Source: an uncultured Alphaproteobacteria bacterium (lineage in GTDB: Bacteria > Pseudomonadota > Alphaproteobacteria > HIMB59 > GCA-002718135). From it: a stretch of 64,000 nt of DNA. Shown here in pieces: positions 1 through 64,000 of this stretch. The stretch's first letter is position 1; every line of letters begins with the position of its first letter. The position numbers were made by a program, and so were the translations under genes. The notes beneath the pieces were generated by a model. That model was not told the DNA's origin and searched no databases. It saw only the letters and a list, made by a program, of their open reading frames with translations. The stretch covers positions 38,748-102,747 of the forward strand of contig CACNLM010000005.1 in the NCBI GenBank assembly GCA_902621305.1, read 5' to 3'.

Positions 1-39
1 GTTATCTGCCACAAATAAGTTAGATTGCATCTGTATCAT
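1..39 (-). CDS. rplN: 50S ribosomal protein uL14, N-terminal fragment
   Basis: Only the first 13 codons lie in the window; the rest continues past base 1. They translate as [13 protein letters not shown], which matches the typical start of bacterial L14 (MIQxQxxLxVADN). The start codon overlaps the rpsQ stop in an ATGA arrangement, as expected for the next gene of the S10/spc cluster. It is too short to appear in the ORF track. Identification rests on this short match plus the conserved S17-L14 order. Confidence 0.85.
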
Positions 40-281
40 TTGTTTTCTCCAGAATTTGATAACACAGTCCACTTTTTGATTTTTGAGATTGGTTTGGACT
101 CTATAATTGAAACAGTATCACCAATGCTATAATCATTATTTTCATCATGTGCATGATACTTTTTTGAAACTCTGATAATCTTTTTATAAAGTTTATGCTT
201 GATTCTTCTTATTACATTTACAGTTATAGTTTTATTATTATTTGAAGAAATTACTGTGCCAATTAAGATTCTTTTAGGCAT
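36..281 (-). CDS. rpsQ: 30S ribosomal protein uS17
   Basis: Primary 16S rRNA-binding protein of the small subunit. The track start gives 86 residues, but the family begins MPKR, and an AGGAGA Shine-Dalgarno sits seven bases before the internal ATG at 281. I therefore choose 281, giving 81 residues that start [12 protein letters not shown]. Conserved stretches KKYHAHDE and [14 protein letters not shown] are visible. It overlaps the rpmC stop by 8 nt and the rplN start by 4 nt, so it is translationally coupled within the S10-spc operon. Confidence 0.96.
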
Positions 282-468
282 TTTTTTCTCCTGCATTATC
301 TGTTAATTTCGCTTTTGCTCTAGCGATATTTTTTTTTGTATTTTTTATTTGGTTAGTTTTTTCAAGCTGACCAGTATTTTTTTGAAAATTTAAATTCATA
401 AGATTTTTCTTTAATTCTAAAATTTCATCGTTTATTTTTTTGAAATCAATATTATTTTTTTTATTCAT
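274..468 (-). CDS. rpmC: 50S ribosomal protein uL29
   Basis: A 64-residue helical protein that binds 23S rRNA near the exit tunnel, where SRP and trigger factor dock. The pattern of a short N-terminal helix followed by [20 protein letters not shown] fits L29 (usually LMNLRFQxxTGQLENTxRIR). Its position between L16 and S17 is the universal one. Here the C-terminus carries a short Lys/Ala-rich extension. Lys and Asn are heavily used, in line with the AT-rich composition. Confidence 0.95.
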
Positions 469-884
469 TATATGTTTCTTTCTACAAACTTACATTTTAT
501 TGGTAATTTTGCTGCAGCCAATAGCATGGCTTTTCTAGCATCGTTAACATTAACACCATCAACTTCAAACATTATTCGTCCTGGTTTAACTCTACATGCC
601 CAATATTCTATTGAACCCTTACCTTTACCCATTCTAACTTCAGCAGGCTTTTTTGAAACTGGTACGTCAGGAAAAATTCTAATCCACATTCTGCCAGCTC
701 TTTTTAGATATCTAGTTATCGCCTTTCTTGCCGCTTCTATTTGTCTAGATGTAACTCTCTCTGGTTCCATAGCTTTTAAACCAAAACTCCCATAGTTTAG
801 TTTATAGTTACCTTTTGAACTGCCATGTATTCTGCCCTTAAACTGTTTTCTGTACTTAGTTTTCTTTGGTGATAACATGTTCAT
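468..884 (-). CDS. rplP: 50S ribosomal protein uL16
   Basis: A 138-residue protein of the peptidyl-transferase and A-site region. It has the family start [16 protein letters not shown] and the motifs [22 protein letters not shown] and [12 protein letters not shown]. Two in-frame ATGs lie two codons apart. The first, at 884, overlaps the rpsC stop as TAATG and has a GGGAG sequence about nine bases upstream, so I keep it. Confidence 0.97.
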
Positions 885-1561
885 TATCTAACACTCCCTT
901 GATCAATTTGTTTTTTTTCACTTGCATAAGGGTCTTTTGATAGTATTTCACCTTTGTTAATCCATACCTTAATGCCACAAATTCCATATGTAGTTTCAGC
1001 TTCAGCTGTTGAGTAATCAATATCTCCTCTTAAAGTATGAAGTGGAACACTTCCTTCATGATACTTTTCAGTTCTTGCAATTTCTGCACCACCTAATCTA
1101 CCACTACAAACAACCTTTACTCCTTTAGCTCCAAGTCTCATTGCTGACTGAACTGCTTTTTTCATAGCTCTTCTAAAAGAAATTCTTTTTTCAAGTTGTG
1201 AAGCTATATTTTCAGCAACCAATTTAGCTTCAACCTCAGGTTTTCTAACTTCTTTAATATCTAAGAAAACTTCTAAGTTTGACATTTTTGATAGATCATT
1301 TTTGAGTGCCTCAATATCAGCACCCTTCTTTCCAATAATTATTCCTGGCCTTGAACTAAATATCGAAAGCCTTAATTTTTTTGCCGCTCTTTCAATATTT
1401 ATTTTTGAAATACTTGCATTTTTAAGTTTTTTTTCAACATAGCTTTTAATTTTTAAATCTTGATGAAGTAACTTGGTATATTCATTTTTTGAAAACCATC
1501 TCGATGACCAAGTTTTATTTATACCAAGTCTAATTCCGTGTGGATTAACTTTTTGTCCCAT
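884..1561 (-). CDS. rpsC: 30S ribosomal protein uS3
   Basis: A 225-residue protein at the mRNA entry channel of the 30S head. It starts with the family sequence [17 protein letters not shown] domain is present with the [11 protein letters not shown]-type loop (here [15 protein letters not shown], around residues 70-85). The C-terminal S3 domain contains [20 protein letters not shown]. Length is normal. Its start overlaps the rplV stop by one base. Confidence 0.97.
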
Positions 1562-1929
1562 TATGATTTATCCTTTTTATTTTCTGATTTTTCCTCAACA
1601 ATTATTGTAATTTTACTAAATGGTTTTATGATTGAGGCTGCTCTTCCTTTAGCCCTTGGTCTCCATCTTTTCATCCTTAAACTCTTTCCAACAAATGCTT
1701 CCTTTATATAAAGTCTATCAATGTCTAATTGTTTATTATTTTCAGCGTTTGCAACAGCGGCATTTAAAACTTTTAAGACTGTTTTAGAAATCCTTTTAGA
1801 TGAGAATTGTAAATGATTTACAGCTGAACTTACTTTCATATTTACAATACTGTTCACTAATAAAGATAATTTTGTTGGACTAATTCTAACCATATTATCT
1901 TTTGCTACTGCTATAATATTACTGTTCAT
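1561..1929 (-). CDS. rplV: 50S ribosomal protein uL22
   Basis: A 122-residue protein whose beta-hairpin lines the nascent-peptide tunnel and forms part of the macrolide site. [15 protein letters not shown] near the N-terminus and the hairpin signature [25 protein letters not shown] identify it. A short charged tail (SENKKDKS) extends beyond the usual end. It overlaps the rpsS stop by 4 nt. Confidence 0.96.
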
Positions 1930-2207
1930 TTTTGCTCAGCTTTCTTGTCTGCGGCTGTATGCCCTTTAAATGTTCTAGTTGGAGAAAATTCACCTAGTTT
2001 GTGACCAACCATTTGTTCATTTATTGTAACTGGAACAAATTTCTGTCCATTATAAACGCCAAAAGTCAATCCAACAAATTCAGGTAATATTGTTGATCTT
2101 CTTGACCATGTTTTTAAAACTTCTTTTCTACCAGATTTAGAAAGTTTTTCAGCTTTCTTAATTAAGGTTACATCAACAAATGGTCCTTTCCAAACTGATC
2201 TTGTCAT
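1926..2207 (-). CDS. rpsS: 30S ribosomal protein uS19
   Basis: A 93-residue protein of the 30S head that pairs with S13. It starts [12 protein letters not shown] and carries the signature [28 protein letters not shown] and [16 protein letters not shown]. Length is normal for alphaproteobacteria. Its start overlaps the rplB stop by one base (TAATG), so coupling to L2 translation is likely. Confidence 0.97.
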
Positions 2208-3028
2208 TATTTTTTCTTCCTTTTAATTATAAATATGTTTGTTTTTTTATTATTTCTTGTTTTTTTACCTTTTGTGGATACTCCCCATGGAGTTACTGGA
2301 TCCCTACCTCCTGAAGTTCTACCTTCTCCTCCACCATGAGGGTGATCAACTGGATTCATAACAACTCCTCTAACTTTAGGTCTAAAACCTAGGTATCTCT
2401 TTCTACCAGCTTTACCCAATTTAATGTTTTTTTGATCAGCATTTGAAACTTCACCAATGGTAGCTCTGCATTGTTTATTTATGTGTCTGATCTCACCAGA
2501 TATTAATTTAATTTGAACATATGGCTGTTCTTTAGATACTATTTGTGCAGATGAACCTGCAGATCTTATCAATTGCCCTCCAGCCCCTGGTTTTAATTCT
2601 ATATTGTGTATGTTTGTGCCAACGGGAATATTATAAATGGGGAGGCAATTACCATTCTTAATTGCAACATTTTCACCAGATATAATTTTATCACCAATTT
2701 TAATATTCTTAGGTGAAATTATGTAATTATGTTCTCCATCTTCGTATTTAATTAAGGATATGAAAGCTGTTCTATTTGGATCATACTCGTTTCTTATGAC
2801 CTCAGCAGAAATATTAGTTTTAGATCTTTTAAAATCTATTAGTCTATATTTTCTTTTAACTCCTCCTCCCATTCTGCGTGATGTAATTCTACCTTGATTA
2901 TTTCTTCCACCAGTAGATTTAAATTTAACTGTAAGTGTTTTATAGGATTTTTCATTAGAAAGTTCTTTTTTTGAAACTAGTACAGTACCTCTTAGTCCAG
3001 GAGTAGTAGGTTTAAACTTTGTAAGCAT
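2207..3028 (-). CDS. rplB: 50S ribosomal protein uL2
   Basis: A 273-residue protein needed for subunit association and peptidyl transfer. [23 protein letters not shown] and the invariant C-terminal [19 protein letters not shown], with the conserved active-region histidine, are present. The C-terminus is Lys-rich and normal. The gene sits between L23 and S19 in standard order, with one-base overlaps on both sides. Confidence 0.97.
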
Positions 3029-3345
3029 TATTTGATCTCCAATGAGGAGTCGATCGTATTTCCTTCAACTAGTGTTACGATTGCTCTTTTTGTATCTTTT
3101 CTAAAACCATATTGACCCTTAAATGTTTTCCCTTTGCCACGCAAAATTGATGTATTAACTTTATTCACCTTTACTTTAAAAATCATTTCTACAGCATTTT
3201 TAATTTCAAAGGATGTAGAGTTTTTTGAAACAACAAAAGAATACTGATTAAACTGTTGGAGGTTTGTTGATTTTTCAGTAGTTATTGGTTTTTTTATGAT
3301 ACTAAAGGCTTTGTTTAGAGAAAGTTTTAAACTTTTATTTTTCAT
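3028..3345 (-). CDS. rplW: 50S ribosomal protein uL23
   Basis: A 105-residue protein at the tunnel exit and a docking site for trigger factor and SRP. It shows [12 protein letters not shown] near the N-terminus and the block [20 protein letters not shown] followed by [22 protein letters not shown]. The first ten or so residues extend slightly beyond the common start. Its start overlaps the rplD stop by 4 nt. Confidence 0.96.
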
Positions 3346-3965
3346 GAAAGCCTCTTTGTTATTTCGTTTAATGACTTTTGTTCGATAAAAATTTTATCAA
3401 ATGTAAATAAATCTTTAACATTGATACCCTTTTGATTTAATGTTGAAATTTTTGGAATGTTTGATGAAGCAAGTTTAAAATTTTTATTCAAACCATTTTC
3501 AGAGTAGATAAATAAAGCTGTTTCAAAATCAAAACGTTTAAGATCTGAGTGTAATTCTTTAGTTTTAAAACTTTTAATGTCAAACGAGTCTATAATAAAA
3601 ATCTTATCTTCCATACATTTTACTGACAAAGCAGATTTTAAAGCTAATTTTTTTTCTTTTTTGTTAATACTAAATGAATAGTCTCTATTGACAGGGCCCA
3701 TAGATACTGCACCACCTCTAAAATTAGGTGGTTTACTACTTCCTTGTCTTGCATTACCTGTTCCTTTCTGCGAAAAAGGCTTTTTACCTCGTCCACTTAC
3801 TTCTGATCTTGATTTAGTTTTATGAGATCCTTGCCTAGATTTAGCATTTTGGTATCTTATATATTGATGAATTAAATCAGGAAGTTTTTTAATACCAAAA
3901 ATATTTGAATCCAAATCAATGTCTCCTACTGTTTTATTTTTTAAGCTTAAAATTGATTTTTTCAT
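3342..3965 (-). CDS. rplD: 50S ribosomal protein uL4
   Basis: A 207-residue protein whose extended loop lines the exit tunnel. The loop is recognisable in SEVSGRGKKPFSQKGTGNARQGS and RGGAVSMGP. The globular part follows with KLALKSALSVK. In E. coli L4 autoregulates the S10 operon through a leader. No such leader is possible here because rpsJ directly abuts fusA. It overlaps rplC and rplW by 4 nt each. Confidence 0.96.
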   Translation of the reverse strand: MKKSILSLKNKTVGDIDLDSNIFGIKKLPDLIHQYIRYQNAKSRQGSHKTKSRSEVSGRGKKPFSQKGTGNARQGSSKPPNFRGGAVSMGPVNRDYSFSINKKEKKLALKSALSVKCMEDKIFIIDSFDIKSFKTKELHSDLKRFDFETALFIYSENGLNKNFKLASSNIPKISTLNQKGINVKDLFTFDKIFIEQKSLNEITKRLS

Positions 3966-4609
3966 ATTGGTTTTTTGATCGAGTCCTTCAAAAAGATAAT
4001 TGAGTTTTTTTTACCAGGCACTGATCCCTTAACTATTAAAAGATTATTGGTATTATCAATTTCAATTACTTTTAAATTTTGTTTTGTAACTTTTTTATTA
4101 CCCATTCTTCCAGCCATTTTTTTTCCTTTAAAAACTCTTCCTGGATCTTGGTTTTGACCGGTAGACCCGTGTGATCTGTGAGAAATTGAAACACCATGAG
4201 ATGCCCTGAGACCACCAAAATTGTGCCTTTTCATAACTCCAGCAAATCCTTTTCCAATAGAATAACTAGATACGTCTATAAATTGATCCACTTTAAAATG
4301 ATCTGCATTAAGTTTTGTTCCAATTTCTAATATATTATCTTTGTCTACTCTAAATTCTTTTAATATTTTTTTTGGGTTTATTTTAATTGAAGAAAATATT
4401 TTTCTTTGTGGTTTTCGAATTTTTGAAATATCTTGATTAGTTTCGATTGAGGCAAGCTGTACAGCATTATATCCATCTTTCTCCGAAGTTTTAATATTTG
4501 CGACTACACATTCATCTACTTTTAAAACTGTTACATGAGTATTAGTTCCATCATCTTTATAGTAAGAACTATTTCCAATTTTTGTAGCAATTATACCTGT
4601 TCTTAACAT
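3962..4609 (-). CDS. rplC: 50S ribosomal protein uL3
   Basis: A 215-residue protein reaching the peptidyl-transferase centre. It starts MLRTGIIATKIGNSSYY and has the signature GKGFAGVMKRHNFGGLRASHGVSISHRSHGSTGQ, including the glutamine that PrmB methylates in many bacteria. The C-terminal VKGSVPGKKNSIIFLKD is typical. Only one base separates it from the upstream rpsJ stop. Confidence 0.97.
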   Translation of the reverse strand: MLRTGIIATKIGNSSYYKDDGTNTHVTVLKVDECVVANIKTSEKDGYNAVQLASIETNQDISKIRKPQRKIFSSIKINPKKILKEFRVDKDNILEIGTKLNADHFKVDQFIDVSSYSIGKGFAGVMKRHNFGGLRASHGVSISHRSHGSTGQNQDPGRVFKGKKMAGRMGNKKVTKQNLKVIEIDNTNNLLIVKGSVPGKKNSIIFLKDSIKKPI

Positions 4610-4610
4610 A

Positions 4611-4919
4611 CTAAATTTTTATATCTACTTCTACACCTGCAGAAAGGTCTAATTTCATTAGTGCATCTACTGTTTGTGGTGTTGGATCAATGATATCAAG
4701 TAATCTATTATGAGTTCTAATTTCAAGTTGATCTCTACTTTTTTTATCAATATGAGGGGATTTATTAACTGTAAATCTCTCAAATCTTGTAGGTAAAGGT
4801 ATTGGTCCTTTAACCTTTGCACCAGTTCTTTTAGCGGTATTAATTATATCCTGCGTGCTGTTGTCAAGTAAGGAGTTGTCAAAACCTCTTAACCTAATTC
4901 TTATATTTTGATTATCCAT
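4611..4919 (-). CDS. rpsJ: 30S ribosomal protein uS10 (NusE)
   Basis: A 102-residue 30S head protein that also acts with NusB in transcription antitermination. It shows [42 protein letters not shown] and the ending [19 protein letters not shown]. Its ATG overlaps the fusA TAA by one base. There is therefore no room for a separate S10 promoter or an L4-responsive leader, and the S10 operon is read from upstream. Confidence 0.97.
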
Positions 4920-6997
4920 TATGCTAATTTTGCCTTTACTTCTTCAGCTACATTTGAAGGTACTTCTTCATAATGATCAAACTGCATTGTATAGTTAGCT
5001 CTACCCTGAGATAATGATCTAAGATTGTTAACGTACCCAAACATATTTGCCAGTGGAACCATAGCATCAACAACGTTTGCATTTCCTCTAGTAGACATTT
5101 CTTGAACTTGACCTCTTCTACTATTTAGATCACCAATTACATCTCCCATATATTCTTCTGGAGTGACAACTTCAACTTTCATCATTGGTTCTAATAATAC
5201 CGGGTTTGCTTTAGCTATTCCTTCTCTAAATGCAGCTCTTGCTGCAATTTCAAATGCAAGTACGCTAGAGTCCACATCATGATATGCACCATCGTACAAA
5301 GTAGCTTTAAAATCAATACATGGAAAACCTGCTATTACACCTGTTTGCTGTTGGGCTATCAATCCCTTTTCAACGCCAGGTATGTGTTCGGTTGGAATAT
5401 TACCACCTTTGATTTGGTTTATAAATTGATATCCACTTCCTGGTTCCCCTGGTTCAAAATTTATTTTTACTCTAGCAAATTGTCCAGCACCACCAGACTG
5501 TTTCTTATGAGTGTAATCAACATCATATGGTTTTGAAATTGTTTCTCTATAAGCAACTTGAGGAGCTCCAACGTTTGCCTCAACTTTAAATTCTCTCTTC
5601 ATTCTATCAACTAAAATTTCTAGATGAAGTTCACCCATTCCTTTTATTATTGTTTGTCCACTCTCATGATCTGTTGTAACTCTAAAACTAGGATCTTCTT
5701 GTGCTAGTCTTCCAAGAGCTTGACCCATTTTTTCATGATCTACTTTAGTTTTTGGTTCGACAGCAACTTCTATAACAGGATCGGGAAAATCCATCTTCTC
5801 TAAAACTATTGGTTTGTCAGAAGCGCATAGAGTTTCTCCAGTGGTTACATCTTTTAAACCGACTAAAGCAACTATGTCACCAGCATTAGCTGTTTTAATT
5901 TCTTCTCTATTATTAGCGTGCATCAACAACATTCTTCCAATATTTTCTTTTTTACCTGAGTTAGAATTTAAAACTGTATCTTTTGTATTAATTGAACCAG
6001 AATATATCCTTGCAAAAGTAAGACTACCAACAAAAGGATCAGTCATAATTTTAAAAGCTAGTGCACTAAAAGGTTCACTATCCTCACATTTTCTTGTTAA
6101 TTCTTTTGCATCATCATTAATGTCGACACCCTTAACACTAGCAACATCAGTTGGAGATGGCATATAGTCAATTACGGCATCTAATAGTGGTTGAACTCCT
6201 TTATTTTTAAAAGCTGATCCAGTCAAAACAGGTACAAATGATCCTTTTAAAGTACCTTTTCTAATGCATAATTTTAATTCTTCGGTTGATGGTTCTTTAC
6301 CCTCCAAATAATTTTCCATAATGGTATCATCTTCTTCAACAGCTTTTTCAATTAATTTTAGTCTATATTCCTCAGATTGAGATTTTAAATCCTCTGGAAT
6401 ATCTACAATATCATATTTAGCACCAAGACTTTCATCCTGCCAAATAATTGCTTTATTAGATACAAGATCTACAACACCTTTAAGATTACTTTCAATTCCA
6501 ATTGGTAGTTGGGTAACTAGAGGATATGAGCCTAAACGTTCTGAAATCATATCAACGCACATAAAAAAATTCGCGCCAGTTCTATCTAATTTATTTACAA
6601 AACACATGCGCGGTACTTTATATTTGTCTGCTTGTCTCCAAACTGTTTCAGACTGTGGTTCTACACCTGCAACTCCATCAAAAACAGCTACTGCTCCATC
6701 TAATACTTTTAGTGACCTTTCAACCTCAATAGTAAAATCGACATGGCCGGGAGTGTCAATTATATTAATTCGGTGATCATTCCAAAAACATGTTGTAGCT
6801 GCAGAAGTTATAGTTATTCCTCGCTCCTGTTCTTGTTCCATCCAGTCCATGGTAGCAGCACCATCATGAACTTCACCAATTTTATGAGATTTACCAGTAT
6901 AATATAATATTCTTTCTGTTGTTGTTGTTTTTCCAGCATCAATATGAGCCATGATACCAATGTTTCTATATCTAGATAAAGGATGAGATCTCGACAT
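4919..6997 (-). CDS. fusA: Elongation factor G
   Basis: Translocation GTPase. The track ORF begins at 7039, but the family start [20 protein letters not shown] lies at 6997, just after the rpsG stop, giving 692 residues. Domain I has the P-loop AHIDAGKTT, the switch region [16 protein letters not shown] and NKLD. Domains II-V follow, including [13 protein letters not shown] and [19 protein letters not shown]. The gene leads straight into rpsJ with no tuf copy between. Confidence 0.96.
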
Positions 6998-7004
6998 AAT
7001 TACT

Positions 7005-7475
7005 TTACCATCTAAAGTGTGAAAAAGCTCTGTTGGCATCAGCCATTTTATGAGTTTCTTCTCTTTTTTTTACAGCATTACCTTTATTGTTAAATGCATC
7101 AATTATCTCATTAGCAACTCTTTCTTTCATTGTTTTTTCATTTCTTTTGACTGCAGAGTCAACAATCCATTTCATTGCTAAAGTCTGCGCTCTTTTAGGT
7201 CTAACCTCCATAGGAACTTGATATGTTGCTCCTCCTACTCTCCTTGATCTGACTTCTAAAGATGGTTTTACATTACTCAATGCTTCATGAAAAAAATCTA
7301 TTGGAGTTTTGTCTGTTTTTTTTGCAACTAGATCAAAAGCACCATAAACAATTTTTTCGGAAGTTGATTTTTTCCCATCGAGCATAATTCTGTTCATAAA
7401 CTTAGCTAAAACAAGATCCTTATATTTATGGTCTGGTAAAATATTTCTTTTTTCTGCTGCTCTTCTTCGTGACAT
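7005..7475 (-). CDS. rpsG: 30S ribosomal protein uS7
   Basis: A 156-residue protein that nucleates 30S head assembly. It starts [18 protein letters not shown] and shows [35 protein letters not shown] and [20 protein letters not shown], all family-typical. Two bases separate it from the rpsL stop. Length is normal. Confidence 0.97.
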
Positions 7476-7477
7476 AA

Positions 7478-7849
7478 TTATTTAGGACGTTTAGCTCCAT
7501 AGAGTGATCTTCTTTGTTTTCTAGAAGATACACCTTGAGTATCAAGTGTACCTCGTAAAATGTGATATCTTACACCAGGTAAATCTTTTACTCTTCCACC
7601 TCTTATTAAAACAACAGAGTGTTCTTGTAGATTGTGACCTTCACCAGGAATATATGCAGAGACCTCTTGCCCATTTGTAAGTTTCACTCTTGCAACTTTT
7701 CTTAATGCTGAATTTGGCTTTTTTGGAGTTGTAGTATAAACTCTAGTACAAACACCCCTTTTCTGCGGACTTTTATCGAGGGCAGGAACCTTGTTCCTTT
7801 TTTTTAGTGCAGATCTACCTTTTCTAACAAGTTGGTTAATAGTTGGCAT
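7478..7849 (-). CDS. rpsL: 30S ribosomal protein uS12
   Basis: A 123-residue decoding-centre protein. It starts [12 protein letters not shown]. The streptomycin-relevant lysines are wild type, in [12 protein letters not shown] (about residue 43) and [13 protein letters not shown] (about residue 88). This is the first gene after the 107-base gap below rpoC, and a GAGGACAAA sequence precedes the ATG. A promoter-like pair lies 60-90 bases upstream. Confidence 0.97.
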
Positions 7850-7909
7850 TTTGTCCTCTCGTTAAGTGTTTGGATTTAACTCCACGACCTCTAACAAATC
7901 GTAGGGGTC

Positions 7910-7936
7910 TTTATAAATTGATTGCGTTAAAGTCAA
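7910..7936 (-). promoter_or_regulatory. Putative promoter for rpsL-rpsG-fusA
   Basis: In the 107-base rpoC-rpsL gap the minus strand has TTGACT, a 15-base spacer and TATAAA. The spacer is shorter than the usual 17. No intrinsic terminator is visible after rpoC, so this would be an internal promoter reinforcing the str-S10 part. Downstream, GACCCCTA and TAGAGGTC can pair with one mismatch in the presumed 5' UTR. The call rests only on the motif match. Confidence 0.4.
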
Positions 7937-7956
7937 GCAGATATACTAAAAAATAA

Positions 7957-16272
<8,316 letters not shown>

Positions 16273-16300
16273 TTTTTCTCCTTTATATCCTTGCAATTAT

Positions 16301-16324
16301 TAAGGCCTTTATAAAAAGGCCTTA
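16301..16324 (-). promoter_or_regulatory. rplL-rpoB intercistronic hairpin
   Basis: A perfect inverted repeat: ten base pairs (TAAGGCCTTT with its complement) around a four-base loop, three bases after the rplL stop codon. No T-run follows on the transcribed strand, so it is not a classic intrinsic terminator. Enterobacteria carry an attenuator and an RNase III processing site in the same gap. By position this hairpin may tune the ribosomal-protein to polymerase ratio; that role is inferred. Confidence 0.65.
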
Positions 16325-16327
16325 AAA

Positions 16328-16705
16328 TTATTTTAATGTAACTTTTGCACCAGCTGCTTCTAATGCTTTTTTCATTTCTTCAGCTTCTTCCTTTTTTACC
16401 CCTTGTTTTAGTGGTTTAGGTGCACCTTCAACTAAATCTTTTGCTTCTTTTAGGCCAAGACCAGTAATTGTTCTCACCTCTTTAATAACAGCAATTTTAT
16501 TAGATCCAGATTCAGATAGTTCAATATCAAATTCTGTTTTCTCCTCTGCAGCGGCTTCTCCACCACCTGCAGCTGGAGCTGCAGCAACTGCAACTGGTGC
16601 AGCAGCAGATACGCCCCATTTTTCTTCAAGCAATTTACTTAATTCAGCTGCTTCAAGAACAGTAAGAGAAGATAGATCTTCAACAATTTTATTCAAATCA
16701 GCCAT
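16328..16705 (-). CDS. rplL: 50S ribosomal protein bL12 (L7/L12)
   Basis: A 125-residue stalk protein that recruits translation GTPases. The N-terminal dimerisation helix ([24 protein letters not shown]), an Ala/Gly-rich hinge ([13 protein letters not shown]) and the C-terminal domain [27 protein letters not shown] are in the usual order. A stem-loop follows the stop. Eighteen bases separate it from rplJ, and TAAGGAGA precedes the ATG. Confidence 0.97.
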
Positions 16706-16723
16706 TTATTTCTCCTTATTTAC

Positions 16724-17245
16724 CTAGTTCGACTCTTGATTATTGCTACTGTTAGAACTAATTAATCGTGCAATTTGTGCTCCAGGTTCAGCTGTAATTG
16801 AAGCTATCTTTTGAGCAGGTGCAGATATTAATCCTATTATTTTTCCTCTTAACTCATCCAAAGAAGGTAATTTTGCAAGAAAATCAATTTTTTCTTTATC
16901 AATTTTCTCACCATTATAACCTCCACCAATAATTTTAAACTTTTCAAATTTTTTCTCAAAACTAACGGCTACTTTTGCTGGTGCTACTGCATCATCAGAA
17001 TAAGCAATTGCTGTTGGACCTTTAAAAAGTTCTGAAATATCTTTAAATTGAGTTTCAGATATAGCAAGTTTAGTGAGTCTGTTCTTAGTTACTTTGAATT
17101 TTGCTCCATTATCTCTCATTTCTTTTCTAAGTTGCTCTGTCTCATTAACTGTTAGCCCAGAATATTCGGCAACAATCACAGATGTAGCATTTGAAAAGTC
17201 TTCTTTGAGATTACTGACAAAATCTTTTTTTTCAGAACGTTTCAC
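16724..17245 (-). CDS. rplJ: 50S ribosomal protein uL10
   Basis: Stalk base protein that carries L7/L12 dimers. The track ORF starts at 17281 (MGPMGLIK...), but the family starts close to KRSEKKDFVSNLKEDF, and a GAGG sequence lies five bases before a GTG at 17245. I therefore use GTG, giving 173 residues. VIVAEYSGLTVNETEQLRKEMR and FKVTKNRLTKLA are L10 hallmarks. A well-formed L10-type leader precedes it, which implies autoregulation. Confidence 0.94.
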   Translation of the reverse strand: MKRSEKKDFVSNLKEDFSNATSVIVAEYSGLTVNETEQLRKEMRDNGAKFKVTKNRLTKLAISETQFKDISELFKGPTAIAYSDDAVAPAKVAVSFEKKFEKFKIIGGGYNGEKIDKEKIDFLAKLPSLDELRGKIIGLISAPAQKIASITAEPGAQIARLISSNSSNNQESN

Positions 17246-17290
17246 GTCAACCTCGGTTTTAATTAGACCCATAGGGCCCAATATTAGCTA

Positions 17291-17317
17291 AAATTAGTTT
17301 GACCACCAAACTAATTT
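17291..17317 (-). promoter_or_regulatory. Hairpin between the L10 leader and rplJ
   Basis: AAATTAGTTTG and CAAACTAATTT form a perfect 11-bp stem with a five-base loop, 46 bases before the rplJ GTG start. It is not followed by a T-run, so a simple terminator is unlikely. It could be a regulated secondary element working with the L10 leader, for example by sequestering or exposing the initiation region. Structure is seen; function is inferred. Confidence 0.5.
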
Positions 17318-17321
17318 AAAG

Positions 17322-17399
17322 CCTGTCAAGAAGCAAATCAATGACTCGCTTCAGTCTATGCAGGATATTAAGCTAAAAGCCCCTGCAGTCTTTGACAGG
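17322..17399 (-). ncRNA. Ribosomal protein L10 leader
   Basis: In the 180-base gap between rplA and the rplJ start, CCTGTCAA and TTGACAGG close an 8-bp outer stem. Inside are two arms: TGCAGG paired with CCTGCA, and GAAGC paired with GCTTC. This closed two-armed layout just upstream of rplJ is what is expected of the L10(L12)4-binding leader that represses rplJL translation. A covariance search against the Rfam L10 leader would confirm it. Confidence 0.7.
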
Positions 17400-17400
17400 T

Positions 17401-17417
17401 GATGATCAAAGATCATC
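17401..17417 (-). promoter_or_regulatory. Short hairpin after rplA
   Basis: GATGATC and GATCATC form a perfect 7-bp stem around a three-base loop, about a dozen bases after the rplA stop and next to the base of the L10 leader. No T-run follows. It may extend the leader stem stack or mark an RNA processing point; the sequence does not tell which. Confidence 0.35.
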
Positions 17418-17428
17418 TTTTGGATTAA

Positions 17429-18118
17429 TCAACGCAAGCTAGCTTGGTTAATATTTAATCCAACTCCCATAGTTGAAGCTATGGTAACCTTTTTTATAAA
17501 AGAACCCTTAACAGCATCGGGTTTACTTTTACTAACTGAAGAATAAAATGTTTTAATATTTTCTAACAAATCTTCTTCACTAAAATCTACTTTTCCAATT
17601 CCGGCATGAACAATACCTGATTTATCATTTTTAAATTTAACTTGACCTGATTTAGCGTCTTTTACTGATTGAGAAATTTCATTAGTCACAGTACCAAGTT
17701 TAGGATTTGGCATTAAACCTTTTGGGCCTAGTATTTTTGCTACTTTACCTAATTTAGGCATCATATCTGGAGTCGCAATAAGAATGTCAAATTCTATTTT
17801 TGATTTAGAAATTGTTTCAATCAAATCATCGCTTCCAACTAAATCTGCACCATTGCTTTTTGCATCATTTTGTTTTTCGTCATTTGCAATTACTGCGACC
17901 TTCACAGTTTTTCCTGTTCCACTAGGAAGATTTACAACGCCTTTTATATTTTGATCCGTTTTGTTACTGTCAATTCCAAGATTAATTGAAATATCAATTG
18001 TTTCTTTAAACTTTACATAAGATTTCTCTTTTAAAATTTTTATTGCTTCTAATGGCTCGTAAACCTTTGTAGTGTCAAAATTATTTAACATTTGTTTTCT
18101 ATTTTTTGTTATTTTCAT
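17429..18118 (-). CDS. rplA: 50S ribosomal protein uL1
   Basis: A 229-residue L1-stalk protein that helps tRNA leave the E site. PDMMPKLGKVAKILGPKGLMPNPKLGTVT is the clear signature. The flanking domain I segments (KETIDISINLGID, VNLPSGTGKTVKVAV) are present. It overlaps the rplK stop by one base. The gap downstream holds the L10 leader. Confidence 0.97.
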   Translation of the reverse strand: MKITKNRKQMLNNFDTTKVYEPLEAIKILKEKSYVKFKETIDISINLGIDSNKTDQNIKGVVNLPSGTGKTVKVAVIANDEKQNDAKSNGADLVGSDDLIETISKSKIEFDILIATPDMMPKLGKVAKILGPKGLMPNPKLGTVTNEISQSVKDAKSGQVKFKNDKSGIVHAGIGKVDFSEEDLLENIKTFYSSVSKSKPDAVKGSFIKKVTIASTMGVGLNINQASLR

Positions 18119-18546
18119 TAACCAACTACCTCCATACCCATTGAAACAGCAGATCCTTTAACCATGTTCATCGCTCCATTTAGATCAATAGCATTTAAAT
18201 CTTGCATTTTTTCTTTAGCAATTTTTTCAATATCTTGCATTGTGACTTTACCCACTAAAGATCTACCAGGAGTTGAGTTTCCTTTTTTTATTTTTGCTGC
18301 TTTTTTAAGATAAAAACTTACTGGTGGTAATTTAGTAGTAAAGTCGAAACTTCTATCTTTGTATGCAGTTATTATAACTGGAATTGGGGCACCTTTTTCT
18401 AAATCTTTTGTTTTATCATTAAATGCTTTACAAAAATCCATTATGTTCAGTCCTCTTTGTCCAAGTGCAGGTCCTACAGGAGGTGATGGGTTTGCTCCTC
18501 CAGCAGGAATTTGTAATTTAATTAAACCTAAAATTTCTTTAGCCAT
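18118..18546 (-). CDS. rplK: 50S ribosomal protein uL11
   Basis: A 142-residue GTPase-centre protein, needed for RelA activation in many bacteria. It shows [35 protein letters not shown] and the C-terminal [16 protein letters not shown]. The proline pair near the thiostrepton site is present. It starts three bases after nusG. There is no room for a separate L1-type leader. Confidence 0.97.
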
Positions 18547-18549
18547 AGT

Positions 18550-19083
18550 TTATACCTTTTCTACCTGCGAATATTCTAAATCAACAGGTGTTGATCTACC
18601 AAAAATTGAAACAGCCACTCTTAATCTTGCTTTATCTTCATCTATTTGCTCAACTTCTCCATTAAATGATGCAAAAGGTCCATCAATTACTTTTACTTGT
18701 TCCCCAACATCATACATTATTGCAGGTCTAGATTTTTCTACACCGTCAATAACTTGTTCAGATATTCTTTTTGCTTCAGCATTACTAATTGGAACTGGTT
18801 TACCTTTGTTACCTAAAAAACCACTTAACTTTGGAGTTGTTTTAATAATATGCCAGGTATCGTCATTTAAGCTCATTTTAATAAGTATATAGCCAGGAAA
18901 TATTTTCCTTTCTGTATTTACCCTTACACCTCTTTTTACTTCAACGATGTTTTGAACTGGAACAGATATTTCTTCGATATGTTCTTTGACACCAAGTTTT
19001 GTTGCTTGGTCCAAAATACTGTCAGCAACTTTTTTTTCATAACCTGAATAGGCATGAAGAACGTACCATCTTGCTTTATTCAT
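18550..19083 (-). CDS. nusG: Transcription elongation/antitermination factor NusG
   Basis: A 177-residue protein with an N-terminal NGN domain (RWYVLHAYSGYEKKVADSI; FPGYILIKM) and a C-terminal KOW domain (GEQVKVIDGPFASFNGEVEQIDEDKARLRV). It couples RNA polymerase with ribosomes or Rho. Its start overlaps the secE stop by one base, the conserved secE-nusG-rplK order. Given the lack of visible terminators in the window, Rho/NusG-dependent ending may matter here. Confidence 0.97.
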   Translation of the reverse strand: MNKARWYVLHAYSGYEKKVADSILDQATKLGVKEHIEEISVPVQNIVEVKRGVRVNTERKIFPGYILIKMSLNDDTWHIIKTTPKLSGFLGNKGKPVPISNAEAKRISEQVIDGVEKSRPAIMYDVGEQVKVIDGPFASFNGEVEQIDEDKARLRVAVSIFGRSTPVDLEYSQVEKV

Positions 19084-19298
19084 TAAAAACCAGATCCTAT
19101 TTCAATTATTTTTCTTATTGAAAAAGACCATATTTGGTCAGTTAGAAGAAAAAATAAAGAGAATAATATTATTAATAATATGACTATTGCAGAAGAAATG
19201 AAAGTATCTCTTCTTTGAGGCCATGTAACTTTTTGTAATTCTTGTCTAACCTGTCTTACAAAAAGAGCTGGTGATGTTTTCTTTTTTTCAATATTCAT
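19083..19298 (-). CDS. secE: Preprotein translocase subunit SecE
   Basis: A 71-residue short-form SecE with one transmembrane segment. The signature FVRQVRQELQKVTWPQRRDT lies before the membrane helix (SSAIVILLIILFSLFFLLTD, about residues 36-56). It partners SecY and SecG in the inner membrane. The gene lies between tRNA-Trp and nusG, the standard site. Confidence 0.95.
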   Translation of the reverse strand: MNIEKKKTSPALFVRQVRQELQKVTWPQRRDTFISSAIVILLIILFSLFFLLTDQIWSFSIRKIIEIGSGF

Positions 19299-19312
19299 AT
19301 TTTCATTTCTTT

Positions 19313-19388
19313 TGGCAGGAGTGGCAGGACTTGAACCCGCAGCCCCCGGTTTTGGAGACCGGTGCTCTACCAGTTGAGCTACACTCCT
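19313..19388 (-). tRNA. tRNA-Trp (CCA)
   Basis: The minus strand folds as a full cloverleaf. AGGAGTG pairs with CACTCCT in the acceptor stem, and the D-arm AGCTCAACTGGTAGAGC and T-arm with GGTTCAAGTCC are present. The anticodon loop CTCCAAA gives anticodon CCA. The 3' CCA is encoded. It lies between tuf and secE, as in many proteobacteria. Confidence 0.97.
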
Positions 19389-19425
19389 AATAAGTATTGG
19401 CTAACTGATAGAGCGGTCTCTAAAA

Positions 19426-20616
19426 CTATTCAATAATTTCAGCTACAACTCCAGCGCCAACTGTTCTTCCACCTTCTCTAATTGCAAATTTTAAACCTTT
19501 ATCCATTGCAATTGGAGACAAAAGAGTAACTTCCATAGCAATATTATCACCAGGCATTACCATTTCGGTGCCTTCAGGCAATTTAATTGTTCCAGTTACA
19601 TCAGTTGTTCTAAAGTAGAATTGAGGTCTGTAGTTTGAAAAGAATGGGGTATGTCTCCCACCTTCTTCCTTTTTTAATACATATGCTTCTGCTTTAAATT
19701 TTGTATGAGGTTTTATTGAACCGGGTTTTGCTAATACTTGACCACGTTCAACTTCTTCTCTTTTTGTTCCACGAAGAAGAACACCAACGTTATCACCGGC
19801 CTCACCAGAATCTAGAAGTTTTCTAAACATCTCAACTCCAGTGCAGGTAGTTTTTTGAGGATCTCTTATTCCTAGAATTTCAATTTCCTCTCCAACTTTT
19901 ACTTGACCTTGTTCAATTCTTCCAGTTACAACTGTACCTCTACCAGAAATTGAAAATACATCTTCAACTGGCATTAGGAAAGGCTGATCTACAGGTCGGC
20001 TAGGTTGTGGTATATGTTCATCAACTGCTTTCATTAATTCCATAATTGAATTTTTTCCAATCTCATCGTCTCTACCTTCTAGAGCTGCTAAAGCTGAACC
20101 CTTAATGATTGGGATAGTATCACCTGGGAATTCATATGAAGTTAGAAGTTCTCTAATTTCCATCTCAACTAGATCAATTAGTTCTTTGTCATCTACTTGA
20201 TCAACTTTGTTCATGTATACAACGAGAGCAGGTACACCTACCTGTCTAGCTAAAAGTATGTGTTCTCTTGTTTGAGGCATTGGTCCGTCGGCTGCATTAA
20301 CAACTAAGATACCGCCATCCATTTGAGCTGCACCAGTAATCATGTTCTTAACATAATCTGCGTGTCCCGGACAATCTACGTGAGCATAATGTCTTGCTTC
20401 AGTTTCATATTCAACGTGTGCCGTAGAAATTGTAATACCACGTTCTCTTTCTTCAGGTGCTTTGTCAATGTTTGCGTAATCTGTAAATTCTGCTCCACCT
20501 GACTCTGCTAATATTTTTGTTATAGCAGCAGTTAATGTTGTTTTACCATGGTCAACGTGACCAACAGTACCTATGTTACAATGCGGTTTGTTTCTTTCGA
20601 ATTTTGCTTTAGCCAT
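19426..20616 (-). CDS. tuf: Elongation factor Tu
   Basis: A 396-residue GTPase that delivers aminoacyl-tRNA. It has [15 protein letters not shown], the switch I region [24 protein letters not shown] and NKVDQVDD, then domains II and III ending [22 protein letters not shown] sequence precedes the ATG. It is the only tuf in the window and sits in the tRNA-tuf-tRNA-secE context. The usual second copy site after fusA is empty. Confidence 0.97.
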
Positions 20617-20641
20617 TTTTTACCCCAATAATATTTTGTTA

Positions 20642-20715
20642 TGGAGCGGGTGAAGGGAATCGAACCCTCGTAGCCAGCTTGGAAGGCTGGAGCTTTACCA
20701 CTAAGCTACACCCGC
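20642..20715 (-). tRNA. tRNA-Gly (TCC)
   Basis: GCGGGTG pairs with CACCCGC in the acceptor stem. The anticodon stem-loop CCAGC-CTTCCAA-GCTGG gives anticodon TCC. The T-arm GAGGGTTCGATTCCCTT is normal and the 3' CCA is encoded. It lies about 25 bases before tuf, so co-transcription with tuf is likely. Confidence 0.97.
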
Positions 20716-20739
20716 AACTAAACTGACTGCTTCACACAC

Positions 20740-20757
20740 TCACTTTAATGCTTTCAT
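20740..20757 (-). other. Possible five-codon mini-ORF with strong SD between two tRNAs
   Basis: In the 58-base tRNA-Tyr/tRNA-Gly spacer the transcript has GGAGG seven bases before ATG AAA GCA TTA AAG TGA (M-K-A-L-K-stop). A second, overlapping ATG GGA TGA is even shorter. The Shine-Dalgarno is stronger than most in this window. It could be a chance match in a processed tRNA spacer. Confidence 0.2.
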
Positions 20758-20773
20758 CCCATTACCTCCGTAA

Positions 20774-20859
20774 TGGTGGAGGGGGTAGGATTCGAACCTA
20801 CGTACGCTCACGCGGGCGGATTTACAGTCCGCTGCCTTTAACCACTCGACCACCCCTCC
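20774..20859 (-). tRNA. tRNA-Tyr (GTA)
   Basis: A class II tRNA with a long variable arm. GGAGGGG pairs with CCCCTCC in the acceptor stem. The anticodon arm GCGGACTGTAAATCCGC contains GTA. The extra arm CCCGCGTGAGCG precedes the T-arm TAGGTTCGAATCCTA. The 3' CCA is encoded. It is the first gene of the long minus-strand superoperon. Confidence 0.97.
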
Positions 20860-20877
20860 GTTTGAAGAAATTGGCCA

Positions 20878-20904
20878 ATACTAATAAATTAGTATATATG
20901 TCAA
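20878..20904 (-). promoter_or_regulatory. Putative promoter of the tRNA-tuf-rpo-rps superoperon
   Basis: Upstream of tRNA-Tyr the minus strand has a perfect TTGACA box, a 15-base spacer and TAGTAT. A weaker TATTGG lies at 18 bases. The spacer contains ACTAATTTATTAGT, an inverted repeat that could be an operator or chance. This is the only long gap upstream of the 20-kb run of minus-strand genes. Confidence 0.5.
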
Positions 20905-21029
20905 TCTAAAACAGCAACTTCACCTTTGCAAAATACGTATACTCGTAAAAGCAACGGCCTTTTAGACAAAAAATGTCATTTTGTACATATCTAGATTGTA
21001 TTAATTAGACAAATCTGTGATATTAAACC

Positions 21030-21791
21030 ATGAGTAAGTTTAGAAATAGTAAATCTAATAAAAATCAAGGAATTCATACAATTTTTGGTCAACATTCTGT
21101 TAAAGCGGCTCTCCAAAATGATAAAAGGGAGCATACTGAGTTAATAATTAGTAAAAATCAGATTAATTTTGCAAAAAAATATGAATCTAAAATGCAAAAA
21201 ATTAGTATTCTTCCTCAAAATGAGTTTACAAGAAGATTTGGAAACGAGAACGCAACTCAGGGGGTAGTTTTAAAAACAAAAGATTTTGCTAGGCCAGGTT
21301 TAGAAGAATTTATAAAAGTAGAAAGTAAAAAAACAAAATCAGTAATATTAATTTTAGATCACGTAACTGATCCTCAAAATATTGGCTCAATAATGAGATC
21401 ATGTGCATTATTTGATTGCGCAGGAATTATAGTTGGTAAAGATAATTCACCAGAATTGACTTCATCAATTTATAAATCAGCTTCTGGTGCTGCAGAAATT
21501 GTAAATTATATTAGAGTGACAAATATAAGAAGAGCTATTTCTTTTCTTAAAAAAAATAATTATTGGATTTATGGCTTTGATAGTTCGAAAAATAAAAATT
21601 CAAAATTAAATTTTTCAAAAAAATCGGTATTAGTTTTTGGTTCTGAAGGAAAAGGTATTAGAGAATTAGTAAAAAAAGAATGTGATGAAATAATGCAGAT
21701 AAACATGAAAAACAATTTAAAATTTGAAATTGATAGTTTGAATGTTTCTAACGCAACATCGATTGCTTTATATCAGTTTTACTCAACTTAA
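21030..21791 (+). CDS. rlmB: SpoU/TrmH-family rRNA 2'-O-methyltransferase, RlmB type
   Basis: A 253-residue SPOUT methyltransferase, probably for 23S rRNA G2251. The N-terminal substrate-binding domain starts with IFGQHSVKAAL. The catalytic knot has LDHVTDPQNIGSIMRSCALFDCAG, LVFGSEGKGIRELVKKECDE and the C-terminal SLNVSNATSIALYQF, the three SpoU motifs in order. It is the first plus-strand gene, divergent from tRNA-Tyr. There is no strong SD; a TATTAA sequence lies only a few bases before the ATG. Confidence 0.9.
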   Translation: MSKFRNSKSNKNQGIHTIFGQHSVKAALQNDKREHTELIISKNQINFAKKYESKMQKISILPQNEFTRRFGNENATQGVVLKTKDFARPGLEEFIKVESKKTKSVILILDHVTDPQNIGSIMRSCALFDCAGIIVGKDNSPELTSSIYKSASGAAEIVNYIRVTNIRRAISFLKKNNYWIYGFDSSKNKNSKLNFSKKSVLVFGSEGKGIRELVKKECDEIMQINMKNNLKFEIDSLNVSNATSIALYQFYST

Positions 21792-21803
21792 ATGTGATAA
21801 GGG

Positions 21804-21879
<76 letters not shown>

Positions 21880-21929
21880 ATTAATTTTGCATTTATATTA
21901 AATTATAAATTCGACAAGAATTTTATAAA

Positions 21930-22052
21930 TTAAATTCCAGGAATATAAGGAACTCCATCACCCTTTACTCTTTCGTTTAATTCACTTAATGTAGAGCACG
22001 CTGTAATTGGACTAAATACAAGAAATAAAATTATTAAAGTTTTTTTTACCAT
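21930..22052 (-). CDS. Small predicted lipoprotein, 40 residues
   Basis: The track shows 60 codons, but a start at the internal ATG (MVKKTLIILFLVF) gives a clean lipoprotein signal: two lysines, a hydrophobic stretch and the lipobox-like ITAC at about residue 19. The mature part is only about 22 residues and ends GDGVPYIPGI. It begins seven bases after the formate dehydrogenase alpha stop, so it is probably co-transcribed. I do not recognise a named family. A weak SD means the start is not certain. Confidence 0.6.
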   Translation of the reverse strand: MVKKTLIILFLVFSPITACSTLSELNERVKGDGVPYIPGI

Positions 22053-22059
22053 AAAATAT

Positions 22060-24813
22060 TTATAACTTCTCAATTTTTGCTGCACAATATTTAAATTCAG
22101 GAATTTTTCCATATGGATCTAAAGCAGGATTAGTTAAAAGATTCGCGGCAGACTCATTATAACAAAATGGAATAAATATAACTCCATCAGGAATCGCCCT
22201 GTCTTGCCTTACTCTAATATCTATTGAGCCTCTTCTAGTTGTGACTTTTATTTTATCACCAGCTTTCATATTATTTTTAATTATATCTTTAGGTGATATT
22301 GAAACTGAAGGTTCCGGTTCAATGGCATCTAAATTTGATGCCTTTCTGGTCATAGCTCCAGTATGCCAATGCTCTAATTGCCTTCCTGTCGTTAGTATCA
22401 TCGCAAATTCTTTATCAGGTACTTCATCTGGTGCAGTCACACTAGCTGGAACAAACTTACCCTTACCATTTTCATTTGGAAATTTATCACCAAAAACAAT
22501 TTCATCTCCTGGTGTAGTTGGAGATTTACTTGGATAGGTTACAGAGTTTTCATTTTCTAATCTTTCCCAAGATATATTGTTTAATGAAGGCATTGTTAGT
22601 GACATTTCTTCATAAATTTCCTTGGGATGTTTATATTTCCAATTTAAACCCATTCTTTTTCCAAGTTCGTTCGTTATCCACCAATCTTCTTTTGCTTCAC
22701 CAGGGGAATCTAAAGCTTTTCTTCCCATTTGTACTTGTCTATTAGTATTAGTAACTGTTCCATTTTTTTCAGGCCATGCTGAAGCTGGGAAAATAACATC
22801 AGCATATGTTGCTGTTTCGGTTAAAAAAATATCTTGAACTACTAAATGCTCTAACATTTGTAGAGCTTCTCTTGCATGATTAAGATCAGGATCAGACATT
22901 GCTGGATTTTCACCAAGTATATACATGCCTTTAATTGTGTTCTCATGAATAGCGTCCATAATTTCAACAACAGTTAGACCTTTTTTATCATCTAAAGAAG
23001 TGTTCCAGAGTTTTTCAAAAAAATCTTTATTATTATCTTTATCAACTAATTGGTAATCAGGGTACATCATTGGTATTAGACCAGCATCAGAAGCTCCTTG
23101 GACATTATTTTGTCCTCTTAAAGGATGTAAACCAGATCCTCTTTTTCCTACATTTCCTGTCATTAAAGCTAGTGAAATTAAACATCTAGCATTGTCGGTA
23201 CCATGCGTATGTTGAGAAATACCCATTCCCCAGAAAATAATTCCTTTATTTGTAATGGCATATGAGCGCGCTACTTCTCTAATTAATTCTGGATCAATAC
23301 CTGTTTCGTTTTGCATTATATCAGGTGAATAATTCATTAAATGTTTTCTTAATTTATCAAATCCCTCAGTTTGTTTTTTAATGTATTGAGAATTAAATAA
23401 ATTTTCTTCAACAATAACATTCATTATTGAATTTAAGAGAGCAACATCAGATCCTGGTTTAAATTGTAACATATGAGTTGCATGTTTTTTTAAAGAATGA
23501 CCTCTAGGATCCATCACAATTAATTTGGAACCTTTTTTTGCAGCATTTTTAAAAAAAGTTGCTGCTACTGGATGGTTTTCAGTCGGATTAGCACCAATGA
23601 CTATTATCACATCAGAATGTTCAACTTCATAGAATGGAGCAGTAACAGCTCCTGAGCCAATAGTTTCTAATAAGGCCGCAACTGAAGAAGCATGACAAAG
23701 CCTTGTACAATGATCAACATTGTTAGTATTAAAACCAGTTCGTATTAATTTTTGAAATAAATATGCTTCTTCATTTGAACATTTAGCTGATCCAAATCCC
23801 GCTAGATTACTTGTACCATTTCTTTGTTTTTTAAGTTTTAAGAATCCTTGTGCAGCATAATCTAAAGCTTCATCCCAAGATGCTTCTCTAAAATATTCAT
23901 GAATATTTGAAAAATTAATGTTTGGATGCAAATCTTTTGCTTTGTCTTTAATTCTAATCAGTGGCTTTGTAAGTCTTTCTGGGTTATTGACATAATCAAA
24001 ACCAAATCTTCCCTTTACACATAACCTATTTTTGTTTGCGGGACCGTCAACACCATTAACGTATTTAATTTTGTTATCTTTTACATTGTATTCTATTTGA
24101 CAACCAACACCGCAATAAGGACAAACACTATCAATTTTTTTATCTACCTTACTATGACCAACACCATCCTTATCTACGATGGATGCCGGCATTAATGCTC
24201 CAGTTGGACAAGCTTGTACACATTCACCACATGCCACACATGTACTGTCACCCATTGGGTCATCAAAATCAAACACGATTTTAGAATTTTCTCCTCGATA
24301 TGCCATTCCAATCACATCATTTACCTGGACTTCTCTACATGCTCTTACACAGAGATTACATTGGATGCATGCATCTAAATTTACAGCCATGCTTGGATGA
24401 GAAACGTCTGCCTGACATGAAGTTTTTTTTGGAAATCTACTTTCTTTAACTTCAACTTTGTCTATCCATTTCCAAAAGTCAGAATTATTATCATGAGCAA
24501 TTTCTTTTTTTGGCTGGTCTGCTAAAAGCAATTCAAAAACTAACTCTCTAGATTTTTTAGCCTTTTCTGAAGAAGTTTTTACTTTCATACTATCAGTTGG
24601 CTTTCTAATACAAGATGCTGCTAACACACGCTCTCCTTCAATTTCAACCATACATGCTCTACAATTTCCATCTGCTCTATAGCCAGGTTTATCAGAATAA
24701 CATAAATGTGGAATTTCTGTTCCAAGTCTATTTGCAACTTGCCAAATAGTTTCATTAGCATTTGCTTCAACTAACTTTTCGTTTAAATAAAATTTTGTTT
24801 TGTCTTTAGTCAT
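22060..24813 (-). CDS. fdsA: NAD-linked formate dehydrogenase, alpha (catalytic) subunit
   Basis: A 917-residue molybdopterin oxidoreductase oxidising formate to CO2. An N-terminal 2Fe-2S domain has Cys38, Cys51, Cys54 and Cys68. Two ferredoxin-like 4Fe-4S clusters follow (CIQCNLCVRAC, CVACGECVQAC), then the catalytic 4Fe-4S motif CPYCGVGC. The metal ligand is Cys373 in RLCHASSV, so it is a cysteine rather than a selenocysteine enzyme. The C-terminal dinucleotide-binding domain is complete. It overlaps fdsB by 8 nt. The W or Mo choice cannot be read from sequence, but a TupB-like permease nearby hints at tungsten. Confidence 0.93.
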   Translation of the reverse strand: MTKDKTKFYLNEKLVEANANETIWQVANRLGTEIPHLCYSDKPGYRADGNCRACMVEIEGERVLAASCIRKPTDSMKVKTSSEKAKKSRELVFELLLADQPKKEIAHDNNSDFWKWIDKVEVKESRFPKKTSCQADVSHPSMAVNLDACIQCNLCVRACREVQVNDVIGMAYRGENSKIVFDFDDPMGDSTCVACGECVQACPTGALMPASIVDKDGVGHSKVDKKIDSVCPYCGVGCQIEYNVKDNKIKYVNGVDGPANKNRLCVKGRFGFDYVNNPERLTKPLIRIKDKAKDLHPNINFSNIHEYFREASWDEALDYAAQGFLKLKKQRNGTSNLAGFGSAKCSNEEAYLFQKLIRTGFNTNNVDHCTRLCHASSVAALLETIGSGAVTAPFYEVEHSDVIIVIGANPTENHPVAATFFKNAAKKGSKLIVMDPRGHSLKKHATHMLQFKPGSDVALLNSIMNVIVEENLFNSQYIKKQTEGFDKLRKHLMNYSPDIMQNETGIDPELIREVARSYAITNKGIIFWGMGISQHTHGTDNARCLISLALMTGNVGKRGSGLHPLRGQNNVQGASDAGLIPMMYPDYQLVDKDNNKDFFEKLWNTSLDDKKGLTVVEIMDAIHENTIKGMYILGENPAMSDPDLNHAREALQMLEHLVVQDIFLTETATYADVIFPASAWPEKNGTVTNTNRQVQMGRKALDSPGEAKEDWWITNELGKRMGLNWKYKHPKEIYEEMSLTMPSLNNISWERLENENSVTYPSKSPTTPGDEIVFGDKFPNENGKGKFVPASVTAPDEVPDKEFAMILTTGRQLEHWHTGAMTRKASNLDAIEPEPSVSISPKDIIKNNMKAGDKIKVTTRRGSIDIRVRQDRAIPDGVIFIPFCYNESAANLLTNPALDPYGKIPEFKYCAAKIEKL

Positions 24814-26509
24814 AAGTTATTTCATTGCTAAAATATTTTAAAACAGAATTTAATGGGTTTGTTGCAGCCTGTCCTAAACCACATATCGATGCTTGAGCCA
24901 TAACTTCACTTAAGTCTTTTAATTTTTCCTTGTTCCATTTTTTTTCTTGCATTAATTTTACAGTTTTCTCCGTACCGGAACGACATGGTGTACATTGACC
25001 ACAACTTTCTTCTTCGAAAAATTTTAGTAAATTAAGTGCAACATCTTTCATATTATCATGATCCGACAATACAATTACTGCCGCTGAACCTAAAAAACAT
25101 CCGGCATCCATTAATTCTTTTGATCCATAATCAAGTGGAATATCATTCATAGTGGCGGGTAGGATACCGCCTGATGCACCTCCTGGAAGATATCCTTTAA
25201 AAGTATGTCCATCTGCCATACCATCACAATACTTATCAATTAATTGTTGAATTGTTATACCTGCTGGGGCAACTTTTAGTCCTGGGTTCTTTACTCTTCC
25301 AGATACTGAAAAACTATGAAAACCCTTATTCCCATTGGACCCCTTTTCAGCAAACCACTTTGCTCCTTTTTCAATTATATCTCTTACCCAAAAAAGAGTT
25401 TCTAAATTATTTGTTAAAGTAGGACATCCAAATAAACCAATTTCAGCTACATAAGGCGGTCTATGCCTTGGCAATCCTCTCTTGCCTTCAATACTTTCTA
25501 TCATTGCTGACTCTTCTCCACAAATATAGGCTCCTGCCCCTCTTCTCACTACGAAAAAGTCTTTTGGAATTATTTCTTCATCTTCCATTTTATTTATTTC
25601 ATCAAGTAAAATTTTTATAACTGTTGGATATTCATCTCTCATATAAATATAAACTTTTTGAGCATTTATAAAATAGGATGCAATTAAAGCTCCTTCTAAA
25701 AATCTATGTGGATCACTTTCTAAATATGACCTATCTTTAAATGTTCCTGGCTCACCTTCATCACCATTAACAGCAACATATTTTTTACCATTGTAATTTG
25801 AAACAATTTCCCATTTTTTCCCTGTAGGAAATCCAGCGCCACCCTTACCTTTCAATCCGCTTTCATTTAAAGAATCTAAAACTTGTTTTTTTGAGATAAC
25901 ACCATTTTTTATTTTGTTCGCAATTTCATAACCGCCTTTTTTTTTATAAGAAGATAAATTTATATAATCTGGAATGTAGGGGTCAAAATTTTTTTCATCA
26001 ATTGTTTTTTTAACTTTATCAAAATTAGCCATATCAACATAATTTTTTCCTACGCAAACAGTAGGAGCAACATTGCATCTTCCCATGCACGGCCCAGGTA
26101 CGACTTTTATATTTTTATTTTCTAATTTTTTTATATCTTGAAGTAATTTGTGTGCACCAAATAATTCACATGTTAAACTTTCACAAACCCTTACAACATT
26201 CACTGGGTTATAATCTTTACTATCTTTAACTATATTAAAGTGAGCATAAAAAGTTGCAACTTCATAAATTTCAGAAAGTGGTAAATTAATAATAGTTGAT
26301 AAAGCTACTAGATGTTTATCGTACAAAACACCAAATTTATCCTGTAATATGTGCAAATATTCTATTAATTCATCTCTCTTAAATATTAACCCTGAAAACA
26401 ATTTAGAAACTTCATCTAAATATTTATCTTCGACTTGTCTTCCTTTTGGAGTCCAACGTCTTTTCTTCTTTTTTAAAGAAGTTTCTGTTTGAGAAACAAA
26501 TTTATCCAT
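24806..26509 (-). CDS. fdsB: Formate dehydrogenase beta subunit, NuoE-NuoF fusion
   Basis: A 567-residue diaphorase subunit passing electrons to NAD. Residues about 20-180 resemble NuoE (thioredoxin-like 2Fe-2S with CESLTC and GPCMGRC). The rest resembles NuoF: GLKGKGGAGFPTGKKWE for NADH, GDEGEPGTFKDR for FMN, and ESCGQCTPCRSGTEK for a 4Fe-4S cluster. Separate FdsG and FdsB are common; the fused form resembles the two-subunit, tungsten-containing FDH1 of Methylobacterium. A TATAAT box just upstream predicts an almost leaderless mRNA. Confidence 0.92.
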   Translation of the reverse strand: MDKFVSQTETSLKKKKRRWTPKGRQVEDKYLDEVSKLFSGLIFKRDELIEYLHILQDKFGVLYDKHLVALSTIINLPLSEIYEVATFYAHFNIVKDSKDYNPVNVVRVCESLTCELFGAHKLLQDIKKLENKNIKVVPGPCMGRCNVAPTVCVGKNYVDMANFDKVKKTIDEKNFDPYIPDYINLSSYKKKGGYEIANKIKNGVISKKQVLDSLNESGLKGKGGAGFPTGKKWEIVSNYNGKKYVAVNGDEGEPGTFKDRSYLESDPHRFLEGALIASYFINAQKVYIYMRDEYPTVIKILLDEINKMEDEEIIPKDFFVVRRGAGAYICGEESAMIESIEGKRGLPRHRPPYVAEIGLFGCPTLTNNLETLFWVRDIIEKGAKWFAEKGSNGNKGFHSFSVSGRVKNPGLKVAPAGITIQQLIDKYCDGMADGHTFKGYLPGGASGGILPATMNDIPLDYGSKELMDAGCFLGSAAVIVLSDHDNMKDVALNLLKFFEEESCGQCTPCRSGTEKTVKLMQEKKWNKEKLKDLSEVMAQASICGLGQAATNPLNSVLKYFSNEITYD

Positions 26510-26519
26510 TCCAATTATT

Positions 26520-26525
26520 ATTATA
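26520..26525 (-). promoter_or_regulatory. Putative -10 box of the formate dehydrogenase operon
   Basis: A perfect TATAAT lies ten bases upstream of the fdsB ATG on the minus strand. No good -35 box is seen at 16-18 bases, so an activator may be needed. The predicted transcript would start only a few bases before the ATG. The 40-base gap is shared with the divergent tusA-like gene. Confidence 0.4.
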
Positions 26526-26549
26526 CTATATATTAAGTATCAGAAAACT

Positions 26550-26795
26550 ATGAAAGATTCAGTTGAAAATGAAGAATTAGTTCTTGATACTAGTGGTACA
26601 GAATGTCCTATACCAGTGCTTAAGGCTAGAAAACTTGCATCAGAATTAAACAAAAATACAATTATTAAAATTATTGCAACTGATCCTTTGGCTGAAGCAG
26701 ACTTTGAACATTATTGTGATCAGTCTAATTATGAATATTTAAGTTGTGAAAAAATAAAAGATAAAATTGTAATTCGTTATAGATTTAAAATATAA
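26550..26795 (+). CDS. tusA: TusA/SirA-family sulfur carrier protein
   Basis: An 81-residue protein with the family signature GTECPIPVLKARK, whose cysteine (about residue 19) carries persulfide. TusA proteins pass sulfur for tRNA thiolation and influence molybdenum-cofactor supply. Its place inside a formate dehydrogenase/Moco island suggests it feeds FdhD-type sulfuration of the enzyme; that partner is inferred. It is divergent from fdsB, and its stop is two bases from the convergent moeA stop. Confidence 0.85.
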   Translation: MKDSVENEELVLDTSGTECPIPVLKARKLASELNKNTIIKIIATDPLAEADFEHYCDQSNYEYLSCEKIKDKIVIRYRFKI

Positions 26796-26797
26796 AA

Positions 26798-28012
26798 TTA
26801 AAATAGACTTTCATAATTATAAAAATCAAAAATATCTCCTTTGTTTACTTGAGAAACATTTTCATCAATTTCAATTATACCATCAGAATAGGATATAGAA
26901 CTAATCATACCAGAACCTTGTTTAGTAAATTTATTTGCAATATTTTTATTATTTATAATTTTTTTATTTACACGTAACCACTCCATTCTTTTTGTTTTTT
27001 TCTTCATAGAAAAATTTGCTGTAATTTTACTTGATGATGGGAGCTTAAAATTTCCACCAGATAATTTTTCTATTAATGGTCTTACTAACATTGCATATAG
27101 TAATTGAACAGAAACTGGATTACCTGGTAAGCAAATTATGAAGCACTTATTTATTTTTCCAACTGCAATTGGTCTTCCTGGTTTAATTGCTGCTCTCCAA
27201 AAATATACCTTACCTAATTCAGATAAAACTTTAATTAAATGATCTTCATCGCCAACAGATGCACCACCAGCAGTTATTATTACATTAAATTTTTTTGAAG
27301 TATTAAAAATTTTATTTTTAATAGATTTAAAATTATCTTTGAGATTTCCACAATATTTTTTTTCTATAAAATTCTTATCAAGTAAATTATACAAACTATA
27401 ATAATTTGAATTATTAATTTCAGAATTTTTCAAATTTTTAGTTGGTTTTCGTAATTCATTACCACTTGTAAAGAAACCAATTTTAATTTTTTTAAATACT
27501 TTTATTTTACTAATACCAGTAGCAGCAATTAAATTTATATTTTGTTGATTTAATTTAGACCCCTTTTCTAGTATTTTTTGGTTTTTCTTTATATCTTCAC
27601 CCTTTAATCTATAATTATCTCCAAATTTTGGAATTTTAGTTAAATGAATTTTATTCCCTTTCTTGTATGTATTTTCCTGCATAACTATAGTTGATGAATT
27701 TGTAGGCATTTTTGCGCCAGTAAAGATTCTGACTACTTCACCAGGTTTTACTTTTATATTTTTGTTATCTCCAGCAGCTATTCGTCTGTCACAAAAAAAA
27801 TTTTTTTTTGTTTTTAAATCTGCTTTTAAAATAGCATAACCGTCTACAGCAGAATTATTAAAAGGAGGTAAATTTATTTTACTTTTTATATTTTCGTAAA
27901 GAAATCTATCCTCTGAATTCTCTAAATTAACTTTTTCAGAATTAAAAATTACAACCTTTTGTTTTTTAAATAAATTAACAATTTGTTTTTTGGTTAGAGG
28001 TGATTTATTCAT
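26798..28012 (-). CDS. moeA: Molybdopterin molybdenumtransferase MoeA
   Basis: A 404-residue enzyme inserting Mo (or W) into adenylated molybdopterin. Visible motifs are NSAVDGYAI, VRIFTGAKMP, FFTSGNEL, ITAGGASVGDEDHL and KPGRPIAVG with LPGNPVSV. All four MoeA regions are present, and length is standard. It is co-transcribed with mobB (one-base overlap). The coding is very Lys/Asn rich. Confidence 0.95.
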   Translation of the reverse strand: MNKSPLTKKQIVNLFKKQKVVIFNSEKVNLENSEDRFLYENIKSKINLPPFNNSAVDGYAILKADLKTKKNFFCDRRIAAGDNKNIKVKPGEVVRIFTGAKMPTNSSTIVMQENTYKKGNKIHLTKIPKFGDNYRLKGEDIKKNQKILEKGSKLNQQNINLIAATGISKIKVFKKIKIGFFTSGNELRKPTKNLKNSEINNSNYYSLYNLLDKNFIEKKYCGNLKDNFKSIKNKIFNTSKKFNVIITAGGASVGDEDHLIKVLSELGKVYFWRAAIKPGRPIAVGKINKCFIICLPGNPVSVQLLYAMLVRPLIEKLSGGNFKLPSSSKITANFSMKKKTKRMEWLRVNKKIINNKNIANKFTKQGSGMISSISYSDGIIEIDENVSQVNKGDIFDFYNYESLF

Positions 28013-28494
28013 TAAAATTCTCTCAAAATAAAATCAACTATATTATCAATTTCATCATTCTTAAAAGTTCTCAAGTCAGTTTTAAGTTGATTATTTGTAA
28101 TAATTGCTTTTATATTTTTAATTTTGGTAAATAAGTAATTATCATTATCATTTTTAATTATTTCAATTTTTGGGTGATTTTCATTTTTAAACCCTTCCAC
28201 TATTACAATATCAATTTCTGAAAGTTGATTAATTAATTCATCTAATGTTTTTTCTTTTGAATTGTTTAGCTCTGATATTTTAACCCATCTCTTCGATGAA
28301 CTAACTATTACTTGAGATGATCCCGCTAATCTATGCTTAAAGCTATCTGTATTTTCATGATCTATATCAAATTCGTGATGTGCATGTTTAATTGAAGCGA
28401 CACGAAAATTATTAGAGCTAAGTTTATTTATAATTTTAGTTGCAATAGTCGTTTTCCCTGAATTCTTCCAGCCAATAATTCCTACTATTTTCAT
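28012..28494 (-). CDS. mobB: Molybdopterin-guanine dinucleotide biosynthesis protein MobB
   Basis: A 160-residue P-loop GTPase-like protein beginning MKIVGIIGWKNSGKTTIATKI. It also shows VASIKHAHHEFDIDHENTDSFKHRLAGSSQV and VEGFKNENHPKIEI, as in MobB. It supports MobA in making the guanine dinucleotide form of the cofactor used by formate dehydrogenases. It overlaps the tupB-like gene by 4 nt and moeA by 1 nt, forming one operon. Confidence 0.93.
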   Translation of the reverse strand: MKIVGIIGWKNSGKTTIATKIINKLSSNNFRVASIKHAHHEFDIDHENTDSFKHRLAGSSQVIVSSSKRWVKISELNNSKEKTLDELINQLSEIDIVIVEGFKNENHPKIEIIKNDNDNYLFTKIKNIKAIITNNQLKTDLRTFKNDEIDNIVDFILREF

Positions 28495-29183
28495 TTAATA
28501 GATCTATTATTTAACAAATATACAAGAGAGTAAATAATTATTGTTATTGATATTAAAACTAAACCTAATGCCATAGCGTATTCTAAATTTCCCATTCTAG
28601 TTTCTAAAGATATAGCAGTTGTCATTACTCGTGTATAATGATCAATATTACCACCCACAATCATAACTGCACCAACTTCTGAAATTGCTCTTCCAAAAGC
28701 AGATAATAATGTTGTAATTAATAAAAAATAACTATGGTTAAATAGAAGTTTAACAGAACCCCAAAAGGGAATATTTAAGGATCTTATCTGATCTTTAAAT
28801 TCAAACCAATTTTTTGAAAATATCTCATGAGATAATGAAGCAATTATTGGAAAAATTATTATAGTTTGAGCAATAATCATCGCAGAGGGTGTGTATAGAA
28901 GCTGTAAGATACCTAAAGGTCCACCTGATGCAAAAATAAAATAAACAATTAAACCAACTACAACTGGAGGAATTCCCATCAATGAGTTTATAATTATTAA
29001 AATAATTTTTTTGAAATAAAAATTATAAATTGCAAAATAATACCCTACTATAAACCCTAATAATGATGCAATAATTAAGGCGGTAAAACTTACAAATAAT
29101 GATAAAAAAATAATGTCCCATAGTTCATTATCTAAAGTAATAATTAATAGTATGGAATTTGTGAAAATTTCTAATATGTTCAT
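28491..29183 (-). CDS. tupB: TupB-like tungstate ABC transporter permease
   Basis: A 230-residue inner-membrane permease with about six hydrophobic segments. The sequence [19 protein letters not shown]-like region and FGRAISEVGAVMIVGGN followed by RVMTTAISLET match the tungstate-specific TupB family better than ModB. No periplasmic binding protein (TupA) or ATPase (TupC) gene is adjacent or elsewhere in the window. It heads the tupB-mobB-moeA operon, which supports a W/Mo supply role for the formate dehydrogenase. It may borrow partners encoded elsewhere. Confidence 0.8.
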   Translation of the reverse strand: MNILEIFTNSILLIITLDNELWDIIFLSLFVSFTALIIASLLGFIVGYYFAIYNFYFKKIILIIINSLMGIPPVVVGLIVYFIFASGGPLGILQLLYTPSAMIIAQTIIIFPIIASLSHEIFSKNWFEFKDQIRSLNIPFWGSVKLLFNHSYFLLITTLLSAFGRAISEVGAVMIVGGNIDHYTRVMTTAISLETRMGNLEYAMALGLVLISITIIIYSLVYLLNNRSIK

Positions 29184-29209
29184 TTATATTATTAGTTTAA
29201 TTACAACAT

Positions 29210-30025
29210 ATGGCAAAAAAAGAAAAATATTTAGTCTCACCTGATATTAATAATAAGTCCTTAATTACAAAACTAAATGGTTATGATGAGAAAGGTAATA
29301 AAATAATTTCTAAAGTTATTAATGAAAAAGCTCTTACAATTTTTCTTAATAATCAAGAGATAGTAACGCTAATGTCTATTAGTGATCACCCAAAATATCT
29401 TGCAGTTGGGTATTTATTAAATCAAAATATGGTTAAGAAAAATGACATAATTAGAAAAGTTGAAATTGATAAAGATTTAGGTGTGGTTGTTGTACGAACA
29501 AATCGTAAAACAAATTATGAAAACAAATTAAGAAAGAAAATAACAACTAGTGGTTGTGCAATAGGTACAGTGTTTGGAGATATCTATGCGGAAATAAAAA
29601 AATCAAAATTAAAATCCAAAAAGAAAATTAAACATAAATGGATTTATGAAATTTCAAAAAAAATTACATTAACACCGAGCTTATATTTAGAAACAGGAGC
29701 AATACATGGTTGTGCCATTATTCATAATAATAAACCATTGATTTATATGGAAGACGTAGGGAGACATAATGCTGTAGATAAAATTGCTGGTTTTATGTTT
29801 TTAAAAAAAATTAGCTCTTCAAATAAAATTTTTTACACTACAGGAAGACTAACTAGTGAAATGGTTATTAAAACTATAAAAATGGGTATTCCAATATTAA
29901 TTTCTAGATCAGGATTCACAGCATGGGGTGTAGAGCTGGCGAGAGGTTCGAATTTAACACTTATTGGACGAGCAAAGGGAAAAAAATATTTAGCACTTTC
30001 TGGAGAACATAGAATTGACCATTAA
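29210..30025 (+). CDS. fdhD: Formate dehydrogenase sulfurtransferase FdhD
   Basis: A 271-residue accessory protein that transfers sulfur from a desulfurase to the FDH metal centre. It has TTSGCAIGTVFGD, GAIHGCAII, EDVGRHNAVDKI and TGRLTSEMVIK, typical FdhD blocks. Only one cysteine is present where E. coli FdhD has CxxC, like other single-Cys members. It is divergent from tupB with just 26 bases between ATGs and no visible SD. It overlaps mobA by 11 nt. Confidence 0.93.
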   Translation: MAKKEKYLVSPDINNKSLITKLNGYDEKGNKIISKVINEKALTIFLNNQEIVTLMSISDHPKYLAVGYLLNQNMVKKNDIIRKVEIDKDLGVVVVRTNRKTNYENKLRKKITTSGCAIGTVFGDIYAEIKKSKLKSKKKIKHKWIYEISKKITLTPSLYLETGAIHGCAIIHNNKPLIYMEDVGRHNAVDKIAGFMFLKKISSSNKIFYTTGRLTSEMVIKTIKMGIPILISRSGFTAWGVELARGSNLTLIGRAKGKKYLALSGEHRIDH

Positions 30026-30617
30026 TAAGAAAAAAATTTTGTTTGCTATACTTGCTGGAGGTCAATCAAAAAGATTTGGAGGTGGATTCAAAGCTTTTGC
30101 TAAAATAAATGGAATTACAATCTTAGACAAAATAATAAACAAGCTTAAAAAATATAGTAATGAAATAATAATAAATGCTAATGACTTAAAAAGTTTTAAG
30201 AAAATTAATTACCCAATAATTGAAGATAGATTCAAAGGTTTTGTGGGACCTTTAGCAGGAATTCACACATCAATGTTGTGGGCTAAAGAAAATTACACAA
30301 ACAAAGAATGGGTTTTTACTGTTCCAAGTGATACTCCATTTTTACCTGATAATCTTTTTGATAAGTTTTCAGAGGCATATGATGAAAATATAAAAATATT
30401 GATTGCAAGATCAAATAGTAGACAACATCCAGTAATAGCAATGTGGCATATATCGCTAATAACTAGTTTAGAAAATGAGTTAAAATTAAAAAATAGTAAA
30501 ATTATGTTTTGGGTTAAAAAGCACAAATATAAATTTGTTGAATTTGAGAAAAGCCAAGAAAAAAATTTTTTCAATGTTAATACTCAAGAAGAATGGAATA
30601 CAGCAAAAAATATCTAA
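30015..30617 (+). CDS. mobA: Molybdenum cofactor guanylyltransferase MobA
   Basis: A 200-residue nucleotidyltransferase attaching GMP to molybdopterin. ILAGGQSKRFGGGFKAF is the nucleotide-binding loop; GPLAGIHTSM and VPSDTPFLP also fit MobA. The start is TTG at 30015, inside the end of fdhD; no ATG is available before the AGG loop. It completes the set (fdhD, mobA, mobB, moeA, tusA) around the formate dehydrogenase. Confidence 0.92.
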   Translation: MTINKKKILFAILAGGQSKRFGGGFKAFAKINGITILDKIINKLKKYSNEIIINANDLKSFKKINYPIIEDRFKGFVGPLAGIHTSMLWAKENYTNKEWVFTVPSDTPFLPDNLFDKFSEAYDENIKILIARSNSRQHPVIAMWHISLITSLENELKLKNSKIMFWVKKHKYKFVEFEKSQEKNFFNVNTQEEWNTAKNI

Positions 30618-30668
30618 ATTTGATATAAATATGTAAAAAATATTTTTTTTGTATAAAGAATATTTTAA

Positions 30669-31763
30669 ATGGTAAGATCAATATATAAAATATTTCCAGG
30701 AATTTTATTTTGTTTTGTAATTGCTTATTCAGGCATATACATAAGTGATTTTGTCGGAAAAGAAATTTTAAATTTAAATAAAAGTCCAATATCACCAATA
30801 ATGCTATCAATAATATTTGGTCTTTTGATAGGAAATATATTTCATATCAATAATTTTTTATTAGAAGGAATTAAGTTTTCTTTAAAATTTATTCTAAGAT
30901 TAGGAATAATATGTCTTGGTGTTAGACTAGGGCTTTTAGATATTTTTAAAGTTGGAATAGTTGGAATACCTCTAATTGTTGCTTGTATTATTATATCAAT
31001 CTTGGTTGTAAATTATTTATGCAAGTTATTAAATGTTTCTTCAAAAATGGGATCATTAATTGCAGTTGGAACAAGTATTTGTGGAGCATCTGCAATTGTA
31101 GCAACTAGTCCTGCAATTAATGCTGATAAAGAGGAAGTTGCTTATGCTATAGCTAATATTACAATATTTGGAATAATTGCAATGTTCCTCTATCCATTTA
31201 TGGCATATTATCTTTTCAGTGGAGATGAGTTAGCATCAGGATTATTTCTTGGAACTTCAATACATGAAACTGCTCAAGTTGCTGGTGCTGGATTGATATA
31301 TGCTGAACAATTCAATTCACCAAAAACTATGGATATAGCTACAATTACAAAATTAGTAAGAAATGTCAGTATGATAATCGTCATTCCTACAATAAGCTAT
31401 ATGTATCTAAGAAATGATATTGGTGAAAATAATAGCAAACCATCAATAATATCTATGTTTCCAATTTTCATAATTGGTTTTATTTTTATGGGTCTTATAA
31501 GATCAATTGGAGATTACGGAATTCAAAATAGTAATTTAGCTTTTGAAATATTAACCAATAATAACTGGCAATTAATAATCAATATTATTAAATCTATTGC
31601 TGAGTATTCTTTGGCAATAGCAATGGCAGCTGTTGGCATAAGTACAAATTTAGTTTCTTTAAAAAGCTTAGGCATAAGACCATTTTATGTTGGTTTTTCT
31701 GCAGCTTGTTGTGTTGGAATTGTAAGTTATATCGGAATCATAGTACTAAACAATTTTATATAA
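30669..31763 (+). CDS. YeiH-family putative sulfate exporter
   Basis: A 364-residue membrane protein with about ten hydrophobic segments. Family features are LRLGIICLGVRLGLLDI, the signature VGTSICGASAIVATSPAI and FLGTSIHETAQVAGAG. The family (UPF0324, putative sulfate exporter) is linked to disposal of sulfur anions. It stands next to the TauE/SafE gene, so both may export sulfite or sulfate from sulfonate or thiol breakdown; no such catabolic gene is in the window. It starts 51 bases after mobA in AT-rich sequence with no clear terminator. Confidence 0.85.
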   Translation: MVRSIYKIFPGILFCFVIAYSGIYISDFVGKEILNLNKSPISPIMLSIIFGLLIGNIFHINNFLLEGIKFSLKFILRLGIICLGVRLGLLDIFKVGIVGIPLIVACIIISILVVNYLCKLLNVSSKMGSLIAVGTSICGASAIVATSPAINADKEEVAYAIANITIFGIIAMFLYPFMAYYLFSGDELASGLFLGTSIHETAQVAGAGLIYAEQFNSPKTMDIATITKLVRNVSMIIVIPTISYMYLRNDIGENNSKPSIISMFPIFIIGFIFMGLIRSIGDYGIQNSNLAFEILTNNNWQLIINIIKSIAEYSLAIAMAAVGISTNLVSLKSLGIRPFYVGFSAACCVGIVSYIGIIVLNNFI

Positions 31764-31783
31764 TTTTCTAAAATAAATATAAT

Positions 31784-31812
31784 TTGTACTTATTAAGTAA
31801 TAATTATATAAA
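31784..31812 (+). promoter_or_regulatory. Putative promoter of the tauE-usp operon
   Basis: TTGTAC, a 17-base spacer and TATAAA in the 63-base gap after the YeiH-family gene. Transcription would begin about eight bases before the ATG at 31827, and no Shine-Dalgarno is visible there. The spacer contains TACTTATTAAGTA, a small inverted repeat. Seen as a motif only. Confidence 0.5.
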
Positions 31813-31826
31813 ATTCGTAAAAAAAT

Positions 31827-32741
31827 ATGTCAATTTACCTTCCAATAGCTGAAATGAACGTCAATATTTTTCTTATTATCTTTATTGGTATGAGTATAGG
31901 GATACTTTCAGGAATTTTTGGTGTTGGTGGTGGATTTTTAATGACACCACTATTAATTTTTTTAGGCATACCTCCAGTTGTAGCTGTTGGTTCTGAAGCT
32001 CCACACGTTTTAGCAACTTCAGTTTCAGGTTTTATTGCTCACTGGAGAAAAAGAAATGTTGATATAAAGATGGGTATATTCCTTTTAATAGGAGGTTTAA
32101 TTGGCTCCACAGTTGGTGTAAATATTTTCAGTTATCTAAAAAACTTTGGGCAAATAGATTTAGTTATTCAGTTATTATTTCTTTTCTTTTTAGGTTTTAT
32201 TGGTTTTAGTATGGCTTTTGAAAGCGCAAGAACTACAATAAAACACTATAGAGCAAGAAACACAAAAAGAACAAAACTGCATCAACATTCTTGGTTTCAC
32301 GGACTTCCATTCAAAGTTCGCTTTCATAGATCAAAACTTTATATAAGTGCGATACCACCTGTACTGATAGGGTTCGCAGTTGGAGTAATGTCAGCAATGA
32401 TGGGAGTTGGAGGAGGATTTATAATGATACCGGCAATGGTATACATACTTGGAATGCCAACAAGTATAGTAGTTGGGACATCTTTATTTCAAATCATTTT
32501 TGTTACCGCTAATGCAACATTCTTTCAATCCTACATAAATTATAATGTAGATATTGTGCTATCTGCACTAATGATATTTGGAGGAGTAATCGGTGCACAA
32601 ATTGGTGTAATTTTTGGGTCTAAATTAAAAGCAGAATATTTGAGAGGTATTTTGGCTATATTAGTACTGGGTGTCTGTGGTAAAATTTTTACAGATCTAG
32701 TTTTAAGACCTAATGATTTATTTTCATTGGTAATGATATGA
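31827..32741 (+). CDS. TauE/SafE-family sulfite/sulfoacetate-type exporter
   Basis: A 304-residue protein with two homologous halves, each with a glycine-rich loop: GIFGVGGGFLMTPLL near residue 30 and SAMMGVGGGFIMIPAM near residue 190. About eight membrane segments flank a positively charged cytoplasmic loop. TauE/SafE proteins export anions such as sulfite. In alphaproteobacteria this subtype is commonly next to TIGR02186, as here one gene downstream. It overlaps the next ORF by 4 nt. Confidence 0.88.
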   Translation: MSIYLPIAEMNVNIFLIIFIGMSIGILSGIFGVGGGFLMTPLLIFLGIPPVVAVGSEAPHVLATSVSGFIAHWRKRNVDIKMGIFLLIGGLIGSTVGVNIFSYLKNFGQIDLVIQLLFLFFLGFIGFSMAFESARTTIKHYRARNTKRTKLHQHSWFHGLPFKVRFHRSKLYISAIPPVLIGFAVGVMSAMMGVGGGFIMIPAMVYILGMPTSIVVGTSLFQIIFVTANATFFQSYINYNVDIVLSALMIFGGVIGAQIGVIFGSKLKAEYLRGILAILVLGVCGKIFTDLVLRPNDLFSLVMI

Positions 32742-33142
32742 TATCAATATTTAATTTTTCAATTAATTTATTGATCGTAGTTTGTCTCTTCATATATTTT
32801 ATTTTTACAACCATTAGTTTTAATCTGGAGAATATTGAATATTTTTTAATTCTAATAATTGTTATAAATTCATTTAACAAAATTTATATTTGGTCAAATT
32901 TCAGAGTATGTATTAAAAAAGATCTTAATAAAATATTTAAAGAAATATTATTTAATGATTCATTTGCAAAACTAAGTATAGTTATTTTATCCACTGTAAT
33001 TCCAATTTATATGCTTATGCAAAAAGATATATTAGTGATTGATATATTGATTAAAAAAGTATCTTTTTTATTAGTATCAATTTTTGCATTAATTGGATTT
33101 TATTTAGAATTTTATATTTTAGAAGTGACAAAAAATAGATGA
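32738..33142 (+). CDS. Unknown 134-residue membrane protein
   Basis: I do not recognise a family. It has three or four hydrophobic segments (about residues 5-28, 36-50, 78-96 and 104-128) with a short basic segment containing KKDLNKIFKE between them. It is joined by 4-nt ATGA overlaps to the TauE/SafE gene before it and the TIGR02186 gene after it, so it is clearly part of the operon. It may be an extra membrane component of the exporter or of the TIGR02186 protein; that is inference. Confidence 0.75.
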   Translation: MISIFNFSINLLIVVCLFIYFIFTTISFNLENIEYFLILIIVINSFNKIYIWSNFRVCIKKDLNKIFKEILFNDSFAKLSIVILSTVIPIYMLMQKDILVIDILIKKVSFLLVSIFALIGFYLEFYILEVTKNR

Positions 33143-33903
33143 TTAAAAATTTAAATATAAAGTTTGCTTTTAATCTAACAATTTTATTGACTGTAATTTT
33201 TTTTTATAACTTTCTTAATGCTGAAGAAATTTACTTTGACTTATCTGAAGATAGTATTGAATTACAAACAGATTTTAATGGAAAAGAAATTATTATTTTT
33301 GGATTACTAAAAAATGATCATGAGACACTTTTGACAATAAAAGGGCCGCCATCAAAAATGAGAATACAAAAAAAAGAGAGGTATTTTGGAATATGGATAA
33401 ACAATCAATACGTTACCTATAGTAACATTCCATCTTTATTCTTTTTATCCTCATCAAAAGAAATTAACGAAATCTTGCCTGAATCGATATTAATTAATGA
33501 GGATCTAAGTTTTGAAAAAATTTTAAATAATAAGACTTTTAATCAAAATTTTATTTTCAAAAATGACCAAAAAAATTGGAATGAAAATTTTGTTAGAATA
33601 AAAAAAGAACAATCATTTTATAAAAGTTTTGAAATGAAAAAGGTCAAAGATAAATTATTTCAAACTAGCGTTTTTTTTCCAACAAATACAATACCAGGGA
33701 TTTATAATGTTGATATTTACTATATAAGAAATAATACAATTATGAGTAGTGATCAAAAAAATATAGTTATAAAAAAAACTGGTATAGGAAGTCAAATATT
33801 TGACTTTGCTAATGAAAATGCAGCTACATACGGAGTTTTTGTAATTATCTTTTCAATATTTTCAGGTTTTATTGCTGCTGCTTTATTTAGGAGAAGTAAA
33901 TGA
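33139..33903 (+). CDS. TIGR02186 family alphaproteobacterial transmembrane protein
   Basis: A 254-residue protein with an N-terminal signal segment (about residues 8-28, ending FLNA before EEIYFDLSEDSIEL), a periplasmic beta-rich domain and a C-terminal membrane helix (TYGVFVIIFSIFSGFIAAALF) followed by basic residues. The layout and the neighbouring TauE/SafE gene match the TIGR02186/Alph_Pro_TM family. Function is not known; genomic pairing suggests a partner of the exporter. It overlaps both neighbours by 4 nt. Confidence 0.8.
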   Translation: MIKNLNIKFAFNLTILLTVIFFYNFLNAEEIYFDLSEDSIELQTDFNGKEIIIFGLLKNDHETLLTIKGPPSKMRIQKKERYFGIWINNQYVTYSNIPSLFFLSSSKEINEILPESILINEDLSFEKILNNKTFNQNFIFKNDQKNWNENFVRIKKEQSFYKSFEMKKVKDKLFQTSVFFPTNTIPGIYNVDIYYIRNNTIMSSDQKNIVIKKTGIGSQIFDFANENAATYGVFVIIFSIFSGFIAAALFRRSK

Positions 33904-34373
33904 GCGATGATAGATATATTCTAGTTGTTGCAGATAATTCAGAGGAAATGAATACAGCTCTTGAATATGCTTGTGCAAGATCAAAAAAAACAGGAAGAAA
34001 GATTATAATTGCAACATTCATAGAGCCTTTGGATGTTCTAACAACCAAGGGTGTTACAGATATTATGAAAGAGGAAGCTAGAGAAGAAGCAGAAACAATT
34101 CTAAAAAAAGCTGCCTCATTTGTCCAAGAAAGAACAGGTGACTATCCTGCTCTCTCTTTAAGAGAGGGGGATACTATATCTGAATTAAAACAATTATTAG
34201 ATGAGGAAAAAAATATTAATGTTCTTGTTTTAGCTGCCAATACTGATCCAAATAGTAAAAACCCTGGTCCAATAATAACTTCTCTAGTGAGTAATGAAAT
34301 AACAAACCTAAGAATACCAATAATGATTGTGCCTGGAAATTTATCATTTGAACATATTGCGCAAATAACTTAA
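33900..34373 (+). CDS. Universal stress protein family
   Basis: A 157-residue UspA-like alpha/beta protein. It shows RYILVVADNSEEMNTALEYACA at the N-terminus, EEAETILKKAASF in the middle and IPIMIVPG at the end. The ATP-binding G-x2-G-x9-G motif is not clearly conserved, so nucleotide binding is uncertain. It closes the tauE-orf134-TIGR02186-usp run with another ATGA overlap. pyrE follows four bases later. Confidence 0.85.
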   Translation: MSDDRYILVVADNSEEMNTALEYACARSKKTGRKIIIATFIEPLDVLTTKGVTDIMKEEAREEAETILKKAASFVQERTGDYPALSLREGDTISELKQLLDEEKNINVLVLAANTDPNSKNPGPIITSLVSNEITNLRIPIMIVPGNLSFEHIAQIT

Positions 34374-34377
34374 AAAA

Positions 34378-35013
34378 ATGTCTAAAGAGATAGCTAAAAT
34401 ATTAGTAGATATAAAGTCTATTAATTTTTCATTTGATAAATATTTTACTCTTACATCAGGCTTGGCTAGTCCTGTTTATGTTGATTGTAGAAAAATTATT
34501 TCTTTTACAAAAGAAAGAAATTTTATAATTGATAAAGCCATAGATTATTTGACTAAAAATAATATTGAGACAGAAATTATTGCTGGTGGAGAGACTGCTG
34601 GAATTCCCTATGCTGCTTTTATTTCTCAAAAATTAGATAAACAAATGATTTATATTAGAAAAAAAACAAAGGGTTTTGGAAAAAACAAACAAATTGAAGG
34701 TGAATTTGAAAAAAATCAAAAAGCTCTTTTAGTTGAAGATCTAGCTACCGATGGAGGTAGTAAAATAATTTTTATTAACGCAATGCGTGAAGCTGGATTA
34801 AAAGTTAAAGATATATTTGTAATATTTTATTATGATATTTTTAATTTTAATGAATCAGAATTATTTAAATTAAATGTAAATATGCACTCACTGTGTACTT
34901 GGAAAGATATAATAAATTATATTGAAAGTGAAAAAATATATTCTGAAGATAAGGTTTCAAACTTAAAAGAATTTTTAGAAGATCCAGAAAAATGGAGAAG
35001 CAAGTATGCGTGA
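34378..35013 (+). CDS. pyrE: Orotate phosphoribosyltransferase
   Basis: A 211-residue type I phosphoribosyltransferase making OMP in pyrimidine synthesis. FTLTSGLASPVYVDCRKI is the orotate-binding start, AGGETAGIPYAAFIS follows, RKKTKGFGKNKQIEG is the flexible loop, and ALLVEDLATDGGSK is the PRPP motif. No other pyrimidine gene is nearby. It overlaps the next ORF by 8 nt. Confidence 0.92.
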   Translation: MSKEIAKILVDIKSINFSFDKYFTLTSGLASPVYVDCRKIISFTKERNFIIDKAIDYLTKNNIETEIIAGGETAGIPYAAFISQKLDKQMIYIRKKTKGFGKNKQIEGEFEKNQKALLVEDLATDGGSKIIFINAMREAGLKVKDIFVIFYYDIFNFNESELFKLNVNMHSLCTWKDIINYIESEKIYSEDKVSNLKEFLEDPEKWRSKYA

Positions 35014-35440
35014 AATAGTTGTTGTCAGTGGAGGTTTTGACCCAATTCACAGTGGTCATATAAAATTAATCAAAGAAGCTGCTAAACATGGTGAAGTTGT
35101 AGTTTTGCTAAATTCTGATTTATGGCTTCAAAAAAAGAAGGGTAAGGAATTTCTTCCTTTTATTGAAAGAACTATAATTATGAATGAGTTAAAAAATGTT
35201 ATTGATGTTATAGAATTTGATGACGGAGATAAGACGTGCATCGATGGTCTTAAAAAGGTAAAAAATAAATATCCAAAATCAATTATTAAATTTGCAAATG
35301 GAGGTGATAGAAATAATAATACAACACCAGAATCAATATTCTGTGAAAAAAACAATATACAATTACTTTGGGGTATAGGTGGTGACAATAAATCAAATTC
35401 TAGTTCATGGATTTTACAAAAATGGAAAGAAGATAATTAA
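35006..35440 (+). CDS. Cytidylyltransferase-like nucleotidyltransferase
   Basis: A 144-residue protein of the HxGH nucleotidyltransferase superfamily. VVSGGFDPIHSGHIKLIKEA is the catalytic motif, and ERTIIMNELKNV resembles the ISSxxxR-type region of the glycerol-3-phosphate cytidylyltransferase/RfaE group. The substrate cannot be told from sequence; phosphosugar or glycerol phosphate are candidates. It is coupled to pyrE and its end overlaps the convergent pdxH by 4 nt. Confidence 0.75.
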   Translation: MREIVVVSGGFDPIHSGHIKLIKEAAKHGEVVVLLNSDLWLQKKKGKEFLPFIERTIIMNELKNVIDVIEFDDGDKTCIDGLKKVKNKYPKSIIKFANGGDRNNNTTPESIFCEKNNIQLLWGIGGDNKSNSSSWILQKWKEDN

Positions 35441-36042
35441 GGATATAATTTTCTTTTAACCCAACCATCATTTTCCATACGGAATTCAAGTCTGTCATGC
35501 AGTCTAAATGGCATATCTTGCCAAAATTCAATTAATATAGGTGCTACTAAGTAACCATTCCAATGTGAAGGTCTTGGTACATCATTATCTGAAAATTTTT
35601 TTTCAAACTCTTCTACTCTTTTAGTTAATGTCGATCTATCATCTAGTTCTTCAGACTGTAATGAAGCCCAAGCTCCTATTCTACTTCCTAGTGGCCTTGA
35701 ATTATAATATTCATCAGCTTCAGCGTTTGAAATTTGTGAAACATTACCTTCTATTCTTATTTGTCTTTGAAGTGTTTTCCAATGAAAATTTAAAGCTACA
35801 CTATCGTTGTTTTTAATTGCTCTACCTTTTTTGCTATTTGAATTTGTGTAAAAAACAAACCCTTTATCATCATATGATTTAAGTAAAACAATTCGCGAGC
35901 TGGGTTTGCCATCAGAAGATATAGTAGCAAGGTTCATAGCATTTGGGTCATTGATTTCACTTTTCTTTGCCTCTTCAAACCATTCTTGAAAAAGTTCAAT
36001 TGGTTTTTTATCAGAATTTATTAATTTTTGATTTGATTGCAT
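35437..36042 (-). CDS. pdxH: Pyridoxamine/pyridoxine 5'-phosphate oxidase
   Basis: A 201-residue FMN enzyme that makes pyridoxal phosphate. AMNLATISSDGKPSSRIVLLK, VFYTNSNSKKGRAI, NFHWKTLQRQIRIEG and YYNSRPLGSRIGAWAS are canonical. The C-terminal PFRLHDRLEFRM...WVKRKLYP signature is complete. It stands alone, divergent from fabI with 68 bases between the starts. Confidence 0.96.
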   Translation of the reverse strand: MQSNQKLINSDKKPIELFQEWFEEAKKSEINDPNAMNLATISSDGKPSSRIVLLKSYDDKGFVFYTNSNSKKGRAIKNNDSVALNFHWKTLQRQIRIEGNVSQISNAEADEYYNSRPLGSRIGAWASLQSEELDDRSTLTKRVEEFEKKFSDNDVPRPSHWNGYLVAPILIEFWQDMPFRLHDRLEFRMENDGWVKRKLYP

Positions 36043-36110
36043 ATTATAGATATGATTATTATTTTATAAGTATATATATCTATATTTATAAAAAAACACT
36101 GATTTACAAT

Positions 36111-36938
36111 ATGTTGATGCAAAATAGAAAAGGTCTGATTATGGGAGTGGCAAATGACAGATCTATTGCTTGGGGTATTGCGAAAAAATTAGCAGAACAG
36201 GGAGCAGAAATTGCACTTACTTATCAAGGAGAAGCTCTTAAGAAAAGAGTTCAGCCACTTGCAGAAGAAATAGGGTCTAACACTATTATTCCTTGTGATG
36301 TTTCAGATTCACAAAGTATGAATAACGTTTTTGAAACACTTAAAAATAAATGGGGTGAATTAGATTTTCTTGTTCATGGAATTGGTTTTTCCAACAAAGA
36401 AGAATTAAGAGGTAAATATTACAATACATCTTCTGATAATTTTAAACAAACTATGCATATATCATGTTATTCTTTTACAGAAGCTTGTAGACTAGCAGAA
36501 CCTTTAATGAATAATGGTGGATCAATTTTAACTTTAACATATTATGGATCAGAACAAGTTATGCCTCATTATAATGTTATGGGAGTTGCAAAAGCAGCTT
36601 TAGAGGCAAGTGTTAGATATTTAGCAGTTGATTTGGGAGAAAAAAATATAAGAGTTAATGCTATTAGTGCTGGGCCAATTAAAACTTTGGCAGCATCAGG
36701 GATAGGTGATTTTAGATTTATTCTAAAGTGGAACGAGCTTAATGCTCCACTTAAAAGAAATGTAAATCAGCAAGATGTTGGAAATTCTGCTTTGTATCTT
36801 TTAAGTGATCTTGGAAGTGCCGTTACTGGTGAGATACAACATGTCGATTGTGGCTATCATACTGTAGGAATGGTTGCAGTTGATGAGAGTGAAAGTGTTT
36901 CAGAATTATTAGGTGAATTTACAAATTCAAAAAAATGA
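36111..36938 (+). CDS. fabI: Enoyl-[acyl-carrier-protein] reductase FabI
   Basis: NADH-dependent enoyl-ACP reductase, last step of the fatty-acid elongation cycle. The track ORF begins at 35967 inside pdxH; I start at ATG 36111 ([27 protein letters not shown]), with a second ATG at 36117. This gives 275 residues. The Rossmann start, [13 protein letters not shown] and the catalytic Tyr-x6-Tyr-like region ([23 protein letters not shown]) are present. No clear SD is visible. It overlaps aroC by 4 nt. Confidence 0.94.
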
Positions 36939-38005
36939 CTTCTAATTCAATAGGAAAAATCTTTAACTTTACCACATGGGGAGAAAGCCATGGCAAAGCT
37001 ATTGGTTGTGTTGTCGATGGAGTTCCATCAAACATAAATTTAACTGAAAAAGATATTCAACCCTATTTAGATAAAAGAAAACCTGGTCAATCAAAATTTA
37101 CAACTCAAAGAAAAGAAGAGGATAAAGTTGAAATACTATCTGGAACTTTTGAGGGAAAAACAACAGGTCATCCTATTTCTCTAATTATCTACAATCAAGA
37201 TCAGAGATCAAAAGATTATGGTGACATCAAAAGTAAATTTAGACCAGGTCATGCAGATTATACATATTGGAAAAAATATGGCATAAGAGATTATAGGGGT
37301 GGTGGTAGATCTAGTGCTAGAGAAACTGCAATGAGAGTAGCAGCAGGGGCAATAGCAAGAAAAATCATAAAAAATAAAATTAAAAATCAAGTTGTAATAA
37401 CAGGTGCATTAATTCAAATAGGTAATCATAAAATTAATTATGATAATTGGAATAATAATTTTATTCCAAAAAATAATTTTTGGAGTCCTGATAAAGAAAT
37501 TATTAAAATATGGGAAAACGAAATACAAACTGCGAGAAAATCTGGTTCCTCTTTAGGAGCAATAATTGAAATTAGAGTGAAAGGTTTGCCGGCTGGATTA
37601 GGAGAACCTATTTATGAAAAAATAGACTCTGATATTGCTAAGGCATTGATGTCTATTAATGCTGTTAAGGGAGTAGAAATGGGAAATGGATTTAGCAGTG
37701 TTTATGAAACTGGAATTTCTAATGTTGATGAAATGAGAATAAAAAATAAAAAACCTTTATTTCTTTCAAATAATAATGGTGGAGTTCTTGGAGGTATTAC
37801 AACGGGCCAAGAATTAATTACTAGATTTGTAGTAAAACCTACAAGCTCAATATTATCGCCTAAGAAAACAATTAATACAAAATTAAAAGAAACAACAATA
37901 TCTACTAAAGGTCGTCATGATCCATGTGTTGGTATAAGAGCTGTTCCTGTCGGTGAAGCAATGATTGCCACAGTTATAGCTGATCATTGTTTAAGATTTC
38001 TTTAA
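36935..38005 (+). CDS. aroC: Chorismate synthase
   Basis: A 356-residue FMN-dependent enzyme forming chorismate. [19 protein letters not shown] (signature 1), [40 protein letters not shown] (signature 2) and [21 protein letters not shown] (signature 3) are all visible. Coupled to fabI by an ATGA overlap. Its 3' end overlaps the convergent tlyA by 15 nt. Confidence 0.97.
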
Positions 38006-38740
38006 AATACTATAAATCAAAAATTCTTTATTTCCTTTTGGTCCAGTTATTGGACTATCGACTAAACCAACAACTTCAGCCTTAATTGTTTTTTTAAACC
38101 AATTAGATATATCATTACATACTTGTTCATGAATCAATGGATCTTTCACAATACCTTTTTTCAAATTTATTTTATTAGTTTCAAATTGCGGCTTAATTAG
38201 TGAAATAATCTCAGCTTTACTTGATAAAAGCTTCAAGCTAGGTTCTATAACCTTTGTTAGACTAATGAAACTAACATCACAGACTACCAAATTAATTTTT
38301 TCATGAATTATTGAGTTATCTAAATATTTAGCATTAAAATTTTCTATACTGACAATTTTTTTTTCTTTTTTTAATTTTTCATGAAGTTGATTTGTACCAA
38401 CATCAATAGAATATATTTTTTTAGCGTTTTTTTTTAAAAGAACTTCTGTGAATCCACCAGTTGATGAACCGATATCTAGACAAATTTTATTTTCAATATC
38501 AATCTTAAAATGATCAATCGCTTTGAGTAATTTGAATGCACCTCTTGATACCCATGGAGGATGAAGTTGTTTAATTTTTATTTTTGAGTTTTCATTAAAA
38601 CTGTTACCACTTTTGGTAATAATTTTATCGTTTACATAAACTTGACCAGCCATTATCATAGATTGGGCTTTTGATTTAGTATCAGCTAAGTTTCTATCCA
38701 TTAAAAGCTGATCAAGTCTTATTTTTAGATTTTTTCTCAA
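37991..38740 (-). CDS. tlyA: TlyA-family rRNA methyltransferase/hemolysin
   Basis: A 249-residue protein with an N-terminal S4 RNA-binding domain ([31 protein letters not shown]) and an FtsJ-like methyltransferase domain ([53 protein letters not shown]). TlyA enzymes 2'-O-methylate cytidines in 16S/23S rRNA. In many alphaproteobacteria ispA and dxs lie between xseB and tlyA; here they are missing and xseB is nine bases upstream. Confidence 0.9.
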
Positions 38741-38749
38741 ATTTGAAAA

Positions 38750-38968
38750 TTACTTAAAATCTTCTTTTGTGACTTTATTGTTTTCTTGCTTAATTTTTTT
38801 AATTTGGCTTTCAATACTTTTTAATTTTTCCTCGCATGCTTTTTTTAAATTCATTCCTTCTTCGTAAAGTTTTACAGATTCTTCTAGATCAACTTCACCA
38901 TTTTCTAATTTCTCTACAATAGACTCAAGTTTTTTTAAATTACTTTCAAAATTATTATCTTTATTCAT
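38750..38968 (-). CDS. xseB: Exodeoxyribonuclease VII small subunit
   Basis: A 72-residue helical protein with the XseB signature FESNLKKLESIVEKLENGEVDLEESVKLYEEGMNLKKACEEKL. It partners XseA (not in the window) in single-strand DNA degradation. The Lys-rich tail is normal. It overlaps the stop of the upstream DUF6476-like gene by 8 nt. Confidence 0.95.
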   Translation of the reverse strand: MNKDNNFESNLKKLESIVEKLENGEVDLEESVKLYEEGMNLKKACEEKLKSIESQIKKIKQENNKVTKEDFK

Positions 38969-39254
38969 TAGATGTATCTATTTTTGTAATATTTGATGTT
39001 TCTATATCATATATTAAAGCATAAACTTTATCATTACTTTTTATTGTAAACAAAATCCTATTATTATCAATCATATCTATATCTGTAATTTTGTGCCCTT
39101 TTTCTAAATTTAAATTGTAATCAATTAAATTTGTTTCTAAATTACTTTGTTTTTTTGTTGTTTTTATATACAAACCATAAACTAGAGCTAAAAAACAAAT
39201 AACAATTAATATACCTAAAAATATTACAATAAATTTAAGAATTTTTTGAGACAT
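38961..39254 (-). CDS. Small membrane-anchored protein, DUF6476-like
   Basis: A 97-residue protein with one N-terminal membrane helix (about residues 7-29) and a short extracytoplasmic domain with a beta-propeller-like blade (KVYALIYDIETSNITKID). Size, topology and its place beside rluD match the alphaproteobacterial DUF6476 proteins, but I cannot confirm by search. Its ATG shares the tetranucleotide CATG with the divergent rluD start. Confidence 0.6.
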   Translation of the reverse strand: MSQKILKFIVIFLGILIVICFLALVYGLYIKTTKKQSNLETNLIDYNLNLEKGHKITDIDMIDNNRILFTIKSNDKVYALIYDIETSNITKIDTSNE

Positions 39255-40224
39255 GAACGAATTCTATAATCTTAAATTAACTATAAATAAACAATTAAGT
39301 TCACAAAGATTAGATAAAGTGCTCGTTTCAAAATTGGAAGGATATTCAAGAACACAAATTAAAACTTTAATATTAAATGGTAATGTAAGTCTTGATGAAA
39401 AGGAAATAAAAGATCCATCTTACGTAACTAAAGAAAATGAAAATTACTTTATAAATATTATCTTGAAACAAGAAACAAAACATTCAGCCGAAAATATAGA
39501 CTTAAACATTATTTTTGAAGATGAAGATCTAATCGTTATAAATAAACCTCCAAATTTAGTGATGCATCCAGCTCCTGGAAATGAAAGTGGCACTCTTGTG
39601 AATGCTCTTATGCATTACACTAATAATCAACTAAGTAATTTAGATAATAATGCTAGACCAGGAATAGTCCATCGTTTAGATAAAGACACAAGTGGAATTC
39701 TTGTTGTTGCAAAAAATAATAATGTTCATATTAATTTAGCCAAACAATTCAAAGAACATACTATATCTCGAAGATATAAAGCAATAGTTTGGGGAACTCC
39801 TGGTAATCAATCAATTGAAGGGTACATAGAGAGAAATAAAAAAAATAGAAAAAAAATGAGTTTAAATAATAAGGGTTTTGGAAAATATTCTAAAACCGAT
39901 ATTAAATTAGAAAAAACTTTTGGTATTGCCAGTATAGTTGACTGTCATTTACATACTGGAAGAACGCATCAAATTAGACTTCATTTAACTTCTAAAAATT
40001 CTCCAATCATTGGTGATAAGATTTATGGAAAAAGTAAAATTAATCAATTTGGAAAAGATAAAAATACATTTAATAAATTCATGATTTTAAAAAATTTTGA
40101 GAGACAAGCATTACATGCCTATCATCTAGGTTTTGATCATCCAACATCAAAAAAAAGGATGAATTTTGATATTGAAATTCCTGAAGATTTTAAGAATTTA
40201 ATAGAATTATTGCTTAAATATTAA
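39253..40224 (+). CDS. rluD: Ribosomal large subunit pseudouridine synthase, RluD type
   Basis: A 323-residue protein with an N-terminal S4 domain (QRLDKVLVSKLEGYSRTQIKTLILNGNVSL) and the catalytic domain with VINKPPNLVMHPAPGN and HRLDKDTSGILVVAKNN, which holds the catalytic Asp. RTHQIRLHLTSKNSPIIGDKIYG follows. RluD modifies helix 69 of 23S rRNA; RluC is the main alternative. No other start fits, so its ATG does overlap the divergent gene's ATG. rpoH follows 30 bases later. Confidence 0.92.
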   Translation: MNEFYNLKLTINKQLSSQRLDKVLVSKLEGYSRTQIKTLILNGNVSLDEKEIKDPSYVTKENENYFINIILKQETKHSAENIDLNIIFEDEDLIVINKPPNLVMHPAPGNESGTLVNALMHYTNNQLSNLDNNARPGIVHRLDKDTSGILVVAKNNNVHINLAKQFKEHTISRRYKAIVWGTPGNQSIEGYIERNKKNRKKMSLNNKGFGKYSKTDIKLEKTFGIASIVDCHLHTGRTHQIRLHLTSKNSPIIGDKIYGKSKINQFGKDKNTFNKFMILKNFERQALHAYHLGFDHPTSKKRMNFDIEIPEDFKNLIELLLKY

Positions 40225-40254
40225 ATTATATTTTATTTGTGGTATAGGCGTATT

Positions 40255-43482
<3,228 letters not shown>

Positions 43483-43490
<8 letters not shown>

Positions 43491-44838
43491 GATAAGGCCT
43501 TACCAATTTTTTTATTTCTAGAGATTTCTTTTTAACCTCAGTAACTTCTTGCCCTTCGACTAGTATTCTAACTAATGGTTCAGTTCCAGATAACCTAACA
43601 AGAGATCTGATTTTTTTATTATTATATAGTTTATCATTTTTTAACTTATCAAGAATTTTTAATAGTTTGGTATTCTTTGTTTTATAACTTAAGTTAATTT
43701 TTTCTTGGGCAAAGTCATTGTACAAATCAAAAAGTTTGCTCGCCTTATTTTTATTTGATATCAAAATTTCAGTGATTTTTAGAGCTGCCAAAATTCCATC
43801 ACCAGTATTAGAATGTTCTGACAATATTATATGTCCTGATTGTTCCCCACCTATCATTGATTTGGATTTTTTCATTTGATTTATAACGTTTATATCTCCA
43901 ACAGATGTTCGCTTAATCTTTAATTTTAATTTATTTGTGAGATAATTTTCTAATCCCATATTAGACATGACCGTTATAATAACATCATGTTGGTTGGATT
44001 TTTTCTGAGGTTTTCCATAACTTTTACATAGCAATCCTATAATTTTATCACCATCAACTTCTTTTCCTTCTTCATCTACAACTATTAACCTATCTCCATC
44101 ACCATCAAATGCAAATCCAATATCTGCCTTTTCTTTTATAACATTTTGTGAAAGTGATTTAACGTCAACTGCGCCACAATTTTTATTAATATTTAAACCA
44201 TCAGGATTATTATTTATGGCAATTACATTATGACCTAATTCCCAAAATAAATTTGGAGCTATATTGTATGTAGCTCCATTCGCACAATCTAAAACAATTT
44301 TTAATTTTTTCTTGGATGACGTTTTATTTAAAGTACTCTTTAAAAATTCTGAGTACCTACCTGAGGCATCCTCCAATCTTCTTGCATTCCCAGATACAAA
44401 TGTGTTGTTTGAAATTTTAGAATATTTTTTATTATCTAAAACTATATTTTCAACCTTTTGTTCTATTAATGAGCTTAGTTTTGTTCCAGTACTATCAAAA
44501 AATTTAAGTCCGTTATATTCATATGTATTATGAGAAGCTGTAATCATTACGCCGATATCAGCTCGTAAAGTTTTAATCATCAATGGTACAGCAGGTGTAG
44601 GAAGTGGACCAACTAAAATTACATCCATGCCCATAGAAATAAATCCAGCTGTAACAAGAGGCTCGTATAAATAACCAGATAATCTTGTATCTTTACAGAT
44701 GACAACCCTGCTATTTTTAGAATTTTTCTTTTTGAGAAGAAATGCAACTGTCTTTGATATTTTTAGACAGGTTTCTGCAGAAAGAGGTTCTTTATTAACT
44801 AAGCACCGTATACCATCGGTACCAAAAATTTTAGACAT
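43483..44838 (-). CDS. glmM: Phosphoglucosamine mutase
   Basis: A 451-residue enzyme giving glucosamine-1-phosphate for peptidoglycan and LPS. IFGTDGIRCLVN starts the protein, the phosphoserine loop is VMITASHNTYEYNGLKFF (about residue 100), the metal loop is FDGDGDRLIVVD, and the sugar loop is GGEQSGHIIL; RLSGTEPLVRILVEG binds phosphate. It sits between ftsH and hisZ in the envelope operon. Confidence 0.96.
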
Positions 44839-44882
44839 TTAGGTCTTTTATTCAAAAAAATAAGTAAAGTGAAGTATTTAAA

Positions 44883-46787
44883 TTAATTAGCTGTTGCAGA
44901 AGCTGATCCACCAGTTTTAGGAACAGATGGCGATGTTTTTGGAGGAGTATTATCGACATCATTACCAAATTCATCCCTTGAAGGCTTAATACCATTCAAT
45001 AAGTCTTTTATCTCATCACCTGTAAGTGTCTCATATTCGAGTAGACCTTTAGCTATAATATGTAACTGATCAATATTATCATTAATAATCTTTCTTGCTT
45101 TAGTTTTAGCTTCTTCAATTAGACGCTTCACTTCTTCATCAATAAGTTGGGCTGTATCGTCAGATAGATTTTTAGATTGTGTAACAGAGTGACCTAGAAA
45201 TACTTCTTCTTGATTGTTTGTATACCTTATAAACCCTAATTTATCACTAAATCCACATTCAGTAACCATCCTTCTAGCTAGATTAGTTGCCATTTGAATA
45301 TCACCTACTGCTCCTGTTGCAACCTTATCTTTACCAAAAATAATTTCTTCAGAAATTCTAGCAGCGACCATTTCAACTAATTGTGCCTCAAGCTGATCTT
45401 TTCTTTGGTGAACTTTATCTTTCTCGGGAACTGACATTACATATCCAAGTGCTCTGCCTGTTGGAATTATTGAGCTTTTATATATAGGATCTGATTCCTT
45501 ACAGTGAATATTTGCAAGAGCATGTCCGGCTTCATGATATGCTGTTATTTCCTTGTCTTCTTTAGTCATTACCATAGATCTTCTCTCTGAGCCTAACATT
45601 ACTTTATCTTTGGCATATTCAAAATCTTCTAATGTAACCATTCTTTTGTTTTTTCTAGCAGCCATTAAAGCCGCTTCATTAACTAGATTTGCTAGATCAG
45701 CTCCTGAAAATCCTGGTGTTCCTCTTGCTATAATTTTTGTGTCGAATTTAGGAGAAACTTTAATTTTTTTTATGTGTACTTTTAAAATTTTGTCACGGCC
45801 AAGTATATCTGGATTTGAAACTGTGACTTGTCTATCAAATCTTCCTGGTCTTAATAAAGCAGGGTCTAAAACATCAGGTCTGTTTGTTGCAGCAACAATT
45901 ATAACTCCCGCATTTGCCTCAAAACCATCCATTTCAACAAGAAGTTGGTTAAGTGTTTGCTCACGTTCATCATTACCACCACCAAGACCAGCACCTCTAT
46001 GACGACCAACTGCATCAATTTCATCAATGAATATTATACAAGGAGCATTTTTCTTTCCTTGTTCGAACATGTCTCTGACTCTACTTGCTCCAACACCAAC
46101 AAACATTTCAACGAAGTCAGAACCAGAAATAGAAAAGAAAGGAACATTAGCTTCGCCTGCAATTGCTCTTGCGAGTAATGTCTTTCCTGTACCTGGAGGT
46201 CCAACTAAAAGAGCACCTCTTGGAATTTTTCCACCTAATCTAGAAAACTTTGAAGGATCTTTTAAAAACTCAACAACTTCTTCTAATTCTTGTTTAGCTT
46301 CATCAATACCTGCTACATCGTCAAATGTAACTTTTCCAACTGCTTCATTTAATAATTTGGCTTTAGATTTACCAAAACCCATTGCTTTTCCGCCACCACC
46401 TTGCATTTGACGCATAAAAAAGATCCATACTCCAATTAAAAGCAGCATTGGGAACCATGACAATAATACACTTAGAAGTGGATGCATTGAACGCTCTGAT
46501 GGTTCAGCTGTTATCTTAACACCATTTTCATTTAACTTATCGACAAGATTTGGATAATTTGGAGCGTAGGTACTAAAAGAACGACCATCATCGAGGAAGC
46601 CAGTTACCATATTTCCACTTATATTTACCTCAGAGACGTTTCCACTTTCAGTAGCTGCAATAAAATCAGAAAAGGATATTTTTGAACTATTTCTATTGTT
46701 GGAACTTCCTTGGAAAAGATTGAAGAGAACGATTAAGAGCAATCCAATTATAATCCATAATACAACGTTTTTACTGATGTTTTTCAT
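44883..46787 (-). CDS. ftsH: ATP-dependent zinc metalloprotease FtsH
   Basis: Membrane AAA+ protease degrading RpoH, LpxC and misfolded membrane proteins. The ORF track begins at 46823, but [22 protein letters not shown] from 46787 is the normal start (634 residues). Two membrane helices flank a periplasmic domain. Walker A GPPGTGKT, Walker [13 protein letters not shown], the second region of homology [19 protein letters not shown] and the zinc site HEAGH are intact. rpoH, a likely substrate, lies 4-6 kb away. Confidence 0.97.
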
Positions 46788-46847
46788 CTTCTTATTACAT
46801 AGGAATTTATTATAAAAACACAATAGTTTTGTAGAAAATTAAACAAA

Positions 46848-47810
46848 TTATCTTGAAAATGTAAGAAAAACATCATTTTTTTTAACAATCATGCCTCTGA
46901 TATTAAAATATTTAAAATTTAATTTCTTGATTTCAGTTAATAAGATTCTGGTTTTTTTTGATCGGGGAGCGTAAGATTGATAAAATAAAAATTGATATAT
47001 TCTTCTTATGATATTTTCAGCAGTAATCTCATTTAAATTTCTTATATTATGAAGACTAACAACAATTTTTTTTCTATCAATCTTAACAATATTTTTGAGA
47101 AGTATCTCATATATCATTTGAATAAAATATGGTGAATAAAAAAGTATGTTATCAAAATCTTTATTTATTTCCTTAATTGTCTTTTGATCAGAATTTTCAA
47201 GGAAACTTCTTATTTGAGGACGAGTATAATCTAAATTTAAATTTGTAGGATCATTGATGTACTGTATCTTATTTTTCATATTGTAATTTAATAATGTTTT
47301 TTTAGAAAAATTTAAAAGCGGTCTAATTATGCAAACTTTATTGTAAAGTGAAAGTTCAGACATTGATTTTAAACCATAAAAGTCACTGCCAGCGATTTTT
47401 CTATTTAAAAAAGTTTCTAAGTTATCATTTTTCTGATGTGCAACAAATAAATGCAAAATATTATTTTTAATACAAAAATCTGTAAGTAAATTATAACGGT
47501 TATTTCTAGCCTCACTCATATTTTTCTTACTCACATCGTCTTTATGTACAGATAAAATTTGAGATTTAATATTATTATTATCCAAGTAGGTAGAAATATA
47601 TTTTGCTTCTTCTTTAGAATTTTTTCTAATACGATGATCTACAATTAAAGCCAATATGTTCCCATTTTTGTATTTTATAAAAGCATTTACAAGGAATAAT
47701 AATGACATACTATCTGGACCACCAGAAACTGCCACTGCGACTGAAGGTTTTTTTTCAAAAGTATATTTTTTTTCTATGTTTTTAATGAATTCTTTATTTG
47801 TAAGCTTCAT
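46848..47810 (-). CDS. tilS: tRNA(Ile)-lysidine synthetase
   Basis: A 320-residue N-type ATP pyrophosphatase that makes lysidine at C34 of tRNA-Ile(CAT). The PP-loop is VAVSGGPDSMSLLFL; LIVDHRIRKNS and HQKNDNLETFLNR follow. It is short: the C-terminal domains of longer TilS proteins are absent, as in many AT-rich genomes. It overlaps the cpoB stop by 4 nt. Confidence 0.93.
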   Translation of the reverse strand: MKLTNKEFIKNIEKKYTFEKKPSVAVAVSGGPDSMSLLFLVNAFIKYKNGNILALIVDHRIRKNSKEEAKYISTYLDNNNIKSQILSVHKDDVSKKNMSEARNNRYNLLTDFCIKNNILHLFVAHQKNDNLETFLNRKIAGSDFYGLKSMSELSLYNKVCIIRPLLNFSKKTLLNYNMKNKIQYINDPTNLNLDYTRPQIRSFLENSDQKTIKEINKDFDNILFYSPYFIQMIYEILLKNIVKIDRKKIVVSLHNIRNLNEITAENIIRRIYQFLFYQSYAPRSKKTRILLTEIKKLNFKYFNIRGMIVKKNDVFLTFSR

Positions 47811-48724
47811 TCATTATTTTCTAAACAATTATACTCAACAATTTGTTTTTTGGTTTGAGGAATTATTTTATTTTTTGGAAAATCAATAATTAATTTTTCC
47901 ATAGTTTTACAAGCCTCAGTAGTTTTTTCGACTTGGTGTAATGACTGAGAAAGTTTGAAAAGCATTTCTGCAGCTTTAATACTATCTGGAAATTTTTGGA
48001 AACCTTCTGCAAATATAAGTGCTGCTTCTCTATAATTTTTTTCTAGAATATATAATTCTCCAAGCCAATAATGTGCTGAACCTGATAGTTGATTATCAGG
48101 ATTGTCTGAAATAAACTGTTCGAATGAAGATTTTGCATCCTGCCATTTTTTATTTCTAATATTATCAAATGCTTCTTGGAATTGATCTTCAGGTGATAAG
48201 ACCTCTTCTTTTTCATTAGAATTTACTTCCTGATCTTCAGATATACCTTCTTCATTTGTATCATTTGTGTTTTTTGAAATATTTAATGTTCCAAGTGTAT
48301 TTTCAGTTTCAATATCACTTAAAGTATTGCTTTTAACTTCAGAACCATCTTGTGAAGCTTCATCAATATTTACTTCAACATTATTTAAAGGAACTGATTG
48401 GAAATTATTAATAACTAATTCTAAATTTTCTAATTTATTGAAAATATCGTCTAATTGAAAATACAATTCTTCTAAATTAGAAGTTAAATTTTTTATATCA
48501 TTTTCAATATCATATATTCGTAAATCGATAGCAGAAAGATTTTTAACAAAATCATTATTTGTTCCACTTGATTGATTTGATGAATTTGAAAATACTTCTT
48601 TGGAAAGATCTGAGACTTCTCTTTGTAATCTCTCTAATTGTTGGGAGATTGTAAGATCACTTTCATTAGAGATAGCACAGCTTGAAAAAAATAAAATTAA
48701 AACTGTGAGTATGTATTTAAACAT
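47807..48724 (-). CDS. cpoB: Tol-Pal cell division coordinator CpoB (YbgF)
   Basis: A 305-residue envelope protein. The N-terminal signal ends FFSSC, which may be a lipobox. A coiled coil (about residues 27-115), an acidic linker and C-terminal TPR repeats (WQDAKSSFEQFISDNPDNQLSGSAHYWLGELYI) follow. It coordinates outer-membrane constriction with septal peptidoglycan synthesis. Although next to pal, a terminator lies between, so it heads its own operon with tilS and ftsH. Confidence 0.88.
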   Translation of the reverse strand: MFKYILTVLILFFSSCAISNESDLTISQQLERLQREVSDLSKEVFSNSSNQSSGTNNDFVKNLSAIDLRIYDIENDIKNLTSNLEELYFQLDDIFNKLENLELVINNFQSVPLNNVEVNIDEASQDGSEVKSNTLSDIETENTLGTLNISKNTNDTNEEGISEDQEVNSNEKEEVLSPEDQFQEAFDNIRNKKWQDAKSSFEQFISDNPDNQLSGSAHYWLGELYILEKNYREAALIFAEGFQKFPDSIKAAEMLFKLSQSLHQVEKTTEACKTMEKLIIDFPKNKIIPQTKKQIVEYNCLENNE

Positions 48725-48750
48725 TAACTGATTTTAATTTCTAATTGAGA

Positions 48751-48782
48751 TAAAAATGTGGCGCTATATTTCTATAGCGCCA
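48751..48782 (-). terminator. Intrinsic terminator after pal
   Basis: On the minus strand TGGCGCTATA, a GAAA tetraloop and TATAGCGCCA form a perfect 10-bp stem, followed by CATTTTTA. It lies 20 bases after the pal stop. It is the clearest rho-independent terminator in the window and separates tolQRAB-pal from cpoB. Confidence 0.85.
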
Positions 48783-48801
48783 AAGTATTAAGGAATAGTA
48801 A

Positions 48802-49323
48802 TTAATTAACTAAAGTTACTGATCTTCTGTTTTGAGCCCATGCTCCATCATTTGATCCGACAACAGCAGGTCTTTCTTTACCATAACTAATAGTTGAAAC
48901 CCTGTCAGGATTTATTCCTAATCCTATGAGATAATTTTTTACAGCCTGAGCTCTTTTTTCACCAAGAGCTAAGTTGTACTCCCTAGTTCCTCTTTCATCA
49001 CAATGCCCTTCGATTGTTACTGTAACATCGCTATTTTGTTTAAGCCATGCAACCTGATCTTGCAGTAACTCTAGAGCGTCTGAGTCTAAATCTGAACTGT
49101 CATATCCAAAAAATACTCTATCACCAACATTAACAATTAAATCTTCTTGTGATCCAGAAACTATTCCACTTCCTGTAGTTTCAGTAATAGTGCCTTCTGA
49201 AGAAACATCGCTTCCAGAACTACTTGAGCCTGATCCAGAAGAGTCAGCTGAATCTTTTGGTGTTGTTGCACAAGCTGCAACAAACAAAACCATAAATATA
49301 GAGATAAAAAACTTGTAAAACAT
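48802..49323 (-). CDS. pal: Peptidoglycan-associated lipoprotein Pal
   Basis: A 173-residue outer-membrane lipoprotein. The signal ends FVAACAT with the lipid-modified Cys at about residue 18. A Ser/Gly-rich linker is followed by the OmpA-like domain: VFFGYDSSDLDSDALELL, VTIEGHCDERGTREYNLALGEKRAQAVKNYL and the conserved DxxxS...R residues for diaminopimelate binding. It anchors the Tol system to peptidoglycan. It is separated from tolB by 101 bases. Confidence 0.96.
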   Translation of the reverse strand: MFYKFFISIFMVLFVAACATTPKDSADSSGSGSSSSGSDVSSEGTITETTGSGIVSGSQEDLIVNVGDRVFFGYDSSDLDSDALELLQDQVAWLKQNSDVTVTIEGHCDERGTREYNLALGEKRAQAVKNYLIGLGINPDRVSTISYGKERPAVVGSNDGAWAQNRRSVTLVN

Positions 49324-49363
49324 AAATAATTGCTCCCTTAATACTTTGAGTAGATATACTAAA

Positions 49364-49393
49364 TTAATAAGTGTTCCTTAACATTTTTTTCAA
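49364..49393 (-). promoter_or_regulatory. Possible internal promoter for pal
   Basis: The 101-base tolB-pal gap has TTGAAA, an 18-base spacer and TATTAA on the minus strand; an AAGGGAG sequence lies farther down before the pal ATG. Extra Pal transcription would make sense because Pal is needed in excess over TolB. The match is modest. Confidence 0.3.
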
Positions 49394-49424
49394 AATTTCG
49401 TATATTTTTTTGTATTATATTGAA

Positions 49425-50741
49425 TTAATGCATCAAAGGAGACCAAGCTGGGTCAGAACCACCTAATGGGGTTATTACTTTTCTTTCATTATAACCAGTT
49501 AAATCAATTGAATATAGACTGGATTCACCCCCTGATCCATCTTCAGCAGTTCTCTCTTCCTTAAAATACATTAAAAATCTACCATTTGGCGCCCATGTTG
49601 GCCCCTCAACATGAAATGATTTTGCAATCATTCTTTCATTTGAGCCATCAACCTCCATAACACCTATATAAAATTGCCCTCCCTCTTGTTTAGTGAAAGC
49701 AATCATATCACCTCTTGGAGACCAGACTGGTGTGTAGTAACTTCCTGCTTCCCTGCTAATTCTTTTAATATTTTTTCCATTATTATCACTTACATATAAA
49801 TGCCTTCGTCCACTTCTATCTGAATTAAAAACTATTTTTTTTCCATCAGGTGAAAAACTTGCAGAAACATCTATTGAAGAATTATTAGTCACTCTTTTTG
49901 AAATTCTCGTTTTTAAATCAAGAATATAAATTTCAGAATTTCCAATTTCTGGATCAGTGTAGGACATAACAATTTGATTACCATCAGGTGAAAAACGTGG
50001 AGCGAATGTCATTCCAGGAAACTCACCTACTATTTCCTGTTTACCTGTTTCAATATCAAAAATGTAAACCCTAGGATTGTTTCTATTTACATAAGACATG
50101 TATGTAATTCTTTGTGAATTTGGAGAGAACCTTGGAGTTAATACGAGGTATGATCCATCTGTTAAAAAACGATGATTAGACTGATCTTGATCCATAATAG
50201 CTAATCTTTTTTGTTTATTTTCTTTTGGTCCTGTCTCAGCAACATAAACTATCCTTGTATCAAAGTAACCACCTTCCCCAGTTATATTTTTAAAAATGGA
50301 ATCTGAAATAATATGAGCAACTCTTCTCCAATTCTTTTCATTAGTCTCATATTTTTTTCCAACTATTTGTTTTTGTTGGAACACATCATACAATCTAAAT
50401 TCAACAGATATTTTTCCATTGTTAGATGAAATTTTTCCAGAAACTAAATGTTGTGCTTTTATTAACTTCCAATCTTCAAATCTAGGTTTATTAGATAGAG
50501 ATTGATTATCTTGAATAAATGATCTTTTATCTATTGGTAAAAAAAGTCCAGACCTTTCTAAATTATCTGAAATGACAGTTGAAATATTTTTACCTACTTT
50601 AGTTAATTGTGAGTTTTTTGAGTATAGTTCTGTTACAGCTATTGGAGTTGGCTTCACGCTACCTTGTGTTAGAGTCACTTCTAAAGAAAAGACTTTAAAA
50701 CTAAAAAATATAAAAAAGGTTATAAAAAAAACTTTTTTCAT
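49425..50741 (-). CDS. tolB: Tol-Pal system beta-propeller protein TolB
   Basis: A 438-residue periplasmic protein. A signal peptide (about residues 1-19) precedes the N-terminal domain, then a six-bladed propeller with repeats such as SPDGKKIVFNSDRSGRRHLYV and SPRGDMIAFTKQEGGQFYIGV. It ends with WSPLMH. It binds Pal and TolA. The stop-start overlap with tolA is one base. Confidence 0.95.
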   Translation of the reverse strand: MKKVFFITFFIFFSFKVFSLEVTLTQGSVKPTPIAVTELYSKNSQLTKVGKNISTVISDNLERSGLFLPIDKRSFIQDNQSLSNKPRFEDWKLIKAQHLVSGKISSNNGKISVEFRLYDVFQQKQIVGKKYETNEKNWRRVAHIISDSIFKNITGEGGYFDTRIVYVAETGPKENKQKRLAIMDQDQSNHRFLTDGSYLVLTPRFSPNSQRITYMSYVNRNNPRVYIFDIETGKQEIVGEFPGMTFAPRFSPDGNQIVMSYTDPEIGNSEIYILDLKTRISKRVTNNSSIDVSASFSPDGKKIVFNSDRSGRRHLYVSDNNGKNIKRISREAGSYYTPVWSPRGDMIAFTKQEGGQFYIGVMEVDGSNERMIAKSFHVEGPTWAPNGRFLMYFKEERTAEDGSGGESSLYSIDLTGYNERKVITPLGGSDPAWSPLMH

Positions 50742-51811
50742 TAGTACCCTTTCATAATACTATAATCGAAAGTAATTGTAAGATTTTTCCATACATCATA
50801 TTTATCTTTTGGAAGTTTTAACGGTGTACATTCTGGGTTTAAGAGAGTTCTCATTGCGCTATCAGTAATCGGTCCATAAAAAGGATTAGTTTTAGCTATA
50901 TTTGTGTCAACAATGCGAATACTATTTGGTGAAACCTTCATATTTTGTAATACTTTAGCTGAAATTGTTACTTTGTCTCCTCTTTGTATAACTGCACCTG
51001 CTGGAGCATTCCAACAAGAAGATAATTGCTGCCTTAACATATCTATTTCAGATATTGATAGCATAATATTGTTATCAGTATCATCTGTACTTTTATTATC
51101 AACTTCTTCGATTTCTTCTTTAACTTCATTTTGAACCATATTTGTTTTTTCATTTCTTAAATCTTTAAGCATTGATGCTATGCTAAAATCTTTCTCAGGT
51201 TTCGGCTTTGGTTTAGATACAGTTTTATCATTTTCCAACTTTGGTTTATCCTTTATGTTTGTTTCAACATCTAAATCCGATTTAACATTTTCATTATTTA
51301 TAATTTTTGGCTTTGGCTTGAGTTTTGGTTTAATTATATCAGTTTTAATTGTTTCTACTTTTTTCTTAACCTCTAAAATTTCCTTTTCTTTGATAACTAC
51401 TTTTTTTGTTTCCTTAACCTCTAAATTTGGAGTTTGTTTCATTTCCAAAACTGGTTGATTTGGATTAGTTTTTTCTTCAATTTCAGTTTTATTTATTTCA
51501 ACATTTTTTTTTATTTCTAATTGATCTGATGAATTAAATTTTTTTTGTTTAGTAATTGTTTCCTTATTTTTATTTTCTGGTTTTTCAGTATCAGATTTTT
51601 TCAAATTGGTATTTTCGTCAACATTAAGTATTTCAATAGGTATTACGTTTGGAACATAGATTTCTTTTGTGGAAAAAAAATTTGGTAAGCCGACCATAAA
51701 TAAAAGGATAATTAAATGTATTAGTGTTGAAAAAATAACTCCTGATGTTTTAGGATTTAAATTTTCAAAAAAGTTTACAATTTTTAAACTATTATAGCTT
51801 ATACGATCCAT
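50741..51811 (-). CDS. tolA: TolA-like cell envelope integrity protein
   Basis: A 356-residue inner-membrane protein with one N-terminal helix (about residues 22-44), a long Lys/Glu/Pro-rich periplasmic region containing KPKLKPKPK-type repeats, and a C-terminal domain with SSCWNAPAGAVIQRGDKVTISAKV and NPECTPLKLP. The layout is TolA, although sequence similarity is low in the linker as usual. It sits between tolR and tolB. Confidence 0.9.
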   Translation of the reverse strand: MDRISYNSLKIVNFFENLNPKTSGVIFSTLIHLIILLFMVGLPNFFSTKEIYVPNVIPIEILNVDENTNLKKSDTEKPENKNKETITKQKKFNSSDQLEIKKNVEINKTEIEEKTNPNQPVLEMKQTPNLEVKETKKVVIKEKEILEVKKKVETIKTDIIKPKLKPKPKIINNENVKSDLDVETNIKDKPKLENDKTVSKPKPKPEKDFSIASMLKDLRNEKTNMVQNEVKEEIEEVDNKSTDDTDNNIMLSISEIDMLRQQLSSCWNAPAGAVIQRGDKVTISAKVLQNMKVSPNSIRIVDTNIAKTNPFYGPITDSAMRTLLNPECTPLKLPKDKYDVWKNLTITFDYSIMKGY

Positions 51812-52240
51812 CTATTGCTCAAGATTTTGAGTAATTAATGCAACTTTAATATATCCTGCTGAATTTATTATGGACATAATTTCCATAATTCTTCCATAAG
51901 CTACTACCCTATCCCCTCGTATATAAATTCTTGCTTCTGTGTTTTGTTCAGTAATAGCGTTTAGTCGAGGAATTAAATTTTCTACTTCAACCTTTGATTC
52001 TCCAATGTAGACTTCTCCGTCTAACTTAACGGTTATCTCAATTGGATCTTTAATATCAGTTAATGCAGTAGCTTTAACCTTTGGTAAATCAACTTTAATT
52101 CCAACCGTTAGAAGAGGTGCGGTAACCATAAAAACAATTAGTAAAACAAGCATAACATCTACAAAAGGTGTAACGTTAATTTCACTCATTTGAGTGTACC
52201 TTTGCTTTTTTCGTTTGTTTAAATTATTTGAAGTAATCAA
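51812..52240 (-). CDS. tolR: Tol-Pal biopolymer transporter TolR
   Basis: A 142-residue ExbD/TolR protein. It has one membrane helix with the proton-path aspartate in INVTPFVDVMLVLLIVFMVTAP, then a periplasmic domain (IYIRGDRVVAYGRIMEIMSIINSAGY). It pairs with TolQ to energise TolA. It abuts tolA and is one base from tolQ. Confidence 0.96.
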   Translation of the reverse strand: MITSNNLNKRKKQRYTQMSEINVTPFVDVMLVLLIVFMVTAPLLTVGIKVDLPKVKATALTDIKDPIEITVKLDGEVYIGESKVEVENLIPRLNAITEQNTEARIYIRGDRVVAYGRIMEIMSIINSAGYIKVALITQNLEQ

Positions 52241-52241
52241 T

Positions 52242-52955
52242 TTATTTTTTCTCTAATTGTCTAAAAAAAATTGTTGAGAATTCATCCATAAATGTTTCCA
52301 AGGATATAAAATATTTTGATAAATCGTTTGAAATTTTATTGTACGCAACTACAGCGGGTATAGCCACAAAAAGACCTAGAGCTGTTGCAAATAGAGCCTC
52401 TGCTATACCTGGTGCAACTACAGCTAAATTAGTATTTTGTGCAATAGCAATAGATTTAAAACTATTCATTATACCCCAAACTGTTCCAAATAATCCTATA
52501 AAAGGTGCAGTTGATCCAGCAGTAGCAAGAAAAGTTAAATTTCTTTCAACATTTTCACTTTCCTTATTAAAAACAACTGTCATTGATCTCATCATTCTAT
52601 CCTTTAAAGAATTAATATCTGAGTTATCACTTTCAAATTGAGTTTTACTTTTTTTCCATTCTAAAATTGCAGCACAAAATAATTTAGATTTTGGATCTGT
52701 CTGATTAAAATTTAACGTTTCATATAAATCTTCAAATGAATTTCCAGACCAAAAAATATCTTCAAATTCTTTTTCAAGTTTTTTTAATTGTCTAATTCTT
52801 AAAATTTTTGAAATTATTACATTCCAAGAATAAAGCGAGGCTAAGATTAATATTATAATTACAGATTTAACTACAAGGTCAGCTTGCATAAATAACGCAA
52901 GCATTGAAAAATCTGGAGCTTCTGTCGATAAATTTGTACTATTAATATCTGCCAT
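52242..52955 (-). CDS. tolQ: Tol-Pal proton channel subunit TolQ
   Basis: A 237-residue MotA/TolQ/ExbB family protein with three membrane segments. It shows FLATAGSTAPFIGLFGTVWGIMNSFKSI and APGIAEALFATALGLFVAIPAVVAYN, the conserved helix 2-3 region. ybgC, which often precedes tolQ, is not present. Instead a small nuclease gene lies five bases upstream. Confidence 0.95.
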   Translation of the reverse strand: MADINSTNLSTEAPDFSMLALFMQADLVVKSVIIILILASLYSWNVIISKILRIRQLKKLEKEFEDIFWSGNSFEDLYETLNFNQTDPKSKLFCAAILEWKKSKTQFESDNSDINSLKDRMMRSMTVVFNKESENVERNLTFLATAGSTAPFIGLFGTVWGIMNSFKSIAIAQNTNLAVVAPGIAEALFATALGLFVAIPAVVAYNKISNDLSKYFISLETFMDEFSTIFFRQLEKK

Positions 52956-52960
52956 AATAA

Positions 52961-53254
52961 TTATTTTTTAATTTTTTCAAGATCACTACTATGAACCATG
53001 ACCCAAAAACCTGGTCTATTTTTTTCACATAATGCTATTACTGGTGTCTTACCCTCTTCCTTGGCAAGCTTTGCAGTATCATCCCATAAACTAATTGCTG
53101 TATGCTTTGCTCTTAATTTACATTCTATGAATAAATCTTCATGAATAACATCCGCTCTTGTTACTTTACCATTACCTCCACTCAAAGGTGTCCTTTTACC
53201 ATTGAAATAATTTGCAACATCTCTTTCTCTTTTTTTCCAGGCTTTATCAGGCAT
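52961..53254 (-). CDS. Small PD-(D/E)XK nuclease-like protein (possible Holliday-junction resolvase type)
   Basis: A 97-residue protein. KKRERDVANYFNGKRTPLSGG, RADVIHEDLFIECKLR and the following hydrophobic strand give an E...D...ExK pattern typical of PD-(D/E)XK nucleases of the Hjc/VRR-Nuc size class. Related small proteins with RTPLSGGN are common in phages and bacteria. It occupies the yebC-tolQ interval, where many proteobacteria have ruvC, ruvA and ruvB. A resolvase role is inferred from fold and place; other DNA-end functions are possible. Confidence 0.7.
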   Translation of the reverse strand: MPDKAWKKRERDVANYFNGKRTPLSGGNGKVTRADVIHEDLFIECKLRAKHTAISLWDDTAKLAKEEGKTPVIALCEKNRPGFWVMVHSSDLEKIKK

Positions 53255-53268
53255 CTATATTCCTTTCA

Positions 53269-54018
53269 TTAGGCTGTGAGTGAAGATAATACATTGTCAT
53301 CAACTTCAAAATTTGATGATACAACTTGAACGTCGTCATTGTCTTCTAAAACTTCAAGTAATCTAAATAGTTTATCTGCTGTATCTTTTCCAATATTTAT
53401 ATTATTTTTACTTTTCCAGATTAAATTTGCAGAGTTAGTCTGACCATATTGTTTAATTAATTTATCATTAAGTTCATGCAAATTATTTTGATCACAGTAT
53501 ATTGAATATTCATTATCATTAATTTCATAATCTTCACTATTATTTTCAATAAGAAATTCTAGAAGCTGATCTTCTTTTACTAAGTTTTTATCAAGAGTGA
53601 TATTTCCAAATCTATCAAAACCAAAACTAACGCTTCCTGTTTCACCCAAATTACCTCCATGTTTGCTAAAAGATGACCTAATCTCTGCAGCTGTTCTATT
53701 TTTATTGTTTGTAAGAGCCTCAACTATTATTGCAACACCTTCAGGTCCATAACCCTCATATCTTACTTCCTCATAATTACTATCTGGGTCATTCCCTTGG
53801 CCTTTTTTAATTGCTCTCTCAATGTTATCTTTTGGCATGTTTAGAGACTTAGCTGAAGCAATTGCAGATCTTAATCTGATATTACTTTCAATATCTTCAC
53901 CTCCAACTTTGACAGCAACAGATATTTCTCTTCCAAGTCTTGAGAATACTTTTGCTCTTTTTTTATCTTGAGCACCTTTACGATGCATAATATTTTTAAA
54001 TTTTGAGTGCCCTGCCAT
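53269..54018 (-). CDS. yebC: YebC/PmpR-family protein (TACO1 homologue)
   Basis: A 249-residue protein starting MAGHSKFKNIMHRKGAQDKKRAKVFSRLGREI. RSAIASAKSLNMPKDNIERAIKKG and EGYGPEGVAIIVEALTNNKNRT are canonical. Members act as transcription regulators or help translate polyproline. It usually precedes ruvC; here it precedes the PD-(D/E)XK gene by 14 bases. Confidence 0.95.
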   Translation of the reverse strand: MAGHSKFKNIMHRKGAQDKKRAKVFSRLGREISVAVKVGGEDIESNIRLRSAIASAKSLNMPKDNIERAIKKGQGNDPDSNYEEVRYEGYGPEGVAIIVEALTNNKNRTAAEIRSSFSKHGGNLGETGSVSFGFDRFGNITLDKNLVKEDQLLEFLIENNSEDYEINDNEYSIYCDQNNLHELNDKLIKQYGQTNSANLIWKSKNNINIGKDTADKLFRLLEVLEDNDDVQVVSSNFEVDDNVLSSLTA

Positions 54019-54066
54019 TACGAATAGATTTATAAATATTTATTCCGATGTTAGTAAAGATATAAA

Positions 54067-54090
54067 ATATTAGATAAATGTGTCTAATAT
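54067..54090 (-). terminator. Weak AT-rich terminator after ymdB
   Basis: ATATTAGA and TCTAATAT form an 8-bp stem with an eight-base loop, followed by TTTTATATC on the minus strand. It lies shortly after the ymdB stop and before yebC. The stem is AT-rich, so strength is doubtful. Confidence 0.35.
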
Positions 54091-54097
54091 ATGTAAA

Positions 54098-54889
54098 TTA
54101 TGTCTCTTGAATTGGGGTAATATTTTTAGCTAAACCAGTATTGGTATCAATATCTATTAAAGCCCCACATACAGTTATATTTTCAGTAGCAGGTGTAAAT
54201 CTCCCCTCAGCTCTAAACCCCTTAACAAATCCATGTATTGGATTATTTATATCGAAACCAATTATTGAATTATAATCACCTGACATTCCAACATCTGTTT
54301 GATAAGCTGTACCTTTGGGTAAAATAACACTGTCTGCTGTTGGCACATGAGTATGTGTACCTAAAACTGCCGTAACCTGTCCATCAACATAATATCCAAA
54401 AGCCTTTTTTTCAGAAGTTGCTTCACCATGCATATCAATAATTATCGCATCACATGTACTACCTAATTTTTCTTTTTGAAGAAATTCAATTGTACTTTTA
54501 AATGGATCATCTAATGATAAATTCATAAATAATCTTAGCATTACTTGTACTACAATAATTTTTTTTCCATTTAAAAGTTCAAACTTGTAATATCCTTTTC
54601 CAGGAACACCGTCAGGGTAATTCAAAGCTCTGATTATCTTTGGATTTTCTTCAATATAAGAAAGCATATCTCTTTGATCCCATGCATGATTCCCAAGTGT
54701 AAGTAGATCTAATCCGCTGGAAAATAATTCTTCTGCATCCTTTTTTGAAAGTCCATAACCAGAAGTAGAATTTTCTCCATTAGCAATAATCATGTCTGTA
54801 TTGTATTTAGATTTGAGTGTTGGTATAATTTCTTTAATTTTTTTTCGTGACGCCTTACCGACAATATCACCTATAAAAAGAATTTTCAT
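54098..54889 (-). CDS. YmdB-family metallophosphoesterase (TIGR00282)
   Basis: A 263-residue protein from ATG 54889 (MKILFIGDIVGKASRKKI); the track start at 54940 adds 17 residues unlike the family. Metal-binding motifs are GDIVG, ANGENSTSGYG, LGNHAWDQ, IDMHGEATSEK and GTHTHVPTAD. Homologues hydrolyse 2',3'-cAMP. The chosen start overlaps the upstream gene by 23 nt. Confidence 0.9.
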   Translation of the reverse strand: MKILFIGDIVGKASRKKIKEIIPTLKSKYNTDMIIANGENSTSGYGLSKKDAEELFSSGLDLLTLGNHAWDQRDMLSYIEENPKIIRALNYPDGVPGKGYYKFELLNGKKIIVVQVMLRLFMNLSLDDPFKSTIEFLQKEKLGSTCDAIIIDMHGEATSEKKAFGYYVDGQVTAVLGTHTHVPTADSVILPKGTAYQTDVGMSGDYNSIIGFDINNPIHGFVKGFRAEGRFTPATENITVCGALIDIDTNTGLAKNITPIQET

Positions 54890-55466
54890 TGAAGCTATAT
54901 AAATTTTTTTCAGTAATAACATAATCCACTTTAAAATCAAATTTGTCTATTGGTATGTAATCTAACTTTTGTTCTTCATATGCATAGGCTACAGAGATGA
55001 ATCTATGATTAATTTTATTTAAATAAGCAAATGTCCTGTCATAATAACCTCCCCCATAGCCTAATCTATTTCCTTTATTGTCAAAAGCTAAACAAGGTAC
55101 AAAAATTAATTCAGGATTTAAAATTTTATTATTATTTTGAGGTTCTGATATATTCATATGTCCTTTTACAAAATTCTCTTCACTCTTAAATTGCTTAAAG
55201 ATTAAATGACTATTTTTTTTCTCAATTACAGGAAGACATAAAATTTTATTTTTAATAAAGATAAGATTGTTAAGCTCTCTTGTATTTATCTCAGAATTTA
55301 TAGAAATAAAACTAGATACTATATTGATTTCTTGAAAGTTAATTTTTTCAAAAAATTTATTAAACAAAGATAAAGCAAAATGAGATGGTTTATTATTATA
55401 AATCTTATCTCTTATATTTTTTTGTTTTTTTCTAATAATTGATTTTTCATCTTTAATATCATTCAT
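54867..55466 (-). CDS. fau: 5-formyltetrahydrofolate cyclo-ligase
   Basis: A 199-residue folate enzyme converting 5-formyl-THF to 5,10-methenyl-THF. RKKQKNIRDK near the N-terminus and LIFVPCLAFDNKGNRLGYGGGYYDRT are the signature. It overlaps zapA by 8 nt. The 6S RNA gene that lies between zapA and this gene in many bacteria cannot fit here. Confidence 0.93.
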   Translation of the reverse strand: MNDIKDEKSIIRKKQKNIRDKIYNNKPSHFALSLFNKFFEKINFQEINIVSSFISINSEINTRELNNLIFIKNKILCLPVIEKKNSHLIFKQFKSEENFVKGHMNISEPQNNNKILNPELIFVPCLAFDNKGNRLGYGGGYYDRTFAYLNKINHRFISVAYAYEEQKLDYIPIDKFDFKVDYVITEKNLYSFNENSFYR

Positions 55467-55878
55467 AATAAGAATTCTTAATTATATCAATTAGACCCTC
55501 TACTTTTTTATTTATTTCATCAAATTCTTGATCAAATTTCAATTTTTCGTCTTCTAAAATTTTTTTTTCATTTTGTAGTTTTAGTATTTTGTCTTTAAGT
55601 TCTAAATTGTTCTTTAGATATTCTTCATTCTTGGCATCATTTACTTCTGAACTTCTTTCTATATTTAATTTTTCTGAAAGCTCTGCTTGAAGCTCAATAG
55701 AGAGAAGTGATAACAATATAGTATCACTTATTTTTCCATTAGAATATTTTGGATTTTGTAATTTGTCATCAATTTTTTCATTAATTAAATTTATTGAATC
55801 TATTATTTTTTTTTCATCTTTTTTTTCATATTCTAATGATATTTCTCTGTTTAAAATTTTTGTCTTATAAAAAGGCAT
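55459..55878 (-). CDS. zapA: Cell division protein ZapA
   Basis: A 139-residue FtsZ-ring-associated protein. The N-terminal domain starts near KTKILNREISLEYEKKDEKKI and is followed by a long coiled coil (about residues 75-130). ILLSLLSIELQAEL matches the ZapA globular core. Similarity is moderate, but the neighbours (DUF4164-like coiled coil upstream, fau downstream, tkt divergent) give the standard alphaproteobacterial context. Confidence 0.85.
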   Translation of the reverse strand: MPFYKTKILNREISLEYEKKDEKKIIDSINLINEKIDDKLQNPKYSNGKISDTILLSLLSIELQAELSEKLNIERSSEVNDAKNEEYLKNNLELKDKILKLQNEKKILEDEKLKFDQEFDEINKKVEGLIDIIKNSYYE

Positions 55879-55880
55879 AG

Positions 55881-56069
55881 TTATTTTTTAATTAGAAGTT
55901 CCAATTCATCAATATACTCGGACATTTGTTTTCGTAAATTTTTAATTTCATTTTCAAGATTTTTAATTTTTTCTTTTTTGGAAATATGATGATCCCTAAA
56001 ATCATCTAAAGCTGATCTTAGATTATTTAAGTTTTCGCTTAGAATTGTAATTTTTTTTTGTTTTTCCAT
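55881..56069 (-). CDS. Small coiled-coil protein, DUF4164-like
   Basis: A 62-residue, almost fully helical protein with heptads (LSENLNNLRSALDDF; IKNLENEIKNLRKQMSEYI). DUF4164 proteins lie between tkt and zapA in many alphaproteobacteria, and this matches in size and place. It may act with ZapA at the division site; not proven. A promoter-like pair ends about seven bases before its ATG, so the mRNA may be leaderless. Confidence 0.65.
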   Translation of the reverse strand: MEKQKKITILSENLNNLRSALDDFRDHHISKKEKIKNLENEIKNLRKQMSEYIDELELLIKK

Positions 56070-56075
56070 TATAAT

Positions 56076-56104
56076 TTTATAGTTTGTAATTTTATAATTG
56101 TCAC
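56076..56104 (-). promoter_or_regulatory. Putative promoter of the DUF4164-zapA-fau operon
   Basis: GTGACA, a 17-base spacer and TATAAA on the minus strand. The predicted start site falls on or next to the ATG at 56069. The -35 box overlaps the -35 box of the divergent tkt promoter. Confidence 0.5.
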
Positions 56105-56126
56105 TGTAATGAACCCATATTAAATA
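56098..56126 (+). promoter_or_regulatory. Putative promoter of tkt-gap operon
   Basis: TTGTCA, a 17-base spacer and TAAATA on the plus strand. The -35 box shares six bases with the divergent minus-strand promoter. AAAGGTAAG lies before the tkt start, so this transcript has a normal leader. The -10 box is weak. Confidence 0.4.
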
Positions 56127-56154
56127 ATTTTATATCAACCATAAAGGTAAGTAT

Positions 56155-58131
56155 TTGAATAATTTAAATAATATCAACAATCTTAGACAATTATCAAATT
56201 GTATTAGATTTTTATCAATGGATGCAGTGGAAAAAGCAAAATCTGGTCATCCTGGTATGCCTATGGGTATGGCAGACATCGCAACAATTCTTTATAAAAA
56301 TCATTTAAAGTTTGATCCGAGTGATCCGGAGTGGATTGATAGAGATAGATTAATTATTTCAAATGGGCATGGCTCTATGCTTTTATACTCTTGTTTGTAT
56401 CTAACAGGATATAAAGACATTGACATAAAACAAATTAAAAATTTTAGACAATTACATAATAAAACTGCAGGTCACCCAGAATACGGAAGTGCAGAAGGGA
56501 TAGAAACAACTACTGGGCCTTTGTCTCAAGGTTTAGCAAATGCAGTTGGAATGGCACTAGCGGAAAAAAAATTATCAAATAATTATGGAAAAGAATTATT
56601 CGATCATTACACTTATGTTTTCGCTGGAGATGGATGCTTAATGGAAGGTTTAAGTCATGAAGTGTGTAGTCTCGCAGGACATTTAAAATTAAATAAGCTT
56701 ATTATGTTTTTTGATAATAATTCTATTTCCATAGATGGATCAACAGATCTTTCAGTTTCAGACAATGTGAAAAAAAGATTTGAAGCTTATAATTGGAATA
56801 TAATTGAAATAGATGGTCATAAATATGAGGAAATTGATCAAGCTATAATTCAAGCAAAAAAAAATGATGCTCCAACAATTATATCTTGTAAAACTAAAAT
56901 TGGTTTTGGCTCTCCAAACAAAGAGGGTTCAGCTTCATCACATGGTTCACCTCTTGGTGAAGATGAAATTAGTTTAACAAGAAAAAAATTAGAATGGAAT
57001 TTTTCGCCATTTGAAATTCCAGATGATTTATTACGTGAGTGGAGAAGTTTCTATAAAAGAAATGAAGAATCAAGAAAATCATGGTTGTCAAAAAACAAAG
57101 AATTAATTGAAAGTAAAAATTTTAAAGATAGTTTTTATCAAAAAATTGATCATCAAATTCCAGAAAAACTTAGTGAATTAAAATCTGAGCATTTTAATGA
57201 TAAAACAAATTGTGCTTCAAGAAAATCCAGTGAGCTAACGCTAAATTTAATTTCAAACTATCAAAAAAATCTTATTGGTGGATCTGCTGATCTTACTGGA
57301 TCAAATAACACTAAGGCAAAAGATATGAATGTAATTACATCAAATAATTTTAATGGAAATTATATTCATTACGGCATCAGAGAACATGGAATGGCTGGAG
57401 TAATGAATGGCATTGCTTTGCATAAAGGTTTAATTCCATACGGAGGAACGTTTTTGGTATTTACCGATTATTGCAGACCTTCAATTAGGTTATCAGCTAT
57501 TATGAATATACCAGTTATTTATGTAATGACACATGACTCAATAGGATTAGGAGAAGATGGACCAACCCATCAACCTGTTGAACATCTTGCATCTTTAAGA
57601 TCTATACCAAATTTAACAGTCATTAGGCCTTGCGATATTATTGAAACTATAGAAGCATGGGAATGTGCAATTAAAAATTCTGGACCAACAATCTTAGTAT
57701 TAACAAGACAAAATCTACCAATGTTACAAAAAGATAATCGAAAAGAAAATCTTGTAAATAAAGGTGCTTATAAAATAAGAGATTTTAAAGAATATGATGC
57801 AACAATTTTATCTTCTGGTTCTGAGGTTGAGATTGCTTGCTCTGCATCAAATAAACTTTTTGAAAACAATAATTTAAAGATTAGAGTTGTAAGCATGTCT
57901 TCATTTGAATTGTTTGAGAAAAATGATGATGGTTATAAAAATGAAATTATAGGAAATAAACCTATTTTTGCTATTGAGGCAGGAGTTATAAATGGTTGGG
58001 AAAAATATATTAAAAACGAAAATTTTGTTGGTATGTCAACATTTGGTGAAAGTGGTCCATACAAAGATTTATATAAGCACTTTAAGATAACAGATGATTA
58101 CTTAATTGAAAAAATAATTAAAACTTTATAA
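56155..58131 (+). CDS. tkt: Transketolase
   Basis: A 658-residue thiamine-diphosphate enzyme of the pentose phosphate pathway. The start is TTG at 56155 with AAAGGTAAG just upstream. SMDAVEKAKSGHPGMPMGMAD, GPLSQGLANAVGMA, the ThDP motif GDGCLMEGLSHE...NNSISIDG, and REHGMAGVMNGIALHKG with the catalytic Glu are present. It is followed by gap after 11 bases with AAAGGAG as SD. Confidence 0.96.
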   Translation: MNNLNNINNLRQLSNCIRFLSMDAVEKAKSGHPGMPMGMADIATILYKNHLKFDPSDPEWIDRDRLIISNGHGSMLLYSCLYLTGYKDIDIKQIKNFRQLHNKTAGHPEYGSAEGIETTTGPLSQGLANAVGMALAEKKLSNNYGKELFDHYTYVFAGDGCLMEGLSHEVCSLAGHLKLNKLIMFFDNNSISIDGSTDLSVSDNVKKRFEAYNWNIIEIDGHKYEEIDQAIIQAKKNDAPTIISCKTKIGFGSPNKEGSASSHGSPLGEDEISLTRKKLEWNFSPFEIPDDLLREWRSFYKRNEESRKSWLSKNKELIESKNFKDSFYQKIDHQIPEKLSELKSEHFNDKTNCASRKSSELTLNLISNYQKNLIGGSADLTGSNNTKAKDMNVITSNNFNGNYIHYGIREHGMAGVMNGIALHKGLIPYGGTFLVFTDYCRPSIRLSAIMNIPVIYVMTHDSIGLGEDGPTHQPVEHLASLRSIPNLTVIRPCDIIETIEAWECAIKNSGPTILVLTRQNLPMLQKDNRKENLVNKGAYKIRDFKEYDATILSSGSEVEIACSASNKLFENNNLKIRVVSMSSFELFEKNDDGYKNEIIGNKPIFAIEAGVINGWEKYIKNENFVGMSTFGESGPYKDLYKHFKITDDYLIEKIIKTL

Positions 58132-58142
58132 AAAGGAGAAAT

Positions 58143-59147
58143 ATGAAAGTTGCAATAAATGGATTTGGAAGAATTGGAAAACTTGTTTTTAGAGCTTTAT
58201 TAGAAAAAAATCCTAAAGATATTAATATTGTAGCTATTAATGAACTAGGAAGTGTTGAGAGCAGTGCTCACTTACTTAAATATGACAGTGTTCACGGTAT
58301 TCTTAAAGATGAGATTAGTTCAATCAAAAATGGATTAAAAATAGGTAAACATAAAATTAATTTTTATTCCGAAAGAGATCCAAATAATCTTCCTTGGAAA
58401 TCACTCAAGATAGATGTTGTTCTTGAATGTAGTGGTGTTTTTACTTCAAAAGAAAAGGCGATTTCTCATTTAAATTCAGGAGCAAAAAAAGTTATTATTT
58501 CAGCACCAGCTTCAAATGTAGATTCCACAATTGTTCAAGGTGTAAATAACGATACCATTAAAAAAAATCATAACGTTATTTCAAACGGATCTTGTACTAC
58601 TAACTGTCTTGCTCCTTTAGCTATGGTTCTTGATGAAAAATTAGGAATTGAAAGTGGTTTCATGACAACAATTCATAGTTACACGGGTGATCAAAGAACT
58701 GTTGATCAAACCCATTCTGACTTTAGAAGAGCAAGGGCTGCAGCTGAGTCAATGATTCCGACTTCTACAGGAGCGGCAAAAGCTTTAAGTCTAGTCTTAC
58801 CAAAATTAAAAGGTAAACTAGATGGAACAGCTATTCGAGTACCTACTCCTAATGTTTCACTTATAGATCTTACATTTGTAAGTAAGAAAAAAACTAGCTC
58901 AGAAAAAATTAATTCTATCGTTCTTCAAGCTTCAAAAACTAAAAAATTAAATGGAATTTTAACAACAAACTCATTGCCTCTAGTTTCAATCGATTTTAAT
59001 CATAATTCAAGTAGTTCTGTATTTGATATGAGTCAAACACAAGTTGTCAAAGATAGATTCTGTAGAGTTTTATCTTGGTATGATAATGAATGGGGATTTT
59101 CAAATAGAATGGTAGACACTATGGTTGATCTTAAAAAATTTATTTAG
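58143..59147 (+). CDS. gap: Glyceraldehyde-3-phosphate dehydrogenase, type I
   Basis: A 334-residue enzyme. VAINGFGRIGKLVFRAL begins the NAD domain and SNGSCTTNCLAPLA holds the catalytic cysteine; SYTGDQRTVDQTHSDFRRARAAAESMIPTSTGAAKA and WYDNEWGFSNRMVD follow. The coenzyme loop reads AINELGS, with Glu in place of the usual Asp, as in GapB/Epd-like enzymes, so NADP or erythrose-4-phosphate use is conceivable. pgk and fba do not follow. Confidence 0.93.
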   Translation: MKVAINGFGRIGKLVFRALLEKNPKDINIVAINELGSVESSAHLLKYDSVHGILKDEISSIKNGLKIGKHKINFYSERDPNNLPWKSLKIDVVLECSGVFTSKEKAISHLNSGAKKVIISAPASNVDSTIVQGVNNDTIKKNHNVISNGSCTTNCLAPLAMVLDEKLGIESGFMTTIHSYTGDQRTVDQTHSDFRRARAAAESMIPTSTGAAKALSLVLPKLKGKLDGTAIRVPTPNVSLIDLTFVSKKKTSSEKINSIVLQASKTKKLNGILTTNSLPLVSIDFNHNSSSSVFDMSQTQVVKDRFCRVLSWYDNEWGFSNRMVDTMVDLKKFI

Positions 59148-59545
59148 TGCCTAAAAAAATTTGTTTTGCAGTCTCGACACTAACACAAATTGAAAGTTTA
59201 ATAGAATTTCGAAAATCAAAGTTCAAAACTTCGATTATATTTATAAAATATTTTTTAATTAAAGGTTTTGGGATAGATTGGCTTAGAACGTTAATAAAGC
59301 ATATTAAAAAAAAATATAAAACACACAATATTAAGTTTTTTGTCGACTCAGGCTATGATCAAGGTCTTAGTATATTATTGACTCGCGAAAATATTGATTA
59401 TTTAAAATTAAAAAATAATAAAATCATCTTAAATAAAATTAATCAAATTGCTAAAAAAAATAAGGTTTTATTAAATCCAACTTTTGATGTAGTAGATCTT
59501 ACGAAAATTAAAAAAATACAAAAAAAACTTAATATAAAACTATGA
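59147..59545 (+). CDS. Unknown 132-residue protein between gap and efp
   Basis: I do not recognise a family. The start is GTG overlapping the gap stop (TAGTG), and the end overlaps efp by 4 nt, so it is a real operon member. The sequence alternates beta and alpha segments (KICFAVSTLTQIESLIEFRKS; IKFFVDSGYDQGLSILLTRENIDYLKL) with a basic middle, suggesting a soluble alpha/beta fold. No signal peptide or membrane helix is seen. Confidence 0.75.
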   Translation: MPKKICFAVSTLTQIESLIEFRKSKFKTSIIFIKYFLIKGFGIDWLRTLIKHIKKKYKTHNIKFFVDSGYDQGLSILLTRENIDYLKLKNNKIILNKINQIAKKNKVLLNPTFDVVDLTKIKKIQKKLNIKL

Positions 59546-60111
59546 AAATAGATGGAAATGCAATTAAAGTTGGAAATATTTTAGAGATTAATAACAAACT
59601 TTGGAAAGTTTTGAAAACCCAGCATACTCAACCAGGAAAGGGTGGCGCCTACTTACAGGCTGAACTTAAAGAAATAAGAGAAGGTACTAAAATGAATAGT
59701 AGGTTTAGATCATCAGAAACAGTAGAAAGAGCTATCCTTGATGAAAAAGAATTTCAATATCTTTATGAAGATAATAATAATTTTATATTCATGGATAAAC
59801 AAACTTATGAACAGATAGAACTTGGCTCAGACATATTAACTGAGGATCAATCAAAATTTTTAGTTGAGAATAGTGATATTATTATTAATTTCTACAATGA
59901 AAAACCGGTTGGAATTGACTTGCCTGATACTGTAGAATTAACTGTTTTAGAAACTGAAGGTGTTGTAAAAGGTCAAACAGCTGCTTCATCATATAAACCA
60001 GCGACTTTAGAAAAGAATATTAAAACATCTGTACCTCAGTTTATAGCAGTTAATGATAAAATAGTAATAAGTACAATTGACGGTAGTTATATCGAAAAAT
60101 CTAAAAATTAA
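59542..60111 (+). CDS. efp: Elongation factor P
   Basis: A 189-residue, three-domain tRNA mimic that relieves ribosome stalling at polyproline. KTQHTQPGKGGAYLQAELKEIREGTKMNSRFRSSE includes the tip lysine (PGKGG), the site that is lysylated in some bacteria; no epmA is in the window. The C-terminal signature VIFIDGSYIEK-like KIVISTIDGSYIEK is present. It overlaps suhB by one base. Confidence 0.96.
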   Translation: MKIDGNAIKVGNILEINNKLWKVLKTQHTQPGKGGAYLQAELKEIREGTKMNSRFRSSETVERAILDEKEFQYLYEDNNNFIFMDKQTYEQIELGSDILTEDQSKFLVENSDIIINFYNEKPVGIDLPDTVELTVLETEGVVKGQTAASSYKPATLEKNIKTSVPQFIAVNDKIVISTIDGSYIEKSKN

Positions 60112-60887
60112 TGCAGCCTGCTGTAATAAATATCTTAGAAAAGGCAGTAAAAAAAGCTGGTAAAATGTTATTAAGAGATTTTGGAGAATTAGAAAATTTA
60201 CAAATACAATCTAAATCAGTTGGAGATTTTGTAACAAATGCAGATATTAAAGTCGAAAAAACACTTTTAGAAACTCTAAAATATTATTATCCAGATTATA
60301 CTTACATAACTGAAGAAACTGGCAAAATAAAAGGTGATGACAACACAATTATTATTGATCCAATTGATGGAACATCAAACTTTATTCATGGAATACCTCA
60401 TGTTGGAATAATCGTTGCTAAAATGACAAATGAAGAAATTACAGACGGTGTGATTTATAATCCAATTTTAAACGAATTTTTTTGGAGTTCTAAGGGTAAA
60501 GGTGCGTGGTGTAATAATAGTAGACTTCGAGTGTCAAACAGGCAAATTTTTTCAGATTGCTTGATAGGCACTGGTCTTCCGTTTGGAGAAAGAATTTATA
60601 AAAACTATTTAAGTGAGATTGATGAAATCCTAAAATCATCTGCAGGAATAAGAAGACTCGGTTCTGCAGGCCTTGATCTTGCTTATGTTGCCTCTGGCAA
60701 ATTAGATGGTTTTTGGGAAAAAGATCTAAATTTATGGGATGTTTCAACGGGCATTCTTTTAGTTAAAGAAGCTGGTGGGAAAATTTCTAAAATAGATGGA
60801 AATCAATGGGAAATAAATTCTCGTGATTTAGTCGCTTCAAATAATAAAATTCATAATGAATTAGTTAAAAAACTTACTTTACTTTGA
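60111..60887 (+). CDS. suhB: Inositol monophosphatase family protein (SuhB)
   Basis: A 258-residue Mg-dependent phosphatase. Motifs are GDFVTNADIKVEKTL, ITEETG, IIDPIDGTSNFIHGIPHVG and DLNLWDVSTGILLVKEAGG, the full metal-binding set. SuhB also acts in rRNA antitermination in E. coli. The efp-suhB pairing is common in alphaproteobacteria. Confidence 0.93.
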   Translation: MQPAVINILEKAVKKAGKMLLRDFGELENLQIQSKSVGDFVTNADIKVEKTLLETLKYYYPDYTYITEETGKIKGDDNTIIIDPIDGTSNFIHGIPHVGIIVAKMTNEEITDGVIYNPILNEFFWSSKGKGAWCNNSRLRVSNRQIFSDCLIGTGLPFGERIYKNYLSEIDEILKSSAGIRRLGSAGLDLAYVASGKLDGFWEKDLNLWDVSTGILLVKEAGGKISKIDGNQWEINSRDLVASNNKIHNELVKKLTLL

Positions 60888-60911
60888 AATCTATATAAAT
60901 ATAAGACAGGC

Positions 60912-61139
60912 ATGAAAAAAGATATACATCCAAAATATCATGAAATAAACGTTGTTATGACCGATGGATCTACTTTTAAAACTAGATCTACTTGGGGTAA
61001 AGAAGGTGATACTCTTAAATTAGAAATTGATTCTAAATCTCACCCAGCATGGACCGGTGGTAAGGCTGGTCTTAATGAATCAGAAGGACAGGTTGCAAGA
61101 TTCCAAAAAAGATTTAAAGGTCTTAAAATTAATAAATAA
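60912..61139 (+). CDS. rpmE: 50S ribosomal protein bL31
   Basis: A 75-residue protein starting [29 protein letters not shown] and continuing [19 protein letters not shown], typical of the alphaproteobacterial zinc-free (C-minus) type; no CxxC is present. Its stop codon is immediately followed by the convergent DUF1192 stop with no gap. Confidence 0.95.
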
Positions 61140-61322
61140 TTATTTAAAAAACTTTTCAGCATTAAGTTTAAAATTTTCCTTCTTTTTTATCTCATCTTGA
61201 ACTCTTAGTATTTCAGTTTGAAGTTCGGAAGTATAATTTTGCAAATCCTCAACACTGAAATCATCCAAATTTAATATTTTAACCGTCTTTTGTTTTTCAT
61301 CAACTTCAAAAAAATCTGTCAT
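61140..61322 (-). CDS. DUF1192 family protein
   Basis: A 60-residue protein from the second ATG (61322); the first, at 61328, adds only two residues. LDDFSVEDLQNYTSELQTEILRVQDEIKKKENF matches the DUF1192 pattern, a short acidic start followed by a helical SVDELxxRIxxLexEIxR segment. It lies next to the DUF1013 gene, the usual partner. Function unknown. Confidence 0.8.
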   Translation of the reverse strand: MTDFFEVDEKQKTVKILNLDDFSVEDLQNYTSELQTEILRVQDEIKKKENFKLNAEKFFK

Positions 61323-61372
61323 AGTCATATTTTATTATATATTATTTTTTGATTATATTATATGAGCCAATT

Positions 61373-61915
61373 ATGAAATATCCTTTAATGCCTAAAGCAA
61401 CAGCAATATGGTTAGTTGAAAATACAGCTTTAACGTTTGATCAAATAGCTGAATTTTGTGGATTACATGAATTAGAGGTTCAAGGAATAGCTGATGGAGA
61501 AGTTGCTGTTGGTATGAGAGGTTATGATCCAATTGATAATAATCAATTAACAAAAGAAGAAATTGAAAGATGTGAAAAAGATGATGCAGCTCGTTTGAGT
61601 CTTATTAAGTCTGATGTAATTGAAGATTTACCGCCAAGAAAAAAAGATTCTAAATATACACCTCTTTCTTTAAGACAAGAAAAGCCATATGCTATTCTGT
61701 GGCTTATAAAAAGATATCCAACTGAATTAAGTAGTTCTCAAATTGCAAAACTTACCGGCTCAACAAAAAATACAGTAGAGGCCATAAGAAATGGTACATA
61801 CAGAGAAGCAGTTCTTGAGGCAAAGAGTCCAATGGATGTTGGTTTATGTACTTATAAGGATCTCGAAAGAACTTTAAATAGAACTAGAACAAAAAAAGTA
61901 GATCAAGAAAATTAA
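61373..61915 (+). CDS. trcR: DUF1013/TrcR family transcriptional regulator
   Basis: A 180-residue protein from ATG 61373 (MKYPLMPKATAIWLVENTALTFDQIAEFCGLHELEVQGIADGE). This is the highly conserved alphaproteobacterial DUF1013 start; the upstream ATG at 61349 adds residues unlike the family. A second helix-turn-helix-like segment (ELSSSQIAKLTGSTKNTVEAIRNG) lies in the C-terminal half. The family is a cell-cycle-linked transcription regulator. The 3' end overlaps DUF2878 by 4 nt. Confidence 0.9.
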   Translation: MKYPLMPKATAIWLVENTALTFDQIAEFCGLHELEVQGIADGEVAVGMRGYDPIDNNQLTKEEIERCEKDDAARLSLIKSDVIEDLPPRKKDSKYTPLSLRQEKPYAILWLIKRYPTELSSSQIAKLTGSTKNTVEAIRNGTYREAVLEAKSPMDVGLCTYKDLERTLNRTRTKKVDQEN

Positions 61916-62424
61916 TTATTTTTTATAACGTAATTTAGATAATATAACATCAAGATCATCCAAAATAATACCATTGAAATAATAAAAATCTGAAAGTTAT
62001 ATATTTTTATAACTCCGATAGGCTCACCAAGATAATAAGTTAAAGGTCCTAAAACTCCACTTAAAATAATTCCTAAAATTTTATAACTTTTAAAAAAATT
62101 AAGAATTTCATCAAAAAGAGTGCTAAAACTAAACCATAAAACAATCATCCATAATGGCAGAGTGCCAAGTTTAGCAATAGTTTCAAAATCGTAAATTTGG
62201 AAATAAACTAATAAAGTATCAAAAAAATATCCTGGAACTGAAATCAAAAGTGAAATCTTAATAAATTTTTGTTTATTATGATTAAAATAAAAATAAGTAG
62301 ATAAGAAAATAATTCCAACCCAAATGCCCAACATAGGATTAGAAAATTTTGTTTCACCAAATACACAGGCTAACCAAGTTAGTTGATAGCCAGTTAAGAC
62401 TAGAAATACTTTTAGTTTTTGCAT
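61912..62424 (-). CDS. DUF2878 family membrane protein
   Basis: A 170-residue protein with about five membrane segments, beginning LTGYQLTWLACVFGETKFSNPMLGIWVG. TLPLWMIVLWFSFSTLFDE is a typical DUF2878 block. It follows cfa and DUF1365, a set seen in lipid-modification and singlet-oxygen-response clusters in other proteobacteria. Function unknown; the context points to membrane fatty-acid modification. Confidence 0.82.
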   Translation of the reverse strand: MQKLKVFLVLTGYQLTWLACVFGETKFSNPMLGIWVGIIFLSTYFYFNHNKQKFIKISLLISVPGYFFDTLLVYFQIYDFETIAKLGTLPLWMIVLWFSFSTLFDEILNFFKSYKILGIILSGVLGPLTYYLGEPIGVIKIYNFQIFIISMVLFWMILMLYYLNYVIKNN

Positions 62425-62426
62425 TT

Positions 62427-63620
62427 CTATTTTTGAATTAAGAAATGAGAAACATCGGTTGAACTATTTGCAAAACCTGTTTCACAATAAGATAGATAAA
62501 ATTCCCACATTCTTTTAAATTTAATATCGAAACCAAACTTTGATAAATCAGTCCAAGATTTTTGAAATTGTTTATTCCACATTTTAAGTGTTTTTGCATA
62601 AGAACCACCGAAACTTAGATTTTCAATACATTTTAATCCAACGTGTTTTGCCGAATATTCAAATTGTTTTTTAGTTGGAAGCATTCCACCTGGAAAAATA
62701 TATTGTTGAATAAAATCTGGTCTGTTTTGATAATCTTTAGCTTTTTTTTCATCAATCGTTATGACTTGTAGCGCAGCCATACCGCCATCGTTGAGAGAAT
62801 TTCGAATTGTATCAAAGTAATTATGCCAGTATTTCTTCCCAACTGCTTCAAACATTTCAATTGAAACAATATTTGAATATTTTTTTTTGATATCTCTATA
62901 GTCTCTGAATATAACTGATACTTTTTCAGACAAACCTTCATTTTGAATTTTTTCAGAAGCATATTCGTATTGTTCCTTAGAAATAGTTATAGCATCAACT
63001 GAACAATTGTAATTTTTCGCTACAAAAGATGAAAACCCGCCCCATCCACATCCAATTTCTAAAGTTTTAGAATTTGAGTCTAATGCTAAAGTTTCAGCAA
63101 TCTTTCTATATTTGTTAAATTGTGCATCTGATAAATTGGTATTATTATTATCAAAAAGAGCGGAAGAATAGGTCATGGTTTTATCTAACCACTTTTCGTA
63201 AAAATTATTTCCTAAATCATAATGATATTTAATGTTTTTTTTACTTTGTGATTTTGAATTGTTATTTAAAAAATGCTTTAATTTCGCAAAAGTAGCAAAA
63301 AAAAGATTAGTATTTATGCTTTGTAAAAAATAACTCTCATTTTTGTGAGAAAGTAGTAATAAATTAGTCAAATCGGTGCTTGAAAAGTAACCATTCATAT
63401 AGGCTTCTGCAAAACCTACAGAACCTTTTTTAAAAATTAAATTTAAAAAATTATAATTATGAATTTTTATACTTGCAGATATATCCTCCTCTTTTCCAGC
63501 AAAAACTCTCTCCTCGCCAGTAGGAAATTGAACTGTTAATTTTCCATATCGAATTTTAGATAGAAAGTTTACTAATAATTTTTCGACAGTTTTATCAAAA
63601 TTTTTTTTAAAAAAATTCAT
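62427..63620 (-). CDS. cfa: Cyclopropane-fatty-acid synthase family methyltransferase
   Basis: A 397-residue SAM-dependent lipid methyltransferase. IKYHYDLGNNFYEKWLDKTMTYSSALF, the SAM loop LEIGCGWGGFSSFVAKNY, SIEMFEAVGKKYW and QYIFPGGMLPT are canonical CFA synthase blocks. It could make cyclopropane or methylated/furan fatty acids. It directly follows the DUF1365 gene (zero gap) and precedes DUF2878. Confidence 0.93.
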   Translation of the reverse strand: MNFFKKNFDKTVEKLLVNFLSKIRYGKLTVQFPTGEERVFAGKEEDISASIKIHNYNFLNLIFKKGSVGFAEAYMNGYFSSTDLTNLLLLSHKNESYFLQSINTNLFFATFAKLKHFLNNNSKSQSKKNIKYHYDLGNNFYEKWLDKTMTYSSALFDNNNTNLSDAQFNKYRKIAETLALDSNSKTLEIGCGWGGFSSFVAKNYNCSVDAITISKEQYEYASEKIQNEGLSEKVSVIFRDYRDIKKKYSNIVSIEMFEAVGKKYWHNYFDTIRNSLNDGGMAALQVITIDEKKAKDYQNRPDFIQQYIFPGGMLPTKKQFEYSAKHVGLKCIENLSFGGSYAKTLKMWNKQFQKSWTDLSKFGFDIKFKRMWEFYLSYCETGFANSSTDVSHFLIQK

Positions 63621-64000
63621 TTAAAAATTACCTTCAAAACTCACTGTATCATTTGGCTTCTTTTTTCGTGCATAATATTTACCGCCTTTGTAAATTATTT
63701 TTAGAGCTTCATAAAGAATTCCAGCCATTACCTTGAAGCCTAAAAGTGGATTATGATATAAAAATTTAAACATATTTTTTGAGTTAAAATCTATAAATTT
63801 GCCATGCTGAGAAGCTGTTAGAACTTTTTTATTATTTTTATCATAAAGATCAATGTTAATATTTATTGTATCTTTTTGCATTCGGTTAAAAAATTTATAA
63901 TTTGCCTCCATTTCTATGAATGGAGATACATAAAACTGCTTTGCACATTCATGAGATAATTTAAAATCTTCAAAATTTACATTTCCTTTAAAAATATAGG
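63621..64000 (-). CDS. DUF1365 family protein, C-terminal part (cut by window edge)
   Basis: The track starts this ORF at an internal Met (63911), but the frame stays open to base 64000. Upstream codons read KQFYVSPFIEMEANYKF, the conserved DUF1365 block, so the gene starts beyond the window. The C-terminus ends just before cfa. DUF1365 genes accompany cfa-like genes in several proteobacteria; biochemical role unknown. Confidence 0.85.
   Translation of the reverse strand, partial: YIFKGNVNFEDFKLSHECAKQFYVSPFIEMEANYKFFNRMQKDTININIDLYDKNNKKVLTASQHGKFIDFNSKNMFKFLYHNPLLGFKVMAGILYEALKIIYKGGKYYARKKKPNDTVSFEGNF

Follow-up and report, generated by a model that had tools for sequence, protein, structure and literature searches.

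The window, i.e., the whole 64,000-nt stretch of DNA analyzed here, encodes on its minus strand (52961..53254) a 97-amino-acid (aa) nuclease of the PD-(D/E)XK type. Our results indicate that this protein is probably a stand-alone, phage-derived resolvase similar to archaeal Hjc, and that after capture into the ruvCAB slot it came to serve the order HIMB59 as its chromosomal Holliday junction resolvase; it may not be the sole resolvase of these cells. The annotation as a putative Holliday junction resolvase is based on a PHROG 2002 profile match, the motif and the predicted fold. A preliminary description of the locus had proposed such a replacement, and this first reading was supported on every point that could be tested computationally.

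The genes of the region are arranged on the minus strand in the order ymdB-like, yebC, nuclease, tolQ, tolR, tolA, tolB and pal-like. The nuclease gene is flanked upstream by yebC (53269..54018; PF01709, PF20772), itself preceded by a conserved neighbor, a ymdB-like phosphoesterase gene (54098..54889; PF13277), whose listed open reading frame (ORF) begins at 54940 with TTG; tolQ (52242..52955; PF01618) forms the downstream flank. For these three genes the domain matches were combined with synteny. Position and synteny served for the assignment of tolR (51812..52240), tolA (50741..51811) and tolB (49425..50741), while the gene of a pal-like lipoprotein with an OmpA-type domain (48802..49323) was assigned from sequence and position. 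The nuclease ORF starts with ATG, ahead of which lies a purine-rich AAAGGA, and it is separated from yebC by 14 nt and from tolQ by 5 nt. No terminator-like sites were found between the operon genes on the coding strand. As had been claimed, the order yebC-nuclease-tolQRAB-pal is present at the window locus, and ruvC, ruvA, ruvB and ybgC are all missing from its yebC-tolQ interval. In RuvC-bearing relatives the order yebC-ruvC-ruvA-ruvB is retained (L134, L136, L147). Synteny comparison with related genomes revealed the same nuclease neighbors in every fetched locus. The window belongs to contig 5 of a genome that has 1.45 Mb and is 87% complete.

Pfam, NCBIfam and PDB sequence searches with the window protein gave no usable match. 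Instead, the PHROG 2002 profile, named 'Holliday junction resolvase', matched residues 3–94 of the nuclease with E=2.5e-10; relatives were matched with E=3e-8 and 7e-9, and a phage copy with E=2e-9. The motif of E, then D, then ECK noted earlier in the 97-residue protein proved to be general: E10, D35, E44 and K46 are invariant in 89 of 89 distinct bacterial and phage sequences. An AlphaFold2 model of medium confidence (mean pLDDT 71.6, with loop 25–32 below 50) showed an H-E-E-E-H-E-E-H fold, including a predicted alpha-beta-beta-beta-alpha-beta core (H2-16, E20-26, E30-37, E41-47, H53-66, E70-76). The nuclease core is thus present in the structure prediction, and together with the catalytic residues it places the 97-aa protein, as modeled, in the PD-(D/E)XK superfamily.

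The preliminary description had pointed to archaeal and phage-type junction resolvases, and besides the PHROG 2002 match several comparisons agree with this. In a fold search against PDB, archaeal Hjc entries made up most of the top 20 matches (E 0.016–0.07, TM about 0.5), with 1gef and 2wcw among the best; tRNA splicing endonucleases were also at the top, scoring as high as Hjc, and no PDB match reached E<0.001. The viral structure matches included annotated phage resolvases. An hhalign comparison with an Hjc profile built from four Hjc/Hje sequences (the Pyrococcus furiosus Hjc sequence being identical to 1gef) gave 63% probability and a pairwise E=7e-5, with the D and ExK residues in register. 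The likeness to Hjc therefore appears in profile-profile alignment and in the fold, but not at the Pfam cut-off: the window protein had no match to PF01870 (Hjc), and 2 of 50 relatives matched it below that cut-off, with E=0.13 at best. For VRR-NUC, the other suggested comparison, there was no Pfam match and one weak structural match (E=0.038). The window protein did not match PF02075 (RuvC) either.

The nuclease shares with archaeal Hjc/Hje (PF01870; 1gef, 2wcw, 1ob8) the aligned D/ExK residues, a conserved glutamate in the first helix, the same predicted core and a size of about 100–120 aa. Unlike them, it has a W6-K7, an LSG and an H38 motif, its C-terminus is shorter, and it is found in bacteria and phages. 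To the resolvases of tailed phages grouped in PHROG 2002 it is similar over nearly its whole length, and marine phage copies are 71–83% identical; however, the HIMB59 copy is a chromosomal core gene at the ruv slot with no terminase neighbor. With RuvC it has in common the operon slot after yebC and, by inference, the task, whereas the folds are unrelated (RNase H in RuvC, PD-(D/E)XK in the nuclease) and the nuclease has no link with RuvAB, which these genomes lack.

RuvABC is regarded as the standard bacterial route for resolving recombination junctions. Using profile searches of genome contigs, on which all genome-wide absences reported here rest, we looked for its components elsewhere in the genomes. 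RuvC (PF02075) was found in none of the 110 genomes of the window's family and was also missing from a genome of the sister family that is closed; at the same time, 269 of 288 genomes in a sample of the class carried it. It was present in none of the five nuclease-bearing genomes of that sample, those of the order HIMB59 included. Likewise, RuvB_C and RuvA_N were detected in 0 of 14 genomes tested, one of them closed, while the positive controls matched. All genomes gave matches to the N-terminal RuvB domain (RuvB_N), which were weak (up to about 35 bits). We rejected these as true RuvB for their low scores and the absence of RuvB_C; apparently they are other AAA+ proteins. The search for an intact ruvCAB elsewhere thus brought nothing against the proposed non-orthologous replacement of RuvC, which is supported by the absence of RuvC and the use of the same slot, but has to be widened: it is the function of the whole RuvCAB, not of RuvC alone, that was replaced. 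RecG remains: of 13 genomes with the nuclease that were searched for it, 10 have a full-length copy. In the others it was partial (the window's genome), a fragment at a contig start (G002) or represented by weak helicase matches only (G127).

The distribution of the nuclease shows that this is by no means an ORF arisen by chance. The gene was present in 91 of 110 genomes of the window's family and in all 10 of those at least 90% complete. Across the order HIMB59, also known as AEGEAN-169 or SAR11 subclade V (PMC10308909), the values were 98 of 107 and 20 of 20, the latter including the closed genome G110. AG-891-K05, one of the relatives of the window's genome, is listed in PMC10734472 as a representative of family GCA-002718135 in this order, which is therefore the window's family; our family f2 is taken to be family HIMB59, the second of the two families named in that paper. 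Among the 288 genomes of the class-wide sample five carried the nuclease, i.e., four of the order HIMB59 and G166, which belongs to a different order and has the gene between the same neighbors. Within HIMB59 the nuclease belongs to the core genome.

Sequence comparisons showed that the gene is strongly constrained. Across genera the nuclease retained 86–94% identity, compared with 63–73% for yebC and 72–76% for tolQ. Synonymous sites were near saturation across genera in all genes, the nuclease being as diverged as yebC and tolQ, while its dN was lower than that of the neighboring operon genes (by about two- to five-fold in comparison with yebC and ymdB). One identical nuclease protein was common to 52 loci, and the median pS in a 29-locus sample of close relatives was 0.23. 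Purifying selection on the nuclease is stronger than on its neighbors, and the gene is an old one, vertically kept under strong constraint, not the product of a recent sweep. The gene first noticed in a single stretch is an order-wide and ancient trait rather than a local oddity. G033, which falls into the same genus as the window, has a divergent nuclease with 72% identity (L022:6023-6301(+)) between ordinary yebC and tolQ, possibly a second replacement in place.

A phage origin had been suggested as well, and it is favored by the relatives found in viral DNA. At least 80 IMG/VR marine phage contigs carry copies of the nuclease with 71–83% identity. In 79 of 79 testable contigs the large terminase gene lies downstream in the same orientation, in many cases with an overlap or a gap of up to 30 nt, and in 54 of the 79 the small terminase gene lies upstream; none of the phage contigs examined contained the host neighbor genes. 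In one of them (L165, 4063-9323, plus strand) the order is terS, resolvase, terL, acyltransferase and portal, with terS, terL and a portal-type connector recognized by PHROGs. We found no cultured marine relative of the L165 group in the phage collection; this group may infect HIMB59. Among cultured phages there were only two relatives of the nuclease, both of gut (Bacteroides) type, with 45–47% identity. The nearest phage copies were L161 for the window's family (83%), L229 for f2 (77%) and L124/L125 for G166 (74–76%). In the tree the bacterial copies occupied four places among the phage copies, and a single bacterial clade was not rejected (AU p=0.16). A test for several independent phage-to-host transfers within PHROG 2002 gave them no support (AU p 0.16–0.31).

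We also read the yebC loci of the remaining RuvC-negative genomes of the class sample. In family f89, judged from genome size and gene content to be probably SAR11 proper, with closed genomes of 1.2–1.3 Mb, yebC is followed by a gene for a phage-type RuvC of PHROG 1770 (L149:998-1495(-), L150:1003-1497(-), L152:2233-2727(+)). This 165-aa protein matched the profile with E of about 1e-36 and clustered with phage proteins apart from RuvC with full support. In family f44, with genomes of about 1.4 Mb, a 168-aa phage-type resolvase of the PDDEXK_15 family (PF24608, E=2e-21; PHROG 244) is encoded between yebC and a tilS-like gene (L144:975-1481(-), L145:1745-2251(+)). Its phage relative (L253, 63% identity) is preceded by genes that, by eye, resemble those of T4 gp47 and gp46. 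Both families are devoid of RuvC and RuvB_C. The two proteins thus resemble the HIMB59 nuclease in the slot after yebC and the accompanying loss of RuvC and RuvB, but PHROG 1770, PDDEXK_15 and PHROG 2002 are mutually unrelated or very distant families, and therefore at least three independent captures occurred at one slot. On balance we favor the view that the ruvCAB slot of compact alphaproteobacteria is a recurrent site, where at least three phage resolvase families were captured independently, each with loss of RuvAB, a motor-independent enzyme making RuvABC dispensable. Such a replacement is not found in all ruv-less alphaproteobacteria, as G264, G320, G334 and G414, without RuvC and RuvB, show no such gene in the approximately 1.5 kb that follow yebC. 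In two closed genomes of about 1.5 Mb from family f97 (G414 and G334; L148 and L151) the stretch of about 1.5 kb beyond yebC lacks any ORF of at least 75 aa and holds no recognizable ruv remnant.

Escherichia coli RuvC acts inside a complex with the RuvAB motor, while Hjc-type archaeal and phage resolvases act alone and need no RuvAB. We propose that a tailed-phage lineage was the source of the gene, which upon capture took the place of ruvCAB in the yebC-tol-pal operon. By analogy with Hjc, the product would be a metal-dependent homodimer that binds the four-way junctions made by RecA; in each subunit E10, D35, E44 and K46 would hold the metal and cut one strand, leaving symmetric, ligatable nicks. 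With a RuvAB-independent enzyme at hand all three ruv genes would become dispensable, so that ruvA, ruvB and ruvC may have been lost together after the capture. Branch migration would then be left to RecG and perhaps RadA. In the phages, its location after the small terminase gene and before that of the large subunit would fit a role in debranching replicated DNA ahead of packaging.

An unlikely alternative is that the phage-origin nuclease has some other housekeeping role, in flap, replication-fork or DNA-end processing, with junctions being resolved by another factor. PD-(D/E)XK folds do act on many substrates, and the tRNA splicing endonucleases, which score level with Hjc, are in keeping with such a role. 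This reading is opposed by the exact replacement of ruvCAB and by the two further lineages that hold other phage resolvases at the same place, which argues for a shared activity; moreover, PHROG 2002 and the Hjc alignment indicate junctions as the substrate. It is highly improbable that the nuclease gene is of a mobile or anti-phage kind, recently arrived and in the operon by chance. Although the phage relatives and the divergent copy of G033, which in its normal context hints at occasional re-replacement, could be cited for it, the gene was found in every near-complete genome of the order with saturated dS and very low dN, there was no PADLOC match, and no mobile genes lie nearby.

The direction of transfer can be questioned too: the gene could be bacterial, and HIMB59 hosts could have passed it to marine phages, perhaps more than once. 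The high identities, reaching 83%, and the fact that the nearest phage subgroup differs between bacterial lineages form a pattern expected of repeated exchange in either direction. We nevertheless regard a bacterial origin as improbable, since in phages the gene has a constant place next to the terminase and a greater diversity, with further kin in Bacteroides-type phages, while in the class sample it is confined to one order and one further genome. Transfer from phage to host thus appears the more economical direction, judging from the sequences, in line with capture of a phage resolvase as the preferred explanation.

It is known that resolvases can be displaced by non-orthologous ones. In Firmicutes RecU is found in place of RuvC, and there are organisms with RuvAB and without a known resolvase (PMC3403352). 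RecU resembles the HIMB59 nuclease as a PD-(D/E)XK-type enzyme standing in for RuvC, but is larger and coexists with RuvAB, whereas HIMB59 has no RuvAB and the slot itself was reused. The recruitment of phage genes for recombination has been reviewed (PMC8987985). Our literature searches returned no report of ruv loss or of such a nuclease in HIMB59/AEGEAN-169 or SAR11; as far as the literature found shows, the repeated, phage-sourced replacement of the whole RuvABC complex at the level of the operon is new. A very abundant order of ocean bacteria appears to rely on a phage-type enzyme of roughly 100 residues without the RuvAB motor. That unrelated phage enzymes were swapped in repeatedly at a single slot amounts to a natural experiment and predicts that any RuvAB-independent resolvase, together with RecG, can replace the complex, which is directly testable in E. 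coli. If the slot is indeed a recurrent site, whole abundant marine clades would resolve their chromosomal junctions by phage enzymes, possibly refreshed via further phage-host exchange.

Two irregular records were seen among the loci. A metagenome-assembled genome titled Gammaproteobacteria bacterium TMED225 (L102, NHJW02000023.1) is mislabeled or mis-binned, as it contains a locus 98% identical to that of HIMB59. On contig 14 of the single-cell genome G073 (L034, L035) the yebC-nuclease region occurs twice as inverted copies, in the second of which the nuclease is fused in frame to a PyrE-like protein (301 aa); this inverted duplicate is probably an amplification chimera.
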